DNA of 64,000 nt, from the NCBI GenBank assembly GCA_016931855.1, contig JAFGDZ010000076.1, forward strand, positions 1 to 64,000, read 5' to 3'. Origin of the DNA: Bacteroidales bacterium. GTDB taxonomy: Bacteria > Bacteroidota > Bacteroidia > Bacteroidales > Tenuifilaceae. Below, one piece after another: positions 1 through 64,000 of the stretch (its first letter is position 1; every line of letters begins with the position of its first letter). The notes under the pieces were generated by a model. It did not search any database, was not told the DNA's origin, and saw only the letters and a program-made list of their open reading frames with translations. The translations under genes were made by a program, and so were the position numbers.

Positions 1-1
1 T

Positions 2-169
2 GCCTACCCGAGGGGGCCTGTGGCGCCTCTAGCCCTAGCGGCGCTGCTTGAGCCCTTAGCCGGATTGTACCAACACGGTATGCTACGCAGGGATATGCGC
101 AGGGGTTGGGTTGTTATGATAAAGTTGCACTGGCGTATGTCCCCGCTAGGCAATGGTAGGTTTTCTTAG
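2..169 (+). CDS. Possible C-terminal end of a protein, cut by the window edge
   Basis: The second plus-strand frame is open from the window edge to a TAG at 167-169, giving about 55 residues. The first 60 bases are about 70 percent G+C, far richer than the rest of the window. The translated end is hydrophobic then basic (LLEPLAGLYQHGMLRRD, then RRGWVVMIKLHWRMSP). The other frames I checked here contain stops. I do not recognise the family; the hydrophobic stretch followed by a basic tail recalls the end of some family 2 glycosyltransferases, but that is only an impression. The high G+C could also be chance or foreign DNA. Confidence 0.4.
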   Translation, partial: AYPRGPVAPLALAALLEPLAGLYQHGMLRRDMRRGWVVMIKLHWRMSPLGNGRFS

Positions 170-436
170 GGTTGACTATTTGAACTATAATAGCTGTAGC
201 GCATTGATTAGCCTATTAGTACTGTATGGCTCTGATTGTTGGGGTAAACTTATAGTAGTCTGTTTTTTGTGGTATATAGCATAGTGGGTATATTTTAATA
301 GGCTCCTGTAATGACTATCTGTATGACTTAAGCGATGTGCGATAAGTTCTTATTGATTCAATTAAAAAAGCCGTACTGAACCTTATGTTCGGATACGGCT
401 TCTTATTTTATGTTTGACTAAAACAGCTTGGTTAAA
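170..436. other. AT-rich intergenic stretch with a terminator at its right end
   Basis: There is no convincing reading frame between the possible partial gene at the left edge and the minus-strand gene ending at 437. Base composition drops sharply to AT-rich after about 170. The only structure I see is the hairpin terminator at 368-401. Confidence 0.5.
368..401 (-). terminator. Rho-independent terminator of the 437-1144 gene
   Basis: AAGCCGTA at 368-375 pairs with TACGGCTT at 394-401, with further pairing inside (CTGAA against TTCGG, imperfect). Read on the minus strand, the stem is followed by a T run (complement of 362-369). It lies about 35 bases past the stop of the minus-strand gene. 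Confidence 0.8.
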
Positions 437-1144
437 CTAGTTCTTGCTTACAATATTTCCCGCTTCATCAAGTATTTCTATTCTGGGGCTGTTTTCGCTA
501 TCTACGTAAATTCTTATTCTAGGGCGTCCTGTGCTGTCGTTTATAAATAGCCCCACATCGCTATTCATCTTTTTACCAACAAACATTCTATCTTCGGGGA
601 GTAGCCCTTGTGCTTTCATTTTTAGTATGGCTTCCCGCTGTTCGTTCTTATCGCTTATTGCTTTAACTGCTTCAAATGCCTGTTCACGTTGATCATACGT
701 ATTCTCTTTTGGATATTCCCAGAATTGCAATCCGTATGTTCTTGTTTTTCTTTTGGTATCTTCAACATAACGAAGTTGCATTACTTGATCGTCTCTAAAC
801 TGATCTACCGAGAGTACTAGCCCTGCTTCGTTATCATTACCATCGTACACTAGTCCTCCGCACTCATCCCCAACGGCATTGAAGAAAATTAGCCCTGGCT
901 GCCTATCTCTTTGGGGTAATGCTTTTCCGTTTATTATCCCCGAATGTTGTCGCTGGCTATTGCTAATAACAAGTTTTAAATCGCCATTGCTCTCTACCAC
1001 GTTGATTCTTTCAACGGTTATTTCGTTGAATTGAGTATCTGGATCTTTTACGATTACCCATGCAATAGTTAGTATTAATGCTACTGTTAGCATTCCTGAA
1101 TAAACCATTAAAAAGGTAATCTGCTTTTGAGTTTTGTTAACCAT
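437..1144 (-). CDS. Membrane-anchored protein of unknown function
   Basis: This 235-residue protein has a basic N-terminus and one membrane helix at about residues 13-32, so most of it should lie on the periplasmic side, tethered to the inner membrane. There is no lipobox. The ectodomain is rich in short beta-hairpin-like units, with a last part that reads GLFINDSTGRPRIRIYVD and then PRIEILDEAGNIV, and a charged, possibly helical middle at about residues 145-180. I recall similar uncharacterised proteins in Bacteroidota but can assign no function. The gene stands alone, with its own promoter-like box at 1264-1271 and its own terminator at 368-401. The ATG at 1144 is the only good start. Confidence 0.75.
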   Translation of the reverse strand: MVNKTQKQITFLMVYSGMLTVALILTIAWVIVKDPDTQFNEITVERINVVESNGDLKLVISNSQRQHSGIINGKALPQRDRQPGLIFFNAVGDECGGLVYDGNDNEAGLVLSVDQFRDDQVMQLRYVEDTKRKTRTYGLQFWEYPKENTYDQREQAFEAVKAISDKNEQREAILKMKAQGLLPEDRMFVGKKMNSDVGLFINDSTGRPRIRIYVDSENSPRIEILDEAGNIVSKN

Positions 1145-1263
1145 GCTTGAAGTTTGTGATGTAGTATTTGACTTGTTAATGAATTGTTGCTATAGGTGTA
1201 TTATTTGGAACTTTGTTCTTCTGGGCATGTTTCATGCATATCGGTCATTCCACAAGGTGTATG

Positions 1264-1271
1264 CAAAAGTA
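1264..1271 (-). promoter_or_regulatory. Bacteroidota -7 box for the 437-1144 gene
   Basis: CAAAAGTA on the plus strand reads TACTTTTG on the minus strand, matching the Bacteroidota -7 consensus TAnnTTTG. No clear -33 TTTG is present at the expected distance, and the implied leader is about 110 bases long. Confidence 0.45.
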
Positions 1272-1566
1272 GTTGAAATGATTTTTTAGTATCCCTGTTT
1301 ACTCGCATTAATTGCGAAAGTACAATTAAAACAGCCTAGCACCTTTTATCTGTGGTATTTGTGGGTAATATCTCTATTCATCTGTAATAACTGATTTACG
1401 GGTAAGTTTCTTATTGAACTTGTGATGCATGCTAACGGAGAAGGTGAGAGAGAGTGTGTGTGACTGATATGATTGTTATTGTTTTGAGTGACACATAATC
1501 TACTGCCTTTCAAAGGTAATTTTAGCTAACAGCATAGCACGACGTACGTTATAATACGTTTTTTCT

Positions 1567-1574
1567 TACATTTG
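1567..1574 (+). promoter_or_regulatory. -7 box directly in front of the porin gene
   Basis: TACATTTG matches TAnnTTTG and ends only 6 bases before the ATG at 1581. If it is used, transcription would begin at or within a few bases of the start codon, giving a leaderless or nearly leaderless message. No good -33 TTTG is visible. Confidence 0.5.
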
Positions 1575-1580
1575 TGGGCT

Positions 1581-3686
1581 ATGAAAAATATGAGACGACA
1601 TATATTCAACATATCGTACCTGCTTATTCTTGTGCTGCTTAGCTTAAATGGCTTTGCACAGCTACCTAAGCCAGGCAAAGGGAAGCCGCTTAAGGGAGGG
1701 GTAAATAAGGGGAATATTCCCAATAACGTGGGAAAAGATTCAACTGCGGTAGCTGATAGCACGGTATCGTATGTTGGGGAACTATACAACGGTAAGTACA
1801 AGATGATTACCGCTAATAGAAACGTACTACAGAAAGTTTCCGGCCTTGCTATAGGTGATAGGATTGTATCGTGGAAGTTTAACCCATCAACACTGGATTT
1901 CGATCCAGTGTCGGGGATTGACACAGCGCTGTACTTTAATCACTTATTCTATCCAAATCAGCGTAATTTTGAGACAGTTACATTTTTGGGAAACCTGGGA
2001 TCCCCCATGCAAACCGACTACTTTTTTAACCGTAACTTTGATTACTCGTTTCTTTTTGATAGGTATTACCGTGGATACATGCATAATGCAGCAGAGATGC
2101 GGCAGTATCATTTGCTAGCGCCATTTACCAACGTAACCTATTCGATGGGGGGGAAACGGAAAACGGCAGAGCAAACATTATCGGCATTACATACTCAGAA
2201 CGTTAATAAGTTCTTCAACTTTGGGGTGAAGTATAACTTTGCCGGTACTAAGGGTATCTATCAAACTCAGGAAACTAGGAATAACAGCTTCTCCGTGTTT
2301 GCAAGTTATTTTAGGAATAGATTTACTTTTCAGGGAGCATTCTCTTATAACCATATTAAGAATCAAGAGAATGGGGGATTGGTGTTAGATAGCAAAATCA
2401 CAGGTGAAGAATTGATAGAGGCTCGTATAATTCCTTATTATCTATCTACAGCAAGTGTTGAGTTACGGCAGCGTTCTTTCTCTGGGTTAGTTGGGTATGA
2501 TATTGCCAACTTCTGGGCTCGTAGTATCAATGCCAAGGGCGATACGGTAATGGTACGTAAACCTCTGCTTACCGTTAAGGCACTTTTTAATGCAGAGCGC
2601 AATACCCGTACTTTTCTGGATACAAAGCCTTATAATTCAGATTTAACTGATCAGTACTACGATAACTACTACATTAGCACTAGCCGTACACACGACTCGG
2701 TAAGGTTATTCACATACGAAGCCATGCTTGTTGGTGAGCTAAATCAGGTGGTGCGTAAGCCAGGAGTGCCTGGTCTTCGCGTTTGGATTGGTTACCAGGG
2801 TGGGGATATGTACAATTTTAACCGTAACGACTTTTTATATACCAACGAGAACGAAACGCTTAGTACAACCCATTTTGGTGTAAGTACCTATAGTCGCTCC
2901 GATTACTTATCGTACTCTGGTGCTGTAAGGCTCTACCTAAGCGGGTATCGTTCTGGCGACAAGGAGATCTATGGTGAGCTTAGATTCTCTCCATGGAAAA
3001 GCCCCGATATGCCTTACATAAAGGGTAAGGCTCGCTTTATGCACAAGGAGCCCAATGTGTTTGTTGACAGCTACTTCTCAAACCATGCCAGGTGGGAAAC
3101 CAACTTTAGCAAGGAGCAGTTTACACAGTTGGGTGGCTCAATTGGTGCCGAGAGGTGGCACTTTGAGGCGGGCGTTAATCTAATGCAGCTTAATAACTAT
3201 ATATACTTTAACGAGTTAGCTCTACCCGAACAATCGTCGTCGTTTGCTGTAACCTCGGCATACGCGCAAAAGGACTTTGTACTGGGTGGGTTTCATTTCT
3301 TAAATAAGGTAATTTGGCAGTCGTCAACCAGCGATGTTGTTAGCTTGCCCTCGTTTATCGCTTTTAGCTCAATATACTTTGAGTATCCGCTTGTGGCCAA
3401 TGTTTTAACCGGACAACTGGGGGTAAGTGGTAGCTATAGAACCAAGTTTTATGCCGATGCTTACGCACCCGCCATAGGGCAGTTTTATCAACAGCGCGAA
3501 AAGGAACTGGGGAACTACCCTTTTGTTGATGCGTTTGTAAACCTGCGCTGGAAGCGTACTCTGTTATTCTTTAAGTACGAGCACTTGAATCAGGGTTTAT
3601 TTGACAATCAGTATTTTACTGCATACCATTACCCTGCAAACTACCGGATCTTTAAGTTTGGTCTTTCGTGGATGTTTTATGACTAA
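1581..3686 (+). CDS. Putative outer-membrane porin (Porin_10 type)
   Basis: This 701-residue protein is a likely outer-membrane beta-barrel. A signal peptide covers about residues 1-26 (hydrophobic YLLILVLLSL, cleavage after GFAQ), followed by a low-complexity Pro/Gly/Lys segment. The body shows the pattern of the Bacteroidota 'putative porin' family: a conserved start with LGNLGSPMQTDYFF and YNFAGTKGIY, then many alternating aromatic strands, ending in a strand-like FKFGLSWMFYD with a terminal aromatic pair. The ATG at 1581 is preferred over the in-frame TTG at 1572 because it starts the signal peptide and the TTG lies inside the promoter-like box. It has a run of seven G at 2147-2153. Substrate unknown. 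Confidence 0.85.
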   Translation: MKNMRRHIFNISYLLILVLLSLNGFAQLPKPGKGKPLKGGVNKGNIPNNVGKDSTAVADSTVSYVGELYNGKYKMITANRNVLQKVSGLAIGDRIVSWKFNPSTLDFDPVSGIDTALYFNHLFYPNQRNFETVTFLGNLGSPMQTDYFFNRNFDYSFLFDRYYRGYMHNAAEMRQYHLLAPFTNVTYSMGGKRKTAEQTLSALHTQNVNKFFNFGVKYNFAGTKGIYQTQETRNNSFSVFASYFRNRFTFQGAFSYNHIKNQENGGLVLDSKITGEELIEARIIPYYLSTASVELRQRSFSGLVGYDIANFWARSINAKGDTVMVRKPLLTVKALFNAERNTRTFLDTKPYNSDLTDQYYDNYYISTSRTHDSVRLFTYEAMLVGELNQVVRKPGVPGLRVWIGYQGGDMYNFNRNDFLYTNENETLSTTHFGVSTYSRSDYLSYSGAVRLYLSGYRSGDKEIYGELRFSPWKSPDMPYIKGKARFMHKEPNVFVDSYFSNHARWETNFSKEQFTQLGGSIGAERWHFEAGVNLMQLNNYIYFNELALPEQSSSFAVTSAYAQKDFVLGGFHFLNKVIWQSSTSDVVSLPSFIAFSSIYFEYPLVANVLTGQLGVSGSYRTKFYADAYAPAIGQFYQQREKELGNYPFVDAFVNLRWKRTLLFFKYEHLNQGLFDNQYFTAYHYPANYRIFKFGLSWMFYD

Positions 3687-3700
3687 CCATCAAAATTAAT

Positions 3701-3730
3701 GTTGGGCTAGCCAACTTTTACCTACTTTTG
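3701..3730 (+). promoter_or_regulatory. Promoter of the mltF-like gene overlapping a small hairpin
   Basis: TTG at 3702-3704 lies 18 bases from TACTTTTG at 3723-3730, a good Bacteroidota promoter. The same bases form a short hairpin, GTTGG (3701-3705) with CCAAC (3711-3715), followed by TTTT, which could be a weak terminator for the porin. Confidence 0.6.
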
Positions 3731-3760
3731 TCCCCTTATTATTAACCAAAAGAACAAAGA

Positions 3761-5173
3761 ATGGGAAATTTTATCTTGCAAAGGATAAAATGGGTGTTTT
3801 TTTTGGGCTTTGTAATGTTGTTTTCCTGCGATTTCCGTGTGGAACCTATTTTTCGATCGGATGATGTGAATAGGGATCTGGAAGATATTATCGCTAAGGG
3901 TAAACTTGTGGCTGTTACCGACTTTAACACTACAAACTACTTTATTTACAAGGGAAAACCAATGGGTTACCAGTACGAAATGCTGCAATACCTTGCAGCG
4001 CAGCTAAACGTAAAGTTAGAACTGGTAGCCGAAAATAATCTTGAGAAAGCCTTTCAAATGTTGGAAAAGGGTGAGGTTGATTTAATCGCCAATAACCTTA
4101 CCATCACCTCTAAACGCAAGGAGAAGTACAGCTTTACTGTACCTCATGGACAAACCCGACAAGTTTTAGTGCAACGTAAGCTGTCAGAACCATCTGACAC
4201 CATGCTTATTGCTAATCCGCTTGACTTAGGCGGAAAGATTATTTACGTTCAGGAGGGCTCTGCTTCGGCACAGCGACTTCGTAATCTTTCCGACGAGATT
4301 GGGACACCCATTGTTATTGTTGAGATGCCTAACTATCAGGCCGATCAGCTTATTGAACTTGTTGCAAATGGCGATATTGATTACACCGTTTGCGATGAGG
4401 ATATTGCCCTTGTTAACGCTGCTATTCATGGGAATGTGGATGCTTCAACGGCTGTAAGCTTCCCTCAGAATGTGGCTTGGGCTGTTAGACCTGGCGCCAA
4501 CAAGCTGCTTGCTGAACTTGATACTTGGCTTAGCACGTTCACAAAAACAGCCGAGTACAGGCTAATTTACCGCAGGTATTATGATAATCCACGCATTGCA
4601 ACCATGTTCCAGAGTGGGTTCTTGTATGTTCGCAAAGGTAAAATATCTATTTACGATGAGGATATTAAGTCGCAGAGCTCCCAGATTGACTGGGATTGGC
4701 GACTTTTGGCATCGCTAATTTATCAGGAATCACGCTTTAATCACAATGTGGTATCGCATAAGGGGGCCTATGGTTTAATGCAGTTTATGCCAGCTACATC
4801 CGATTACTGGGGCATTGACCGTGATGCCGACCCCTACTCGCAGCTAAAGGCTGGTGTTAAGTACCTTAAGTGGCTTGATGAGAAGTTTATCATAAATAAC
4901 GTTGATTCATCTGAGCGGGTAAAGTTTATCCTTGCCGCATACAATGCGGGTATTGGCCATGTGTTTGATGCGCGTAACCTTGCTCGAAAGTATGGTAAGA
5001 ATCCCGATGTATGGGAAGGTAACGTTGATTACTTCCTGCTTAACAAATCAAAACCAGAATACTACAAGGATTCTGTTGTTAGGTTTGGGTACTGCCGTGG
5101 CGAGGAGACCTATAACTACGTAAAAGAGGTTATGGATAGGTACGACCACTACCGTAATATCATTCGTCCATAG
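3761..5173 (+). CDS. mltF: MltF-type membrane-bound lytic transglycosylase
   Basis: The 470-residue protein cleaves the MurNAc-GlcNAc bond of peptidoglycan, forming 1,6-anhydroMurNAc. It has a lipoprotein signal with lipobox LFSC (Cys23), a periplasmic binding-protein domain of SBP_bac_3 type at about residues 45-275 (regulatory in E. coli MltF), and a C-terminal SLT domain at about 310-450. The catalytic Glu is E323 in SLIYQESRFN, followed by the family signature GAYGLMQFMP and later AAYNAG. Length and domain order match MltF. The gene has its own promoter at 3702-3730. Its last 14 bases overlap the 3' end of the convergent nudix gene, with no terminator between them. Confidence 0.92.
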   Translation: MGNFILQRIKWVFFLGFVMLFSCDFRVEPIFRSDDVNRDLEDIIAKGKLVAVTDFNTTNYFIYKGKPMGYQYEMLQYLAAQLNVKLELVAENNLEKAFQMLEKGEVDLIANNLTITSKRKEKYSFTVPHGQTRQVLVQRKLSEPSDTMLIANPLDLGGKIIYVQEGSASAQRLRNLSDEIGTPIVIVEMPNYQADQLIELVANGDIDYTVCDEDIALVNAAIHGNVDASTAVSFPQNVAWAVRPGANKLLAELDTWLSTFTKTAEYRLIYRRYYDNPRIATMFQSGFLYVRKGKISIYDEDIKSQSSQIDWDWRLLASLIYQESRFNHNVVSHKGAYGLMQFMPATSDYWGIDRDADPYSQLKAGVKYLKWLDEKFIINNVDSSERVKFILAAYNAGIGHVFDARNLARKYGKNPDVWEGNVDYFLLNKSKPEYYKDSVVRFGYCRGEETYNYVKEVMDRYDHYRNIIRP

Positions 5174-5804
5174 TACAATCACTAAAGAGCTCTAGTAGCT
5201 CCGACATAATCATTGCTGTAGCTCCCCATATCTGTTCCTTATCTACTTTGTAGTAGGGTGCGGATATGGGGATGCTGTTTATGGCAATGGTTTTAACGGA
5301 ATGGTTTTCTACCTGCTTTAGGTCGCATAGTTTGGCGTGAATAGTGTACTCAACCTCTTGTAGGCTAAGGCTTAGCTTAGGCTTTTGGGCAAGTAATCCC
5401 ACAACGGGTTGAACCCATATATTGCTAACCGGGATAAAGAGCGGGGTAAGTTGTCCAATAACAGTAACTAAGCTAGGGTTTATACCCACCTCCTCCTCGG
5501 CTTCGCGAAGTGCCGTATCAACCAAATCCTTATCAAAAGGTTCTACTTTCCCGCCAGGGAAGGCTACTTGTCCGCTGTGCGCACCATTGTAAACGGGGCG
5601 CTTTATTAAGATTGTCTCTGCCCGATTATTGTTTGGGTATATTGATATTAGTACTGCGCTTTGCCTTGGCATCTCGTTTGGCTTAACAAAGGAGAGCAGC
5701 TCCGATCGGCTGGATGGAGCCATTTTTATTTGCGCCAATTCTCCTGGTAGGGGTTGCGTAAGTGCGTGCTGTATTTGCGTAACAATCTTGCTGAAACAAT
5801 CCAT
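5160..5804 (-). CDS. NUDIX hydrolase, probable CoA diphosphatase
   Basis: The 214-residue protein probably splits coenzyme A or its derivatives to 3',5'-ADP and 4'-phosphopantetheine. It carries the CoA-type NUDIX signature: HSGQVAFPGGK, then a NUDIX box ending TALREAEEEVGI, with the RE and EE metal ligands present. The size suits the YeaB/NudL group. It starts 5 bases after the gatD stop, so it is probably the last gene of a gatE-gatD-nudix operon. Its stop overlaps the convergent mltF gene. Exact substrate is inferred from the family motif only; a link to GatDE function is not evident. Confidence 0.85.
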   Translation of the reverse strand: MDCFSKIVTQIQHALTQPLPGELAQIKMAPSSRSELLSFVKPNEMPRQSAVLISIYPNNNRAETILIKRPVYNGAHSGQVAFPGGKVEPFDKDLVDTALREAEEEVGINPSLVTVIGQLTPLFIPVSNIWVQPVVGLLAQKPKLSLSLQEVEYTIHAKLCDLKQVENHSVKTIAINSIPISAPYYKVDKEQIWGATAMIMSELLELFSDCTMDE

Positions 5805-5809
5805 AAATG

Positions 5810-7195
5810 CTATTTCCTAACCTTTTTAATAAACTCTTCCACCTCGGGAACACCACCCTGATATACGAGGTAACCGTTGTAAGGTTCCTTTTTGGTTATC
5901 TCATCGTTGATTGGGGTAAGCATTAGGCGTTTCACCTCTTCGCGGTCGGTGGTTTGGCCTAGTGCCCAGCCCAGCTTAATGTAGGCGGTTTCGGGGAGCA
6001 TGTTCTCTGCAGGTATAATGCCTGCGGCCATAAGGTCGCGACCCGTATCGTAAACGTACATGTGGGCGTATCCCCAAAGGGTTTGTACGCTCATGTAAAT
6101 ATGTACGCCCTTCTCCGTTGCGCGCCTAATAGCGGGGTAAAGCGGCTTGTTTATGTGCCCAAGTCCCGTTCCGGCTATGATGATACCCTTATAGCCATTA
6201 TCAACCAAAGAATCGATAATATCGGGCTGCATGTTGGGGTAGTAGTAAACAATGGTAACCTTCTCCTCAAAGTAGGGCAGTATGTTTACCTTACGATCCT
6301 TACGCCTGTGGTTGTAATTCTCGATAATGGGCTTTACGCCATTAATGCGGCTAACCGTTGCAAGCGGTGTGTTGCCTATGGTGCGGAAGGTGGAGCGGTA
6401 CGATGAGTGCATCTTGCGCACCCTTGTGCCGCGGTGCAGGAATCCGTACTCATCGGATGTTGGGCCAAACATGCACACCATAACCTCGGCAATGTCGGAG
6501 TGGCCTGCTGTGTAGGCTGCGTGTATTAGGTTAAGGGCGGCGTCGCTACTTGGCCTGTCCGATGAGCGCTGCGAGCCCACCAGCACAATGGGTACAGGCG
6601 GGTTCTGAACCATAAAGGTTAGCGCTGCAGCGGTGTGGCTAAGGGTATCGGTGCCGTGACCAATTATAATACCATCAATCCCGTTCTCAATCTCCTTCCC
6701 AATGGCAATGGCAAGCGCCTTGTACTGCTCTGGCTCCATGTTCTCACTGAATACAGCAAAGAGCTTTTCTGTTGATAGGTTGCAGATATCGGCCAGCTCG
6801 GGAACGGCTCCGTAGAGTTCGCCGGGCGAGAAGGCGGGAATAACGGCACCTGTTCTGTAGTCGAGGCGCGAGGCAATGGTTCCCCCAGTACCCAGCAGCT
6901 TAACAAATGGCTGCCCCTCCTTGTAAGGGAACTCCTTTTCGGGTATTTTGTAGGTTGCTTTTGAGTAGCCAACCTCTTTCATGCTGTTGATGGTTACAAT
7001 ATCGATACCCACGTTGTACCCCGTATCAACCTTAATTACAATATGCTGGTCGTCGTCGTTCTCGGCGCGGGGTAGCACGGTGCCCCTAAACTCGCCACGC
7101 GTGGTGTCGATAATGGTTTTACCCCACACCCTAACGTTAAACTTTTTGAGAACCTCTAAGGCTTTGCCTTTATATCCTTGAAAAATATCTTCCAT
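5810..7195 (-). CDS. gatD: Glu-tRNA(Gln) amidotransferase subunit D, archaeal type
   Basis: With GatE, this 461-residue protein would convert Glu-tRNA(Gln) to Gln-tRNA(Gln); GatD is the asparaginase-like subunit that frees ammonia. An N-terminal beta-barrel-like domain (about residues 1-85, with KVDTGYNVGID) precedes a type I asparaginase domain. GTGGTIAS at 102-109, HGTDT at 180-184 and the Lys in RKMHSSYR at 261 correspond to the Thr, Thr-Asp and Lys catalytic residues described for archaeal GatD; the 76-residue spacing between T106 and T182 also fits. Plain asparaginases lack the N-terminal domain. It lies 17 bases after gatE in the same direction, the usual partner. GatDE is regarded as the archaeal enzyme, so its presence here is unusual. 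Confidence 0.93.
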   Translation of the reverse strand: MEDIFQGYKGKALEVLKKFNVRVWGKTIIDTTRGEFRGTVLPRAENDDDQHIVIKVDTGYNVGIDIVTINSMKEVGYSKATYKIPEKEFPYKEGQPFVKLLGTGGTIASRLDYRTGAVIPAFSPGELYGAVPELADICNLSTEKLFAVFSENMEPEQYKALAIAIGKEIENGIDGIIIGHGTDTLSHTAAALTFMVQNPPVPIVLVGSQRSSDRPSSDAALNLIHAAYTAGHSDIAEVMVCMFGPTSDEYGFLHRGTRVRKMHSSYRSTFRTIGNTPLATVSRINGVKPIIENYNHRRKDRKVNILPYFEEKVTIVYYYPNMQPDIIDSLVDNGYKGIIIAGTGLGHINKPLYPAIRRATEKGVHIYMSVQTLWGYAHMYVYDTGRDLMAAGIIPAENMLPETAYIKLGWALGQTTDREEVKRLMLTPINDEITKKEPYNGYLVYQGGVPEVEEFIKKVRK

Positions 7196-7212
7196 TTCTG
7201 TTGATTTTAGCG

Positions 7213-9216
7213 CTAATTATTCTCTACGTTTTTGTTGATGCTGTTTCGGAGCTCGCTTAGGCTGATATTACCAAGTGCCTGCTTATGTAGCTGACCCATA
7301 ACCCAGTTCTGAGTGGTAACAGGTGTGGGTTTGTTGCAAATGGTTATCTCCTTAAACTTCTCAACCAGATAGTTTACGGGTGCTAGCAGCTCATCCTTGC
7401 TACGGCGCTTGAAGCCAATGCTGGTGAGTACCGATTCAAAGTCCATGTTTGGATGACGGTAAACCACGGGTAGCATTAGCTTTGCCAGCGATTTGTCTAG
7501 CTTATTCGCAGCAAGGAACTTGAACATATCAACTATACGTGAGTGGCTAAAATCGGGATGGGCGGGTACTTGTCCTTCAACAAACTTAAGCCTATGCCCT
7601 AGGAATATTCCCGCAAATTGCCCTGTAAGCCCAAGGTTAACCAGCGATTCAATAACGGGAAGTAGGTTCTTTTTGAGTAGGTAGCTGTGCGTATCGGCAG
7701 GGATGTTCCACTCCTTCATCTGCTTGTAGCGCTCGGCAACATCGGTGGGGATATTCTTGCTAAGGCGCTGTATGTAGTCGTTGGCCAGTGGGATGGGAGC
7801 CGAGTCGGTATCGGGATACATGCGGTCGGCACCGGGCAGCACCCTCTCAAATAGCGTTGTGCCATTGGGGAGCGGGCGGCGTGTTTCGCGCGGAACGCCC
7901 TCAAAGGCCATTTGGCAGCGCTCGGTTATAGTATCCTTTGCGGTGGGGATATCCTCCTTTGGTCCCCAGAACACCACAATGGCATCGTTCTCATCGGCCT
8001 TTAAAAGGCTTTCTAGTATAGCAGTATCGTTGCCCAATAGTGGCGCATCAATATCCTCGGGGCTGGTAATGTTTGGTTTTTCGATACAGGCAATAACCTT
8101 TAGCCTATCGGTTAGCTCGCTAATAAAGCACTTGCCGGGCTGCGTAAAGTGCGATATTAACCCGCCAAAGTGGGGCAGAAGGGCTGCAACCACAACGTAA
8201 CCCTGCTCGTGCATGGCAAGTAGGGTTTCGTTCTCAATCCCAAGCTCCTTTGGGTCAATCTCCTTATAGGTGGTGCTCCAGCTGTTGGGGTTGGAAAGCC
8301 TGCTTAGTAGCACCTTCCTAATATTCAGCAATGCCCACTGACGGAAAGCCTCAATGTGCGATAGCTCCGGAATCCATCGGTTATGCGATACGCCCTTAAT
8401 CTCGATACGGGTACCGCCCTTGCAGCTAACGTTCACATCCTCGCGGGCAGCACCCATTCCGGTGCGCACCTTTCCCGTGCTGCGGTTAAGAAAGCGGATA
8501 TATTCGGCAGCCTCGCGAAGCTCATCGGGGGTAAGGCACTCGGGGTGCGTTACTGTTTCAATTAGGGGCATCCCTAGGCGGTCGGTTTTGTAGATACGCT
8601 TGTGGCCAATGTCCGATATCTCTCGGCACGAATCCTCCTCAATGCTTAGCTGAATAAGGCCTATGCGCTTGTTGCTAATCTGTATTTCGCCCTCTACTCC
8701 CAGAATGGCTGTACGCTGAAATCCAGTTGGGATGCTACCATCTAGGTACTGCTTACGGGTAATATGCACCTCGCCCACAATGTTGAGCTTGCTTAGCAGC
8801 GATATTTCAAGAGCATACTCAAGTGCCTCACGGTTGATGGGGAACGGAGGGGTATCGTCAATCTCGTAGGTGCAGGTGGTGGCGTTGTTAAGGCGGTAGG
8901 TAATCTCCTTTTTGGTTTTGAACTCCATAAGGGCGGTGCCATCGTACTCGCCCAGCTCGCTAAGGGTAGGGCGCATGTGGCGGATAACCTCGGCGTGGTA
9001 GTTATTGTTGCTGTGAAAAACGCCTGCAGGGCAGCGGCAAAAGAGCTTCTCTTTGGTTTTTAGCTGCTGGTGAACCTCCAGCCCCGACATAAATCCGATA
9101 CGCTGGTAATCGCTCTCCTTGGCATCCTTTCGGTCAACGTAGCCAATTGCTTTGCGGGTGGCTAGGTAGTTCTTTCGGGGGTCCACTCTTTTGGTAGAGG
9201 AAGGGCTTTTTTTCAT
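7213..9216 (-). CDS. gatE: Glu-tRNA(Gln) amidotransferase subunit E, archaeal type
   Basis: This 667-residue protein is the tRNA-binding and glutamyl-tRNA-activating subunit of GatDE, related to GatB. The GatB/E catalytic core is visible at about residues 40-290 (GLEVHQQLKTKEKLFCRCP, HMRPTLSELGEYDGTA, EDSCREI, GRIGLIQLSIEED-like region, RTGMGAAREDVNVSC). The insertion at about 300-430 fits the AspRS-type GAD domain that distinguishes GatE from GatB, and the tail at 540-660 fits the helical YqeY-like tRNA-binding domain. GatB is about 480 residues, so length alone argues for GatE. It is the first gene of the operon with gatD and nudix and has a -7-like box at 9283-9290. The ATG at 9216 is a clean start. 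Confidence 0.93.
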   Translation of the reverse strand: MKKSPSSTKRVDPRKNYLATRKAIGYVDRKDAKESDYQRIGFMSGLEVHQQLKTKEKLFCRCPAGVFHSNNNYHAEVIRHMRPTLSELGEYDGTALMEFKTKKEITYRLNNATTCTYEIDDTPPFPINREALEYALEISLLSKLNIVGEVHITRKQYLDGSIPTGFQRTAILGVEGEIQISNKRIGLIQLSIEEDSCREISDIGHKRIYKTDRLGMPLIETVTHPECLTPDELREAAEYIRFLNRSTGKVRTGMGAAREDVNVSCKGGTRIEIKGVSHNRWIPELSHIEAFRQWALLNIRKVLLSRLSNPNSWSTTYKEIDPKELGIENETLLAMHEQGYVVVAALLPHFGGLISHFTQPGKCFISELTDRLKVIACIEKPNITSPEDIDAPLLGNDTAILESLLKADENDAIVVFWGPKEDIPTAKDTITERCQMAFEGVPRETRRPLPNGTTLFERVLPGADRMYPDTDSAPIPLANDYIQRLSKNIPTDVAERYKQMKEWNIPADTHSYLLKKNLLPVIESLVNLGLTGQFAGIFLGHRLKFVEGQVPAHPDFSHSRIVDMFKFLAANKLDKSLAKLMLPVVYRHPNMDFESVLTSIGFKRRSKDELLAPVNYLVEKFKEITICNKPTPVTTQNWVMGQLHKQALGNISLSELRNSINKNVENN

Positions 9217-9507
9217 TCTATTGAGGAAATTAGTTATAGAAAAGTTTGGGTTCCCCTAAATTAGTTTTGTTGCGATGAAATACAAAGGTAGTGCGCTAAT
9301 ATTTTGAATATTAGTGATTGGGGGTGAGGCTAAGAGACGCCAATGGAACACAGATAACGCGGATTTTGATAGATATCCACAGCAAAAGGATTAACTTGTA
9401 GAGGCGATGTGAGGTAAGTGAAAGGTGCACAAAAACACCCCACTAGCAAGAAGGGTACACAAAGCTTGGTAAAACATGGAAATTCTGGCTCTATTGGGCC
9501 AAACCCA
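9217..9507. other. Intergenic region upstream of gatE
   Basis: These 291 bases hold a minus-strand -7-like box (TACCTTTG, 9283-9290). The piece at about 9335-9385 (AGAGACGCC..., then ACACAGATAACGCGGATTTT) resembles the degenerate non-coding repeats common in Bacteroidota intergenic DNA, but I find no second copy in the window. No gene is seen. Confidence 0.4.
9283..9290 (-). promoter_or_regulatory. -7 box of the gatE-gatD-nudix operon
   Basis: CAAAGGTA on the plus strand reads TACCTTTG on the minus strand, about 67 bases before the gatE ATG. No clear -33 partner is seen. Confidence 0.45.
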
Positions 9508-10752
9508 CTAATCGAACTTAATGGTTTTTTCGGGACTGATTCTGGAAATTATCATGGAAGGAACCACAAGCATTGCAAGAGTTACAGCAAAGGTTCCAAG
9601 GTTTAGCAGCGCAATATGCAAAAGGTTAATGTTTATGGGCACTGTGTCTAAGTAGTAATTTTCGGGATCGAGGCCAATTACTCCGTACCGATGCTGAATG
9701 TAGCACAGCGCTACGCCCACCACATTACCCCAAAACAACCCTTTGCCAATGATGTAGGCCGATTGGTACATAAATATCTTCCTAATAATTCCATTCCCAG
9801 CGCCAAGAGCTTTTAGTACGCCAATCATGTTGGTGCGCTCAAGAATCATAATAAGTAGCGCCGATATCATGTTAATGCCTGCAACAATTAGCATTAGCAG
9901 TATAAGGATTATCAGGTTTAGATTTTGAAGACCAAGCCAGTCGAAGGTCTGCGGGTACTTGTCTATAATATTGTAAACGCGCAGCTTAGAGCCATCCTCA
10001 AAAAAGCGAAGGCCTGCAATATCATCAATGGCAAGGGTTAAATCTTCAAGGTTGTCAAAATCATCAATAAAAATCTCAAAACCAGTTATTTGGTCGTCGT
10101 CCCAGCCATTAATGCTGCGGATGTGCCGTAAATCGCCAATAACAAAAAGGTTATCGAGTTCGCCCATTTGGGTGTTGTATATACCATTAACCGTGAACCT
10201 ACGAACCCGTGGGGGCTGCTGCACAAAGTACATATCAACCTTATCGCCAACCTTTAGCTTAAGTAGCGATGCAACGTTTTGTGATATAATTATTTGGTTT
10301 GATACCGTGGAGTCGTTAAGCTCAATAATTGAACCCTCTACTAGGCTTTTCTTTATGAAGCTCCAGTCAAAATCGCTGGCAATACCCTTAAGCACAACGC
10401 CATGAATATCGGTACCTGTTTTTAGCATGCCTGGTTTTACAGCAAACTGCTGTATGTGCTCAATGCCATCAATGGCTTGTATTTGGGGCAGAAAGTCCTG
10501 GTTGTTACTTATGGGATTGGTTTCGAAGGAGGTGTTGCCATCAAAGTTCACAATTTGGATATGACTGGCAAAGCCAATGGTTTTCTGACTAATCTCGCGC
10601 TTAAACCCGGTGAGCACCGATATGCCAATAATCATAATGGCCAGGCTTAGCCCAATGGCTACTGCCGATATTCGTGCGAAGGGCTTGGATAGGTTTTTTG
10701 ACCCATTCTGCTTGCCCGATAATCGCTTTGCTATAAAGTGCTCAACGTTCAC
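9508..10752 (-). CDS. ABC transporter permease of LolC/LolE (FtsX) type
   Basis: This inner-membrane permease of about 414 residues likely extracts lipoproteins with an ABC ATPase encoded elsewhere. It has the LolC/E layout: a first membrane helix (ISAVAIGLSLAIMIIGISVL), a large periplasmic domain with GFASHIQI near its start, then three C-terminal helices (NLNLIILILLMLIVAGINMISAL, and the last ending near the C-terminus) with the FtsX motif containing MIGVLKALGA. I chose the GTG at 10752 because homologues begin close to VEHFIAKRL; a TTG at 10794 is also possible and would overlap the upstream gene by 14 bases. No ATG start exists. Other permeases of this fold serve different substrates, so the Lol role is inferred. 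Confidence 0.85.
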   Translation of the reverse strand: MNVEHFIAKRLSGKQNGSKNLSKPFARISAVAIGLSLAIMIIGISVLTGFKREISQKTIGFASHIQIVNFDGNTSFETNPISNNQDFLPQIQAIDGIEHIQQFAVKPGMLKTGTDIHGVVLKGIASDFDWSFIKKSLVEGSIIELNDSTVSNQIIISQNVASLLKLKVGDKVDMYFVQQPPRVRRFTVNGIYNTQMGELDNLFVIGDLRHIRSINGWDDDQITGFEIFIDDFDNLEDLTLAIDDIAGLRFFEDGSKLRVYNIIDKYPQTFDWLGLQNLNLIILILLMLIVAGINMISALLIMILERTNMIGVLKALGAGNGIIRKIFMYQSAYIIGKGLFWGNVVGVALCYIQHRYGVIGLDPENYYLDTVPININLLHIALLNLGTFAVTLAMLVVPSMIISRISPEKTIKFD

Positions 10753-10780
10753 TGATTTTCTGTTTATTGTTGGGTTTGCG

Positions 10781-11413
10781 TTACTTTCGGCCAAAATCGG
10801 CGGGAATTTCGCCCCAAGCCTCGGTGTGCCACTTAAGAATTTGGTTTGGCCACTGGTTGTTCTTAAGCCACAGTTCGGCTCTATCTACCAGTTCAAATAG
10901 CTGCTTGTTGGCCTCGGTGCGCTCCTGTTCGGTGTTGGCTCGCTTAATGCGTACCCATTTCATGGCGGTAACGCTATCGGTGTACAGGGGCAGGTTGCTA
11001 TTGTGTTTTTGTAAAAAGGCTAACCCATGCACAATGGCTAGGAACTCTCCAATGTTATTGGTTCCCTCATCAAAGGGGCCTTGGTGAAATAGGAGCTTAC
11101 CCGTTTTGGCATCAACCCCTTGATATTCCATACGGCCAGTGCGGGAGTTGCAGGCCGCATCAACAGCAATACTAGGGAATACGGGCTTTCCAATTAGCGA
11201 AAGCTGCTCCTTGCTCAGCTCCTTTTTGGGTGTGGGTTTGCCTATGTACTTGTGGTAATCGCTGTTAAAAGCCTCAAGAGCCATTTCATAAGAGGGAAAT
11301 GCTTTGTAAATGGCGCCATTAACGCCATCAACCTGTTTTAGGCAGTCGGCCCATTTGGTGTAAACCCCAGGCTTTTTGCCAACCCAAACTGTATAAAAAT
11401 TCTTTTTTGCCAT
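10781..11413 (-). CDS. Ribonuclease H with N-terminal viroplasmin domain
   Basis: The 210-residue enzyme cleaves the RNA strand of RNA-DNA hybrids. The N-terminus (about residues 4-48, FYTVWVGKKPGVYTKW) is the caulimovirus-viroplasmin hybrid-binding domain found in eukaryotic RNase H1 and some bacteria. The catalytic domain starts at about residue 80; the four acidic residues appear as D85 (AVDAACN), E123 (NIGEFLAI), D146 (YTDSVTA) and D206 (GEIPADFGRK). The ending WGEIPADFGRK is typical of the Bacillus halodurans RNase H group. It is followed closely by the LolC/E-like permease, so the two may be cotranscribed. Confidence 0.92.
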   Translation of the reverse strand: MAKKNFYTVWVGKKPGVYTKWADCLKQVDGVNGAIYKAFPSYEMALEAFNSDYHKYIGKPTPKKELSKEQLSLIGKPVFPSIAVDAACNSRTGRMEYQGVDAKTGKLLFHQGPFDEGTNNIGEFLAIVHGLAFLQKHNSNLPLYTDSVTAMKWVRIKRANTEQERTEANKQLFELVDRAELWLKNNQWPNQILKWHTEAWGEIPADFGRK

Positions 11414-11476
11414 GATTCAAAATCTGGGCTAAAGATAGGTTTTACGCTATGCTTGTGCAACAATCGGCTAGTAGAG

Positions 11477-12076
11477 CTAATCCTTTTGTGCAACAATTCT
11501 TATAACCTTTGCTAAGCCCTGATGCAGTGGCCCCTCGTTAAGTTCGGTTTCAGCAATTGCAAAGTGGGTAATGGTAAGCCCCTCAAAATCCTGTTTCAGA
11601 TCTTCTGGGTCGGGGAGTAGCTCTTCAACCTTTGGCCCGCCGCTGGTACGGGGTAGCTGCTCTGGGTGGAAGCACTCAAGTATAACATGTCCGCCTGGGT
11701 TAAGCCAGCTAGCCAGTTTTTTGTGAAAAGCCTTGCGGCTCTCCCTATCCATGTGGAAGGAAATAAGCCCAATGGCATCGAATTTCCAGTAGGGGCGAAA
11801 GTTTTCGGCATCGGTAAGGTTGTACATCACCCTTACCTTTTCCCTAGCGCTCCATTTAAGCGCTTTGTTAAGCGCCTCAACGCTGTAGTCGAACGCCAAC
11901 GGGCGCCATCCCTGTTTGGCCGCCCAAATGGCATTACGCCCTTCGCCCTCGCCGGGTAAAAGGAGGTAGCCTGGGGTTAGCTTTTCAAGCTCCTGCTTCA
12001 GGAATTGGTTTGGCTCTAGTCCGTATGCTATATCCAGCTCGGCGTAGCGGTTGTTCCAGGTTTCTCTTGTCGACAT
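11477..12076 (-). CDS. Class I SAM-dependent methyltransferase
   Basis: The 199-residue protein has a Rossmann methyltransferase fold. Motif I is LLPGEGEGRNAIWAA at about residues 38-52, followed by the acidic end of strand 2 in AFDYSVEAL, and later GLISFHMDRESRKAFHKKL and NPGGHVILECF. This pattern is like the TehB/thiopurine methyltransferase group, but the substrate cannot be told from sequence. It begins 2 bases after the namZ-like gene stop in the same direction, so the two are almost certainly one transcript; any functional link to peptidoglycan turnover is unproven. Confidence 0.85.
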   Translation of the reverse strand: MSTRETWNNRYAELDIAYGLEPNQFLKQELEKLTPGYLLLPGEGEGRNAIWAAKQGWRPLAFDYSVEALNKALKWSAREKVRVMYNLTDAENFRPYWKFDAIGLISFHMDRESRKAFHKKLASWLNPGGHVILECFHPEQLPRTSGGPKVEELLPDPEDLKQDFEGLTITHFAIAETELNEGPLHQGLAKVIRIVAQKD

Positions 12077-12078
12077 GG

Positions 12079-13266
12079 CTATTCAAAGTCTGGGTAAAGT
12101 AAGTACTTGTTTCTAGTGGATTTAAAGGTGGCTATATCTGCCGCCCATGTAGCCCTAATGGATTCGGCATCCATTCCGCTCTCAATTTGTTGCCTTAGCA
12201 CGGGTGTTCCTGCAAGAGTATTGAAAAAGCTATTAAAAAAGGTGCTCTTGTCGTGCGATAGGTTGTAGGCAAAAATAAGCCATTCAAGGTTTATTGATTT
12301 TAGGTTGATAAAGTAGGACTCGTTGTACATCCGTAAATCAACCCCATAGCAAACCTTTCCCTTGTGCGGTGGATTTTTGCTTACGCCCGCTATGCTTTTG
12401 GGTGTGAACTTGAAGGTTTTATCGGGGAACTTAGGGTGCCCAAACACCTGAAAGGGGAAGCTGGTGCCCCGCCCAATGCTGTACGATGTACCCTCAAATA
12501 GCCCTAGCGATGGGTATAGGTACACCGATGTTTGGTTGGGCAAATTTGGCGATGGTTTTACTGGTAATTGGTATGTGGCGCTGTGCGAATAACCTGCACA
12601 GGGAATAACGCTTAAGGTGCAGGTAACACCATTGCTTAGCCACTTTTCGCCATTAATCATTTGGGCAAACTCACCAATGGTTAGGCCGTGTACAAGGGGC
12701 ACTGGGTGCATTCCCACAAACGACCGCTTGGTAGTATCGAGCATGGGGCCATCAACAAAAAATCCATTGGGGTTTGGCCTATCCAGAACAACTAGAGCCA
12801 CGTTATTCTCTGCGCATGCCTCCATAACGTAGTGCATGGTTGATATGTAGGTGTAATACCTAACGCCAACATCCTGCAGGTCGAAAACTATAACATCAAT
12901 ATCCTTTAAATCCTTGGCAAGAGGTTTTTTCTTATTTCCGTAAAGTGATATAACGGGTAACCCAGTAATGGAATCAATATGATTATTTATAAGCGCACCA
13001 GCCTCTTCTTGACCCCGGAAACCGTGCTCGGGGCTAAATATCTTCTTAATATTTACTTTTAGAGATAAAAGGGTGTCAACCAAATGCTTCCCAACCACTA
13101 GTGATGAGTGATTGGCAACAATGGCAATGCGTTTTCCAGTAAGAAGTGGGAGGTAGGCCTCTGTTTGCTGGGCGCCTGTGCGTATTAGCGAGTTTTGCCC
13201 AATGGCAATTAGCGGAGCTAAGAGTGATGCTGCAAGCAGTATTTTTATGTAAAGTGTTGCTTTCAA
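12079..13266 (-). CDS. NamZ-type exo-beta-N-acetylmuramidase (DUF1343)
   Basis: The 395-residue protein belongs to the DUF1343/YbbC family; the characterised Bacillus member NamZ removes terminal MurNAc from peptidoglycan fragments. A signal peptide covers about residues 1-23 (LLAASLLAPLIAIGQ), so it acts outside the inner membrane. Recognisable family stretches are KRIAIVANHSSLV, FSPEHGFRGQEEAG, DVIVFDLQDVGVRYYTYISTMHYVMEA (in parts), VLDRPNPNG, and PSPNLPNQTSVYLYPSLGLFEGT (in parts). The gene is first of a pair with the methyltransferase. Its role here is inferred as cell-wall recycling, fitting the two lytic transglycosylases elsewhere in the window. Confidence 0.88.
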   Translation of the reverse strand: MKATLYIKILLAASLLAPLIAIGQNSLIRTGAQQTEAYLPLLTGKRIAIVANHSSLVVGKHLVDTLLSLKVNIKKIFSPEHGFRGQEEAGALINNHIDSITGLPVISLYGNKKKPLAKDLKDIDVIVFDLQDVGVRYYTYISTMHYVMEACAENNVALVVLDRPNPNGFFVDGPMLDTTKRSFVGMHPVPLVHGLTIGEFAQMINGEKWLSNGVTCTLSVIPCAGYSHSATYQLPVKPSPNLPNQTSVYLYPSLGLFEGTSYSIGRGTSFPFQVFGHPKFPDKTFKFTPKSIAGVSKNPPHKGKVCYGVDLRMYNESYFINLKSINLEWLIFAYNLSHDKSTFFNSFFNTLAGTPVLRQQIESGMDAESIRATWAADIATFKSTRNKYLLYPDFE

Positions 13267-13401
13267 TTTCGTAAGTTGATTTGCACCAAGATAGGAATAA
13301 TTAGCGTAACGTTAAAAATCGTGGATCAAAAGAGATCATCGCTAGGGCTTTAACGCTAAACGCAGAGCATAATTATGTGGGTTTTGTTGGTATCATAAAG
13401 C

Positions 13402-13431
13402 AAAAAACCTCCCTGAGGAAGGAGGTTTTTT
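13402..13431. terminator. Hairpin terminator after the aminotransferase gene
   Basis: AAAAAACCTCC (13402-13412) pairs perfectly with GGAGGTTTTTT (13421-13431) around an 8-base loop. It lies just past the stop of the minus-strand aminotransferase and has A and T runs on both sides, so it can work in either direction. Confidence 0.9.
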
Positions 13432-13449
13432 GTTGATATTTAGATCGAT

Positions 13450-14649
13450 TTACAGCGTACGACCAGGGTAAACCTTTAGGGCTTGCTCTAGGCACTCCAT
13501 TGCGCCCCTTAAATCGTCGATGTTAAGAACGTAAGCAATCCTCACCTCGTTTGCACCAAGGCCTGGAGTAGCGTAGAATCCTGTTGCTGGAGCAACCATA
13601 ACGGTTTTGTTGTTGTACTCAAAATCCTCAAGAAGCCACTGTGCAAACCTATCGGAATTATCAATAGGAAGCTTAACTACGGTGTAGAATGCACCTTTTG
13701 GGGTTGGGCAGTAAACGCCTTCCATGCGGTTTAGGGCTTCAACCATAAAGTTTCTACGATCGATGTACTCATTGTAAACACCATCAAAGTAATCCTTTGG
13801 AGTGTTAAGAGCAGCCTCGGCAGCAATTTGTCCGTACGATGGTGGGCAAAGTCTTGCCTGAGCAAAGCGAAGCGCAATGTTTATAACCTCTTTATTCTTG
13901 GTAATAAGCGCACCAATTCTAACGCCGCACATGCTGTAACGCTTAGATACGGAGTCCATTAGAATCACGTTATTCTCTAGGCCAGGAAGTTGCATAGCAG
14001 AGAAGTGGCTGTTGCCATCGTAGCAGAACTCACGGTAAACCTCATCGGAGAAAAGGTATAAGTCATGTTTCTTAACAAGAGAGGCAAGTTGCTCTAGCTC
14101 CTCTTGTGAGTATAGGTAACCAGTTGGGTTGTTAGGGTTACAAATAACAATACCCTTGGTTTTTGGGGTGATAATCTTCTCAAACTCAGAAATTGCAGGT
14201 AGTGCAAAATCATTCTTAATTGATGAGGTGATAGGTTTTACCACAACACCAGCCTGAGTAGCAAAACCGTTGTAGTTTGCGTAGAAAGGCTCAGGAATAA
14301 TAACCTCATCACCAGGGTTTAGGCAGGTCATAAAGGCTATGGTAATAGCCTCAGAGCCACCAGTGGTAATAAGCATATCGTTGTGGGTAATATCAATCCC
14401 AATGGTTTTGTAGTACGCAGCAAGACCCTTACGGTAGCTCTCGTTACCAGCAGAGTGGCTATACTCAATAACCTGTAAAGGGTTGTTCTTTATGGCGTCT
14501 AGTGCTACCTGAGGGGTTGGAATATCGGGTTGGCCAATGTTTAGGTGGTAAACCTTTCTTCCTTTTTGTTTTGCAGTTTCGGCATATGGCACCAGCTTTC
14601 TGATTGGAGATGCTGGCATTGCGCTACCTTTCTGGGAAATTTGTGGCAT
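13450..14649 (-). CDS. PLP-dependent aminotransferase, aspartate aminotransferase type
   Basis: The 399-residue enzyme is a fold type I class I/II aminotransferase, probably using aspartate or a related amino acid. Seen motifs are HLNIGQPDIPTP near residue 35, TGGSEAI, CNPNNPTGYLYS, SDEVYREFCY, and the PLP lysine in DSVSKRYSMCGVRIG at about residue 230. Size and motif order match Bacteroidota aspC-like genes. It stands alone, with a -7-like box at 14793-14800 implying a leader of about 140 bases and a strong terminator at 13402-13431. The specific substrate is not provable from sequence. Confidence 0.88.
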   Translation of the reverse strand: MPQISQKGSAMPASPIRKLVPYAETAKQKGRKVYHLNIGQPDIPTPQVALDAIKNNPLQVIEYSHSAGNESYRKGLAAYYKTIGIDITHNDMLITTGGSEAITIAFMTCLNPGDEVIIPEPFYANYNGFATQAGVVVKPITSSIKNDFALPAISEFEKIITPKTKGIVICNPNNPTGYLYSQEELEQLASLVKKHDLYLFSDEVYREFCYDGNSHFSAMQLPGLENNVILMDSVSKRYSMCGVRIGALITKNKEVINIALRFAQARLCPPSYGQIAAEAALNTPKDYFDGVYNEYIDRRNFMVEALNRMEGVYCPTPKGAFYTVVKLPIDNSDRFAQWLLEDFEYNNKTVMVAPATGFYATPGLGANEVRIAYVLNIDDLRGAMECLEQALKVYPGRTL

Positions 14650-14792
14650 GACCTTTAATGTTTTGGTATATTACTATTTGAGCTGTTGTAATAACATTCT
14701 ACAAAAAGCCTGTTAAGAAACCGCTTTTGTGTAGGTTTGATAGTTCTGTTTGCCATTGGTTTAACACCAGGGACTGAGAACAATTAACCGTT

Positions 14793-14800
14793 CAAAAGTA
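14793..14800 (-). promoter_or_regulatory. -7 box of the aminotransferase gene
   Basis: CAAAAGTA on the plus strand reads TACTTTTG on the minus strand. It would give a leader of about 140 bases before the ATG at 14649. No -33 TTTG is obvious. Confidence 0.4.
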
Positions 14801-14841
14801 ACTTAAAATGTTGTAAAAAAACATGTTTTAGAATAGAACCT

Positions 14842-14872
14842 AAACACCATTGGGGCTACCCCAATGGTGTTT
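14842..14872. terminator. Perfect 14-bp hairpin without a good T run
   Basis: AAACACCATTGGGG (14842-14855) pairs perfectly with CCCCAATGGTGTTT (14859-14872) around a 3-base loop. It lies 52 bases past the stop of the minus-strand lipoprotein gene. Read on the minus strand it is followed by AGGTTC and not by a T run, so it may be an unusual terminator, an mRNA-stabilising stem or a regulatory stem. Confidence 0.55.
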
Positions 14873-14923
14873 ACAAAAAAAGACTTTAGTGCCCTCTTTT
14901 TAATTAATGTATGGTTTAGCTTA

Positions 14924-15553
14924 CTACTCAGGCTCGGTGAGGGTTGCGCTAATTTTCTGGGTAATCTCCCTTCCGTCCGACAGTATAAGCGTTACAGAGA
15001 AGCTGTACTCACCCGCATTTTGGGGTGCTTCCATTAACCTGCAACGAATAATAGGGCCTCTATAATCCCCTACAATAGGGGCAGGACGATTAAGGTACTC
15101 TGGAATTGCAATATATTCATACTCATTAGCCTGAATCCAATTATCTTCAACTTTAAACAGTGTAGTTACTTCCGAACCTGCGGGAAGCGTACTGCTAAAA
15201 GCTGTTTCAGTAACAATTCTCAACGATACGATGCTGTCCTTAGGGTAAAGAATAGGCATGCATTCATCTTTTTGTCCAAAACTTTGTAAAGAGGCTTGTT
15301 TCTGGGGGTAAGGCTCATTCAAAGGCATAATATCAGTATGTAATGCTATGCCATAAGAATCCTTGTGAATGGAGCTGTCTGTATATATTCTCCAATGGTC
15401 AGGACTGTAAGCCATGTTATACAAAATAAGTCCATCAACGGAATAGTAGTATTTCTCTGGGAAGCAGTCTGCCCCAGGGCCATTGCATCCGCTAAGCGTA
15501 AATCCTATTAGTACGGATGCGGCTAGTGTATAAATTGCTCGTAATGTTTTCAT
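14924..15553 (-). CDS. Small surface or periplasmic lipoprotein, unknown (DUF5034-like)
   Basis: This 209-residue protein has an SpII signal with lipobox TLSGC (Cys23) and is otherwise a beta-rich secreted domain. It has several Cys (for example in GADCFPEKYY and DECMPILYP) and ends with a strand-rich region (GEYSFSVTLILSDGREI). The pattern of DCFP, then YYYSVDGLILYNM and a long loop reminds me of the Bacteroidota DUF5034 lipoproteins; I am not certain. It lies downstream of the HELGH lipoprotein in the same direction, 74 bases apart, so the two may be cotranscribed. No function can be given. Confidence 0.75.
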   Translation of the reverse strand: MKTLRAIYTLAASVLIGFTLSGCNGPGADCFPEKYYYSVDGLILYNMAYSPDHWRIYTDSSIHKDSYGIALHTDIMPLNEPYPQKQASLQSFGQKDECMPILYPKDSIVSLRIVTETAFSSTLPAGSEVTTLFKVEDNWIQANEYEYIAIPEYLNRPAPIVGDYRGPIIRCRLMEAPQNAGEYSFSVTLILSDGREITQKISATLTEPE

Positions 15554-15627
15554 TTTGTTTTTGCGTTGGTTTTCAATTATTAAGTTTCAAAACAGGGAAA
15601 CCATTTTCAATTCTTTTGGGAAATCTG

Positions 15628-17202
15628 CTATTTAACGCTTAGGTTCACGCTTGAGTATAGGGCGAGCAAGTCGTCAATTAGGCTATCGCTAAAATTTGTG
15701 GGCTTTTTTGCTTTAAGCTGGCTTTTTAGGGAGGAAAGCCCATACGATTCTAGCAATATATTATCCTGAATATACTGTAGCGTATAACCATGGGAAGCCA
15801 TAACCCTATCGTTTGGTACATTAGGGTTATCAACTCCTCCTTGATTAGAATCATCAATTAGGTCAATAAATATTGGCGTATATCCGCCGCTGTTTGCAAC
15901 ACCCCAGTTCTGATACCCAACTTCATGGTCGTAATCAACATCGTAGTACGTTTTATAGTAGTTTTTTGTGTAAATATGCTCTATGGCCGTAGCCCAGCTC
16001 TCTGCAATCCAGCCCTCACATCTCTGGATGTGCATATTGTGCCCCAAGTTCCAGTGGCTTATATGACCAAGCTCATGAACGGTAGTTCCAAAAATTCGGT
16101 TAGACTCCTTCAGGTTTCCGCTATTCGTATATCTACCATAAATAAATATGTTGGACAGCCCTATCAGGCTTATAAGGTCTCCTCTTGATAGTCCTGTCCC
16201 CCTTTCGTCTAAGTATGATATTTTTAACTTGTTAGATGCTGCATTTGGTGGTTTTATTCCGAATGGATTTTCGTAGAACATGTGATGCGCAGCTAGGTGT
16301 ATATGTGCAAACTGTTTAGATTTTCCCCAGTCAATGTTAAGGTACCATCTGGTAGATTTTCCGCTTTCGTTGTACCACGCTTGGAATAGTTTCCCATCTC
16401 TAATATCATAGTGAGCTCGTTCCCATTTTATGCCAAAATTCACCTTGTATAAAAAACGGGCATCAACAGTAAATTCGCCATTGTCATCTGTTATTCCTAC
16501 GCCAATATGGGTTGTCCATCGGGCCTGCACCCGCGCTCCCCTTAACGGAACCAGTCTTTTTGCTTCATCATCTTGTACCATTATCCTTCCCGAGGGTCTG
16601 TACCGTTTAAAAATACCTTTTTGTCCTGTTCCCTCCTCTGGGATGTAGTTACTACAGCCTGTCAACCTAAAGGATTCTCTTTCTACTTCATCGAAAAAAG
16701 ATGAGTAACTACTATTCTTTAGTTCATCGCCATCTTCACTATTGTTTGGGAGCACTACCTGATAAATAATTTCATGCTGAATGTTTGGAAGAGGATAGTC
16801 CAAAGGTAATACTGCATACTGCCAGGTAATAGCATCTTCTGGAAGTTCAGGGTCATGATAGTAGCACCCATTCATTTCTACTTCGTAGTTTAAAGGGAAG
16901 TCAAAAAACATTACGGACGTATCGCTCTTTAATAGGTTCAATTCATCCTCGTTTTTAGGAAGGAAGCGCAGGTAGTTATGCGTCGGGCTGATTTTAATGT
17001 CGGATTTTAATCCTTTGGATTTTAGACTGCAATATGCTGATTGCATGTTATGGATTGCGTATGGGTCATTAATTTCTTTTCCAAGTATAAGTTTCTCTTC
17101 TTTTTCTTTGGGTTGTATTTGGGAGTTAGGCTTATCTTGTATATTTTTTTCGCAACCCCAAATTAATATACAAATAATTGGAAGTAAGAAGCTCTTTTTC
17201 AT
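15628..17202 (-). CDS. Lipoprotein with HELGH metalloprotease motif
   Basis: The protein of 524 residues starts with an SpII signal (MKKSFLLPI, lipobox IWGC, Cys17), so the ATG at 17202 is chosen over the upstream alternative at 17235. A carboxypeptidase-regulatory-like beta domain is visible at about residues 205-255 (LRGARVQARWTTHIGVGITD, then NGEFTVDA). The zinc motif HELGH is at about 376-380, and a Glu in GWIAESWATAIEH about 20 residues later fits a gluzincin third ligand. I infer a cell-envelope zinc peptidase, exported and lipid-anchored. I do not recognise the family, and the N-terminal 200 residues have no assignment. It sits between a small lipoprotein and a PorT-type barrel on the same strand. 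Confidence 0.75.
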   Translation of the reverse strand: MKKSFLLPIICILIWGCEKNIQDKPNSQIQPKEKEEKLILGKEINDPYAIHNMQSAYCSLKSKGLKSDIKISPTHNYLRFLPKNEDELNLLKSDTSVMFFDFPLNYEVEMNGCYYHDPELPEDAITWQYAVLPLDYPLPNIQHEIIYQVVLPNNSEDGDELKNSSYSSFFDEVERESFRLTGCSNYIPEEGTGQKGIFKRYRPSGRIMVQDDEAKRLVPLRGARVQARWTTHIGVGITDDNGEFTVDARFLYKVNFGIKWERAHYDIRDGKLFQAWYNESGKSTRWYLNIDWGKSKQFAHIHLAAHHMFYENPFGIKPPNAASNKLKISYLDERGTGLSRGDLISLIGLSNIFIYGRYTNSGNLKESNRIFGTTVHELGHISHWNLGHNMHIQRCEGWIAESWATAIEHIYTKNYYKTYYDVDYDHEVGYQNWGVANSGGYTPIFIDLIDDSNQGGVDNPNVPNDRVMASHGYTLQYIQDNILLESYGLSSLKSQLKAKKPTNFSDSLIDDLLALYSSVNLSVK

Positions 17203-17452
17203 GGTTATGATTTTTAAGATTAGATTATAATGCAATGTAGTAACTATTTTTTTGTAAGTGACCTGATTTATTCTATCGTATAAAAAAATAACAATTCATT
17301 AACAGTAAGTTATGATTTTGTTCTTACTGCTCAAATTAACTCCTAAGGACTTGGCGCAGCCAAACACTTTTGATGTGTAATAATGCAAAATAGAGCAGGA
17401 GAAAAAACTCCCACTCTATTTCTAAACTCAATTATAAGTTGTTGTTTGGATC

Positions 17453-18172
17453 CTATAACCCTAACCCTATCCCAACCTTAAAGCCAAATGCATTGGTTGT
17501 AAAATCGGGAGTTGAGCTGCGATGATTTTTATTTGCATTAATTAATCCCATACGGTAGTACACTTCCATAGAAATGGCGTAGCCACCTGCGCTAAAATCT
17601 ATACCTGCACCAGGGGTAAAGGCTGCGGTAAACTGATTAAAGGCACTGGATACATCATCGGTGTATGTATTAAGCATGGGGGTAACGCCAATAATTTTGT
17701 AGCTTTCAATAACGGCATTAGTTTGTATGTTGTATGCCATTGCGCAACCTACAGCTAAAAACGGCCTAACGGCACCATTCATACCAGGAAGTCCAAGCTT
17801 TGCAGCAATGGGAACCTCTAGTGTGTGTGATTTTATTGTAAGGTGATTTACTGCTCCCGATACAATTAGTGGAGAGCTAGAAGAGTAAACCCAGTTAGGA
17901 TTTACGCTATTACCTCCGTATTGTGTGTAGAGTAAATCTGCTGACACAGAAAGCCATTGGGATAGCTGGTATTGGGCAAAACCGCCAACAACAGGGCTTA
18001 TTGTTGGAAGTGTACGGGCTTGTCCGCTTACGGCAAGATGGTTGCTTGCAAAACCCACCCGAGCTCCAACAACAAGCGACGACTCGTTCTGCGCCAGAAC
18101 ACTCTGCCCTCCAATAAGCAGAAGGGGGCACAGAACAAAGGCTATTCGCTTGGCTAGTGAAGTAATTCTCAT
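17453..18172 (-). CDS. PorT-type outer-membrane beta-barrel protein
   Basis: The 239-residue protein has a signal peptide (about residues 1-27, LCPLLLIGGQSVLA) and then an eight-strand-like pattern: LVVGARVGFASNHLAV, WLSVSADLLYTQYGG, LEVPIAAKLG, VRPFLAVGCAMAYNI, AISMEVYYRMGLINA, and a last strand FGFKVGIGLGL. This is the general PorT/OMP_b-brl_2 family widespread in Bacteroidota; it is not necessarily the type IX secretion component PorT. It is separated by 156 bases from the repeat lipoprotein upstream, which has its own terminator. Function unknown. Confidence 0.82.
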   Translation of the reverse strand: MRITSLAKRIAFVLCPLLLIGGQSVLAQNESSLVVGARVGFASNHLAVSGQARTLPTISPVVGGFAQYQLSQWLSVSADLLYTQYGGNSVNPNWVYSSSSPLIVSGAVNHLTIKSHTLEVPIAAKLGLPGMNGAVRPFLAVGCAMAYNIQTNAVIESYKIIGVTPMLNTYTDDVSSAFNQFTAAFTPGAGIDFSAGGYAISMEVYYRMGLINANKNHRSSTPDFTTNAFGFKVGIGLGL

Positions 18173-18280
18173 GTAGCTGTTTGTTTAGTATTGTTAGTTC
18201 AGCACAGTGTGCTTGTATAAAGCAGGAAAGGTGTTAATGTACTTGCCCCTTCGCCTGATACTAATTCTATAGATAATCAG

Positions 18281-18314
18281 AATAAGCCTGCCCCTTGCTA
18301 GCAGCAGGCTTATT
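18281..18314 (-). terminator. Terminator of the repeat lipoprotein gene
   Basis: AATAAGCCTGC (18281-18291) pairs perfectly with GCAGGCTTATT (18304-18314) around a 12-base loop, 15 bases past the stop of the 984-residue lipoprotein gene on the minus strand. Confidence 0.75.
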
Positions 18315-18328
18315 ACTGTGGATAGCAA

Positions 18329-21283
18329 TTAGTCAACCTTCTGGGTACGAGAACCTGTACCCATGTAGAAATCAACAATAGTGGCAGTGCCAGGTTTTAC
18401 GGAGAAGATGCCCCCCTTAAACTCTGGGAATTTACCAGAAATTACAGCACCAGGAGCAGTTGCATGTGTAGTAGCAGGGAAGTTCTTGCTAGTATAACCT
18501 TTACCTCCATCGATAATTGTTACGCTGGTAACCTTACCGGCAGAAATAACAGCTTTTGCCTTAGCTCCGCTACCAACACCTTCAACTGCAGGTAGTATGG
18601 TAACCTCAGGTACAGATGTGTACCCTTCGCCAGCATCGTCAATATTAACGCTGGTAATTGAGCCTTGAGCGTTAACCCTAACAGATCCCTTAGCAACTAG
18701 TGCTCTTTGTGGAATAACTAGCTTAACAGCTGGTGCCGATGTGTAGCCAGTACCGCTATTGGTAATGTCGATACGAACAATACTACCACCTTCGCCTACA
18801 ACGGCAGTAGCAGCAGCACCGCTACCAAAACCATCGGCAGGAACAAACTCCACAACTGGAACAGCAGTGTAGCCAGCGCCTTGGTTGGTGATGTTAACTG
18901 CATATATGCTTCCAGTTTTAGCAACGGCCGAAGCAGCAGCACCAGTAGTTTTAGTAGAAATGCTGATGGAAGGTGCAGCGGTATAATCCATTCCTGCATC
19001 TTCAATATCGAAACCAGTTACCTTATCGTCGGTTATAATAGCCTTTACGCGGGCTTGCTTTGCGCTGGCACCGCCACCACTTACAGCTACATTAGGTGCA
19101 GCAGTATAGCCTTGGCCTGGGTTGGTAAGCACTATGCGGTTAAGAACTCCATTGCCTAAATTGGCAAAAGCAGTAGCCTTTGTGATTTCCATACCATCAC
19201 CAGTAATTATAACTTGAGGTGCTGTTAGGTATCCGCTTCCAGGATTGGTTACGGTTATGGCTTGAACCTTGTACTGAACCTCGGCAACAGCGGTTGCTCC
19301 AGAGCCTTCGCCGCCTGTAATTTGTACAGTAGGGGTGCTAGTGAAGCCAACGCCTGCGTTGTTAATTGTAATGCCGGTTAGTGGGCAGCTAAGGGTATAT
19401 GATGTACCACTAATAGGTATGCCATCGAAAGTAATTACATTAACATAGTTGGCAGAATATAGGAAGCCGCTACCTCCATCAGTTACCACTACCTTATCAA
19501 TTTGTTTCTCAATAGTTACAGGATCTACAGTTGCTGATGCGCCTGAACCGCTTCCTCCAGAAATAGTAACTGTAGGTGCAGTTGTGTAGCCATTACCGCC
19601 ATGTACAATAGTGATGTTGGTAACGCTACCACTGCTAATTGTGGCGTATGCCGAAGCACCAGAGCCACCACCACCAGATATAGTAACTGTTGGCGCAGAT
19701 ACGTAACCAGTACCACCGTTGCTTAGGTTGATAGAGGTTAATCTTCCGCCAGTTTTAAGTGTAGCTGTAGCAGTAGCGCCGTTAGGAAGTCCAACGGTTG
19801 GGGTAACAACGTACCACCTATCAGCGTCTTTAGGCACATCTATAGTTTTAATTTGCCCTGCGCCTAGTTGTGCAGTTGCCATTGCTCCAGTACCATTGCC
19901 ACCACTAATGGTAACAGTTGGTACCGACGAGAAGCCCGTTCCAGTGGCGGTTACATTAATCTTTTTTAAAGAGCCATTCATAACGGTATTGGCAACAGCA
20001 CCAGCGCCATAGCCATCGGTGCTTTTGAAGGTAACAACTGGAGCTTTGGTATAACCATAGCCAGTATTTCCAATTACAATGCTTTTTACTCCGTAGGCAA
20101 TTTCAGCAGCAGCAGCAGCATTCTTTCCTAAATCCTCAAAGGTTATAGATGGGTTGCTGTACTTTTTACCAGCATTGGTAACTTCAACCTTGGTAACATA
20201 ACCATCGGCCGATATGGTTGCAACTGCAGTTGCTCCAGTTCCAGTAACATCGGTTATATTTACTTTAGGAGCTTGGGTATAACCAGCGCCAGCGTTGCTA
20301 ATAACGATGTTTTCAATCTCGCCCTGCGAAAGAACTGCAGTTGCAGAAGCAGCTGAAGTAGGTGCAGCAGCGGCAATACCATCAGGCTCACCAAACAATA
20401 CGTATGCAGGGAGTACGGTTGGAATAGTAGATACAGAAGTTCCTCCAATAGATGAGAAAATGGTACGTACCTTTTGAACCCCAGTAACCTCTTTGTCATT
20501 AACCTTATTTGCAAGAAGGCTTTGTTCTAGCGCGATATCGTCAATTTCTGGTCTAAAAGGAAGCCCTTTTGCTGTGGTAGGCACAGTAATGGTGTACTCT
20601 CCATTGGCATCGGTTGTGGCGCGCATTACTGCAGAACCATAGGTCATTGAAATAATTTGACCCATACCATTATCTCCAGTTTGGTTGTTGAACATACCAG
20701 TGAACTGTGGATCATCAGTATTAAGCACCATCGCCACGTTTATATTGGCGGCAGGCTCTGGGCTATTATTGGTAAGGTCGGAGTCAATGGTTACTTTCCC
20801 TTTTATAGTAGAAGTGCTTTCTCCTGTTAGCGCAAAAACTGGAACTTGGGTTGCTGCGTTGCGCATTCCTTCTTCGCCTAAGTTATAGCTATCCTGACCT
20901 TCGGGGCTTAGGCTAGCTACAAAACTCATAGGAGTGTATCCGTCAAGGTTTACGTCAACAGCAACTTTGCCAATGCGTAGGTCTGGGAATACTACCATAC
21001 CTTGCTCATTAGTAGTTTCAGTTTTTACAATTCCCCACTGGCTAATGGTAACGCTTACTCCTGCTAAACCGTTTCCAGCTTTACTTCCAACAGAAGCGTC
21101 GGTTCCATTAATAATGTGAATGGTGTAGTTAACAATTCCTCCTGCTTTTTTTAGAGAGTCGCGAAGGCGTTCTATCTCAGTTTGAGCATTAAGGGAATCT
21201 TCTTCAGTAAACTTATCTTCGCACGAAGATGCTGCTCCTAGAAGAAACAGTCCAATTACCATTAATTTAAGGTAGTTTTTCAT
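18329..21283 (-). CDS. 984-residue lipoprotein with 16 tandem GxGYTxxP repeats
   Basis: An SpII signal (lipobox ASSC, Cys21) is followed by a short possible coiled coil (about residues 30-50), a carboxypeptidase-regulatory-like domain (about 65-120, GLAGVSVTISQWGIVKTET), and a second similar domain at about 155-240. From about residue 320 to the end there are 16 imperfect repeats of 36-42 residues with core V.I.N.G.GYT.AP.VTI.GG.G.GA.A.A. The repeats are Gly/Ala/Thr/Val-rich with regular short strands, suggesting a beta-solenoid or bead-like stalk. I infer a long lipid-anchored surface structure. No catalytic motif is seen and I cannot name a characterised homologue. The gene has its own terminator (18281-18314) and a 506-base empty region upstream. 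Confidence 0.85.
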   Translation of the reverse strand: MKNYLKLMVIGLFLLGAASSCEDKFTEEDSLNAQTEIERLRDSLKKAGGIVNYTIHIINGTDASVGSKAGNGLAGVSVTISQWGIVKTETTNEQGMVVFPDLRIGKVAVDVNLDGYTPMSFVASLSPEGQDSYNLGEEGMRNAATQVPVFALTGESTSTIKGKVTIDSDLTNNSPEPAANINVAMVLNTDDPQFTGMFNNQTGDNGMGQIISMTYGSAVMRATTDANGEYTITVPTTAKGLPFRPEIDDIALEQSLLANKVNDKEVTGVQKVRTIFSSIGGTSVSTIPTVLPAYVLFGEPDGIAAAAPTSAASATAVLSQGEIENIVISNAGAGYTQAPKVNITDVTGTGATAVATISADGYVTKVEVTNAGKKYSNPSITFEDLGKNAAAAAEIAYGVKSIVIGNTGYGYTKAPVVTFKSTDGYGAGAVANTVMNGSLKKINVTATGTGFSSVPTVTISGGNGTGAMATAQLGAGQIKTIDVPKDADRWYVVTPTVGLPNGATATATLKTGGRLTSINLSNGGTGYVSAPTVTISGGGGSGASAYATISSGSVTNITIVHGGNGYTTAPTVTISGGSGSGASATVDPVTIEKQIDKVVVTDGGSGFLYSANYVNVITFDGIPISGTSYTLSCPLTGITINNAGVGFTSTPTVQITGGEGSGATAVAEVQYKVQAITVTNPGSGYLTAPQVIITGDGMEITKATAFANLGNGVLNRIVLTNPGQGYTAAPNVAVSGGGASAKQARVKAIITDDKVTGFDIEDAGMDYTAAPSISISTKTTGAAASAVAKTGSIYAVNITNQGAGYTAVPVVEFVPADGFGSGAAATAVVGEGGSIVRIDITNSGTGYTSAPAVKLVIPQRALVAKGSVRVNAQGSITSVNIDDAGEGYTSVPEVTILPAVEGVGSGAKAKAVISAGKVTSVTIIDGGKGYTSKNFPATTHATAPGAVISGKFPEFKGGIFSVKPGTATIVDFYMGTGSRTQKVD
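18385..20322 (-). repeat. Coding tandem repeat array, 16 units of about 110-125 bp
   Basis: The array encodes the repeat part of the 984-residue lipoprotein. Units begin near ...I.V.N.G.GY and each carries a variant of APTVTISGG and a Gly/Ala-rich turn. Units 6 and 7 are closest to each other (both share APTVTISGG and GSGASA); units 5, 8 and 16 are most divergent. At DNA level the units are diverged, so the array is old, not freshly amplified. Confidence 0.85.
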
Positions 21284-21789
21284 TTTGTTTCCGTTGCTTT
21301 TGGTTAATTAATAATGGGGTTTTATGCCCTTCCCCATTGTAAGGGTTTATGTTAGCGAATACCTTTTTTAGTCTAATAACTTGGATTAAAATGATAGGAT
21401 ACTCAAAAACAGATCGAAATTAGTTAATGGGATTTAGTTATACGCAGATGTCACCCTGCTGCTTAACAACTTGTCAAGCAGCAGGCTGCTGTATCCCTTT
21501 AAAATAAAGGGGTACTCGAATTCTAAAATGGAAGTGTCAATGTAGGAACGATGTTCCGGGCTTATTAATACGGTTATTTACCATGCGATTTAACACAAGT
21601 GTTAATCAATCAGGGTGGTAGGGTATTGGCGGAGGCCTCCCTTGGAATAAGTGTGTGTTGTCAGGGGTTGAGAGGGATTGCTTTGTTTAAAATGCTTGAT
21701 TACTAGAGGGGTAACGTATGGTAATTGGTCGTTTGTTAAGGCCTGTCACGGGTTTGACATATTATTCGTTAACGTGCATTTTAGTTCCT
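21284..21789. other. 506-base gene-free region upstream of the repeat lipoprotein
   Basis: No convincing gene is present; the plus-strand frame at 21678-21884 runs antisense into the next gene and has no family features. The stretch holds AT-rich DNA next to the lipoprotein start, a G-rich patch at about 21615-21645 that includes GGAGGCCTCC, and no exact -7 box that I can place with confidence. It is the longest gene-free stretch on this side of the window apart from the rimP leader. Confidence 0.5.
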
Positions 21790-22569
21790 TTAATGGATAT
21801 TTTGGAGTGACAAAAGTATCCTCTCAATTTTTACCCCAATATCACTTATTTGCGATTCATAAGCATTGCTATCCTCTTCAATAGCTCTAATAATGTATTC
21901 GTAGTGTATAATTCTAAGTAGAGCATACTCCTGTAAAAGTTGGTTTTGCCTAACTAGTTCTGCGGGGAGGTTTTCTGTAGCGCTCAGCCTTTCAACAATA
22001 TCTCTATTCTTTTTCCATAGCTCAAGGCCAATATTTAGCTCCCTAAGCAGTCGTTGGTCACTCGTTCCTTCGGCAAGGGAAAAAACCTGTAGGGCTTTTT
22101 TCTCGTTGCGGGTAAAAATTTCTATTTCATTATCATACATCTCTGTATCAAAACTGTAGCTAGGCGTAGTTAAGTATATAGCTCCAAATACACCCGCAAA
22201 AAGCACAGCAATGGATAGCGCACCAATGCCTGCACCTCTCCACGATGAGTAGAATTGTCCTCCCTTTTGCTTGTGGGCTTCCAGCTCTTCGCCCTGCAGC
22301 CTCTCTACAATAAGGTAAACTATTAGGGAGTAAATAAGTGGGAACAGAATGTTTGGAACCTTATCAATAATTCCTTCAGGTAGCATAAAAACCGCGGCAA
22401 GAATTATAATAGTTGTTAAAATGCCAATAATAAGAGAATTAACGGCTTGCCTTCTTTTGTTAAGTGTTTTGAAGTTATGATAAATTAGAACGCCTGCTGC
22501 TAAGGGGCCTCCTACAACTGTTGCAACCGAAATGGCTTTTTGCGAATAGAATTTTACCTGATTATCCAT
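21790..22569 (-). CDS. Inner-membrane protein of unknown function
   Basis: The 259-residue protein has four or so membrane helices in its first half: SVATVVGGPLAAGVLIYH, NSLIIGILTTIIILAAVFML, VPNILFPLIYSLIVYLIV, and GIGALSIAVLFAGVFGAIYL. The C-terminal half (about residues 135-259) is soluble and helical, rich in Glu, Arg and Leu, with a coiled-coil look. I recall no named family. Neighbours (glycosyltransferases in the same direction) give no firm clue, as 169 bases separate it from them. The ATG at 22569 is the first in-frame ATG and starts just before a helix. Confidence 0.7.
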   Translation of the reverse strand: MDNQVKFYSQKAISVATVVGGPLAAGVLIYHNFKTLNKRRQAVNSLIIGILTTIIILAAVFMLPEGIIDKVPNILFPLIYSLIVYLIVERLQGEELEAHKQKGGQFYSSWRGAGIGALSIAVLFAGVFGAIYLTTPSYSFDTEMYDNEIEIFTRNEKKALQVFSLAEGTSDQRLLRELNIGLELWKKNRDIVERLSATENLPAELVRQNQLLQEYALLRIIHYEYIIRAIEEDSNAYESQISDIGVKIERILLSLQNIH

Positions 22570-22738
22570 CTGTTATCAAAAAAATTAGCTCATATAATGA
22601 TTTTCCAATGTAGCTAAATGTTTTTTTCTATAAAAGCAATTGGTGAATACCAATTGTTGGTTTTGATTAATTGCTCAAGAATTAGGGCAAACCAGATTTA
22701 TTTATGATTTGCCCTATAGTGCAGCTTAGCGTAAGTGG

Positions 22739-23449
22739 CTATAGCCACCGGCAGTACTGCACGGAGACCCTTAGAACTCCGAGGCCGTATTTGATGCTAC
22801 GTGAAAAGTTAATTGACGATGATTCGCTAAAGTACTTTGTGGGGCACGATATTTCGGCAATGCTATATCCTTTACTGGCGATTTGGGCCAGCATCTCGTT
22901 ATCGAACACAAAATCGTTTGAGTTGTACTCATAGTCTATGCTCTTTAGCACCTCTTTAGAGAAAGCCCTATACCCTGTATGGTACTCGCTAAGCTTTTGG
23001 TTGAGCATTAGGTTCTGAAAAAGAGTAAGGCATCTGTTGGCAACATACTTATACCGGGGCATTCCTCCTTTTATGCATGATTTGCCTAGTATGCGCGATC
23101 CAAGAACAACAGGGTACACCCCGTTTGCAATAACATAGCACATTGATTCTATTAACCTGGGTGTATATTGGTAGTCGGGATGAAGCATTATTACTATGTC
23201 TGCGCCTAGTTCAAGTGCTTTGTTGTAGCAGGTTTTTTGGTTTGCGCCGTAGCCTAGGTTTTCATTATGCGGAATTATATGTTTTATCCCTAAGTTGTAT
23301 GCAACCTTAAGGGTTTGGTCTGTACTTGCGTCATCAACAAGAACTACCTCATCAACAACCTCAAATGGTATTTCGCTATAGGTTGTAGCCAAGGTTCTCT
23401 CGGCATTGTATGCAGGTAGAACAACTACCACCTTTTTGTTTCTTATCAT
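22739..23449 (-). CDS. Family 2 glycosyltransferase, dolichol-phosphate-sugar synthase type
   Basis: The 236-residue protein transfers a sugar from a nucleotide donor, probably to a polyprenyl phosphate or glycan. The GT-A fold is clear: VVVVLPAYNAERTL at about residues 7-20, VDEVVLVDDASTDQT at about 32-46, and the DXD-like site in DIVIMLHPDYQY at about 84-95, then PVVLGSRILG and EYHTGYRAFS typical of DPM1/GtrB-like enzymes. There are no C-terminal membrane helices, so it is a compact cytosolic or membrane-associated enzyme. It starts 20 bases after the GT-C protein upstream in the same direction; one could supply a lipid-linked sugar and the other use it. Confidence 0.85.
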   Translation of the reverse strand: MIRNKKVVVVLPAYNAERTLATTYSEIPFEVVDEVVLVDDASTDQTLKVAYNLGIKHIIPHNENLGYGANQKTCYNKALELGADIVIMLHPDYQYTPRLIESMCYVIANGVYPVVLGSRILGKSCIKGGMPRYKYVANRCLTLFQNLMLNQKLSEYHTGYRAFSKEVLKSIDYEYNSNDFVFDNEMLAQIASKGYSIAEISCPTKYFSESSSINFSRSIKYGLGVLRVSVQYCRWL

Positions 23450-23469
23450 GATATATAGATTTTTACGTT

Positions 23470-25440
23470 TTACATGTTACGCTGAGCGCCCAATTCAACC
23501 CCCTTTTGCATTAACCGCTGGGCTTCTGGTTTTCTCATATTGGCATAGCAAACGCCAAGGTTATACCAGTAGTTGCCGTTGGCGGGATAGAGCTTGGTAA
23601 GGGTTTGGAAGCAGGCTGCTGCTTGCTGATGATTTTCTAGCAGAGCATAGTTTGCGCCCGCCAGCTCCAGCAGTTCAGGGCTGCTGCTTACTACCTTTAA
23701 GCCTTGTAATAAATACTTAAGGCTTTTATCGTACTGCTTTTGGGAGAAGTAGAGCTGCCCTATGCTGTACAGTGCGTTTGGATTATCGGGGTAAATCATT
23801 AGCCCCGATAGCAGCCTCTGCTCAGCCTCTTTAGTAGAAGAAGGATCATTATTAATGTGCAAACGGAAGAGGTATGCGGGTTCACTGTTGCCTTCGGTGC
23901 GCAGGTACTCTATGCTTAAAGGATATTTCTGAAGTAATATTTTAAGTGTGTTCCTAACGGTTTGTATAATAGATCCACTATTAGCGGTAGGGTCTGTTCT
24001 TAAGCTTCCTACCACAACGTACGCAATGCCCTCCTTGTTTAGATTCGCTTGCAGCGTATCTGGGTGTTTCGATGGTATTTTGTAAATACCCTTGAAGGAT
24101 CTGTTTGCGTATATCTCGGCCATGTTGGGCTTGCGACAGGCCACTACTTCGCTGGGTGATACGTGTTTGCCAACCCAGCTGCAAAGCTTTAGGTAGTTTT
24201 GCCAATCGGGGCTAAACCCACAGTATTTATCCCCACTAAGGTTTTCTTTAAGGGTCATGAGGTCAACGGAGTGCAGGCTGCTTTTAAGATTTGTAATAGC
24301 GCAAAGCGATATGAGTACTATTAGCAACGGTTTACGAAATACTCTTGCTATGCTTGATCTTATCAGCGTATCGGCACCATATCCCAGGAAGATAGTTAGT
24401 AGTGGAAGGTAAACCAGCATTAATCGTCCCTGGTTCCATGATACCTGTTGGGTAACAAAAGTCCCCGCAATGGTAATGGCAAGGTAAAGTCCTAGTAACA
24501 GGATGCTCCTTTGCTTCTGGCGAATGGCAATTACTAGCGTGGTTACAAAAAGCGCAATAAGGATAAGTGTAACCATTACCGATGGTTGGCTGATTTGAAC
24601 TACCCCTCCTGTGAAAAACTCAACCAAATGCTTGCTAATATATTGCAATGCGTTTTGCCAGAATCTTATAAATAGCCCTACCGCATTTTCGGTTCCTTGA
24701 TCTGGATGATAAAAATCCTTGTATAGCATGGCTTTGAGCTGACTCTCAAAACCAATGTTCTGTGCGCGCCATGCCACCCTCTTGTACAGGGAGAAGGGCA
24801 CCTGAAACAGCAGGAGTGCAAGCAGCGTGTAAGTTCCTTTCTTAAACGATTGGGTGCATATAAAGTACAGCAGTACTGCAATTGTGGCCCCATGGCCAAT
24901 GTTGCGTGTTAATCCTAGAAGGAACAAGGTTAACCCGAGTAGAGCAAAGCTAATTGTGTGTTCCCTGTTTAAGCCACCTGTAAGGTCAAGTGTATCAACC
25001 CTAAAGAAAGCCCAAAAGGTTAGCGCTTGCATCAGAATAAAAAGTGGTTCGCTGTACGTTGTGCTTGCAAGTAAATGGGTTTGCGTGTTTAGCGCACCTA
25101 GAATTACGGCCCACAGCCAAATCCAAGGGTTTACTCTGCTCTTCCAAACATACCCGGTAAGGTATATCCCTAGTGCAGTAAGCGCAATAGATATCAGCTT
25201 AAATAGAATAATATTAATACCAAAGGCTAGTATTAGCGGACTTAGCACCAATGGGTATAACGCGCCATGCCATGCGGGAAACGATTTCTGATTTACAAAG
25301 TTCCTAGCGGCAATTATATACCAAGAGTCATCTCCTCCAGTGCTAATTGTAACCCTAAAATTCAGCAAGGCTAGTATAATGAATAGGATTGTTGACACTA
25401 AAAGGATCCCGTTCTTCTTATCCTTTAAAACTTGTAGCAT
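23470..25440 (-). CDS. GT-C-like integral membrane glycosyltransferase with TPR tail
   Basis: The 656-residue protein has about ten membrane helices in the first 380 residues, with an acidic DDSWY motif in the first periplasmic loop (residues 36-40), as in GT-C/PMT enzymes that use lipid-linked sugars. The periplasmic C-terminal part includes about three TPR units (from about residue 540; NALYSIGQLYFSQKQYDKSL, WYNLGVCYANMRKPEAQRLM). Acceptor and sugar are unknown. It is first in a pair with the family 2 glycosyltransferase. Other readings, such as a non-enzymatic membrane protein of the same fold, cannot be excluded. Confidence 0.75.
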   Translation of the reverse strand: MLQVLKDKKNGILLVSTILFIILALLNFRVTISTGGDDSWYIIAARNFVNQKSFPAWHGALYPLVLSPLILAFGINIILFKLISIALTALGIYLTGYVWKSRVNPWIWLWAVILGALNTQTHLLASTTYSEPLFILMQALTFWAFFRVDTLDLTGGLNREHTISFALLGLTLFLLGLTRNIGHGATIAVLLYFICTQSFKKGTYTLLALLLFQVPFSLYKRVAWRAQNIGFESQLKAMLYKDFYHPDQGTENAVGLFIRFWQNALQYISKHLVEFFTGGVVQISQPSVMVTLILIALFVTTLVIAIRQKQRSILLLGLYLAITIAGTFVTQQVSWNQGRLMLVYLPLLTIFLGYGADTLIRSSIARVFRKPLLIVLISLCAITNLKSSLHSVDLMTLKENLSGDKYCGFSPDWQNYLKLCSWVGKHVSPSEVVACRKPNMAEIYANRSFKGIYKIPSKHPDTLQANLNKEGIAYVVVGSLRTDPTANSGSIIQTVRNTLKILLQKYPLSIEYLRTEGNSEPAYLFRLHINNDPSSTKEAEQRLLSGLMIYPDNPNALYSIGQLYFSQKQYDKSLKYLLQGLKVVSSSPELLELAGANYALLENHQQAAACFQTLTKLYPANGNYWYNLGVCYANMRKPEAQRLMQKGVELGAQRNM

Positions 25441-25720
25441 ATACTATGTTTGTATTTAGATGTACTATTAGCCCTGACGAGTATTCTCTGTAATTTGATG
25501 CGTAGTAATCCTTTTTCCTGCATTTTTTAGGAGTAGATAGGGGAGGGATAATCGCGCTATATCCAATATTTTTCAGAAATTGCTCCTTGGTGCTACTAGT
25601 TTATTGGGTATATTACACCACTTTTTACCTTTGTAATAGGGTATGGTGGCTTGCTTTTTGTAAAAAGCCAAAACCTTGGTTGTATAATGTGAACTAAAAG
25701 ACCATCTAAATTTCAATACG
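25441..25720. other. Divergent intergenic region with promoter and leader hairpin
   Basis: These 280 bases separate the minus-strand GT-C gene from the plus-strand lipoprotein pair. They contain a good plus-strand promoter (25604-25633) and a leader of about 80 bases that can fold a stem (GGCT with AGCC and a TTTTT/AAAAA pairing, about 25647-25669). No clear minus-strand box is seen. Confidence 0.5.
25604..25633 (+). promoter_or_regulatory. Promoter of the CsgG/LPP20 lipoprotein pair
   Basis: TTG at 25604-25606 lies exactly 19 bases from TACCTTTG at 25626-25633, matching the Bacteroidota consensus (-33 TTTG/TTG, -7 TAnnTTTG). Confidence 0.75.
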
Positions 25721-27106
25721 ATGAAAAGATTTTACCTCCTTTTTGTAGCGGTATCAATGATTGTTGCTTTTTCCTCGTGCGCATCAAAAAAGTATGCAAA
25801 ACGCGGAAGCAAGTACGAGCAAGCCGGTATGTTTGAGCAGGCTGCCGATATGTATTACCAATCGCTAGTGGCTAAATCATCTAACATCGATGCGCGCATT
25901 GGCTTGCAGCGAAATGGCGAACGAGTGCTTGACGACAAGGGCTTTAGAATATCGCAGGCCTATATGGATGGAGACGATAAACGCACCGTTCTGGCGTACC
26001 TTGACGCTCGCGATTACCGCGATAAGCTGTCGGCCGTTGGGGTTAAGCTCGAAATTCCCTCTAGGGCAGCCGAGCAGTACAACGAGGTAAAGCCCCGCTA
26101 CTTGGAGAAAACCTATGGCGAGGCGCAGCTGCTTTTGGAGGAAGAGAAATTTGCGCTAGCCGAGGAGAAGTTTAAGGAGATTAAACGCATTGACCCAAGC
26201 TACCAAAGTGTTGATGCGCTTATGGGCGTGGCTAAATGGGAGCCTGTTTACAGAGAGGGGAAAGGGTACTTTGAGAAGGGGCTATACCGTAAATCGTACT
26301 ATACTTTCGATAAAATTCTAAAGAGCCAATCGGCATATAAAGATGCAGAGGTGCTTAAGAGCGAGGCTTTACAAAGGGGCGTTCTTACCGTTGCCATCAC
26401 CACGTTTAAAAACAAAACCCGATCTCCAGAGGCAACAGGTCTTCTTACTGGATACATCAAAAAATCGTTGGTCGATTTGAATAACCCTTTTGTAAAGGTT
26501 GTTGATGTTCAGAATGCCAATCAGCTTGTTGAGCAGCAGAAGCGGGCGTTAGAGCAGGGGGGCAGCATTAAGGTTGGGCAGCTGCTGGCCGCAAAAGCAT
26601 TGCTAAATGGGAGCATTACCTCCTTTGCCAACCAGGCTGGGAAGCTTCTAAGGCAGGAAAAAACAGGGTATCTTAAAATTGTAACCAAGAAAAAGGTTCC
26701 TGGTAGCCTTGAGGAGAAGGTTGAGGTAACATACAAAAAGGTGCGTTACCTTGAGGTTAAACGCGTTAATAGGGTGGACTGCTCATTTAGCTACGAGCTA
26801 ACTTCTACAGAAACGGGCGCGCTGCTTGTTTCCGATGCAATGAACCTAATGGCTAGCGATGGCGTGCACTACGCCGAGTTCGATGGCGACCACAAAAAGC
26901 TAGTGCCAGGCTACTGGGTTTATATAGATAAGGCCAATCCAAAGGATAAGGTAAACGATAACCCCACGGCTGTGAGCGAGCTTAAATCGCTGCTTGCCGC
27001 AAAGCGAACCGTTAAAGAGGTTAATGTGCTTAAGGAGGAGGTTGCGCTAATGGTGGCCGAGCGAGTTTCGCAGCGTATTAATAACTACAACCCAGAAGAG
27101 CAGTAG
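25721..27106 (+). CDS. Lipoprotein with TPR-like helices and CsgG-like domain
   Basis: The 461-residue protein has an SpII signal (lipobox FSSC, Cys20). Residues about 30-215 are helical repeats of TPR type (YEQAGMFEQAADMYYQSL, EEEKFALAEEKFKEIKRIDP, KGLYRKSYYTFDKILK). The C-terminal half has a CsgG-like pattern, beginning GVLTVAITTFKNKTRSPE, then TGYIKKSLVDL, with VKVVD and LLAAKALLNGSITSF as in curli-secretion-like and FlgT/LpoB-like proteins that sense or span the periplasm. It is 1 base from the next gene, an LPP20-type lipoprotein, so the pair is cotranscribed and probably works together in the outer membrane. Substrate or partner unknown; it is not a classical CsgG. Confidence 0.8.
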   Translation: MKRFYLLFVAVSMIVAFSSCASKKYAKRGSKYEQAGMFEQAADMYYQSLVAKSSNIDARIGLQRNGERVLDDKGFRISQAYMDGDDKRTVLAYLDARDYRDKLSAVGVKLEIPSRAAEQYNEVKPRYLEKTYGEAQLLLEEEKFALAEEKFKEIKRIDPSYQSVDALMGVAKWEPVYREGKGYFEKGLYRKSYYTFDKILKSQSAYKDAEVLKSEALQRGVLTVAITTFKNKTRSPEATGLLTGYIKKSLVDLNNPFVKVVDVQNANQLVEQQKRALEQGGSIKVGQLLAAKALLNGSITSFANQAGKLLRQEKTGYLKIVTKKKVPGSLEEKVEVTYKKVRYLEVKRVNRVDCSFSYELTSTETGALLVSDAMNLMASDGVHYAEFDGDHKKLVPGYWVYIDKANPKDKVNDNPTAVSELKSLLAAKRTVKEVNVLKEEVALMVAERVSQRINNYNPEEQ

Positions 27107-27107
27107 C

Positions 27108-28490
27108 ATGAATCGGTTTACTTCGTTTTGTTTAGTTGTTTTTGCCGCGCTATTCATTTCCGGATGCGGCGCTTCTAAAAGGGCGCAGCAGGAGCAGCAG
27201 AATCCAAAGCCAGAATGGATAATGGGGCGCCCTTCTTCTAGTATTTACTATGTTGGCGTTGGCTTTTCTGCTAAGTCGGCAAATGTAAGCCAGTACCAAA
27301 AGCAGGCGCGCGAGGCGGCTCTTTCCGATCTGGCTGGCGAAATATCCGTATCAATATCGGCAAAATCAGTACTATATACCTTTGAGCATAAGGATAAGGT
27401 GCATAGCGACCTTAGCTCAACCATCCGGGCAAAGGTTCAGCAGGATTTGGAGGGCTACGAGCTGGTTGACACATGGGAGGATAAGCTGGGCTACTGGGTT
27501 TACTACCGCCTATCAAAAAGCGAATACCAGCGCATTAAAGAGGCTAAGAAGAACAGCGCTTTGAGCAAGGCTACCGACCTATTTACCCGTGGCGCTGAGT
27601 TCTCGGAGCAGCGCAATACCAAGGATGCGCTGCTATTCACCTTTAAATCGTTAGATGCAGTTAAGGATTACCTAGCCGAGCCCCTTGAGGTTCAGATTAA
27701 TGGCAAGGAGATCCTGCTTGGGAACGAGGCGTTTTCTATTGCCAACAAGGCGCTTTCCGATATTCGTATTGTATCTTCCAAAAATAGAATTAGCGCAAAA
27801 AGGGGAATGGGCGTTGCAGAGAGAGAGCTAACATTTAGGGTTGTATCGGCCAGCGGGAAACCCGTACAGGGCATTCCGGTTACCGGATCCTACTCAGAAA
27901 GGGCTATTCGCAACAACAGGGCAACCTCCGATGCCAATGGTTACGTCTCTTTTGCCATTCCCATGGTAAAATCAACAAAGGCTCAGGAATCGTTTAGGGT
28001 TGATGTTGATGTTAACGCCTTACTTTCCGAGGCTACCACCGATTTTCTGGTACGAAAGGTAATTTTTACCATTCCTGTAACCAGCCATACCGTTACTGTT
28101 GATGTGGTTCGCCCATCAGTATGGATTGCATCGCACGAAACCAATTTGGGCGAGCTATCGCGAAGCAACACCATGGAGACATCGCTACGTAAGCGCATTG
28201 TTTCCTCTGGTTTTGTAGTGGCAACCTCGCGCGAAAGCGCCGATTTTATTCTTGAGCTACAAGGGAATACCGTGAGTAAGGGCCAAACCAGTAGCTTTTA
28301 CCAAGTGGCTTTAAACCTAGTGGTAAAGCTGGTTAAACAGAATGGAACGGAGCTGTACGTGAAGCAAATTAATGACATTAGCGGCTCGCATCTCGATTGG
28401 GAAAGGGCAGGGCAGGAGGCCTACAACGAGGCAGCCAAGCGCCTTAGCTCATACATCTTTACGGAGATTGAAGAGGCCATGTTTAAGTAG
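27108..28490 (+). CDS. LPP20/FlgT-like lipoprotein
   Basis: The 460-residue lipoprotein (lipobox ISGC, Cys20) opens with PKPEWIMGRPSSSIYYVGVGFSA and REAALSDLAGEISVSI (in parts), the pattern of the LPP20 domain, at about residues 30-140. A middle segment at about 235-330 looks like a beta-sandwich (GKPVQGIPVTGSYSERAI, then TSDANGYVSFAIP), and a C-terminal part at about 340-460 (SLRKRIVSSGFVVATSRESA, FILELQGN) has an alpha/beta look like other CsgG/FlgT-related domains. The start ATG follows the upstream stop by 1 base. Role unknown; the pairing with a CsgG-like lipoprotein suggests an outer-membrane complex. The shared terminator is at 28537-28577. Confidence 0.8.
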   Translation: MNRFTSFCLVVFAALFISGCGASKRAQQEQQNPKPEWIMGRPSSSIYYVGVGFSAKSANVSQYQKQAREAALSDLAGEISVSISAKSVLYTFEHKDKVHSDLSSTIRAKVQQDLEGYELVDTWEDKLGYWVYYRLSKSEYQRIKEAKKNSALSKATDLFTRGAEFSEQRNTKDALLFTFKSLDAVKDYLAEPLEVQINGKEILLGNEAFSIANKALSDIRIVSSKNRISAKRGMGVAERELTFRVVSASGKPVQGIPVTGSYSERAIRNNRATSDANGYVSFAIPMVKSTKAQESFRVDVDVNALLSEATTDFLVRKVIFTIPVTSHTVTVDVVRPSVWIASHETNLGELSRSNTMETSLRKRIVSSGFVVATSRESADFILELQGNTVSKGQTSSFYQVALNLVVKLVKQNGTELYVKQINDISGSHLDWERAGQEAYNEAAKRLSSYIFTEIEEAMFK

Positions 28491-28536
28491 CTACTTTTGG
28501 GCAGCTATACCAATTGCGATAAATAGCCGCCACATC

Positions 28537-28577
28537 ACACAAAAAAACTCGGAGGTTAATCCGAGTTTTTTTTGTGT
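28537..28577. terminator. Bidirectional terminator between LPP20 and nfu genes
   Basis: AAAAAAACTCGG (28541-28552) pairs with CCGAGTTTTTTT (28561-28572) around an 8-base loop, extended by ACAC/GTGT. A and T runs on both sides let it serve the plus-strand LPP20 gene and the minus-strand nfu gene. Confidence 0.92.
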
Positions 28578-28591
28578 CGTAGTGTAGTTGA

Positions 28592-28837
28592 CTATAAGTT
28601 AACTGCCACAACCTCTTTAATCTCAGGAACGTCGCGTTTAATTGCCTGCTCAACGCCGTTCTTTAGGGTCATAAGGCTGTAAGGGCAGCTACCGCAAGCA
28701 CCCAATAGTCTAACCTTTACGGTTAGGTCGTCGGTAATCTCAACTAGAGAAATGTCGCCACCATCGTTCTGAAGAAATGGCCTAACAATCTCAATTGCAG
28801 CGCTAACCTTTTTGGTGATTTCGTCTTTGTTAATCAT
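28592..28837 (-). CDS. Nfu-type iron-sulfur scaffold, NifU C-terminal domain only
   Basis: The 81-residue protein is a stand-alone NifU C-terminal domain that holds and delivers Fe-S clusters. It has NDGGDISLVEI, then GACGSCPYSLMTLKNGVE with the cluster-binding Cys48 and Cys51 (CxxC), as expected. It follows the mrp gene by 12 bases in the same direction; Mrp/ApbC ATPases are also Fe-S carriers, so the pair is a coherent cluster-delivery unit. Confidence 0.93.
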   Translation of the reverse strand: MINKDEITKKVSAAIEIVRPFLQNDGGDISLVEITDDLTVKVRLLGACGSCPYSLMTLKNGVEQAIKRDVPEIKEVVAVNL

Positions 28838-28849
28838 TGGAGTTGTTTA

Positions 28850-29959
28850 TTACTTGTGTTTTACTGTTACTTTCTCTGTTTTTGGAGCAGTTGCGTTACG
28901 TTTGTCAACCTCTGCCATAACCTTACGGGCAAGGTCGTTAAATGCATCGGCAAGTGGTCCTGCTTGTGTAGCCACGGGTGTGCCAAAATCGCCACCCTCA
29001 CGAATGCTCTGCACAATGGGAATTTGGCCTAGTAGAGGCAGTCGCATGCGCTCGGCCAACTTTTTGCAGCCATCCTTACCAAAAATGTAGTACTTGTTGT
29101 TTGGCAGCTCCTCAGGGGTAAACCACGCCATGTTCTCAATAAGTCCAAGAACTGGTACGTTAATCTTTTTCCCAGTAAACATGCTAATTCCCTTAATGGC
29201 ATCGGCAAGGGCAACATCTTGCGGTGTGCTAACAATTATCACACCTGTTAACGAAAGCTCCTGTACAAGGGTTAGGTGAATATCGCTGGTTCCTGGGGGC
29301 ATATCAATAAAAAGGAAGTCCAGCTCGCCCCATGCTCCTTGGTGTATTAGCTGTTTTAGGGCGCTGGTAGCCATTGGGCCACGCCAAACCAATGCGTTGT
29401 TGGGGTCAACAAAAAAGCCTACCGATAAAATCTTTACCCCGTAGCTCTCTGCTGGCTCAATAAGCTCCAAATCGCCCTGCTTAATCATTGTAGGGCGAGC
29501 CGTTTCAAGGTTAAACATCTTGGGCATCGATGGCCCATAAATATCGGCATCAATAAGTCCAACTTTGGCGCCTGTTTTGGCCACTGCAACGGCTAGGTTT
29601 GCCGCTACAGTAGATTTTCCTACACCACCTTTCCCTGAAGCTATGGCAACAATGTTTTTAACCTTTGTTACCGATGCTGTGGTTTTTAGTGGCGACTCTA
29701 CAGGCTTTGCCACAGGGGCAACGGCTAATATGTTAACAGCAATGCTGGCTCCAAACCTTTCGGCAATAATCCGTGTACAAGCCTTTTTTACTGAGCTCGC
29801 AAAGGGATCGTTTGCTTTTAGTAGATTTAATGAGAAGGTAATGCTGTTCTCGCTTATGTTGATATCCTGTACCATTCCTAACGAAACGATATCGGATCCT
29901 GCCTCAGGGTGCTTAACTTCCTTAAGCACATCGAGAAGCTGTTCATTACTTAGAGGCAT
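28850..29959 (-). CDS. mrp: Mrp/ApbC family Fe-S carrier ATPase
   Basis: The 369-residue P-loop ATPase transfers Fe-S clusters to apoproteins. An N-terminal MIP18/DUF59 domain covers about residues 5-80 (QLLDVLKEVKHPEAGSDIVS), followed by a deviant Walker A, GKGGVGKST at 109-117, and Mrp motifs LIDADIYGPSMPKMF and MPPGTSDIHLTLVQ. The C-terminal CxxC present in many ApbC proteins is absent; the corresponding stretch reads MAWFTPEELPNNKYYIFGKDG, as I recall for other Bacteroidota members. Operon with nfu. A promoter-like box lies at 29984-29991. Confidence 0.92.
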   Translation of the reverse strand: MPLSNEQLLDVLKEVKHPEAGSDIVSLGMVQDINISENSITFSLNLLKANDPFASSVKKACTRIIAERFGASIAVNILAVAPVAKPVESPLKTTASVTKVKNIVAIASGKGGVGKSTVAANLAVAVAKTGAKVGLIDADIYGPSMPKMFNLETARPTMIKQGDLELIEPAESYGVKILSVGFFVDPNNALVWRGPMATSALKQLIHQGAWGELDFLFIDMPPGTSDIHLTLVQELSLTGVIIVSTPQDVALADAIKGISMFTGKKINVPVLGLIENMAWFTPEELPNNKYYIFGKDGCKKLAERMRLPLLGQIPIVQSIREGGDFGTPVATQAGPLADAFNDLARKVMAEVDKRNATAPKTEKVTVKHK

Positions 29960-29983
29960 TTATATTTGGTTTAAATTAACGCA

Positions 29984-29991
29984 CAAAAGTA
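29984..29991 (-). promoter_or_regulatory. -7 box of the mrp-nfu operon
   Basis: CAAAAGTA on the plus strand reads TACTTTTG on the minus strand, about 25 bases before the mrp ATG. No -33 TTTG is obvious. Confidence 0.5.
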
Positions 29992-30151
29992 TTGCTTATT
30001 TCTTACATATAAAAGTGTATAACGCTATAGGGTAAACAGGGAATATTTACTAATGTTCAGGGTGTAATGGCAAAATATTATGTGTGTTCTGTGCGCATAG
30101 GCGGAGCTTATTAGCCTTTTCACCTATCTTGATTTGCTATCAGCGGGGCGT

Positions 30152-30520
30152 CTAAATTTTAGTATCCAGCTCCTTTACCGGATCCCAGAACAGACGCTCA
30201 AAGTCCACAATCCTATTCTCGGTAATGGTTACGCCCTCGCTCTCCAGTAGCTCACGCATGGTGTTAGAGCCGGAAAAATGGTGCTTCCCGGTTAGCAGTC
30301 CGTTTCGGTTAACCACCCGGTGGGCTGGAATCCACTCGTTAAGAGTATGGCAACCATTTAGTGCCCAGCCCACCATTCTAGCCGACTGGGCCGAGCCTAA
30401 GTAGCGGGCAATAGCCCCATACGAGGTTACCCTTCCCTTGGGTATAAGCTTGGTAACATCGTAAACCTGCTGAAAAAAGCCAGGGTTACTCTTCCGATGG
30501 GGGCTCTTGGATTGGGTCAA
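30152..30520 (-). CDS. Alkyltransferase-like protein (MGMT family without catalytic Cys)
   Basis: The 122-residue protein has the MGMT DNA-binding fold: IPKGRVTSYGAIARYLGSA (in parts), the RMVGWALNGC helix, then the active-site stretch NEWIPAHRVVNRNGLL. The alkyl-accepting Cys of PCHR is replaced by Ala (A66, PAHR), so it should bind O6-alkylguanine lesions without repairing them, as ATL proteins do to flag damage for nucleotide excision repair. ATL proteins often have Trp here; Ala is also known. The only plausible start is a TTG at 30520, inside the 3' end of trmB with a 35-base overlap, which suggests translational coupling. Confidence 0.82.
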   Translation of the reverse strand: MTQSKSPHRKSNPGFFQQVYDVTKLIPKGRVTSYGAIARYLGSAQSARMVGWALNGCHTLNEWIPAHRVVNRNGLLTGKHHFSGSNTMRELLESEGVTITENRIVDFERLFWDPVKELDTKI

Positions 30521-31190
30521 CTCTATTCAGCTCAAAATTTAGGTAGGTAATGGTTTTGCTTTGCTCCAAAAACTGTTGCTCGTAAAAGGTTTTAATGCTA
30601 AGGAATGGATTGGACAGGTTGGAGTTGTACAAGTCGTTTGTGCAGTAGTTTACCTTTAGGCTGTTGTGTTCCAGTACGCTTTTAGTGTACTCATGAAGCT
30701 CCTGGCTATCGGTTTTTAGGTGCACTACACCGCCTGGTTTAAGGAGCTGTTTGTACCTGTTAAGAAATCGCGATGAGGTTAAGCGCTTTAGCGCCCGTGC
30801 CGATTTAAGCTGTGGGTCGGGGAAGGTTATCCAAATCTCGCTTACCTCGCCTGGCTCAAAAAACGAAAGGATATTCTCTATTCTATTGCGGATAAATGCC
30901 ACATTACCAAGGTTTTCTTCTACGGCAGTTTTTGCACCACGCCAAAGCCTGGCACCCTTTATATCAAAACCAATGTAGTTTTTATCTGGATTAACCCTTG
31001 CCATGCCAACCGTGTACTCCCCTTTTCCGCAGCCCAGCTCAATCACAATGGGATTGCTGTTTTTAAAGTACTCTGCATGCCACTTGCCTTTCATGTGGTA
31101 ATCAATGCCAAAAACCTCGCTAAACGAGGGTTGAAATATATTTCCAAAGGTTTCGTTTTCCGCAAAACGAATAAGTTTATTCTTTCCCAC
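30486..31190 (-). CDS. trmB: tRNA (guanine46-N7)-methyltransferase
   Basis: The 234-residue enzyme makes m7G46 in the variable loop of tRNAs using SAM. Motif I is VIELGCGKGEYTVGMA, followed by NYIGFDIKGARLWRGAK and the TrmB signature WITFPDPQLK (family usually WITFPDPWPK). It lies downstream of gldH by 80 bases and overlaps the following alkyltransferase-like gene by 35 bases. Its start ATG at 31190 gives MGKNKLIRFAENETF, typical of Bacteroidota TrmB. Confidence 0.92.
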   Translation of the reverse strand: MGKNKLIRFAENETFGNIFQPSFSEVFGIDYHMKGKWHAEYFKNSNPIVIELGCGKGEYTVGMARVNPDKNYIGFDIKGARLWRGAKTAVEENLGNVAFIRNRIENILSFFEPGEVSEIWITFPDPQLKSARALKRLTSSRFLNRYKQLLKPGGVVHLKTDSQELHEYTKSVLEHNSLKVNYCTNDLYNSNLSNPFLSIKTFYEQQFLEQSKTITYLNFELNRVDPIQEPPSEE

Positions 31191-31270
31191 CTATTTTACA
31201 GATGTTAGTGTTTAAACGTAAGATTACTTGGTGCTTGATATGCGTTGTGTGCTACCGGCGTGTGCTGCGG

Positions 31271-31744
31271 CTATTGCTGAACGGTTTCAATTCTAAGCCC
31301 TACATTAACAATTCCAGGTAGCTTATCAACCCGCATGGCCTGTTCAACCTCAAAAGTGTATGCTCCCGCTACAGGAAACCGCACCATTCTTTTGTACAGT
31401 ATTTGGTTGTCCTTTATTTTACCAATGCCCTTTCCAAGCCACTTGCCATAAGAGTTGGCTAGGATACACTCTAGCGTATCCCTTATTACTGCTCCGTTTG
31501 GAGCAGTTGTGGTTACAAATAGGTAAAGGTTGCTATTTGGATAATCGGTAGTATTGCGCAAGTTAACGTACAGGTTGTTTGCCAATGTGGTATCGGTTAT
31601 ATCAACTTCAAAACGGGCAATGTTTTTCCTGTTCCAAACCTCGTTTTCTGTACTTATGTTCTGGTCGAAAACCCCATTAGAGTCGCAAGCACTAGCAATG
31701 AGTGCAATGAAACATGCTAGTGCAATAATTTTAACCGTTTGCAT
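31271..31744 (-). CDS. gldH: Gliding-motility lipoprotein GldH
   Basis: The 157-residue lipoprotein (lipobox ASAC, Cys20) has the GldH pattern: DITDTTLANNLYVNLRNTTDYPNSNLYLF (in parts), then TAPNGAVIRDTLEC, GKWLGKGIGKIKDN and an ending with VGLRIE. GldH is required for gliding and supports GldK/type IX secretion in Flavobacterium johnsoniae, but it is widespread in non-gliding Bacteroidota too. Its 5' end overlaps the end of ricT by 14 bases, the usual order ricT-gldH. With sprA at the right edge this suggests that a type IX system is present. Confidence 0.9.
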   Translation of the reverse strand: MQTVKIIALACFIALIASACDSNGVFDQNISTENEVWNRKNIARFEVDITDTTLANNLYVNLRNTTDYPNSNLYLFVTTTAPNGAVIRDTLECILANSYGKWLGKGIGKIKDNQILYKRMVRFPVAGAYTFEVEQAMRVDKLPGIVNVGLRIETVQQ

Positions 31745-32900
31745 TTCCTGTACTATTTCCTGGTCTGCGTTTTGGCTTACGTTTCTTACTCTTCTTTTTA
31801 AGAATGCCCTTTTCGTCGAAACGGGTTAGGCTTTCCTCCTCAATAACGTTAGAAAATCCAAGCTCTGAGCGGGTAGTTGATTTTTCCTTTACGGCCTCAA
31901 CTAGCTTGTCAACCTTTTGTCCGCGCTTGTTAATCTGGAGTATCTCCTTAACCCTATCAACGGGAATTTCAGTAATGTTGAATGCCGATGAAGGGTCGCT
32001 ACTATACCACATAAGCCGCTTAAAGATATCGGTTTTAAGGTGGTAGAAGGTTCCTTCTTTGGTTTCCAGCGGGATATTGGTATGCGGAAAGTCTTTACGG
32101 GCATCAATGTAGCAGTCTAGCTCGTAGTTAAGGCAGCACTTTAGCTTGCCGCACTGTCCTGCTAGTTTTTGTGGGTTAAGCGATATTTCCTGAGCCCTAG
32201 CTGAGTTGGTGGTAACCGAGTTGAAGTTGGTTATCCAGCTTGAGCAGCACAGCTCTCTTCCGCAGGAGCCTATGCCCCCAATGCGTCCAGCCTCTTGCCT
32301 TGCACCAATCTGGCGCATCTCAATCCTAATCTTAAATTCTTCGGCCAGAATCTTTATCAGCTCCCTAAAGTCAACGCGCTCATCGGCAATGTAGTAGAAA
32401 ATGGCCTTAGTTCTGTCGCCTTGGTACTCCACGTCGCCAATCTTCATGTTAAGGTTAAGGCGCTCGGCAATTTTACGTGCCTTAAGCATCGTTTCGTGCT
32501 CAAGGTTCATGGAGTCCATCCACTTCTCAATATCAACAGGCTTTGCCTTGCGGTAAATCTTCTTAATATCGGGTTGCTCTGGGTCTAGCCCAACCTTTTT
32601 CATTTGTCGAGAAACCAGCCAGCCGGTTAACGATACCACGCCAATATCGTGACCTGGCGAGGCCTCCACGGCAACAACATCGCCTTTTTTAAGGCTAAGG
32701 TTGTTTGCGTTCTTGTAGTATCCTTTGCGAGTGTTCTTAAACTGAACCTCAACTATATCGTAGTTTTGTAGCGTCTTCGGAAGGTCTCCAATCCAATCGA
32801 AAGCGTTTAGCTTAGAGCAACCATCGTTTTGGCAATGGCTATACTCCGTTGCTTCGTTTTCTCTTACTATTACCCCTCGAGAGCAGCAGCTCCTGTCCAT
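31731..32900 (-). CDS. RicT/YaaT-like PSP1-domain protein
   Basis: The protein of 389 residues is the Bacteroidota RicT (PSP1-domain) protein. In Bacillus, RicT joins RicA and RicF in an Fe-S-containing complex affecting mRNA processing, but the Bacteroidota role is untested. The PSP1 core runs from about residue 40 to 260: GDVVAVEASPGHDIGVVSLTG (in parts), FFYIADERVDFRELIK-like region (IFYYIADERVDF), GSCGRELCCSSW and CGKLKCCLNYELD, with conserved Cys pairs. The tail is Lys/Arg-rich (KKKSKKRKPKRRPGNS). The ATG at 32900 (MDRSCCSRG) is preferred over one at 32933, which would overlap the -7 box. Downstream it overlaps gldH by 14 bases. Confidence 0.87.
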   Translation of the reverse strand: MDRSCCSRGVIVRENEATEYSHCQNDGCSKLNAFDWIGDLPKTLQNYDIVEVQFKNTRKGYYKNANNLSLKKGDVVAVEASPGHDIGVVSLTGWLVSRQMKKVGLDPEQPDIKKIYRKAKPVDIEKWMDSMNLEHETMLKARKIAERLNLNMKIGDVEYQGDRTKAIFYYIADERVDFRELIKILAEEFKIRIEMRQIGARQEAGRIGGIGSCGRELCCSSWITNFNSVTTNSARAQEISLNPQKLAGQCGKLKCCLNYELDCYIDARKDFPHTNIPLETKEGTFYHLKTDIFKRLMWYSSDPSSAFNITEIPVDRVKEILQINKRGQKVDKLVEAVKEKSTTRSELGFSNVIEEESLTRFDEKGILKKKSKKRKPKRRPGNSTGNANG

Positions 32901-32930
32901 AGCGTTATGTGGTAAGTGTTTGCAAGTTTG

Positions 32931-32938
32931 CAAATTTA
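32931..32938 (-). promoter_or_regulatory. -7 box of ricT
   Basis: CAAATTTA on the plus strand reads TAAATTTG on the minus strand, 30 bases before the chosen ricT ATG. It would produce a short leader for the ricT-gldH-trmB genes. Confidence 0.4.
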
Positions 32939-33091
32939 GTTAAAATGATTTGATTGTGGGTATGCGCATACTCTTTTTAGAATATGTGTACTCCCTAAAT
33001 CATGTGCTGTAGGTATTTGGCCTTTAAAATTTGAGTGGATAAGTGTAATTCGTATCCTATTATTTGGTGCCATTTACCTTTTTGGCATGCC

Positions 33092-34243
33092 CTAAGGTAA
33101 GGTTTTTATGGGAAACATAACCTTGAGCAGCTTAAGTACGGTATCGGTAAAAATGATTTGCCCATTGCCATTCCTGGCAATGTCGTTAATGGCCGAGTTA
33201 AGCAGCGGGTAAACTTGCATAGCCCTATCGGGGGGCATTTGGGGGGCAAAGCGTTCGCCAAACTGGAGCTCTTCGCCAGCAAGGTAGGCAATGTCGTCCA
33301 TTTTTGAGTTAAGCACCATGCTCTCGCGCGTTAACCGTAGTGCCTCGGTAAGTAGCTCCTTTTGCCGCTCGCGGTTTAGCGCAGCAGCCTTCTCAACCCA
33401 CTCAAGGGCACCGGGAACGTCGCGCTGAAAGCATAGCCGCATTATGTCCCTAAACATCAAAAAGTAGATACTGTCGTTGTCGCCCTTGGCTAAGTTTTGG
33501 GCAATGGCGTAGTTCCCATTGGCTACTCGGCTGTACTCCTGGGCCTTTGCTGGGCTCAGCTGGTAGCGCTCAATTAGCGCCGACGAAACGCTCTCGCGGG
33601 TTAGCGGGGCAAAGCGGATTAGCTGGCAACGGCTAAGAATGGTTTTTATTACAAGGTTAGGATCCTCGCTAACCAGTATAAATAGCGTATTAAGGGGTGG
33701 CTCCTCTATTAGCTTAAGCAAACGGTTCGATGCGTTTACGTTCATCCGCTCGGGCAGCCAAATAATCATGGTTTTGTACTCGGACTCAAAGCTCTTTAGG
33801 CTGATTTTTTTAATTACCTCAGAACTTTCGCTTACGCTTATTATGCCCTGTTTGTTATCAAGCCCAATAGACTCGTACCACTCGGCCTCAGTAAAGTAGG
33901 GGTTCTCCAGCAAGCATTCACGCCATTTGCTTAGGTGGTCGCCGCTGGATTTTGATACCTTGTCGTCAGCCGACTCCTTTTTCGACTCGTTTACAGGGAA
34001 TGCAAAGTGCAGGTCTGGGTGAATTATCTTGGCGTACTTCTTACATGAGGGGCATGTGCCGCACGAGTCGTTCTGCGTGGGGTTCTGGCAGCAAACCATT
34101 TGGGCAAAGGCAATGGCCATAGCCAGCTTTCCAGTACCCGCAGGCCCTGTAAAAATTATGGCGTGGGGTATGCGCTTCTCCTTGTACGCTTTTGTTAACC
34201 GTTGCTTAACATCGGGTTGCCCAACTATATCTTTAAACTGCAT
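33092..34243 (-). CDS. holB: DNA polymerase III clamp-loader subunit delta'
   Basis: The 383-residue AAA+ protein is the delta' subunit of the clamp loader. Seen are the N-terminal FKDIVGQPDVKQRL, the Walker A-like GPAGTGK at 33-39, a zinc-binding Cys cluster (CC at 51-52, then DSCGTCPSCKK with C61, C64, C67), HPDLHFAFP, and the SRC-like motif in TILSRCQLIRFAPL. The presence of an intact P-loop and longer size fits Bacteroidota delta'. It stands divergent from pgk and is separated from ricT by about 190 bases. A -7 box lies at 34270-34277. Confidence 0.9.
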   Translation of the reverse strand: MQFKDIVGQPDVKQRLTKAYKEKRIPHAIIFTGPAGTGKLAMAIAFAQMVCCQNPTQNDSCGTCPSCKKYAKIIHPDLHFAFPVNESKKESADDKVSKSSGDHLSKWRECLLENPYFTEAEWYESIGLDNKQGIISVSESSEVIKKISLKSFESEYKTMIIWLPERMNVNASNRLLKLIEEPPLNTLFILVSEDPNLVIKTILSRCQLIRFAPLTRESVSSALIERYQLSPAKAQEYSRVANGNYAIAQNLAKGDNDSIYFLMFRDIMRLCFQRDVPGALEWVEKAAALNRERQKELLTEALRLTRESMVLNSKMDDIAYLAGEELQFGERFAPQMPPDRAMQVYPLLNSAINDIARNGNGQIIFTDTVLKLLKVMFPIKTLP

Positions 34244-34269
34244 TGGTGTCGTGTTTTTTTGCTAATGAG

Positions 34270-34277
34270 CAAAGGTA
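34270..34277 (-). promoter_or_regulatory. -7 box of holB
   Basis: CAAAGGTA on the plus strand reads TACCTTTG on the minus strand, 27 bases before the holB ATG. Confidence 0.5.
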
Positions 34278-34371
34278 TAAAAAAGGAGATAATTACCTGT
34301 GTGTTCCGGTTATCGCTCAAACGTTTGCGGCGATTTTTGCTTATAGAACAGGCACCAATCGCTTATTTTCC

Positions 34372-34379
34372 TACTTTTG
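34372..34379 (+). promoter_or_regulatory. -7 box of pgk
   Basis: TACTTTTG matches TAnnTTTG exactly, 28 bases before the pgk ATG at 34408. No -33 TTTG is found at 19-20 bases, so strength is unclear. Confidence 0.6.
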
Positions 34380-34407
34380 TTTTGAACTAAATTAATACGT
34401 ACTAGCC

Positions 34408-35598
34408 ATGATAAATTTTGATACTTACAGCTTTGCTGGCAAAAAGGCTATTGTTAGGGTGGATTTTAATGTGCCGCTTAACAGCGATTTTAAGGTTACA
34501 GACGATACTCGCATTGTTGGTGCGGCTTCTACCATAAAAAAGATTACTAGCGATGGTGGTTCTGCCATTCTAATGTCTCACCTTGGGCGCCCAAAGGGCG
34601 GGCCAGAGGATAAGTTCTCTTTGCGTCATATTGTTGCCCACCTGTCTAAGGTGCTTGGGCAGGAGGTGTTGTTTGCCTCCGATTGCATTGGCGCTCCTGC
34701 AAAGGAGATGGCTGCTGCATTAAAGCCAGGTCAGGTTCTGCTGCTCGAGAATCTTCGCTTTTACAAGGAGGAGGAGAAGGGCGACGAGGCCTTTGCTAAG
34801 GCGCTTGCCTCACTTGCCGATGTTTACGTTAACGACGCCTTTGGTACGGCGCATAGGGCCCATGCCTCTACAACAATAGTTGCCAAGTTCTTTGAGGGCA
34901 AAAGCATGTTTGGATACCTTATTAATGGCGAGCTAAAGGCTATGGACAAGGTTCTTAACTCAACCGATAAGCCTGTAACAGCGGTAATGGGAGGCGCTAA
35001 GGTGTCGGATAAGATTCTTATCATGGAAAACCTTTTAAGCAGTGTTAACAACCTAATTATTGGTGGCGGAATGACCTACACCTTCATTAAGGCGCAGGGC
35101 GGAAGTATTGGTAAGTCTATTTGCGAGGAGGATAAGCTAGACCTTGCTCTTGATATCCTTGCAAAGGCAAAGGCAAAAGGCGTAAACGTTTACCTTCCCA
35201 TTGATGCTGTTAATGCCGATGCCTTTGACGCTAACGCCAACACCCAAATTTGCGAGGCCAACCAAACTCCTGACGGTTGGATGGGGCTTGATGTTGGCCC
35301 CAAAACTGTTGAGCTGTTCTCTAAGGTTATTGAGGAGTCAAAAATTATTCTTTGGAATGGCCCAATGGGCGTTTTTGAGATGGATAAGTTTGCAAAGGGT
35401 ACAACCGAGGTTGCACTGGCTGTTGCTCGTGCCACAGAGAAGGGGGCGTTTAGCCTAGTTGGTGGTGGCGACTCCGTTGCAGCGGTAAACAAGAATAAGC
35501 TATCCGATAAAATATCATACGTATCAACCGGCGGTGGCGCCATGCTTGAGTACATGGAGGGGAAGGAACTTCCGGGTATTAAGGCTATACGTAGATAG
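34408..35598 (+). CDS. pgk: Phosphoglycerate kinase
   Basis: The 396-residue glycolytic enzyme converts 1,3-bisphosphoglycerate and ADP to 3-phosphoglycerate and ATP. Clear signatures are [80 protein letters not shown] and the C-terminal [11 protein letters not shown] with [19 protein letters not shown] (in parts). Full length. It has its own promoter and a strong terminator, so it is expressed alone. Confidence 0.98.
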
Positions 35599-35610
35599 GC
35601 ATTAGCCATT

Positions 35611-35646
35611 AAAAAAGCCGCAGCGAATTCTCGTTGCGGCTTTTTT
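35611..35646 (+). terminator. Terminator of pgk
   Basis: AAAAAAGCCGCAGCGA (35611-35626) pairs with TCGTTGCGGCTTTTTT (35631-35646), a 16-bp stem with one wobble pair and a 4-base loop, 12 bases past the pgk stop. Confidence 0.95.
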
Positions 35647-35674
35647 TGTACTGCTAGCGCAGCTATAAAATAAA

Positions 35675-35699
35675 AAAGCCTTGGGTTATCCAAGGCTTT
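35675..35699 (-). terminator. Terminator of the initiator tRNA gene
   Basis: AAAGCCTTGG (35675-35684) pairs with CCAAGGCTTT (35690-35699); on the minus strand the stem is followed by TTTTATTTTA. It begins 4 bases past the tRNA 3' end. Confidence 0.88.
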
Positions 35700-35703
35700 G
35701 TAG

Positions 35704-35776
35704 TAGCGGGGACAGGACTCGAACCTGTGGCCTTTGGGTTATGAGCCCAACGAGCTACCAACTGCTCCACCCCGCA
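35704..35776 (-). tRNA. Initiator tRNA-fMet (anticodon CAT)
   Basis: The 73-base gene folds into a full cloverleaf on the minus strand: acceptor TGCGGGG with CCCCGCT, D arm GAGC/GCTC, anticodon loop CTCATAA, and T loop TTCGAGT. It is the initiator type for three reasons visible in the sequence: positions 1 and 72 do not form a Watson-Crick pair (T and T), the anticodon stem has three successive G-C pairs (GGG/CCC), and position 11:24 is A:T. CCA is not encoded. It has its own promoter (35821-35852) and terminator (35675-35699). Confidence 0.95.
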
Positions 35777-35820
35777 ATCTAGTATGTTTGGTTTGTTACC
35801 GTCATTCCTTAATTGCGGTG

Positions 35821-35852
35821 CAAATATAGGGGGTGTAATTGGATTATGCAAA
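35821..35852 (-). promoter_or_regulatory. Promoter of the initiator tRNA gene
   Basis: On the minus strand, TTTG (complement of 35849-35852) lies 20 bases from TATATTTG (complement of 35821-35828), a close Bacteroidota consensus. The start of transcription would be about 35-40 bases before the tRNA. Confidence 0.75.
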
Positions 35853-36055
35853 TGGTTAATGAAAAAAACTTTTATAGTTTCTTTCAACGTACTGATGTAT
35901 AGGGAATAAAAAATGTATTTTTTTTAAGCAAAGGCCAATTGCGCTCACATAAAAGGCCAATTTCTTTAAAACATCAACCTAAAACAGGCAGGCTAATGGT
36001 GAAAAAGGACAGCTAATGTTCCCTTTTATTACTGGGTGCTTCTTTAAAAAACAGC

Positions 36056-36063
36056 TATCTTTG
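36056..36063 (+). promoter_or_regulatory. -7 box of the M23 peptidase gene
   Basis: TATCTTTG matches TAnnTTTG, 19 bases before the ATG at 36083. No -33 TTTG is seen at the usual distance. Confidence 0.5.
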
Positions 36064-36082
36064 GGCAATTCATATTGGAAAA

Positions 36083-36949
36083 ATGGCTGAAAATAAGAAG
36101 AAGAGATACATAAGCAAGCTAAAAAGCAAGTATCGCCTTAGTATTTATAACGATCAAACTTTTGAGGAGGTTTGGGTTATGCGCTTATCGCGCTTAAATG
36201 TTATTGCCCTTTTTGGTGGTACCGCACTATTTATAATTGCAATGGTAACTATACTTATTGCGTTTACTCCAATTCGTGAGTTCATTCCAGGATACCCCGA
36301 TGGGAATACGCGTCGTACCATTGTTCATAATGCACTTAGAGCCGACTCGCTAGAGCGACAAATTGCGCAGTGGGACATCTACCTAAAGCACCTAAAGGTT
36401 GTTATTAATGGCGGGGAGCTACAGCAGTTTGGCGAGGTTAAGGACACTGTGGCTCGTAATAAGGATATCAAGTTTACCCGTTCGGCCGAAGATTCGTTAC
36501 TCCGGGCACAAATAGAGGAGGAAGAGCTGTACAACCTGTCGGTATTTGAAGACAAGCGAGGGGGGGGGAGCGACTTTTCTAGCAAGCTCTTCATTGCCCC
36601 AGTTAAAGGGGTGGTAACTAACTCCTTTGATGAGAAGCAGGGGCATTTTGGGACCGATTTGGTTGCCTCTCCCAACGAGGTGGTTGTTGCTGTTGCCGAT
36701 GGCGTTGTTACCCTTTCGTCGTGGACTCTCGATACAGGCTTTGTTATTCAGCTTCAGCACGATGGGAACCTGCTGTCGGTGTACAAGCATAATAGCAAGC
36801 TGCTTAAGAAGCAGGGCGCTAGGGTTAAAGCAGGGGAGGCTATTGCCATTATCGGAAACTCTGGAGAACTTAGTACTGGCCCGCATCTGCATTTTGAGAT
36901 GTGGTATAACGGTACACCCGTAAACTCCGAGAAGTACATCGTTTTTTAG
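36083..36949 (+). CDS. M23-family (LytM) membrane-bound metallopeptidase
   Basis: The 288-residue protein has a cytoplasmic basic N-terminus, one membrane helix at about residues 39-61, a possibly coiled linker at about 85-155, and a LytM domain at about 165-285. Zinc and catalytic residues are present: H188 and D192 (HFGTD), H236 and the HLH motif with H268 and H270, so it should be an active endopeptidase that cuts peptidoglycan cross-links, not a degenerate EnvC/NlpD type. A run of nine G (36560-36568) codes Gly-Gly-Gly in the linker. It precedes dxr by 37 bases on the same strand. Confidence 0.9.
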   Translation: MAENKKKRYISKLKSKYRLSIYNDQTFEEVWVMRLSRLNVIALFGGTALFIIAMVTILIAFTPIREFIPGYPDGNTRRTIVHNALRADSLERQIAQWDIYLKHLKVVINGGELQQFGEVKDTVARNKDIKFTRSAEDSLLRAQIEEEELYNLSVFEDKRGGGSDFSSKLFIAPVKGVVTNSFDEKQGHFGTDLVASPNEVVVAVADGVVTLSSWTLDTGFVIQLQHDGNLLSVYKHNSKLLKKQGARVKAGEAIAIIGNSGELSTGPHLHFEMWYNGTPVNSEKYIVF

Positions 36950-36986
36950 GCCTTTTGTGCCTTAAGTTATACCGTAATACTTTACT

Positions 36987-38147
36987 GTGAAAAGGAAAAT
37001 TGCCATTTTGGGTTCTACTGGTTCTATTGGAACCCAAGCGTTAGACGTTATCTCAAACAACCCCGATCTTTTTCAGGTTGAGGTTCTTACCGCAAACAAC
37101 AGAGTTGACCTACTTATAGATCAGGCTAAAAAATTTGAGCCTAATGCCGTTGTAATTGCCAATACTGCTAATTATCAGCTTGTAAAAGATGCTTTATCCC
37201 ATCTCGATATAAAAGTTTACACGGGTAACGATGCTATTGCGCAAATTGTGCAAATGGATAGCATCGATATGGTGCTTACCGCAATGGTTGGGTACTCTGG
37301 CTTGGAGCCAACCGTAAATGCCATAAAGGCCAAAAAGGCCATAGCCTTGGCCAACAAGGAAACCCTTGTTGTTGCTGGTGAGCTGGTTATGGGCTTGGCC
37401 AACGAGTATAGAACGCCAATTATCCCTGTTGATTCTGAGCATTCTGCTGTATTCCAGTGCTTGGTTGGAGAACCTAGCCCTGTTGATAAGGTTATACTTA
37501 CCGCATCGGGTGGCCCCTTTAGGGGTTACAACAAAACCCAGCTGGAAAGTGTTACTAGAGCCGATGCCCTTAACCACCCAAACTGGTGTATGGGAGCAAA
37601 AATCACCATAGACTCGGCAACTCTTATGAACAAGGGATTTGAGGTAATTGAGGCGGGTTGGCTTTTTGGCCTGAGCCCAGAGCAAATTGAGGTGGTGGTG
37701 CACCCGCAATCCATTATCCACTCCATGGTTCAGTTTGAGGATGGCTCTGTAAAGGCGCAGCTTGGGTTACCCGATATGCGCTTACCCATACAGTACGCAT
37801 TCTCGTTCCCGCATAGAATAAAGAACGACTTTCAGAAGTTTAGCTTTGCAAACCACCCAAACCTAACCTTTGAGCAGCCCAATACCGAGCTGTTCCCTTG
37901 CCTTTCCCTTGCTTGGGAGGCCATGGCAGCAGGCGGAAACACGCCCTGCGTGCTAAATGCCGCAAACGAGGTGGTGGTTGATGCATTCCTAAACGACAGG
38001 ATACGCTTTGTGCAAATACCCCAAATTATTGAGCAAACCCTTGGACGGGTATCGTACCAGGCAAAACCATCGCTTAGCGATTACAAGGAAATCGATGCCG
38101 AAGCTCGTGCCATTGCTTTGGAATATGTAAATAACGCAACCCTTTAG
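36987..38147 (+). CDS. dxr: 1-deoxy-D-xylulose 5-phosphate reductoisomerase
   Basis: The 386-residue enzyme makes 2-C-methyl-D-erythritol 4-phosphate in the MEP isoprenoid pathway, using NADPH and a divalent metal. The NADPH site is ILGSTGSIGTQALDV near the start; metal and substrate motifs include ALANKETLVVAGELV, PVDSEHSAVFQCL, ASGGPFRG, HPNWCMGAKITIDSATLMNKG (in parts) and NAANEVVVDAFL. Start is GTG at 36987. It is followed 5 bases later by the site-2 protease gene, an order seen in many Bacteroidota and elsewhere. Confidence 0.97.
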   Translation: MKRKIAILGSTGSIGTQALDVISNNPDLFQVEVLTANNRVDLLIDQAKKFEPNAVVIANTANYQLVKDALSHLDIKVYTGNDAIAQIVQMDSIDMVLTAMVGYSGLEPTVNAIKAKKAIALANKETLVVAGELVMGLANEYRTPIIPVDSEHSAVFQCLVGEPSPVDKVILTASGGPFRGYNKTQLESVTRADALNHPNWCMGAKITIDSATLMNKGFEVIEAGWLFGLSPEQIEVVVHPQSIIHSMVQFEDGSVKAQLGLPDMRLPIQYAFSFPHRIKNDFQKFSFANHPNLTFEQPNTELFPCLSLAWEAMAAGGNTPCVLNAANEVVVDAFLNDRIRFVQIPQIIEQTLGRVSYQAKPSLSDYKEIDAEARAIALEYVNNATL

Positions 38148-38152
38148 CCATT

Positions 38153-39472
38153 ATGGAAATACTAGTAAAAGCCGGACAATTCTTTTTAAGCCTGTCCATT
38201 CTTATTGTTCTTCATGAGTTTGGGCACTTTGCCTTTGCCAAGCTTTTCAAAACAAGGGTTGAGAAGTTTTACCTATTCTTTAACCCTTGGTTCTCCCTTT
38301 TCAAGTTTAAAAAGGGCGATACGGAGTACGGCATGGGGTGGCTACCTCTTGGTGGGTACGTTAAAATATCGGGAATGATTGATGAGTCCATGGACAAGGA
38401 GCAGATGAAACAGCCTGCCCAACCATGGGAGTTCCGGGCCAAACCAGCATGGCAGCGTATGCTAATAATGGCTGGTGGGGTAATGGTTAACTTTGTTCTT
38501 GCTCTATTCATCTACAGCATGGTGCTTTATACTTGGGGCGACCAGTACCTTGCCACCCGCGATGTAAAGTATGGTGTTACCTGCGACTCCCTAGCATTGG
38601 AACTAGGCTTTAGGAATGGCGATAAGATTATTTCTGTTGATGGACGCGAAGTGGAAAAGTTCCACCAAATTGTGCCTGAGCTGCTGCTTGAGGATGCTGG
38701 GTGGATAATGGTTGAGCGCAATGGCGAGCAGCTAAAAATTGATATCCCCGATACGGTTATTCACAGGCTCATTAAAACCCCGCTACTATTTGCCCCTCGT
38801 ACCCCATTTGTTGTTGAGGCGGTTGTTGAGGGTTCTGCTGCCGAAAGGGCTGGCGTTAAACCTTTGGATTCCCTTGTGGCCATTAATGGAGTACGCGCCA
38901 TTTTTTTCGATGAGTTTCGCTCGGCCATTTCACAATCCAAAGGCGATACCGTTAGCTTTGCCGTGGTTCGTAGCGGCCAGCAGGTGGAGCTCTCGGTTGT
39001 AGTTCCAGAAACGGGACAAATAGGCGTTTATACCATGCGCAACTGGGCGCGATACTTCAACATACGGAACCAGGAGTACTCGTTTGTGGAGGCAATTCCT
39101 GCTGGTATAGATAGGGGCGTTAGCACCCTATCGGGATACGTTAAGCAGCTTAGGTTGATATTTAAGCCTGGAACAAAGGCCTATGAGTCGGTTGGAGGGT
39201 TTATTACCATTGGCAGCATTTTTCCAGGAACATGGAACTGGCGCGATTTCTGGAGCCTTACCGCATTCCTTTCCATTGTACTTGCCTTTATGAACTTTTT
39301 GCCTATTCCTGCACTAGATGGAGGCCATTTTGTTTTCTTGGTGTACGAGATGGTTACAGGCCGTAAGCCTAGCGATAAGTTTTTGGAGTACGTTCAAATT
39401 GCCGGGATGATAATCCTGTTCTCACTCCTAATTTTTGCTAACCTTAACGATGTAATTAAACTTTTTAGGTAG
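38153..39472 (+). CDS. rseP: RseP-type site-2 metalloprotease
   Basis: The 439-residue inner-membrane zinc protease performs regulated intramembrane proteolysis, often of anti-sigma factors. The HEFGH motif (H21, E22, H25) lies in the first helix, the second metal-binding site is in NFLPIPALDGGHF near residue 385, and one or two PDZ domains lie between (about residues 120-300; GFRNGDKIISVDGREV, AERAGVKPLDSLVAINGV). Full length for the family. It is adjacent to dxr. The window carries two FecR-type anti-sigma factors that could be candidate substrates by analogy with FecR/RseP in other bacteria; this is an inference. Confidence 0.95.
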   Translation: MEILVKAGQFFLSLSILIVLHEFGHFAFAKLFKTRVEKFYLFFNPWFSLFKFKKGDTEYGMGWLPLGGYVKISGMIDESMDKEQMKQPAQPWEFRAKPAWQRMLIMAGGVMVNFVLALFIYSMVLYTWGDQYLATRDVKYGVTCDSLALELGFRNGDKIISVDGREVEKFHQIVPELLLEDAGWIMVERNGEQLKIDIPDTVIHRLIKTPLLFAPRTPFVVEAVVEGSAAERAGVKPLDSLVAINGVRAIFFDEFRSAISQSKGDTVSFAVVRSGQQVELSVVVPETGQIGVYTMRNWARYFNIRNQEYSFVEAIPAGIDRGVSTLSGYVKQLRLIFKPGTKAYESVGGFITIGSIFPGTWNWRDFWSLTAFLSIVLAFMNFLPIPALDGGHFVFLVYEMVTGRKPSDKFLEYVQIAGMIILFSLLIFANLNDVIKLFR

Positions 39473-39574
39473 CAGCACTTCTTAGTATTTGATGTTTATG
39501 TACCTTTAATGCTGTTTGTAAAGGGCAATACATCGGGACTTAAACTTGTGTTAAACACATAATACGGTACGGTT

Positions 39575-39772
39575 ATGACTAGTGCATTTGTAATTGCAGG
39601 GGCTATTGGCGGATGGGAACTCATTGTTGTAGTGGTTATTGTGCTGCTCCTTTTTGGCGGGCGTAAAATTCCTGAGCTAATGCGTGGCCTTGGTCAGGGT
39701 ATTGGCGAGTTTAAAAAGGGAATGCGCGATGGCGACGAGAACGACAAAAAAGAATCTAAGGATAACAAGTAA
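39575..39772 (+). CDS. tatA: Sec-independent translocase subunit TatA
   Basis: The 65-residue protein has a single N-terminal helix (GGWELIVVVVIVLLLFGG), the short hinge, an amphipathic helix (KIPELMRGLGQGIGEFKKGM) and an acidic tail. This is the TatA/E pattern; the E in WELI and the FG hinge are present. It lies about 100 bases after rseP and 11 bases before the MltD-like gene, without other tat genes nearby. Confidence 0.93.
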   Translation: MTSAFVIAGAIGGWELIVVVVIVLLLFGGRKIPELMRGLGQGIGEFKKGMRDGDENDKKESKDNK

Positions 39773-39783
39773 AGCTTAAGTAG

Positions 39784-41076
39784 TTGTTTAATAAATACCT
39801 ATCCGTATGTGCTAAACTGGCGGTGCTGATGTATGCATTCTGCCAGTTTCATTTTATAGCCTATTCTGGTGTAGTAAATCCGCCTACAGCCAAGGATAGA
39901 ATTGTTGAGGCTATGGACAGCCTTAAGTATCTTGGCGTATTCCCCGATTCGCTAAACGTTATAGCTAAACAAACGGATAACCTGCCCGACCTTGCCTACG
40001 AGTATAAGCTAGCAGCCATTGATGCCTATTCGCCTATAGATTTTGATTACAACCAGCACGTGCGCCGCTATATTAGCATTTACGCCACCGAGCGCCCAGG
40101 GCAAGTTTCACAAATGCTGGGCCTATCAAAATACTACTTTCCCCTTTTCGATGAGTACCTAGATAAGTACCAGCTACCATTGGAGCTTAAGTACCTATCG
40201 GTAGTAGAGTCGGCACTAAACCCTTTAGCCGTTAGCACAAGCGGTGCGGTTGGCCTTTGGCAGTTTAAAATCAACTCGGGCAAGATGTTCGATTTGGAGG
40301 TTAACTCCTATGTTGATGACCGCATGGATCCCGATAAGTCAACTGAGGCTGCATGTAAGTATCTACTCTACCTTTACCGTATTTTTAACGATTGGCACTT
40401 AGCCCTTGCCGCATACAATACTGGGCCTGGAGCGGTTAGGAATGCCATTCAGCGTTCGGGTGGAGAAACTAACTTCTGGAAGCTTTACCCGCATTTGCCA
40501 GAGGTTGCCCAGAATTATGTTTCGGCATTTATTGCTGCTGCCTATATCATGAACAACTATGCCGATCATGGTATTGAACCAGCAGAACCAATTGTAAACT
40601 ATATGGAAACCGATACCGTTGCCGTACGAAAACCCTTATCGCTAAGGGTTGTTTCGCAAAGGCTAAATATTGGTATCGATCTACTTCGGTTCCTTAACCC
40701 AACCTTTAGGCGCGACTATGTTCCTGCCGGAGAGCGTATCTACTACCTTCGTCTGCCTAGTGGGCTCACAAAATCGTTTATTGGACAGGAAGAGAGCCTA
40801 TACGCCCAGCCCGAAAGCAAGAAGAGCTACCACGATGTTGTGCAAAACGCAGGCTCAATACAGAACAAGGTTAAAATATACCATAGGGTTAGGAGCGGTG
40901 AGTATCTTCATAAAATATCCATGAAGTATGGCTGTACAACCGACGATTTAATTGCCTGGAACCCCAACTCGGGCACAGAGCTTTCTGTTGGACAAATTCT
41001 TACCGTTTGGGTAGATAAGTTTACCTATAATAGGCTCAGCAAATCCATGGAGATTGATAGTATTCCTGCAAATTAG
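39784..41076 (+). CDS. MltD-like lytic transglycosylase with C-terminal LysM
   Basis: The 430-residue protein cleaves peptidoglycan glycan strands. A signal-like hydrophobic N-terminus comes first, then a GH23 transglycosylase domain at about residues 115-260 with catalytic E142 (KYLSVVESALNP), SGAVGLWQF and AAYNTGPGAVRNAI (in parts), and finally a single LysM at about 365-413 (YHRVRSGEYLHKISMKYGC, GQILTVWV). The TTG at 39784 is used as start because it gives a proper basic n-region (MFNKYLSVCAKL); the ATG at 39829 would give a shorter signal. It follows tatA by 11 bases. Confidence 0.88.
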   Translation: MFNKYLSVCAKLAVLMYAFCQFHFIAYSGVVNPPTAKDRIVEAMDSLKYLGVFPDSLNVIAKQTDNLPDLAYEYKLAAIDAYSPIDFDYNQHVRRYISIYATERPGQVSQMLGLSKYYFPLFDEYLDKYQLPLELKYLSVVESALNPLAVSTSGAVGLWQFKINSGKMFDLEVNSYVDDRMDPDKSTEAACKYLLYLYRIFNDWHLALAAYNTGPGAVRNAIQRSGGETNFWKLYPHLPEVAQNYVSAFIAAAYIMNNYADHGIEPAEPIVNYMETDTVAVRKPLSLRVVSQRLNIGIDLLRFLNPTFRRDYVPAGERIYYLRLPSGLTKSFIGQEESLYAQPESKKSYHDVVQNAGSIQNKVKIYHRVRSGEYLHKISMKYGCTTDDLIAWNPNSGTELSVGQILTVWVDKFTYNRLSKSMEIDSIPAN

Positions 41077-41148
41077 GTACGAGCAACTAGAGAGGGAATA
41101 GATCAGGAGAACCATACTGACCATTTTATTGGGATATACTCCACTGTG

Positions 41149-41180
41149 TTTGGTTCTCTATATATTAAACCTTAATTTTG
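41149..41180 (+). promoter_or_regulatory. Promoter of the DUF4837 lipoprotein gene
   Basis: TTTG at 41149-41152 lies 20 bases from TAATTTTG at 41173-41180, fitting the Bacteroidota consensus. The ATG is at 41264, giving a leader of about 75 bases. Confidence 0.7.
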
Positions 41181-41263
41181 GGTTACCTTTTATGGAATTT
41201 CTATGTAACGATACTCTACTAGGTAGAAAACCATTCCCAAGTAGTAAATAAAATCGACATAAG

Positions 41264-42280
41264 ATGAAAAAAATAGTAGTAATTGTTGGTATTCTGGCTC
41301 TTGCATTGGCAACAATAAGCTCATGCAAAAAGGGTAGCCAGGGCAAACGTTCCTTTCTACCCAATGTAACGGGTAGGGCAGGTGAGGTTTTAGTGGTGCT
41401 TCCACGCGATTTAAAGAACGATACCATTACTGGAACCTTTAGGGCAATTCTTGGCGATGACTACCCTTTCCTTCCTCAGTCGGAACCTATGTTTGATATG
41501 ATTTTTGTACCCAGCGAGAACTTTGGCGATATATTTAGGTCGCATCGGAACATTGTGTACACCAAGGTTGACAAGTCCGTTACAAAGTCTCAAATTACCG
41601 TACAACGCGATGTTTGGGCTTCGCCACAAACGGTTATCTCCTTCTCAAGCCCAACGTATGATAGCCTTCGCCTATTTGTTGCTGCACAAAAAGATAACTT
41701 TATAAAGTACCTAGAGCAGGCTGAGCGCGATAGAATAGTTCAGAATGCAATACAGTACGAGGCAACGGGTACTAGAGAGTATTTAAAGAGGAAGTTTGGC
41801 GTATCGATGTACCTTCCCAAGGGTTATAGAGTTAATCTTGATACTACAAATTTTGCATGGATTAGCCATGAAACACCAGAGATTAGTCAGGGTGTTCTTG
41901 TGTACGAGTTCCCTTACACCGATGAGAATACCTTTACCTCTGAGTACCTAGTTGAGCGCCGAAACGAGTTTGTTGGCAAGTTTATTCCTGGGCCTACAAC
42001 TGGTAGCTACATGATTACTAGCACCTTTTTCCCTCCTCAGTACACCCCTATGATGTACAAAAACAGGTACTTTGGGCAACTACGTGGGTTGTGGGATGTA
42101 CACAAGCACCCAATGGGAGGGCCGTTTGTTAGTCTTGTTACTTTGGACGAGGCCAAGAGTAGAATTATTGTTGTTGAAGGGTTTGTTTACGCACCGGGAA
42201 AGGATAAGCGTAATTACCTAAGGCAATTGGAGGCGTTGCTATTTACCTTTGCATTAGAACGCGCCGATACAAAGAAGTAG
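41264..42280 (+). CDS. DUF4837 family lipoprotein
   Basis: The 338-residue lipoprotein (lipobox ISSC, Cys21) shows the DUF4837 pattern: NVTGRAGEVLVVLPRD, LPQSEPMFDMIFVP, FRSHRNIVYTKVD and DVWASPQTVISFSSPTYDSL (in parts), then YMITSTFFPPQYTPMMYKN (in parts) and VEGFVYAPGKDKRNYLRQLE (in parts). It is conserved in Bacteroidota and its function is unknown. It has its own promoter (41149-41180) and shares a strong bidirectional terminator with lpxA. Confidence 0.88.
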   Translation: MKKIVVIVGILALALATISSCKKGSQGKRSFLPNVTGRAGEVLVVLPRDLKNDTITGTFRAILGDDYPFLPQSEPMFDMIFVPSENFGDIFRSHRNIVYTKVDKSVTKSQITVQRDVWASPQTVISFSSPTYDSLRLFVAAQKDNFIKYLEQAERDRIVQNAIQYEATGTREYLKRKFGVSMYLPKGYRVNLDTTNFAWISHETPEISQGVLVYEFPYTDENTFTSEYLVERRNEFVGKFIPGPTTGSYMITSTFFPPQYTPMMYKNRYFGQLRGLWDVHKHPMGGPFVSLVTLDEAKSRIIVVEGFVYAPGKDKRNYLRQLEALLFTFALERADTKK

Positions 42281-42300
42281 TAAGCCTTATAATAGCATAT

Positions 42301-42342
42301 AAACCAAAACGCCTTGAGAAAACTCTCAAGGCGTTTTGGTTT
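42301..42342. terminator. Perfect 19-bp bidirectional terminator
   Basis: AAACCAAAACGCCTTGAGA (42301-42319) pairs perfectly with TCTCAAGGCGTTTTGGTTT (42324-42342) around a 4-base loop, between the convergent DUF4837 and lpxA genes. Confidence 0.93.
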
Positions 42343-42361
42343 ATGCTTGCGTGTAGTGCGC

Positions 42362-43174
42362 TTAATCGTCTAAGTCGGCAGAACTTGCTGAAGATGATGA
42401 CGCAGCCCTAATTACGCCGCGCTTCGAGTTCCTGACAAAGGTCACAATCTCATCCCTCTCAGGCGAATGCGGAACCTCCAGCTCTATCTTTTCAAGTGCT
42501 TGCGATACATTTAGCCCCATATTGTAAAGTATGCGATAGATTTCATGAATCTGGGCAACTTTCTCGGGAGAGAAGTTTCTTCTACGTAGCCCAATAGAGT
42601 TTAGCCCAGCAAAAATCAATGGCTCTCGTCCTGCGGTTACGTATGGAGGAACGTCTTTGTTAACTTTTGATCCACCCTGAATTATTACATGAGAGCCAAT
42701 ATGTTCAAACTGGTGCACTAGAATACCTCCAGAAAGAATCGCAAAATCATCAATTTCAACCTCTCCTGCTAGCTGGGTGCTATTGCCTAGTATTATTCTG
42801 TCGCCAAGAACACAATCGTGGGCAACATGAACGTATGCCATTAGCAAACAACCGCTACCAACTTTTGTAAATCCGCGCGAAGCGGTACCTCTGTTAACGG
42901 TTACAAACTCGCGTAGCGTAGTATTATCGCCAATAATTGCAGTGGTTTTTTCGCCCTTGAACTTTAGATCCTGAGGGATACCAGATACTACTGCACCAGA
43001 GTGAACGTTACAGTTTTTACCAATGCGGGCACCATCAAGAATGCTTACATTAGGTCCAATATAAGTGCCTTCTCCAATTTCAACATCACCAGCAATGTAA
43101 GCAAAGGGTTCAACTACAACACCGTTGCCTAGCTTTGCATTGGGATGAACATATGCTAAAGGGGATACGCTCAT
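42362..43174 (-). CDS. lpxA: Acyl-ACP--UDP-N-acetylglucosamine O-acyltransferase
   Basis: The 270-residue trimeric left-handed beta-helix enzyme performs the first step of lipid A synthesis. Hexapeptide repeats fill about residues 8-190 (VHPNAKLGNGVVVEPFAYI (in parts), VSILDGARIGKNC), with the LpxA signatures VNRGTASRGFTKVG, YVHVAHDCVLGD (catalytic His region) and LAGEVEIDDFAI; the helical C-terminal domain follows (GLNSIGLRRRNFS). An acidic/serine-rich tail of about 12 residues ends the protein. It lies 2 bases after lpxC-fabZ, so it is the last gene of the operon. Confidence 0.96.
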   Translation of the reverse strand: MSVSPLAYVHPNAKLGNGVVVEPFAYIAGDVEIGEGTYIGPNVSILDGARIGKNCNVHSGAVVSGIPQDLKFKGEKTTAIIGDNTTLREFVTVNRGTASRGFTKVGSGCLLMAYVHVAHDCVLGDRIILGNSTQLAGEVEIDDFAILSGGILVHQFEHIGSHVIIQGGSKVNKDVPPYVTAGREPLIFAGLNSIGLRRRNFSPEKVAQIHEIYRILYNMGLNVSQALEKIELEVPHSPERDEIVTFVRNSKRGVIRAASSSSASSADLDD

Positions 43175-43176
43175 AC

Positions 43177-44574
43177 TTACTTTGTTTTTATGATTTGTGC
43201 CATTAATTCGCCTTCCATAACAAGTTGGTCGCCAACAAATGCTTGTCCGTACATGTTAGCTATTCCCCTACGAATAGGCTCAATAAGTTCCATCCTAAAT
43301 ATAAGGGTATCGCCAGGAACTACTTTTCGCTTAAACTTAACCCTGTCAATTTTAAGGAAGTAGGTTGAGTAGTTCTCTGGGTCGGGAACGGTGTTTAGAA
43401 CAAGGATTCCTCCAACTTGTGCCATTGCTTCAATCTGAAGAACGCCAGGCATTACAGGCTCATTGGGGAAGTGCCCAACAAAAAAGCCCTCGTTCATGGT
43501 AACGTTCTTTAAACCTACCACAGATGTTTCGTCCATGCTAAGGATTTTGTCAACAAGGAGGAATGGCGGACGGTGCGGTAGCACGTTCTGAATTTGCAGA
43601 ATGTTAAGCAACGGCTGTGCGTTGGGGTTAACCACAGGAATATTGGGTTTATTGGCCTCTTTGCGCGCCTGCTTGCGAATTATTTTAGCAAATTCGGTAT
43701 TTGCGTGATGTCCGGGACGAACGCCAATAATCTTCCCTTTAATTCTACGACCAACAAGAGCTAGGTCGCCCACCATATCAAGCAGCTTATGCCTTGCTGG
43801 TTCGTTGGAGAAGTGTAGGTCAAGGTTATTTAGGATGCCCTCTGGCTTCATCTGGATGTGAGGCTTGTTAAATAGGTCGGCAATTCTATCCAGCTCTCCC
43901 TGTGCAACCTCTTTCTCCATAATCACAATGGCATTCTCTAAATCGCCACCTTTTATCAGGTTATTCTTTAGAAGGAACTCTAGCTCATGGAAGAAAACAA
44001 AGGTGCGGCAAGGAGAAATCTCCTTAGTAAAATCGTTAAGCGAGTCTAACTTTGCGTACTGATGCCCAAGTATTCTTGAGTTATAGTCAATTAGCACATC
44101 AAGGCTAAAGGTCTCATCGGGGTACGCAATTATCTCGATGTTATTCTTAGGATCGGTGTAAACAATCTTCTCCTTAATAACATAGAACTCTCTGTTTGCA
44201 TCCTGCTCAACGGTTCCCGTTTTATTGATGGCCTCAACAAAGTACCTTGAGCTACCATCCATAATGGGCATCTCAGGGCCATCAACCTGAATAACAGCGT
44301 TGTCAACGCCGCAGCCAATAAGAGCAGCCATAACATGCTCTATGGTGCTAACTTTTGCCCCGTTCTGCTCAATGGTTGTTCCACGAGAGGTGTCAACAAC
44401 ATTATCGGCAATTGCTTCAATAATTGGTTGTTCAGGAAGGTCAACTCGCTGAAAAACAAAACCAGTGGACACCTCAGAAGGGTTAATTATTAAGGTAACA
44501 TCAACCCCTGTATGGAGACCTTTGCCTTTAAGCACAACTGGTTGGGCAAGTGTTCTCTGTTTCTCTAATGACAT
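43177..44574 (-). CDS. lpxC/fabZ: Bifunctional LpxC deacetylase / FabZ dehydratase
   Basis: The 465-residue fusion carries UDP-3-O-acyl-GlcNAc deacetylase (LpxC, about residues 1-300), the committed step of lipid A synthesis, and beta-hydroxyacyl-ACP dehydratase (FabZ, about 315-465). LpxC zinc motifs are STIEHVMAAL and LLDMVGDLALVGRRIKGK (in parts), with the PGHHANTEF stretch. FabZ shows LPHRPPFLLVDKI, GHFPNEPVMPGVLQIEAMAQVGG (in parts) with the catalytic His and Glu. This fusion is characteristic of Bacteroidota and a few other phyla. The ATG at 44574 (MSLEKQRTLAQPV) fits homologues better than the one at 44604. Operon with lpxD upstream and lpxA downstream. Confidence 0.96.
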   Translation of the reverse strand: MSLEKQRTLAQPVVLKGKGLHTGVDVTLIINPSEVSTGFVFQRVDLPEQPIIEAIADNVVDTSRGTTIEQNGAKVSTIEHVMAALIGCGVDNAVIQVDGPEMPIMDGSSRYFVEAINKTGTVEQDANREFYVIKEKIVYTDPKNNIEIIAYPDETFSLDVLIDYNSRILGHQYAKLDSLNDFTKEISPCRTFVFFHELEFLLKNNLIKGGDLENAIVIMEKEVAQGELDRIADLFNKPHIQMKPEGILNNLDLHFSNEPARHKLLDMVGDLALVGRRIKGKIIGVRPGHHANTEFAKIIRKQARKEANKPNIPVVNPNAQPLLNILQIQNVLPHRPPFLLVDKILSMDETSVVGLKNVTMNEGFFVGHFPNEPVMPGVLQIEAMAQVGGILVLNTVPDPENYSTYFLKIDRVKFKRKVVPGDTLIFRMELIEPIRRGIANMYGQAFVGDQLVMEGELMAQIIKTK

Positions 44575-44637
44575 ATTTACTCTGTTCTTCTTATTAACAT
44601 ACAAAAGGGAATGCTGTGGATAAGCATTCCCATTAAG

Positions 44638-45672
44638 CTATTCAGATATAGCGTCTAAGCGTCTTCTTATACTATCAATCTCTTTTCGAATTTCGGGGAA
44701 ATTCCTGAAAAGAACAAACGATCGATGGAACTGTCCTGCGCTCATGGCCGGTGAGCCAATTAGCACTTCCCCTGGTTTCTTTACTGAGTTTGAGATACCC
44801 GTTTGGGCCGATAGTTTAACCCCTTCGGCAATTGAGATGTGACCAATTATGCCAACCTGACCGCCAAACATGCAGTTTTTGCCAATTTTTGTGGATCCTG
44901 CAATGCCTGTTTGGGCTGCTATAACGGTGTTTTCTCCAATGTCAACGTTATGGGCTATTTGAATTAGGTTATCCAGCTTAGCTCCTTTACGTATTATTGT
45001 TGAGCCCATGGTTGCCCTATCAATGGTGGTGTTTGCGCCAATCTCAACATTGTCCTCAAGAACCACGTTGCCTATTTGTGGTATTTTGTGGTAGCTGCCA
45101 TCGGGTTGCGGAGCAAAGCCAAATCCATCGGAACCAATAACTGCTCCGGCGTGTAATACGCAGCTGCTGCCAACTACGCACTCATCGTAAACCTTAACGC
45201 CTGCATAAATTATGGTGTTGTCGCCAACTTTTGCGTTGTCGCCAATGTATGAGTTAGGGTATATTTTGGTGTTTTTGCCTATAGTTACGTTCTCGCCAAT
45301 GTAAACAAAGGCTCCAATGTAAGCGTCCTGGCCAATTGTTGCCGATGGCTCTATAGCAGCCTGCTTGTGAACACCTGTTTTTGCTCCTTTTGCTTGGTTT
45401 ACCAACTCTAGCAGCTTGGCAAACGACTCGTAAGCATTGGGAACTCTAATTAACGTACAGCTAACCTCCTGTTCTAGCACCAAGTCGTTATTTACTAGCA
45501 CAACCGACGATTGAGTTTCGTAAATATACTTCTCATACTTTGGGTTAGAGAGGAATGAGAGGGCACCAGGCTTTCCCTCCTCTATTTTTGCAACTGTATT
45601 TACTTTGATATCAGGATTGCCTTCAACTTGTCCTCCAAGAAATGTTGCAATCGCCTGGGCAGAAAATTCCAT
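44638..45672 (-). CDS. lpxD: UDP-3-O-acylglucosamine N-acyltransferase
   Basis: The 344-residue enzyme adds the N-linked 3-hydroxyacyl chain in lipid A synthesis. An N-terminal uridine-binding domain (about residues 1-100, [18 protein letters not shown] (in parts)) is followed by the left-handed beta-helix (about 100-300) with [20 protein letters not shown] (in parts) and the catalytic His in [19 protein letters not shown] (in parts), then a helical C-terminus. It precedes lpxC-fabZ by 63 bases; -7-like box at 45698-45705. Confidence 0.96.
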
Positions 45673-45697
45673 ATTTAGCTGAAATTTAAATTTGCGA

Positions 45698-45705
45698 CAA
45701 AACTA
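45698..45705 (-). promoter_or_regulatory. Possible -7 box of lpxD
   Basis: CAAAACTA on the plus strand reads TAGTTTTG on the minus strand, 25 bases before the lpxD ATG. It lies between the HD-hydrolase stop and lpxD, so lpxD may be transcribed independently as well as from upstream. Confidence 0.4.
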
Positions 45706-45715
45706 ACTATTTATA

Positions 45716-46975
45716 TTAATTTACTCTAAGCTCTTTGGGGTAGCAAAAGAAATATTTTTTGACTTCCTTCGATAAAACCTGTGTATTCAGCATGTCCGAT
45801 GCTTCTGTAATTTCTACTAATTCGCCATTATTGTACAGAATTTTTATTGATTCGTCCGACGAGCAGTAGGCATTGTTACTTACAGAGTCGGAGTAAACAA
45901 AGTAATCTACATGCTTTGCTATGCTGGGGTTATGCTTGGCCACCTCGCTTTTAATGTGCTCAATTCTGGTTGCATCAAAGGCGGCGTTTCTGTATTCTAT
46001 TTTAAGAAGCCTCCTGTTAATAAGCATTTTGGCTAGTGCCGATAGCACTGGGTCGCTATTGGTTACCCACTGCTTAACTGCTACCATAATATCGTTATCG
46101 TCAATATTAGCAAAATGCAGAAGCGCTTCGGGTGTTGCAGATTCTCCCTCCTTGGCAAAAAAATCGGCCTCAGTAACATTTTGGGATAGGAAGTAAAGTA
46201 GGGATGGTGTGCCAAAAAGCGGATGGTTGCTCTGTGCCAGCTCCCGGGCTCGTTGCATAAGGCGTATTAGCATTTGGTCTGCCACAACCACTGTTTTGTG
46301 CAGGTAAACCTGCCAGTACATTAGCCTGCGGGCAATTAGGAACTTCTCTATGGAGTAAATGCCCTTTGCCTCAACCACCAGCTCGTCGTTTTTTGTATCC
46401 AGCATCTTAATAATTCTCTCAGATCCAATTGTTCCCTCGGTTACGCCAGAGAAAAAGCTGTCGCGGCGCAGGTAGTCCAGCCTATCCATGTCTAGCTGGC
46501 TGGATACCAGCTGGTGAAGGAATCGCTTATGGTAGGTATCCTCAAACACACTTATAGCTAGGGTTAGCTTACCATCCATTTGCTTGTTTAGCTCTGCCAT
46601 AAAGCTGCGGCTAATAGTCTCGTGGTTTACATTATGGGCAATGCTGTACTCCAGTGAGTGGGAAAAAGGGCCGTGCCCAATGTCGTGTAGCAGAATGGCC
46701 ACGGTTGCAGCTTCGGCTTCTTGGTCGGTAATGTGGTGTCCCTTGGAGCGCAGCACCGTGATAGCCGAGGTCATTAAGTGAACGGCTCCCAGCGCATGCT
46801 GAAAGCGGGTATGGTTGGCGCCAGGATAAACCAAGTACGTTAGACCCAGCTGCCTAATATTGCGAAGGCGCTGGAAAAACGGATGCTCTATAAGGTCGAA
46901 AACAAGTGGGTGCTGGATGTTTATAAAGCCATGCACCGGATCGTTTACAATTTTCTTCTTGTTGGTTAAATCCAT
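45716..46975 (-). CDS. HD-domain phosphohydrolase, dGTPase-like
   Basis: The 419-residue protein is an HD-superfamily enzyme. Metal-binding motifs are H in HTRFQHALGAVHLM, the HD pair in AILLHDIGHGPFSHSLE, and D in LDMDRLDYLRRDSF. The opening NDPVHGFINIQHPLVFDLI (in parts) and PFFQRLRNIRQLGLTYLV (in parts) are typical of the SAMHD1/YdhJ-like group found beside lpxD in Bacteroidota. The substrate is unknown, perhaps a deoxynucleotide or a nucleotide signal. The ATG at 46975 (MDLTNKKKI) is preferred over 46984. It is upstream of lpxD in the same direction. Confidence 0.9.
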   Translation of the reverse strand: MDLTNKKKIVNDPVHGFINIQHPLVFDLIEHPFFQRLRNIRQLGLTYLVYPGANHTRFQHALGAVHLMTSAITVLRSKGHHITDQEAEAATVAILLHDIGHGPFSHSLEYSIAHNVNHETISRSFMAELNKQMDGKLTLAISVFEDTYHKRFLHQLVSSQLDMDRLDYLRRDSFFSGVTEGTIGSERIIKMLDTKNDELVVEAKGIYSIEKFLIARRLMYWQVYLHKTVVVADQMLIRLMQRARELAQSNHPLFGTPSLLYFLSQNVTEADFFAKEGESATPEALLHFANIDDNDIMVAVKQWVTNSDPVLSALAKMLINRRLLKIEYRNAAFDATRIEHIKSEVAKHNPSIAKHVDYFVYSDSVSNNAYCSSDESIKILYNNGELVEITEASDMLNTQVLSKEVKKYFFCYPKELRVN

Positions 46976-47454
46976 GGCAAACAATTAATAGGGGGGTAAA
47001 TATACGATATTACTTTCCGCAAAAGGAAGCGTCCAAAGTGCGCGTAGGGCATATCTGCTTCTGTAACGTTGTGTAAGCAATATAACAGCAAGAATAATAA
47101 AAGGTTGGTGTAAGTAACGCACGTGCTCCTAAAAACGTTAAAAATCGTTATAATAGTATGCGCAATGTCCTATTGCTCTTTTTTCTCTGTTAAAAAGAGT
47201 TACTTTGCCTCCAATTCCTGCTGGTTTTTTGCTTAGAGTGGATAAATGAGTCCGTTTAGAGCTTCTTACACAAGAAAAGTAAGGTAAGTTTAATTTGGCA
47301 ATCCATCGTTATGCTCATAGTTTAATAATGCAAAGGGCTTTATTTTTAGTGCCTTTCAGTGCATTTTCCTCTTGGCTCAGCGTTTTTTTATTGGATTGTT
47401 TACAGCCCCTTTATACCTTATTTAAACTATTTCCTTAATTTTCAGACAAATATT

Positions 47455-47485
47455 TTTGACAAAAAAACTTTTTTTCCTACTTTTG
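47455..47485 (+). promoter_or_regulatory. Promoter of the rimP-nusA-infB operon
   Basis: TTTG at 47455-47458 lies exactly 19 bases from TACTTTTG at 47478-47485, the best promoter match in the window, in line with the high expression expected for this translation operon. Confidence 0.85.
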
Positions 47486-47508
47486 CATCGGCAAAGGCGC
47501 AAAAAGTG

Positions 47509-47527
47509 CAGGGGACAGTGTCCCCTG
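47509..47527 (+). promoter_or_regulatory. Perfect palindrome in the rimP leader
   Basis: CAGGGGACA (47509-47517) is the exact inverted repeat of TGTCCCCTG (47519-47527) around one base, followed by TTTTGTT. It lies between the expected transcript start (about 47491) and the rimP ATG at 47551. As RNA it forms a GC-rich hairpin with a short U-rich tail, as expected of an attenuator; as DNA it could be an operator. Confidence 0.65.
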
Positions 47528-47550
47528 TTTTGTTACCCGGACATATCAGT

Positions 47551-48018
47551 ATGATACAGAAAGAAAAAATTGAAAGTTTAGTAGAGCAGCACATTGCTGG
47601 AACCGACATGTTTATTGTTGAGGTTGCAGTGAGTGTGGCTAATCACATTTCGGTGGTGCTTGACGCAGACTCAAGCATAACCATCGACAAGTGCGTTGAA
47701 ATAAGCCGGCTAATAGAGGGAAGTCTCGACCGCGAAGCGGAGGACTTTGACCTAGAGGTATCGTCGGCTGGCTTAGGACTACCACTAGTATTAACTAGGC
47801 AGTACATTAAAAGCATCGGACAGGATGTTGAGGTGCTTCTGCTTAGCGGAGTAAAGCAAAAGGGCACGCTGGTATCGGCCAATGAGGAGGGTTTTGTGAT
47901 AGAGGAAACCAAGAAGATGCTAGTGGAGGGTAAAAAGCGCAAGCAAGATGTTACCCTTACGCACCAGTTTGCCTACAACGAAGTGAAAACAACAAGAATA
48001 GTAATCGCATTCCGATAA
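47551..48018 (+). CDS. rimP: Ribosome maturation factor RimP
   Basis: The 155-residue protein assists 30S subunit assembly. The start is the ATG at 47551 (MIQKEKIESLVEQHIAG), as the frame before it is the leader. Conserved RimP features are VEVAVSVANHISVVLDAD-like strand (VSVANHISVVLD), SITIDKCVEISRLIEGSLD (in parts) and EVSSAGLGLPLVLTRQYIK (in parts) (family: VSSPGLDRPL), followed by a C-terminal SH3-like barrel. First gene of the conserved rimP-nusA-infB operon. Confidence 0.93.
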   Translation: MIQKEKIESLVEQHIAGTDMFIVEVAVSVANHISVVLDADSSITIDKCVEISRLIEGSLDREAEDFDLEVSSAGLGLPLVLTRQYIKSIGQDVEVLLLSGVKQKGTLVSANEEGFVIEETKKMLVEGKKRKQDVTLTHQFAYNEVKTTRIVIAFR

Positions 48019-48039
48019 GTATTGTAAATTTTAGGTACA

Positions 48040-49278
48040 ATGGAAAACCTGAATCTGATCGACACATTTGCCGAGTTTAAAGAGCTAAAAAACATTGATA
48101 GGCCCACTATGATGAGTGTGCTTGAGGATGTTTTTAGGAGCATGCTAATAAAGATGCACGGCTCCGATGATAACTATGATATTATCATCAATATCGACAA
48201 GGGCGACTTTGAAATATGGCGAAATCGCGAGGTGGTTGAAGACGGCATGGTAGATGATCCTAACAGGCAGATTTCCCTCTCGGAAGCTAAACGCATTGAC
48301 GACGACTACGAAGTAGGTGAGGAAGTAACCGACGAGGTTAAGCTTATCGACTTTGGGCGCCGCGCCATTCTTGCCCTAAGGCAAAACCTTACGGCACGCA
48401 TTCTTGAACTTGAGAAGAACAACGTTTACAACAAGTACAAGGATCGTATTGGCGACATTATTACTGGAGAGGTTTACCAGGTTTGGAAAAAGGAGATTCT
48501 TGTTCTCGACGATGAGAACAACGAGCTTATCCTTCCCAAAACGGAGCAAATTCCTTCCGACTACTTCCGCAAGGGCGACGCAATACGTGCCGTTGTGGTA
48601 AGGGTTGAAATGCGCAACAACTCTCCGCTAATCATCCTATCCAGAACATCGCCCGTATTCCTTGAGCGCCTATTTGAACTTGAAGTACCCGAGATTTTTG
48701 ATGGCCTAATCACCATCAAGAACATTGTGCGTATGCCTGGCGAACGCGCCAAGGTGGCAGTAGAGTCTTACGACGAGAGAATTGACCCAGTTGGAGCATG
48801 TGTTGGTATGAAGGGTAGCCGTATTCACGGTATCGTTCGCGAGTTACGCAATGAGAACATTGACGTAATTAACTACACTACTAACCTCCAGCTTTACATT
48901 ACCCGTGCACTTAGCCCTGCAAAAATATCATCAATAAAAATTGATGAGGTGGGCAAGCGTGCCGACGTTTACCTTAAGCCCAACGAGGTGTCGTTGGCCA
49001 TTGGTAAAGGCGGGTTTAACATTAAGCTGGCAAGCCAGCTTACCGGCTATGAGATTGACGTTTACCGCGAAACCGATGTAGAGGACGAGGAAGATGTTAA
49101 CCTAGATGAATTCTCTGACGAGATTGATAGCTGGATTATTGATACACTAAAGGGTGTTGGATGCGACACAGCCAAAAGCGTACTCGAAATTCCGTTTAGC
49201 GAGCTAGTTAAACGAACCGATTTAGAGGACGAGACTGTTCGTGAGGTGCTTAGAATTTTGAAATCGGAATTTGAATAG
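48040..49278 (+). CDS. nusA: Transcription termination/antitermination factor NusA
   Basis: The 412-residue RNA polymerase partner acts in pausing, termination and antitermination. An N-terminal domain (about residues 1-125) is followed by S1 (about 135-200, GDIITGEVYQVWKKEILVLD (in parts)), KH1 and KH2 (about 205-345; DPVGACVGMKGSRIHGIVRE (in parts), VSLAIGKGGFNIKLASQLTG (in parts)), and a short acidic C-terminal part. It lacks the long second acidic repeat of E. coli NusA, as usual in Bacteroidota. It lies 21 bases after rimP. Confidence 0.96.
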   Translation: MENLNLIDTFAEFKELKNIDRPTMMSVLEDVFRSMLIKMHGSDDNYDIIINIDKGDFEIWRNREVVEDGMVDDPNRQISLSEAKRIDDDYEVGEEVTDEVKLIDFGRRAILALRQNLTARILELEKNNVYNKYKDRIGDIITGEVYQVWKKEILVLDDENNELILPKTEQIPSDYFRKGDAIRAVVVRVEMRNNSPLIILSRTSPVFLERLFELEVPEIFDGLITIKNIVRMPGERAKVAVESYDERIDPVGACVGMKGSRIHGIVRELRNENIDVINYTTNLQLYITRALSPAKISSIKIDEVGKRADVYLKPNEVSLAIGKGGFNIKLASQLTGYEIDVYRETDVEDEEDVNLDEFSDEIDSWIIDTLKGVGCDTAKSVLEIPFSELVKRTDLEDETVREVLRILKSEFE

Positions 49279-49339
49279 TAAACCCTTTAGCTTAGATTTG
49301 CACCTGTATTTTTTAACAACGCAACGGTAATTACCTGGT

Positions 49340-52300
49340 ATGGCAAAAGAGGAAAAAGCATTAAGACTAAGTAAACTGGCTCGGGAGTTCAATCTGGGAA
49401 TCTCTACTATTGTGGAGTTCCTTCATAAGAAGGGGCACGACATTCCTAGCGATCCTAACTCAAAGGTTACACCCGACCTTTACAACCTTTTAGCCAAAGA
49501 ATTTGGAGCTGAGGTGAACCTGAAAAAGGAGAGCCAAAAGGTTAGTCTGAAAATTCTTCGGGAGAAGAAAGAGGCCATCTCTATTGATGATGTCGAGAAA
49601 GAGCAGCCCGATGACGATACATCGGATGCCGACGACGAAGTTTTAGTAAAGAACGTGAAGCCTAGCAGCAAGCCTGTTGAGGTTGTTACGGAAACCCCTA
49701 CCATTGACATAAAGGTTAAGGGGAAAATTGACCTTGATGCGCTTTCGGGCAAAAAGCCTGAGCCTAAGAAAGAGGCTGTTCCCGTTGAACCCGTTGAGCC
49801 TGCTGCTGAAAAAGAGCAGCCAGCGAAGGAAGAGCCAAAACCTGTTGCCGAAAAACCTGCTGAGCCCGCCAAGCCAGAAAAAGAGGTTGAACAAGAAAAG
49901 CCAGAAGCCAAACCCGTTGTAGAAGAACAGGAAGCCAAAGAGGAAATTTCCAGCAAAAACGCAGAGCATATCAAAACGAATGTACATGTTGAACCGCCCA
50001 AAGTTGTGGGTAAGGTCGATTTAGAGAACATCTCGAGTAAGCAGAAGCACGAGAAAAAGCATCCTGAGAAGAAGGATGCCGAAAAGAAGGATAAGCCTAA
50101 AGAGGAAATCCGTTTACGTAAGGCCGACAAGCCTGCAGAAGAGCCTAAAGCGCGTCCAGCTGCGCAGCAGCCTCCCGTTGAAAAGGAGCCTGTTGAGCCT
50201 GTGGCCAACGATGAGGTAATCTTCCGTCAAAACGTACAAAAACTTTCTGGGCCTACCGTTGTTGGTAAAATAGACCTTGAAGCCCTGGAGCCCAAGCGTA
50301 AGCCAGTTGCTTCGTCGTCTGCCGATAGCAACGATAAGAACAATAAGAAGAAGCGCCGCAAGCGCATTAAGAAGGACAACCAGCGCGTTGCAATTCCTGC
50401 TCCCGAGCAGAAATCTCAGATACCGCGTCCGACTGCACCTATTACCGACCCTAACCTCAAGAAGAAAGTTGGAGGCAAGAAAAAGAAACTTGTTAAACAA
50501 GAGGTTAGCGAAGAGGATGTACAAAAGCAAATTAAGGAAACCCTTGCTCGCTTAACATCAAAAGGAGCAAAATCTAAGGGTTCTAAATATCGTAGAGAGA
50601 AGCGTGACATGGTAAGCGCCCGTCAGATGGAAGAGATGGAGCGTAGAGAAGAGGAAAAGAAAATCCTTAAAGTTACCGAGTTCGTTTCTGTGAGCGAGCT
50701 CTCTAGTATGATTGATGTTCCTGCTACCGATGTAATTGAGGTGTGCATGAACCTTGGCCTTATGGTATCAATCAACCAGCGCCTTGATGCTGAAACCATG
50801 GCTCTTGTGGCCGACGAGTTTGGCTACAAGGTTGAGTTTGTTAGCGTTGAGCTACAGGAGGCCATAGGTCAGGACGAGATTGACAATCCTGAAGATCTTG
50901 AGTTCCGTCCACCTATTGTTACCGTAATGGGGCACGTTGACCATGGTAAAACCTCGCTGCTCGACTATGTTCGCCACGCAAACGTAATTGCCGGTGAGGC
51001 AGGCGGTATTACCCAGCACATTGGAGCTTACAACGTGGCTCTTGATAGCGGTAAAACCATTACCTTCCTTGACACCCCTGGTCACGAGGCGTTTACCGCT
51101 ATGCGTGCCCGTGGTGCTAAAATTACCGACGTGGCAATTATTGTGGTTGCTGCCGACGATAACGTGATGCCCCAAACCATTGAGGCTATTAACCACGCTA
51201 GCGCCGCTGGTGTACCTATTGTGTTTGCCATTAATAAGATTGATAAGAGCGGAGCTAATCCTGAGAGGATTAAGGAAGAACTTGCGAATATGAACTACCT
51301 TGTTGAGGATTGGGGTGGTAAGTACCAAAGTCAGGAGATATCGGCCAAGCAGGGTCTTAACATCGATAAGCTGCTAGAGAAGGTACTTCTTGAAGCAGAG
51401 CTACTAGACCTTAAGGCTAATCCTAACAAGAAAGCCAAAGGAACGGTTATTGAATCGTCGCTTGATAAGGGTAGGGGCTACACAGCAACTGTTCTTGTTC
51501 AGGCAGGAACGCTTCGTCAGGGCGACATTATGCTTGCCGGAACGTTCTTTGGTCACGTAAAGGCCATGTTCAACGAGCGTGGAACCCGCATTAAGGAGGC
51601 AGGTCCCGCAATGCCTGTTCAGGTTGTTGGCTTGAACGGTGCACCTCAGGCTGGTGATTACTTTAACATAATGGACACCGACCGCGAGGCGAAGGAGATT
51701 GCCAACAAGCGCGAGCAGCTTCAGCGTATGCAAGGTCTTAGAGCGCAAAAGCATATTACGCTTGATGAGATTGGCCGTCGTATTGCCATTGGAAACTTCC
51801 AGGAACTTAATATTATTGTTAAGGGTGACGTGGACGGCTCGGTTGAGGCGCTTTCCGACTCACTTATCAAGCTATCTACAACTGGGTTCCAGGTTAACGT
51901 AATACATAAGGCTGTAGGACAAATTTCTGAATCGGACATTCTACTTGCTGCAGCATCAAACGCTATTGTGGTAGGGTTCCAGGTTCGCCCATCGGCAGGT
52001 GCTCGTAAGCTGGCCGAGAAAGAGGAGATTGACATCCGTTTATACTCAATTATCTACGACGCCATTAACGAGATTAAGGCTGCAATGGAGGGTATGCTTT
52101 CTCCTGAGCTTAAGGAGGAGATTCTGGGTACTGCCGAGATTATTGAAGCCTTTAAAATTACAAAGGTAGGAACCATTGCCGGGTGTATTGTTCGTGAGGG
52201 TAAGATTAACCGCAACAACAAGGTGCGCGTAATTCGCGATGGCATTGTGGTTTACACCGGCGACTTGGGCTCGTTAAAACGCTTTAAGGACGATGTTAAA

Positions 52301-52411
52301 GAGGTTCTGTCTGGTTTCGATTGCGGGTTGAATATCAACAACTTTAACGACATTAAGATTGGCGATATGGTTGAAGCCTTCCACGAAGTTGAGGTAAAAC
52401 GTAAGCTATAA
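49340..52411 (+). CDS. infB: Translation initiation factor IF-2
   Basis: The 1023-residue GTPase places initiator tRNA on the ribosome. An N-terminal IF2_N-like helix domain (about residues 5-55) is followed by a very long Lys/Glu/Pro-rich linker (about 60-420) in which the motif V.GKIDL..L/I appears three times (near residues 124, 222 and 307). A second IF2_N domain lies at about 445-500. The G domain begins at about 527 with GHVDHGKTS, then [16 protein letters not shown] (in parts) and NKIDK. Domains II-IV follow to the end. The unusual composition of the linker creates long open antisense frames. Last gene of the operon, followed by a strong terminator. Confidence 0.97.
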
Positions 52412-52430
52412 CTACATTATACTACTGAAT

Positions 52431-52465
52431 AGAAAGGGGTGCCTAAAATTTAGGCACCCCTTTCT
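52431..52465 (+). terminator. Terminator of rimP-nusA-infB
   Basis: AGAAAGGGGTGCCTAAA (52431-52447) pairs perfectly with TTTAGGCACCCCTTTCT (52449-52465), 19 bases after the infB stop; a T-rich stretch follows shortly after. Confidence 0.9.
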
Positions 52466-52492
52466 GTTTGTGCTTTTTTCTGCTAACTTATG

Positions 52493-52521
52493 TTGTTTTA
52501 TGCAGCAGTAGGCTATATTTG
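52493..52521 (+). promoter_or_regulatory. Promoter of the ECF sigma factor operon
   Basis: TTG at 52493-52495 lies 18 bases from TATATTTG at 52514-52521, close to the housekeeping Bacteroidota consensus. The ATG of the sigma gene is at 52569. Confidence 0.65.
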
Positions 52522-52568
52522 CACATTACCTTTTTTTGATTAATCTTCACAGGTAACCCAAAACACCA

Positions 52569-53090
52569 ATGACATTACCCGAGGGTAAATACTCCATTGA
52601 GGAGGTTAACTGGTTCAGAAATGTTTTCGATACTTACTACGAGAGCATTCGGAGCTTTGCCTATTTTAAAACGGGTGATGTGGACCTTGCCGACGACATT
52701 GTGCAGGAAACCTTTCTAAAGCTATGGGATAAGAGGCAAACGGTTAGGAACGAAACCGTAAAGGCGCTCCTATACACCATTGCATCTAACACTATAACAA
52801 CCCATTTTAGGCACAAAAAGGTAACCTATAAGTTTGAACTTGCTGCCAATGACTATGAAAGACCCGAGGAGGCCGATGCACAGCTTAGGCAGAGAGAGCT
52901 TAACGATGCGCTGCAAGCTACAATTGCTGGGCTACCCGATAAGTTTAGGGTAGTTTTTTTAATGAGTAGAATAGAAGGGCTAACCTACCCCGAGATTGCG
53001 GAACGCCTTGATTTGAGTGTTAAGGCTATTGAGAAGCGAATGTCGGAGGCCATTAAGTATATAAAGGAACGTTTCCCGTATAAGATATGA
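52569..53090 (+). CDS. ECF sigma factor, FecI/Bacteroidota type
   Basis: The 173-residue sigma factor has region 2 at about residues 20-85 (YYESIRSFAYFKTGDVDLADDIVQETFLKLW (in parts)) and region 4 at about 115-170 (LPDKFRVVFLMSRIEGLTYPEIAERLDLSVKAIEKRM (in parts)) with a clear helix-turn-helix. The ending fits RNA polymerase sigma-70 factors of Bacteroides expansion family 1. Its stop overlaps the start of fecR by 4 bases (ATGA), so the pair is translationally coupled. It should direct transcription of its own regulon, probably including the receptor gene, under control of FecR. Confidence 0.93.
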   Translation: MTLPEGKYSIEEVNWFRNVFDTYYESIRSFAYFKTGDVDLADDIVQETFLKLWDKRQTVRNETVKALLYTIASNTITTHFRHKKVTYKFELAANDYERPEEADAQLRQRELNDALQATIAGLPDKFRVVFLMSRIEGLTYPEIAERLDLSVKAIEKRMSEAIKYIKERFPYKI

Positions 53091-53989
53091 GCGAGGATAA
53101 AAAGCATATAACCCCTAAATTCTCGGAGCAAGAAATAGACTCCGCCCTTGATCTGCTCTCGCAGCTCAGGCTACCACAAGGGAATAAGTCCAAAGCCGAT
53201 GCTTGGGACTCGCTCTTCTCTTCGATTGATGAAACCCAAGCCGATGAGATTGTGAGTTCCCCTGCCATAAAAAGGCTATGGCGTATTGCTGTTGCAGCCA
53301 GCGTTGTAGTTTTGCTTGGTATGGCATTGTTTCTATACTTTGCTTCCAATGTTAGCTTATCGGCAGTTGAAGCACAGCATTTGACTACACTTCTTCCCGA
53401 TGGCAGTAGTGTTACCCTAAACGCAGGCAGTACCATCTCCTACCGGAGGTATGGATGGCACAGCCATAGGAATGTTTCGCTTACTGGCGAGGCCATGTTT
53501 AGTGTGAAGAAGGGAAAAACCTTTACCGTTGAGGTAAACGGCTATTCGGTTCAAGTTTTAGGTACTGTATTCAATGTGCGCTATAGGGATAATTTACTCG
53601 ATGTAAAATGTTACGAAGGTGTGGTTGCCGTGTCGCAGGGTGCCGATAATCCTGTTGTGGTTACTGCAGGGCAATCGGTTAGTGTTACCAAAGGGAGTGC
53701 AATTCCTAGCCCAACACCTCTTACCGAATCGGTGGAGAGCAATTGGACTACAGGCGACTTTTACTTTGATAAATCGCCGCTACCCCATGTTTTTGCTGAG
53801 ATAGAAAGGCAGTTTGGTGTTAGCATACAACCAGCTAACGGTATAGCAAGCAGAACATATTCTGGGTATTTTAGCAAAAGCAGCCTGCCCATTGCGCTGG
53901 AGATGGTTTGTGTGCCCATGGGATTGTCGTGGAGCATCACCGCCGATAGTACTATTGTGCTGGTTAATCCTCAGGATACCTTGCAGTAG
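53087..53989 (+). CDS. FecR-family anti-sigma factor
   Basis: The 300-residue protein holds the sigma factor at its cytoplasmic N-terminus (about residues 1-63), spans the membrane once (about 65-86, WRIAVAASVVVLLGMALFL), and has a periplasmic FecR domain (about 95-200; TTLLPDGSSVTLNAGSTISY (in parts), FTVEVNGYSVQVLGTVFNVR (in parts)) and a C-terminal DUF4974-like secretin-fold domain (about 225-295, YSGYFSKSSLPIALEMVCVP (in parts)). The C-terminal domain should meet the receptor signalling domain. Coupled to the sigma gene; the receptor follows 49 bases later. Confidence 0.93.
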   Translation: MSEDKKHITPKFSEQEIDSALDLLSQLRLPQGNKSKADAWDSLFSSIDETQADEIVSSPAIKRLWRIAVAASVVVLLGMALFLYFASNVSLSAVEAQHLTTLLPDGSSVTLNAGSTISYRRYGWHSHRNVSLTGEAMFSVKKGKTFTVEVNGYSVQVLGTVFNVRYRDNLLDVKCYEGVVAVSQGADNPVVVTAGQSVSVTKGSAIPSPTPLTESVESNWTTGDFYFDKSPLPHVFAEIERQFGVSIQPANGIASRTYSGYFSKSSLPIALEMVCVPMGLSWSITADSTIVLVNPQDTLQ

Positions 53990-54038
53990 GGTAATTACTC
54001 GGCTAAGCGTATAGCACTAAAAGGAATAATCCGTAAAG

Positions 54039-56681
54039 ATGACGTTGTTAATCCGATACACTCTTTTGTGGGTATGCCTACTCTTTTTAGGGAGCGGAGC
54101 CTACTCCCAGTCTGTTGTAACAATAGAATCAGGTGGAAAACCTCTGGCCGAAGTGCTAACAAACCTCTCAAAAGAGCATGGAGTAAAGTTTGCTTTCGAT
54201 TACTCTTTGTCATCAAAAATTATTATAAAGCAGAGCTATAGCGGGAATTCTCTTACCGATGCTGTAACGCAAATGCTTGAGGAGACTCCCCTTGAGTGCA
54301 TTGTTTTAAATGGGGTTTACGTTATTCGCCCTAAAAAGGGCAAAGCGCCTACAGCAGATAGTCGAACCATGGTTTCTGGTGTAGTAAAAGCAAAAGGTTC
54401 TGGCGAAGCATTGCCCTACGCTACAGTGGCAGTCCAATCGGCAAAAAAGCATACCGAATCTAACCCCGATGGATTTTTTGCTATAGCTCCCGAAACCCAG
54501 GACTCCATTACGATTAGGGTAACATCACTGGGCTATGAGCCCATAGAGCTAAAAGTGGCTCCTGTATTTGAGGGTGGGATGCTGGTGGTTGAGCTCAATG
54601 CCGTTTCTAAGCAGTCTGGTTCCAGCCAGCTAAAGAGGGCTAGCAACCTGTGGGAAAGCAACGAAACCACCTCTGCCATAGTATGGAACTCTGCTAGGCA
54701 AGGCTCGGTACCAACCATTCTTTATGCCGATATTACCGCCCCATTGCAGACAATGCCGGGAATTGATGGAACTGCAGAGTCTCTTGCGGGAATTGCCGTT
54801 CGTCGTTCGGCTGCCGATAAGAATGCATTCATCTACGATGGTTTTCGGGTTTACCATATCGATCACCTTTTTGGTTCATTCTCCAGCTTTAACGCAAAGG
54901 CCATTAAGGATATCCGCGTACAAAAGGGCGGATTTGATTCCCGCTGGGGTGGAGCATCTTCGGCAATTACAGAGATATCGGGAAAAACAGGTAACACAAC
55001 AAGCTTTAAAGTAGATGCAGGGCTAGATCTTCTAAACGCCGATTTGCTACTAGAAGGGCCTCTGGGTGCTAAGTCCTCATTTGTTGTAGCCCTGCGTCGT
55101 TCTTTTACCGACAGGGTTAAAAGTTCCCTTTACTACTCCCTTTTCGAGGATGCTCGTTACGATATCAGCTCAACGCTCAAAAACAGCCCTGGCTTTACAT
55201 CGGGAGATATTGGTGAGCCCAACTTTCACTTTTACGATATTAATGCAAAGCTAAGCTACAAACCCACGCTTAAGGACAACCTTTCGGTATCCGTTTACAA
55301 AGGGTACGATGCGCTTAGCTACCGTTTTAACGGAACAGCAAAAACCATTAACGAGGAGTCCGATTGGGGAAATAGCGGTGTAGGTACACGGTGGTCGCGG
55401 CAATGGAGCCAGCGGGTGTCAACAGTGGCTACGGTGGGGGCATCAAGGTATAGCTTGGATTACAATCATGTTGATACGGCTTTTCGGAAGCGGCAAAACT
55501 TTAACATTATCGATACCATTAGGCGTACATCAACAATCGATAACTCGCTAAGCGATTTTTCCGCATCGCTTACCTCGTCCATCACCCTAGCAAAGGGGAA
55601 TGTGCTTGAGGTAGGGGTGTTGGGCAATGGCGTTAACATCAACTCGTCCGAAGCGTTTTCCCATTATATAGAGCAGGTTAAGATAACCGATACAACTCGG
55701 CTGCAAACGGGTTCAGCCAACCTGTTAACGGGTTATGCTCAGTATAAGCTGGGATATGGCGTGATACATGCTCTTCGAATTGGTGGGCGCGCCAATTACT
55801 ATGGAACAACCGATAGGTTTTACCTTGAGCCAAGGGTACAGCTTGTTCTATCCCCAGTGGATTCATTCTTTGTTAAGGCTTTTGCCGGAAAGTACTATCA
55901 GTTTGTGAACAGGGTTTACCGCAGCGGTGCCAACGGTTTTAGAAGCACCTATGTTGCTGCTAATGGCCACACGTTCCCTGTGGTTGAATCAAACCACTTC
56001 TCCATGGGGATTAAGTGGGCTGCAGCAAATAGTTTTACCATTGATGTTGAGGGGTTTGTTAAGAATACGGAGGGGCTTGCCATTGTACAGTCTGTGTATA
56101 AGAGGTCTGGTAGCGAACTTGTAGAAACCCAGCGATTATACAACTTGCAAAATAGGGTTAAGGGTGTTGATGTACTCATATCCAAGTCCTACTCGTTTGG
56201 TGAGTCATGGCTGTCGTACACCCTTAGCAGGAGCGAGAACCAAGCCGATAATATTAACAGGGGAAACTGGTACACTGCTCTAGCCCATCAGCTGCATGAG
56301 CTTAAGCTGGCATCATCGGTTCGGTTTGCAGGGTTTGGCCTATCGGCCATTTGGACCTACGGCTCTGGCCGACCATGGGATGAGCTACTTTTTACATCTA
56401 CCTATCAGCTGAATCCTAGCTATGTTAAGAACTCGCAGCTGCTACCATCATACCATAAACTGGATATAGGCGTTAGCTACACTATTAAGGTAAACACGCA
56501 AACCCTTAAGATTGGAGCAAACCTATTTAACGTGTATAATAGGCAGAATATCTTACAAAAGAGCTACGAACTAGTCGATAACCCAATGCAAGAGATAGCG
56601 CAGGGAAACTCCCCTGTAGTTTACAACGATATGGTGGGTCGTGGCTTTACCCCTACGTTTTACTTAAATTACGTTTTTTAG
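54039..56681 (+). CDS. TonB-dependent receptor with N-terminal signalling domain
   Basis: The 880-residue outer-membrane receptor has a signal peptide (about residues 1-25, ending GAYSQ), a secretin/TonB short N-terminal domain (STN, about 26-105; KPLAEVLTNLSKEHGVKFAFDYS (in parts)), a carboxypeptidase-regulatory-like domain (about 112-195), a plug (about 225-330; LQTMPGIDGTAESLAGIAVR (in parts)) and a beta-barrel ending in FTPTFYLNYVF with terminal Phe. STN domains in FecA-type receptors pass a ligand signal to FecR, matching the two genes upstream. It is not a SusC with SusD partner. Ligand unknown. No terminator is seen in the 321 bases that follow. Confidence 0.92.
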   Translation: MTLLIRYTLLWVCLLFLGSGAYSQSVVTIESGGKPLAEVLTNLSKEHGVKFAFDYSLSSKIIIKQSYSGNSLTDAVTQMLEETPLECIVLNGVYVIRPKKGKAPTADSRTMVSGVVKAKGSGEALPYATVAVQSAKKHTESNPDGFFAIAPETQDSITIRVTSLGYEPIELKVAPVFEGGMLVVELNAVSKQSGSSQLKRASNLWESNETTSAIVWNSARQGSVPTILYADITAPLQTMPGIDGTAESLAGIAVRRSAADKNAFIYDGFRVYHIDHLFGSFSSFNAKAIKDIRVQKGGFDSRWGGASSAITEISGKTGNTTSFKVDAGLDLLNADLLLEGPLGAKSSFVVALRRSFTDRVKSSLYYSLFEDARYDISSTLKNSPGFTSGDIGEPNFHFYDINAKLSYKPTLKDNLSVSVYKGYDALSYRFNGTAKTINEESDWGNSGVGTRWSRQWSQRVSTVATVGASRYSLDYNHVDTAFRKRQNFNIIDTIRRTSTIDNSLSDFSASLTSSITLAKGNVLEVGVLGNGVNINSSEAFSHYIEQVKITDTTRLQTGSANLLTGYAQYKLGYGVIHALRIGGRANYYGTTDRFYLEPRVQLVLSPVDSFFVKAFAGKYYQFVNRVYRSGANGFRSTYVAANGHTFPVVESNHFSMGIKWAAANSFTIDVEGFVKNTEGLAIVQSVYKRSGSELVETQRLYNLQNRVKGVDVLISKSYSFGESWLSYTLSRSENQADNINRGNWYTALAHQLHELKLASSVRFAGFGLSAIWTYGSGRPWDELLFTSTYQLNPSYVKNSQLLPSYHKLDIGVSYTIKVNTQTLKIGANLFNVYNRQNILQKSYELVDNPMQEIAQGNSPVVYNDMVGRGFTPTFYLNYVF

Positions 56682-57002
56682 CGTACTTCCTATTCAAAGT
56701 CTTTCTCAGTATTAGCTTATTGGGAATTAGTCTCCACTTAACACTATTATGTATAGCGCTTTACCATCCTGTTTGCATTGTAAAAGTGCAGCATACAAAG
56801 GGTTGGCTCTTATCCTTTTAAAAAGAACTTAAACAAACAATTTTTCTCCAAGGTATTTGTGCTTTTGATTTTTGAGAGGTGATGCTTTGCATTTTTATGT
56901 GCCACATTAAATATGATGTAAAACGGCTGATTTTTTTTCGAAAAAGAGGTAGGGTGTTTCTAGGTGTGGTAGTATTATATACAAACCACAAGCTTAACCA
57001 TC
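56682..57002. other. 321-base gap between receptor and second fecR
   Basis: No gene is seen. The stretch is AT-rich with several T and A runs and no exact TAnnTTTG box or clear hairpin terminator, so the downstream genes may be read from an ECF-dependent promoter of unknown sequence, or from upstream. Confidence 0.45.
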
Positions 57003-57869
57003 GTGACTCATAAGGGCGAACATATAAGAACAACCAATCATGTTAACCTTATGATACCACAATACAGGGTACCAAAGGGAAAAGGGAAAGAGGTGGTTTG
57101 GAATTCGATCTTTGAAAAAATTGAGCACAAGCATCAGCGTAAACATGTTTTTGGAGCAACAGCCTTTTTGCGTATTGCAGCGGTTTTAGTGGGTGCAATT
57201 CTAGTTGCAGGGTATAGTGGAGCCATGATTTTAGGTAATGTAGTGCACTACAGTCCCAAGGGAATCCATGCTCAAGTTGTTCTTCCCGATGCAAGTAGGG
57301 TAACCCTAAATGCCGATACACGGGTGGAGTACAACAAGTACCTGTGGTACTTCTCGCGAAAGCTAACCCTTACTGGCGAAGCGCTTTTTAAAGTAACCAA
57401 GGGTAAAACCTTTACAGTTGTTACTGGCGATGTTACCACAACAGTTCTAGGAACTACTTTTAATGTGTACGCAAGAAACAACGAGGTTACTGTTAGCTGC
57501 GTAGAGGGTAGCGTTGAGGTTAATAATGCCAAAAGCGCCACTAAGGTTGTTCTAAAACCCTCGCATAGTATTGCAATAAAAAGTGCAGCCGTTGTAGAGA
57601 AGCAACTTGAGCCCGTAAACCAAATGGCCGTTTGGGTTGAAGGCGAGTTTACCTTCCATAACGAAAGTCTTAGCCTAGTGGCTAGCGAGATTGAACGCCA
57701 GTTCAACGTTGCAATTACCCTGAACATTAGTGAGGAGCGGTTCTACACAGGTGTATTTTACAATAGGAACCTAGACGAAGCGCTTGACCTGGTGTGTGTG
57801 CCAATGAATTTAAAGTGGACAAGACAAAACAATGAGATTGAGATTTTTGAGGAATCAGCTTTTAACTAA
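57003..57869 (+). CDS. Second FecR-family anti-sigma-like protein, without its own sigma factor
   Basis: The 288-residue protein (GTG start at 57003; an ATG at 57051 is the alternative) has a short N-terminus (QYRVPKGKGKEVVWNSIFEKI (in parts)), one membrane helix (about residues 58-80), and FecR/DUF4974 domains much like the protein encoded at 53087-53989: VVLPDASRVTLNADTRVEYN (in parts), TFTVVTGDVTTTVLGTTFNV (in parts), and the end EALDLVCVPMNLKW, against ALEMVCVPMGLSW in the first. The cytoplasmic part is shorter than in the first FecR and no sigma gene is adjacent. It lies 6 bases before a lipoprotein gene and may regulate or sense with it. Confidence 0.88.
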   Translation: MTHKGEHIRTTNHVNLMIPQYRVPKGKGKEVVWNSIFEKIEHKHQRKHVFGATAFLRIAAVLVGAILVAGYSGAMILGNVVHYSPKGIHAQVVLPDASRVTLNADTRVEYNKYLWYFSRKLTLTGEALFKVTKGKTFTVVTGDVTTTVLGTTFNVYARNNEVTVSCVEGSVEVNNAKSATKVVLKPSHSIAIKSAAVVEKQLEPVNQMAVWVEGEFTFHNESLSLVASEIERQFNVAITLNISEERFYTGVFYNRNLDEALDLVCVPMNLKWTRQNNEIEIFEESAFN

Positions 57870-57875
57870 CCAAAA

Positions 57876-58712
57876 ATGAAAGCCATGAAACGATTAGCCA
57901 TGATTTTAACTTCAGCAGCACTAGTTGGCGCATTCTCCCTAACATCATGCGATAAAACCGACGATGCTGAGAACCTGCTTACCGAGTTCTCTCAGGACGA
58001 CGATGAGGTGGCCAGCTACTTTGAAGATGTTTATGAGGAAACAGAAGAGGTTACCAATCCCGAAACAGGTACAAAGTCGATGGAAGTGGAGCTTACAGGC
58101 TCTGGAACCCGTAATGTTGAAACAACTTTTAGTGGCGATACCATTATCCGTACCGTTACCTACAATAACTTTGTGAATGGCAACGCACAACGCCAGCGTA
58201 CAAAGAATGGACGGGTTATAATGAAAACCATTCGTAACCAGTACCCAGGCGAGTACAAGCGCATTGTAACCATGAATAACTTTACCATAAATGGGAATAA
58301 AATTGAAGGAGAAAAGATTATTGTGCGTAGCGCTCAGAACCAGTATCAGTTCACAGTTACCCTAACCAATGGTAAAATTACCTTTACCGATGGCACACAG
58401 TACACCCGCGAGTTTACCCGCACCCGTACATGGGCAAGTGGCTACGCAACACCTTATTTTATTTGGGACGATGAGTTTGAGGTAAAGGGTGTATCAACAG
58501 GTGTTAACCGTAACGGGAAAACCTATATACACCAAATTACTACTCCCTTATACATTAAGAATGCCTGTCGTTGGATTGTGTCGGGTACAATAGACCTTGC
58601 CGTTGATGGGAAATTGGCAGCGATTGACTATGGCGATGGAACTTGCGATGCAATGGCAACCGTTACAATGAATGGCGAAACCGTAGAAATCAATCTACGT
58701 GCAGGTATGTAG
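57876..58712 (+). CDS. Lipoprotein of unknown function, linked to the second FecR
   Basis: The 278-residue lipoprotein (lipobox LTSC, Cys25; a second in-frame ATG at 57885 is also possible) has an acidic segment just after the anchor (SQDDDEVASYFEDVYEETEEVT, in parts) and then a beta-rich domain with repeated Thr/Asn-rich strands (RNVETTFSGDTIIRTVTYN (in parts), TITFTDGTQYTREFTRTRTW-like stretch (TRTWASGY)), closing with CRWIVSGTIDLAVDGK (in parts) and IDYGDGTCDAMATVTMNGE (in parts). Two Cys, in NACRWI and GTCDAM, may form a disulfide. I recall similar unnamed Bacteroidota lipoproteins. It is 6 bases after the second FecR gene, so the two are one unit. Terminator at 58729-58766. Confidence 0.78.
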   Translation: MKAMKRLAMILTSAALVGAFSLTSCDKTDDAENLLTEFSQDDDEVASYFEDVYEETEEVTNPETGTKSMEVELTGSGTRNVETTFSGDTIIRTVTYNNFVNGNAQRQRTKNGRVIMKTIRNQYPGEYKRIVTMNNFTINGNKIEGEKIIVRSAQNQYQFTVTLTNGKITFTDGTQYTREFTRTRTWASGYATPYFIWDDEFEVKGVSTGVNRNGKTYIHQITTPLYIKNACRWIVSGTIDLAVDGKLAAIDYGDGTCDAMATVTMNGETVEINLRAGM

Positions 58713-58728
58713 CACTGGGTATTGTAAA

Positions 58729-58766
58729 AAAAAGGGTAGCTCGTATTTCACAGCGCTACCCTTTTT
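58729..58766. terminator. Bidirectional terminator between the lipoprotein gene and mqnC
   Basis: AAAAAGGGTAGC (58729-58740) pairs perfectly with GCTACCCTTTTT (58755-58766) around a 14-base loop, with A and T runs on the outer sides. Confidence 0.9.
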
Positions 58767-58781
58767 CTTTTGCTATTCAAC

Positions 58782-59945
58782 CTAAACAGCGTTAGGCTTT
58801 GGGTGTAACTCGCTGCAAGTGAGTATTCGGCTAAACTCATTATCGGGTAAAAGAATCTTTTCGTAGCGTTGGTTTCGGAGCTTAGGCTCAAAGCCCGCAT
58901 CGGCAATGGCTTTTTGAATGCCATACGCATCCATTTTATGCGTTGCCCCTGCCGATGATACAACGTTCTCCTCTATCATAATCGACCCAAAATCATCGGC
59001 GCCTGCATGTAAGCAAATTTGTGCAGTACTTTTACCTACTGTTAGCCACGATGCCTGAATGTGGGGGATGTTGGGCAGCATTATTCGGCTTATGGCTATG
59101 ATTCTAACGTACTCGTCGGCTGTAGTTTTGTTGGCAACGCCCATTTGCTCCAGCATTGTCCCCTTATCCTGAAAAGGCCAAGGAATAAAGGCCATAAACC
59201 CAGGAGCGTAGGCTGGCTTTTTGGCTTGGAGGTTGCGCAGGGAAATAAGGTGCTCAATGCGCTCCTCAAGGGTTTCAACGTGGCCAAACATCATTGTTGC
59301 CGATGTTACAAGTCCTAGCTTATGGGCTTCCTCCATTACATCAAGCCATGTTTGCGCTGTGGCTTTCCCGGGGGATATTTGCTTGCGTACCCTGTCCGAT
59401 AGTATCTCGGCACCAGCGCCAGGGAGGCTATCAAGTCCAGCATCAACAAGAGCCTCAAGCACTTCTCTTATGCTTTTTCTCTCTATGCGGGCAATATGCG
59501 CAACCTCTGGTGGGCCTAGCGCATGCAGCTTTATGTTGGGGAACGATTCCTTTAGCTCACTAAACAGGTTGGTATAAAACTCCAGCCCAAGTTTTGGGTG
59601 CAACCCACCCTGAAGCAGCAGCTGGTCGCCACCATACCGTTGTAGCTCCTTAATCTTAATTTTGTACTCGGCAACCGATGTAATATAGCCTGAGTCATCG
59701 TGAAGCTTGCAGTGAAAGTTGCAAAACTTGCAACCAGCTACGCACACGTTGGTAATATTTACGTTACGGTCTATTTGCCATGTAACCCAGTTCCCCGGAA
59801 CAAGCCTTTTTCTAATCTCGTTGGCAACATGCATTAGCTCGGCCAGCGGAGCGTGTAGGTACAGCTCAAGCCCCTCTTCCTTGGTTAAAAACTCAGCATT
59901 TATTGCTTTGGAGTATAGGGTATGCAAATCGTGACTAGTATTCAT
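58782..59945 (-). CDS. mqnC: Cyclic dehypoxanthinyl futalosine synthase
   Basis: The 387-residue radical SAM enzyme cyclises dehypoxanthinyl futalosine in the futalosine route to menaquinone. The cluster Cys are C68, C72 and C75 in NITNVCVAGCKFCNF; other MqnC stretches are QLLLQGGLHPKLGLEFY, LPGAGAEILSDRVRKQISPGK (in parts), TSATMMFGHVETLEERIEHL (in parts) and GFMAFIPWPFQDKGT. The related enzyme MqnE has a different signature, so MqnC is the better call. No other mqn gene is in the window. A -7 box lies at 59976-59983. Confidence 0.93.
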   Translation of the reverse strand: MNTSHDLHTLYSKAINAEFLTKEEGLELYLHAPLAELMHVANEIRKRLVPGNWVTWQIDRNVNITNVCVAGCKFCNFHCKLHDDSGYITSVAEYKIKIKELQRYGGDQLLLQGGLHPKLGLEFYTNLFSELKESFPNIKLHALGPPEVAHIARIERKSIREVLEALVDAGLDSLPGAGAEILSDRVRKQISPGKATAQTWLDVMEEAHKLGLVTSATMMFGHVETLEERIEHLISLRNLQAKKPAYAPGFMAFIPWPFQDKGTMLEQMGVANKTTADEYVRIIAISRIMLPNIPHIQASWLTVGKSTAQICLHAGADDFGSIMIEENVVSSAGATHKMDAYGIQKAIADAGFEPKLRNQRYEKILLPDNEFSRILTCSELHPKPNAV

Positions 59946-60232
59946 CGCAATTTTTAATCAATTTTTTAGAAGCGCAAAGATACTAATTATTGCGGTAGCC
60001 ATTGCCTTGGGTGCCGGGTTAAGCTAAAGGGATTAAAATCAGGAGCACAATCTTTTTAAGGTATAATTGGGTAGCCAAAAAAAGGAGAGGAGAACAGGCA
60101 TGCAACAGCCTATTTTTTTTATCTTTACCCGATTAAAGAGGAACTGTGCAAAAATGGGTTATCTACTGCAATACTGTTGATATTTTGCTCCGATTCTCTG
60201 GTAAAACACCCTAAACAAGAAAAACTTACACC
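59946..60232. other. Divergent intergenic region between mqnC and pdxA
   Basis: These 287 bases hold the mqnC -7 box (59976-59983) and, on the plus strand, near-matches TATCTTTA (about 60118-60125) and TATTTTG (about 60180) that could serve pdxA. No gene or terminator is seen. Confidence 0.45.
59976..59983 (-). promoter_or_regulatory. -7 box of mqnC
   Basis: CAAAGATA on the plus strand reads TATCTTTG on the minus strand, 31 bases before the mqnC ATG. Confidence 0.5.
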
Positions 60233-61285
60233 ATGTTAGACGATAAAATTGTTGTTGGTATTACTCACGGCGATATAAACGGAATAGGCTACGAGGTTAT
60301 TATTAAAACCCTTTCCGACTCTAGGATTAATGAGTTTTGCGTACCCGTACTATACGGCTCACCAAAGGTTGCGGCCTACCACCGTAAAGCGTTAAATGTA
60401 GATAATTTCACCTTTAACCAGATTAAGGACTCTACGGAGATAAATACCAAGCGCTCCAACATTATCAACTGTATGGATGAGAATGTTAGGGTGGAGCTTG
60501 GAAAATCGACCGAGTATGGTGGCTCTGGCGCATTAAGCTCACTGCAAATGGCTGTTGCCGATATTAAGGATCGTAAAATTGACGTTCTGGTTACCGCCCC
60601 AATCAACAAGCATAACATCCAGGGTGAGAATTTTGCTTTCCCTGGCCATACGGAGTTCTTAGCTAGCAGCTTTGATTCCGACGAGGTGTTAATGCTAATG
60701 ATTAGCGAGGTAATGAAGGTTGGTGTGGTAACGGGGCACGTTCCAATATCGCAGGTGCCACAGCTTATAACCGTTGAGGCAATACTTAAAAAGCTACGAG
60801 TGCTAGACAAAGCGCTTCGCGAGGATTTTGCCATACGCCGTCCGCGCATTGCAGTGCTGGGGCTAAACCCACATGCAGGCGACCAGGGTGTTATTGGCGC
60901 CGAGGAGCAAAACATAATTATCCCAGCCATAAAGCAGGCAAATAACGAGGGGATTGTTGCCCTTGGCCCATATCCAGCCGATGGTTTCTTTGGCTCAGAG
61001 AACTTTGCTAAGTTTGATGCCATACTTGCCATGTATCACGATCAGGGGCTTGCACCGTTTAAGGCAATGTCGTTTGATACAGGCGTTAACTATACCGCGG
61101 GGCTCCCTGTAATAAGAACCTCGCCTGCACATGGAACCGCATACGAACTGGCAGGAAAGGGAGAGGCATCGCCAAACTCATTCCGTCAGGCGTTATACCT
61201 TGCTCTGGATTTGTTTAAGAACAGGCAGTCGTATGTCGAGCTAACTAAGAATCCACTGGAGAGCGTTGATCCGGAGAGGATATAG
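60233..61285 (+). CDS. pdxA: 4-hydroxythreonine-4-phosphate dehydrogenase
   Basis: The 350-residue enzyme oxidises 4-phosphohydroxy-L-threonine with NAD(P) in pyridoxal phosphate synthesis. Family motifs are GITHGDINGIGYEVI, VTAPINKHNIQ, FPGHTEFLA, VVTGHVPISQVP, LGLNPHAGDQGVIGAEE (in parts), ADGFFG, MYHDQGLAPFKAMSFDTGVN (in parts) and RTSPAHGTAYELAGKGEAS (in parts), which cover metal and substrate sites. Full length. It is upstream of ruvA by 90 bases. Confidence 0.96.
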   Translation: MLDDKIVVGITHGDINGIGYEVIIKTLSDSRINEFCVPVLYGSPKVAAYHRKALNVDNFTFNQIKDSTEINTKRSNIINCMDENVRVELGKSTEYGGSGALSSLQMAVADIKDRKIDVLVTAPINKHNIQGENFAFPGHTEFLASSFDSDEVLMLMISEVMKVGVVTGHVPISQVPQLITVEAILKKLRVLDKALREDFAIRRPRIAVLGLNPHAGDQGVIGAEEQNIIIPAIKQANNEGIVALGPYPADGFFGSENFAKFDAILAMYHDQGLAPFKAMSFDTGVNYTAGLPVIRTSPAHGTAYELAGKGEASPNSFRQALYLALDLFKNRQSYVELTKNPLESVDPERI

Positions 61286-61305
61286 CAAGCCTAAGCGTAC
61301 GGCAA

Positions 61306-61322
61306 CACCCATAGCTTGGGTG
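61306..61322 (+). terminator. Weak hairpin after pdxA
   Basis: CACCCA (61306-61311) pairs with TGGGTG (61317-61322) around a 5-base loop, followed by GCTTTCTT. The stem is short and the tail imperfect, so it is at best a weak terminator. Confidence 0.3.
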
Positions 61323-61375
61323 GCTTTCTTGGCCACATCAATTCATCAGTACATACATAAATACTAAGTGCTCAC

Positions 61376-61957
61376 ATGTTTGAGTATATTAAAGGTTCTA
61401 TAGCCGAGTTAAACCCAGCGTATGTGGTTATAGATGTAAATGGGTTGGGCTATTTAATTCAAATATCGCTTCAAACCTACTCTGCACTTGAGGGACAAGG
61501 GGAGGGGATGGTTTACCTTCATCATGTGGTTAGGGAAGACGCCGAGCTGCTTTACGGTTTTGCAACCCGTAATGAGCGCGAGGTTTTTCGCTTGCTTAAT
61601 AGCGTATCTGGTGTTGGAGTGAACACGGCAAGGGTAATCCTTTCCTCGCTAAGCACACAGGAGGTAGAGCGAGCCATTATAACCGATGATGTTAATGCGC
61701 TTAAGCGCATTAAGGGCATTGGCCTTAAAACGGCTCAGCGTATTGTGGTTGATTTAAAGGACAAGGTGGGCAAAAGTAACGACCCAGCGCAAATATTTGG
61801 TGCGGCAAACAATACCATTCGCGACGAAGCGTTATCTGCTTTGGTGATGCTAGGTTTTGCCAAAGCCCCTGCTGTAAAACTCATAGAGCAGCTGCTTGCC
61901 GAGGGTGTAGCAACTACCGTAGAAGGGTTAATTAAAGAGTCTCTAAAACGATTGTAG
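61376..61957 (+). CDS. ruvA: Holliday junction DNA helicase subunit RuvA
   Basis: The 193-residue protein binds Holliday junctions and loads RuvB. An OB-fold domain (about residues 1-62, MFEYIKGSIAELNPAYVVID (in parts)), two helix-hairpin-helix motifs (about 70-140; LLNSVSGVGVNTARVILS (in parts), LKRIKGIGLKTAQRIVVDLK (in parts)) and the C-terminal RuvB-binding domain (about 148-193) are all present. It lies 21 bases before sprA, a common Bacteroidota order. Confidence 0.96.
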   Translation: MFEYIKGSIAELNPAYVVIDVNGLGYLIQISLQTYSALEGQGEGMVYLHHVVREDAELLYGFATRNEREVFRLLNSVSGVGVNTARVILSSLSTQEVERAIITDDVNALKRIKGIGLKTAQRIVVDLKDKVGKSNDPAQIFGAANNTIRDEALSALVMLGFAKAPAVKLIEQLLAEGVATTVEGLIKESLKRL

Positions 61958-61978
61958 AACAGAAGCAACTAAACTGGA

Positions 61979-64000
61979 TTGAAGCGCTTTACTAAATACC
62001 TTACATCAGGAATTGCATTAGCCTCTTTAGGTCTTGCTTTTGGTGCAACTGGTGCATCGGAGAGATTTGCTAATGGTGATATCGATTTTTCTTTTTGGAG
62101 TAGCCCTGAGCCATTGGTTCAGGTGCAGGATACCAATAAGCTTAGGCTGCCTATTAAGCCCGACGACCCCTACGCAGCCCAGCCCACTGTTCAGTCGCCT
62201 CTATACCTTAATGCCCCATCAAATGTAACTACTACGGTTGAGTACGACCCCATTACCAAACAGTACGTTGTTTATGAGAAAATTGGCAATATAAACGTAT
62301 CGGCACCTCGGGCAATTTCCGAAGCGGAGTTTAGGCAAATTCAGTTTAGCAGCTCCATGCGCAGCTACTGGACGGAGCGCAGGCAGGGTGAGTCTGGCGG
62401 ACGGGCATCTGGGATTCTTCCCCGACTACAGGTTGGCGGTGAGGCCTTCGATAGAATTTTTGGAAGTAACACCATCGAAATTATACCACAGGGCTCGGCA
62501 GAGCTTGTGTTTGGCTTAACCAGCACAAAAACCGATAACCCAACCCTTTCCGAGGATTTACGGAAGAACACCACCTTCGATTTCCAATCGAAAATCCAGA
62601 TGAACGTTACCGGTACCATTGGCGAGAAAATGCGGATGGACGTAAACTACGACACCGAGGCTACCTTCGATTTTGAGAATAACGTAAAGGTTGAGTACAC
62701 CGGCTTTGAGGATGAGATTCTACAAAAGATTGAGGCGGGTAACGTTTCGCTTCCGCTGCCAGGAACCCTTATTACGGGTAGCCAGAGCCTTTTTGGCTTT
62801 AAAACCGAGATGAAATTTGGCCGGTTATCGGTAACCAGCATCTTCTCCCGCCAGAATGGGCAAACCCAGGTTATTGAGGTTAAGGGTGGAGCGCAGAGCA
62901 AGGAGTTTGAAATTAGCGCCGACGAGTACGAGGCCAACAAGCACTTCTTCCTAGCGCAGTACTTTAGGGAAACCTACGACCAGTCGCTACGCAACCTGCC
63001 CATTATTAACTCGGGTGTTAACATTACCCGTGTTGAGGTGTGGATAACCAACCGGCAGAGCAACTTTGATAACTCGCGTAACGTTGTGGCTTTTGTTGAT
63101 TTGGCCGAGAACCAGCGCAATATTTTTGAGACCGATATCTTTTACCAAATCGAGTCGGGCGAGTACCCTTCCAATACGCGCAACAACCTTTATGAGCTTA
63201 TGACCACTGGTGCTTACAGTGGTATTCGTAGCATTTCCGATGTTACTACCATTCTAGAACCCTTGTCGGCTCAGGGATTTTTAGGTGGAAAGGATTACGA
63301 AAAGGTTGAGAACGCCCGTAAGCTGGGCTCATCGGAGTACACCCTTAACGCACAGCTAGGTTACATCTCGCTTAATGCCGCACTTAATGCCGATGAGGTG
63401 CTTGCCGTTGCCTATGAGTACACCTTGGGAGGCCGAACCTTTAGGGTTGGGGAGCTCTCAACCGATGGGGTAAATGCACCAGAGGCCCTTGTTGTTAAGC
63501 TTATTAAAGGCACTAACCTTACCCCAACGCTTCCTACTTGGAAGCTGATGATGAAGAATATCTACAACATTGGAGCTTACCAGGTTAGTCAGGACGAGTT
63601 TTACCTTGATGTACTTTACCAGAACGATGCAACAGGTGCTGCCGTAAACTATATCCCCGAAGGGAATATTGCCAACAAGCCCTTAATAGCGGTACTAAAC
63701 CTCGATAACCTAAATAGCCAGCAAGCCCCATCGCCCGATGGTGTTTTCGACTTTATACCAGGGGTAACCATAAATCCAGCCAACGGGCGGGTAATATTCC
63801 CCGTTCTTGAGCCATTTGGTAGGTATCTGGAGAACAAAATTGGTAGCCCAGCCACTGCCGCAAAGTACGTTTACAAGGAGCTGTATGACTCAACGCTAAC
63901 CAAGGCACGTCAGGTTGCCGATAAGAACAAGTTTAAGCTTACAGGTAATTACCGCTCCTCATCAAGCTCAGAGATCTCGCTAAACGCCCCCAATGTGCCT
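61979..64000 (+). CDS. sprA: SprA/Sov, type IX secretion outer-membrane translocon (5' part)
   Basis: The reading frame is open from a TTG at 61979 to the window edge (674 codons, in frame to the last base); the whole protein is usually about 2300-2500 residues. A signal peptide covers about residues 1-28 (YLTSGIALASLGLAFGATGA, in parts). The SprA N-terminal region is recognisable: a typical opening, then RVGGEAFDRIFGSNTIEI-like stretch (LQVGGEAFDRIFGSNTIEI, in parts), NVTGTIGEKMRMDVNYDTEATFDF (in parts) and a repeated SVSIFSRQNGQTQVIEV-like unit (SIFSRQNGQTQVIEVKGGA, in parts). SprA forms the huge barrel through which type IX cargo leaves the cell. No ATG occurs early enough, so the TTG start is likely. 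Confidence 0.92.
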   Translation, partial: MKRFTKYLTSGIALASLGLAFGATGASERFANGDIDFSFWSSPEPLVQVQDTNKLRLPIKPDDPYAAQPTVQSPLYLNAPSNVTTTVEYDPITKQYVVYEKIGNINVSAPRAISEAEFRQIQFSSSMRSYWTERRQGESGGRASGILPRLQVGGEAFDRIFGSNTIEIIPQGSAELVFGLTSTKTDNPTLSEDLRKNTTFDFQSKIQMNVTGTIGEKMRMDVNYDTEATFDFENNVKVEYTGFEDEILQKIEAGNVSLPLPGTLITGSQSLFGFKTEMKFGRLSVTSIFSRQNGQTQVIEVKGGAQSKEFEISADEYEANKHFFLAQYFRETYDQSLRNLPIINSGVNITRVEVWITNRQSNFDNSRNVVAFVDLAENQRNIFETDIFYQIESGEYPSNTRNNLYELMTTGAYSGIRSISDVTTILEPLSAQGFLGGKDYEKVENARKLGSSEYTLNAQLGYISLNAALNADEVLAVAYEYTLGGRTFRVGELSTDGVNAPEALVVKLIKGTNLTPTLPTWKLMMKNIYNIGAYQVSQDEFYLDVLYQNDATGAAVNYIPEGNIANKPLIAVLNLDNLNSQQAPSPDGVFDFIPGVTINPANGRVIFPVLEPFGRYLENKIGSPATAAKYVYKELYDSTLTKARQVADKNKFKLTGNYRSSSSSEISLNAPNVP

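Follow-up and report, generated by a model that had tools for sequence, protein, structure and literature searches.

The window, a 64,000-nucleotide stretch of a Bacteroidales genome, carries adjacent gatE and gatD genes whose membership of the GatDE amidotransferase family is well supported. The best explanation of this locus, to which we assign a probability of about one half, is that it codes for a true GatDE, kept by selection and belonging to an old bacterial branch, that most likely acts on Glu-tRNA(Gln) in parallel with GlnRS. Bacterial GatDE is a widespread and ancient family, although reviews have called GatDE archaea-only; a 2022 review (PMC9499178) restricts it to archaea, as does PMC8007984. 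A search of open-access papers gave nothing relevant on bacterial GatDE, and the automatic models of NCBI would already label such bacterial proteins GatD or GatE.

The gatE–gatD locus and its products

The features of the locus are listed in Table 1. The place of the pair, the order of the two genes, and the gap between them are exactly as an earlier note on this DNA had given them, and the identification of the pair as GatDE made in that note holds on sequence, catalytic residues, trees, and fold.

Table 1. Features of the gatE–gatD locus (window positions) and segments of GatE (residue numbers).
Feature	Position	Strand	Size or spacing	Description
gatE	7213..9216	-	667 aa	GatB/GatE core, GAD-fold insertion, YqeY-like tail, N-terminal extension
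gatD	5810..7195	-	461 aa	GatD_N and type I asparaginase domain
gatE-gatD gap	7196..7212	-	17 bases	
NUDIX hydrolase-like ORF	5160..5804	-	5 bases 3' of gatD	name from sequence reading
LolC/FtsX-type permease-like ORF	9508..10794	-	upstream of gatE, same strand	name from sequence reading
Clade-specific N-terminal extension	GatE residues about 1-34			
GatB/GatE kinase-amidotransferase core	GatE residues about 36-300 and 426-482			
GAD-fold insertion	GatE residues 310-441			from structure model
YqeY-like helical tail	GatE residues about 483-667			

The window GatE scores 377 bits against TIGR00134, above the cut-off of 319.6, and narrowly misses PRK04028 (453 bits, cut-off 456). Its core is homologous to the GatB subunit of bacterial GatCAB, but the GatB models score far under their cut-offs on it. 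For GatD, the scores are 499 bits against TIGR02153 (cut-off 324) and 501 bits against PRK04183 (cut-off 310). In the PDB, the two proteins are closest in sequence to archaeal GatE and GatD, respectively, from entries 2d6f and 1zq1. The earlier note had read GatD as an N-terminal domain followed by an asparaginase domain with T106, T182, D183, and K261. Both parts of that description are borne out, as GatD_N (PF18195) is found with 43.5 bits (cut-off 25.7), and the four residues are invariant in 30 of 30 bacterial GatDs. The catalytic domain of GatD is like that of the type I asparaginases, from which GatD differs in having GatD_N, a gatE partner, and a place in the tree with archaeal GatD.

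The AlphaFold2 model of GatE (pLDDT 85, pTM 0.81) has as its best fold match 2d6f_D, with a Z-score of 30.0 over 494 residues at 4.7 Å, followed by 1zq1_C with a Z-score of 27.2. The earlier architecture of a core, a GAD-sized insertion, and a helical tail stands for the core and the tail; the insertion is recovered by fold, without a match to the Pfam GAD model in the window GatE. That absent match suggested that the GAD domain had been lost, which the earlier note regarded as evidence against a GatDE. Loss is ruled out by the modelled fold, in which residues 310–441 match the GAD domain of AspRS (Z 9.9, 116 residues, 3.0 Å), and archaeal GatE chains also span this region. The Pfam model matches 18 of 21 GatEs in alignment A1, which combines bacterial with archaeal proteins, and 16 of 47 in a second set that contains many of the Bacteroidales type. 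By its modelled fold, the window GatE thus keeps the GAD domain, with a diverged sequence. The tail matches PF02637 weakly (17.2 bits, under the gathering threshold of 27); the model has the tail helices, and residues 603–664 match YqeY with a Z-score of 7.0.

The archaeal GatDE of Methanothermobacter (2d6f) and Pyrococcus abyssi (1zq1) is the best match of the pair in sequence and fold; the archaeal and the window enzymes have in common the two-subunit make-up, the catalytic residues, GatD_N, the GatE core, a GAD-fold insertion, and a helical tail. Over archaeal, Ignavibacteria-type, and Bacteroidales-type sequences, 155 GatE columns are conserved. The GAD and tail domains of the Bacteroidales type are, unlike the archaeal ones, strongly diverged; between the window GatE and the Ignavibacteria-type, identity is 66% in the catalytic core, 25% in GAD, and 16% in the tail.

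Among the 70 loci with both genes as open frames (window counted), gatD directly follows gatE on the same strand in 69. A search for a neighbour clue across 81 loci found none, besides gatD, common to more than 12, and the gatE–gatD operon thus moves among genomic contexts. The NUDIX-like ORF is possibly co-transcribed with gatD; since its family is common to just 11 of the 81 loci, it lies outside any conserved system. Likewise, the LolC/FtsX-like neighbour is common to 12 of the 81 and is no part of the GatDE system. Some 60–70 bases 5' of gatE (within window positions 9217–9300, minus strand) lies TACCTTTG, which fits TAnnTTTG, the -7 motif of promoters in Bacteroidetes. At three other loci (L071, L098, and L110), gatE is full-length and is followed by over 4 kb of sequence, yet tblastn finds no gatD; some Bacteroidales may have GatE without GatD, or a GatD located apart.

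Distribution, selection, and ancestry

GatDE in Bacteroidota is not a lone transfer. Full GatE occurs in 30 of 395 genomes of a phylum sample and in 138 of 344 genomes of a Bacteroidales order sample, including five of five in the window's family; it is missing from 60% of the order sample. Cultured hosts exist, the named relatives being Perlabentimonas gracilis (70% identity), Marinifilum flexuosum, and Labilibaculum, along with many Bacteroidales MAGs. GatE is also found in MAGs labelled Saprospiraceae, Aminicenantes, Zixibacteria, Cloacimonadota, Chlorobiota, and Archangium, labels that may reflect mis-binned contigs. A second bacterial GatE group, for which we use the inferred label “Ignavibacteria-type”, belongs to several families of the same phylum outside the window's class. 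No virus-borne gatE was confirmed in viral contigs. A plasmid search with archaeal GatE gave one full-length-like match only, on the Natrinema thermotolerans plasmid CP031304.1 (L191). This gatE-like stretch is unannotated and its frame is broken, with the coding sequence not confined to a single frame; it may be a pseudogene.

The gatE–gatD operon is under strong purifying selection, as close pairs with unsaturated dS give a dN/dS of about 0.03–0.07 in GatE and under 0.04 in GatD. The earlier statement that the genes have the same base composition as their neighbours does not hold, as GC3 is 60% in both gatE and gatD versus 46 ± 6 in 26 other window genes. The excess is smaller in the closest relative, Perlabentimonas gracilis (55 versus 49), and over 76 relatives the mean excess for gatE is only 2.2 points.

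The trees, which hold two or three archaeal sequences, place the pair neither with bacterial GatB nor with plain asparaginases, the two placements that the earlier note took as contrary to GatDE. Bacterial GatE stands apart from the three archaeal GatEs and also from GatB, the latter with a starred support of 100. Its two clades are an Ignavibacteria-type one of 27 rows and a Bacteroidales-type one of 34 rows. When the fragmentary Natrinema sequence, a poor archaeal representative, is left out, a single branch with a support of 91 (not starred) sets off all the bacterial GatEs. The GatD tree agrees with this: the 30 bacterial GatDs form one group (98/92, starred) that excludes the archaeal GatDs and the asparaginases, of which there are two each, and GatD groups with archaeal GatD (98/96, starred) rather than with E. 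coli AnsA/AnsB, the asparaginase branches being very long. Bacterial GatE and GatD thus each form a clade of their own, distinct from the small number of archaeal sequences in the trees, and in this they differ from the archaeal enzyme.

The earlier note had offered an ancient transfer from archaea or a bacterial GatDE branch. The bacterial branch is the better of the two, given the separate clades and how common GatDE is, both within Bacteroidales and within another class-level group of the phylum. Its origin, as seen with two or three archaeal sequences, is either a very old bacterial gene or an old archaeal gift. A Bacteroidales-type gatED (L034), with 62% identity to the window pair in GatE and 82% in GatD, also occurs outside the class, in genome G156 of family f36, although other f36 genomes carry the Ignavibacteria-type; G156 likely acquired its genes by transfer within the phylum.

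The stem leading to the Bacteroidales-type GatE clade is long, at 1.57 changes per column. Together with the low identity of the GAD and tail domains to the Ignavibacteria-type, this could point to a non-translational substrate for the Bacteroidales-type enzyme, be it another tRNA or a small molecule. We consider such a shift very unlikely, as the catalytic core, the GAD fold, and the tail are all kept, and no conserved neighbours point to a pathway.

Coexistence with GlnRS

A survey of the window's genome (98% complete) for GlnRS, GatCAB, and GluRS, as proposed in the earlier note, contradicts the suggestion made there that the organism may lack GlnRS. A GlnRS is present (749 bits, cut-off 425.8), as are one bacterial GluRS, a bacterial AspRS, LysRS, and AsnRS. 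A search for GatB with PF02934 returned GatE as the only match, and the single amidase scores 240 bits on the GatA model, for which the cut-off is 481. Judged by the GatB and GatA models, the genome thus appears to lack GatCAB. GlnRS is found in 27 of the 30 GatE-positive genomes tested; of the other three, G287 and G314 have no GlnRS but do have GatB loci, and one has a GlnRS fragment match only. GlnRS is the enzyme said to make GatDE unnecessary, yet both live in one cell across a large and old bacterial branch, which weakens this argument. As GlnRS is present, the window's genome can do without the GatDE route to Gln-tRNA.

Both tRNA-Gln genes of this genome (UUG and CUG) have U1-A72 and A73. 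Since archaeal GatDE recognises A1-U72 of tRNA-Gln (PMC9499178), recognition by the bacterial GatDE must have changed; an enzyme that coexists with GlnRS must cope with a bacterial-type tRNA(Gln). Neither the archaeal setting without GlnRS nor the A1-U72 pair is thus found in the window's genome, differences that concern, respectively, the setting and the substrate and not the protein family. The tRNA-Gln genes (L184 and L188), with A73 and no G3-C70 pair, also differ from the bacterial Gln identity set described in PMC9976931.

The GluRS has an Arg at the equivalent of T. thermophilus Arg358. This residue was rejected as a mark of discrimination because the GlnRS-less genomes G287 and G314 carry Arg too, so the signature is not diagnostic. 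It was the sole signature tried and is uninformative here; by it, no non-discriminating GluRS was identified.

The data show the family of the pair, its conserved catalytic residues, its fold, its operon, its distribution, and its coexistence with GlnRS; that the enzyme is active, which substrate it uses, and where the misacylated tRNA comes from are inferred. The conservative reading, carried over from the archaeal enzyme, is a route to Gln-tRNA(Gln) that runs in parallel. The Thr/Thr/Asp/Lys site of GatD would free ammonia from an amide donor. GatE would bind the misacylated tRNA with its core, GAD domain, and tail, activate the side-chain carboxylate with ATP, and then amidate it. Amidation of Glu-tRNA(Gln) would provide a second path to Gln-tRNA(Gln) alongside GlnRS. 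In favor of this explanation are the equivalog matches, the best PDB matches, the invariant residues, the conservation of GatE over the three sequence types, the low dN/dS, the adjacency of the genes, and the separate clades. Against it stand the presence of GlnRS, the U1-A72 pair of the tRNA-Gln genes, and a GluRS not identified as non-discriminating.

GatDE might also serve in quality control, either correcting the errors of GluRS that yield Glu-tRNA(Gln) or acting when GlnRS or glutamine is limiting. Such a role would fit with the coexistence of GatDE with GlnRS and a bacterial GluRS and with the strong purifying selection, which, along with the absence of GatE from 60% of the order, indicate that GatDE is useful but dispensable. 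However, many relatives do without GatDE, and a role in quality control is in our estimation improbable.

Asparagine synthetases and a possible second substrate

A further point against Glu-tRNA(Gln) as the substrate is one that this explanation does not predict: over the order, GatE is strongly anti-correlated with AsnA and AsnB. Among the 344 genomes of the order sample, AsnA is present in 24 of 143 GatE-positive versus 112 of 201 GatE-negative genomes (Fisher p 1e-13). Best hits in the AsnB range follow the same direction, with 6 of 143 versus 72 of 201 (p 2e-13); the 143 include five fragmentary copies under the cut-off. By family, AsnA or AsnB-range hits occur in 6 of 46 all-GatE-positive versus 41 of 58 all-GatE-negative families (p 3e-9). 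The families share ancestry, lineage effects may contribute, and the anti-correlation is a lead. The AsnB counts leave out best hits to TIGR01536 whose E lies under about 1e-122. Such hits were rejected because all six that were tested fall short of the equivalog cut-off for AsnB; they are mostly relatives of exopolysaccharide-type amidotransferases, behind which a true AsnB may be hidden in as many as 54 GatE-positive genomes.

In the window's genome, family models run with controls give no match for AsnA and only weak paralogues for TIGR01536 (best E 8.6e-12); by these models, the genome appears to lack both AsnA and AsnB. They supersede a fused AsnA+AsnB query, which was run without a control and gave no match.

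It is tempting to propose that bacterial GatDE has shifted to, or has added, the amidation of Asp-tRNA(Asn), with a relaxed AspRS, and that Asn made on the tRNA replaces the asparagine synthetases. The apparent absence of the synthetases from the window's genome and their rarity in GatE-positive genomes and families point this way, and there is a precedent in the GatCAB of Bdellovibrio bacteriovorus (PMC4206432). That bacterium likewise keeps an amidotransferase, GatCAB, beside GlnRS and AsnRS while AsnA and AsnB are absent; it differs in that the amidotransferase of the window's genome is GatDE. We regard amidation of Asp-tRNA(Asn) as a serious rival to that of Glu-tRNA(Gln), though the less likely of the two. 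The shared ancestry of the families weighs against it, and the 16 mixed families give no signal linking GatE and the synthetases. In the window's own family, AsnA stands alongside GatE in three of five genomes. Another 31 genomes of the order sample, each at least 90% complete, have no match to GatE, AsnA, or AsnB; they are probable asparagine auxotrophs, so auxotrophy is common. Finally, archaeal GatDE is Gln-specific (PMC9499178).

Stated more broadly, Bacteroidales GatDE may have been repurposed to make asparagine on tRNA(Asn), or some other amide-tRNA, despite the presence of GlnRS, its recognition having been altered (U1-A72). We hold this as a tentative suggestion; if it is true, a family held to be archaeal and Gln-only would have a second, bacterial function. 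The single AspRS of the window's genome, of the bacterial type, would speak against relaxed specificity; it has Leu31, like E. coli AspRS and T. thermophilus AspRS1, at a position that is presumably a marker of discrimination.
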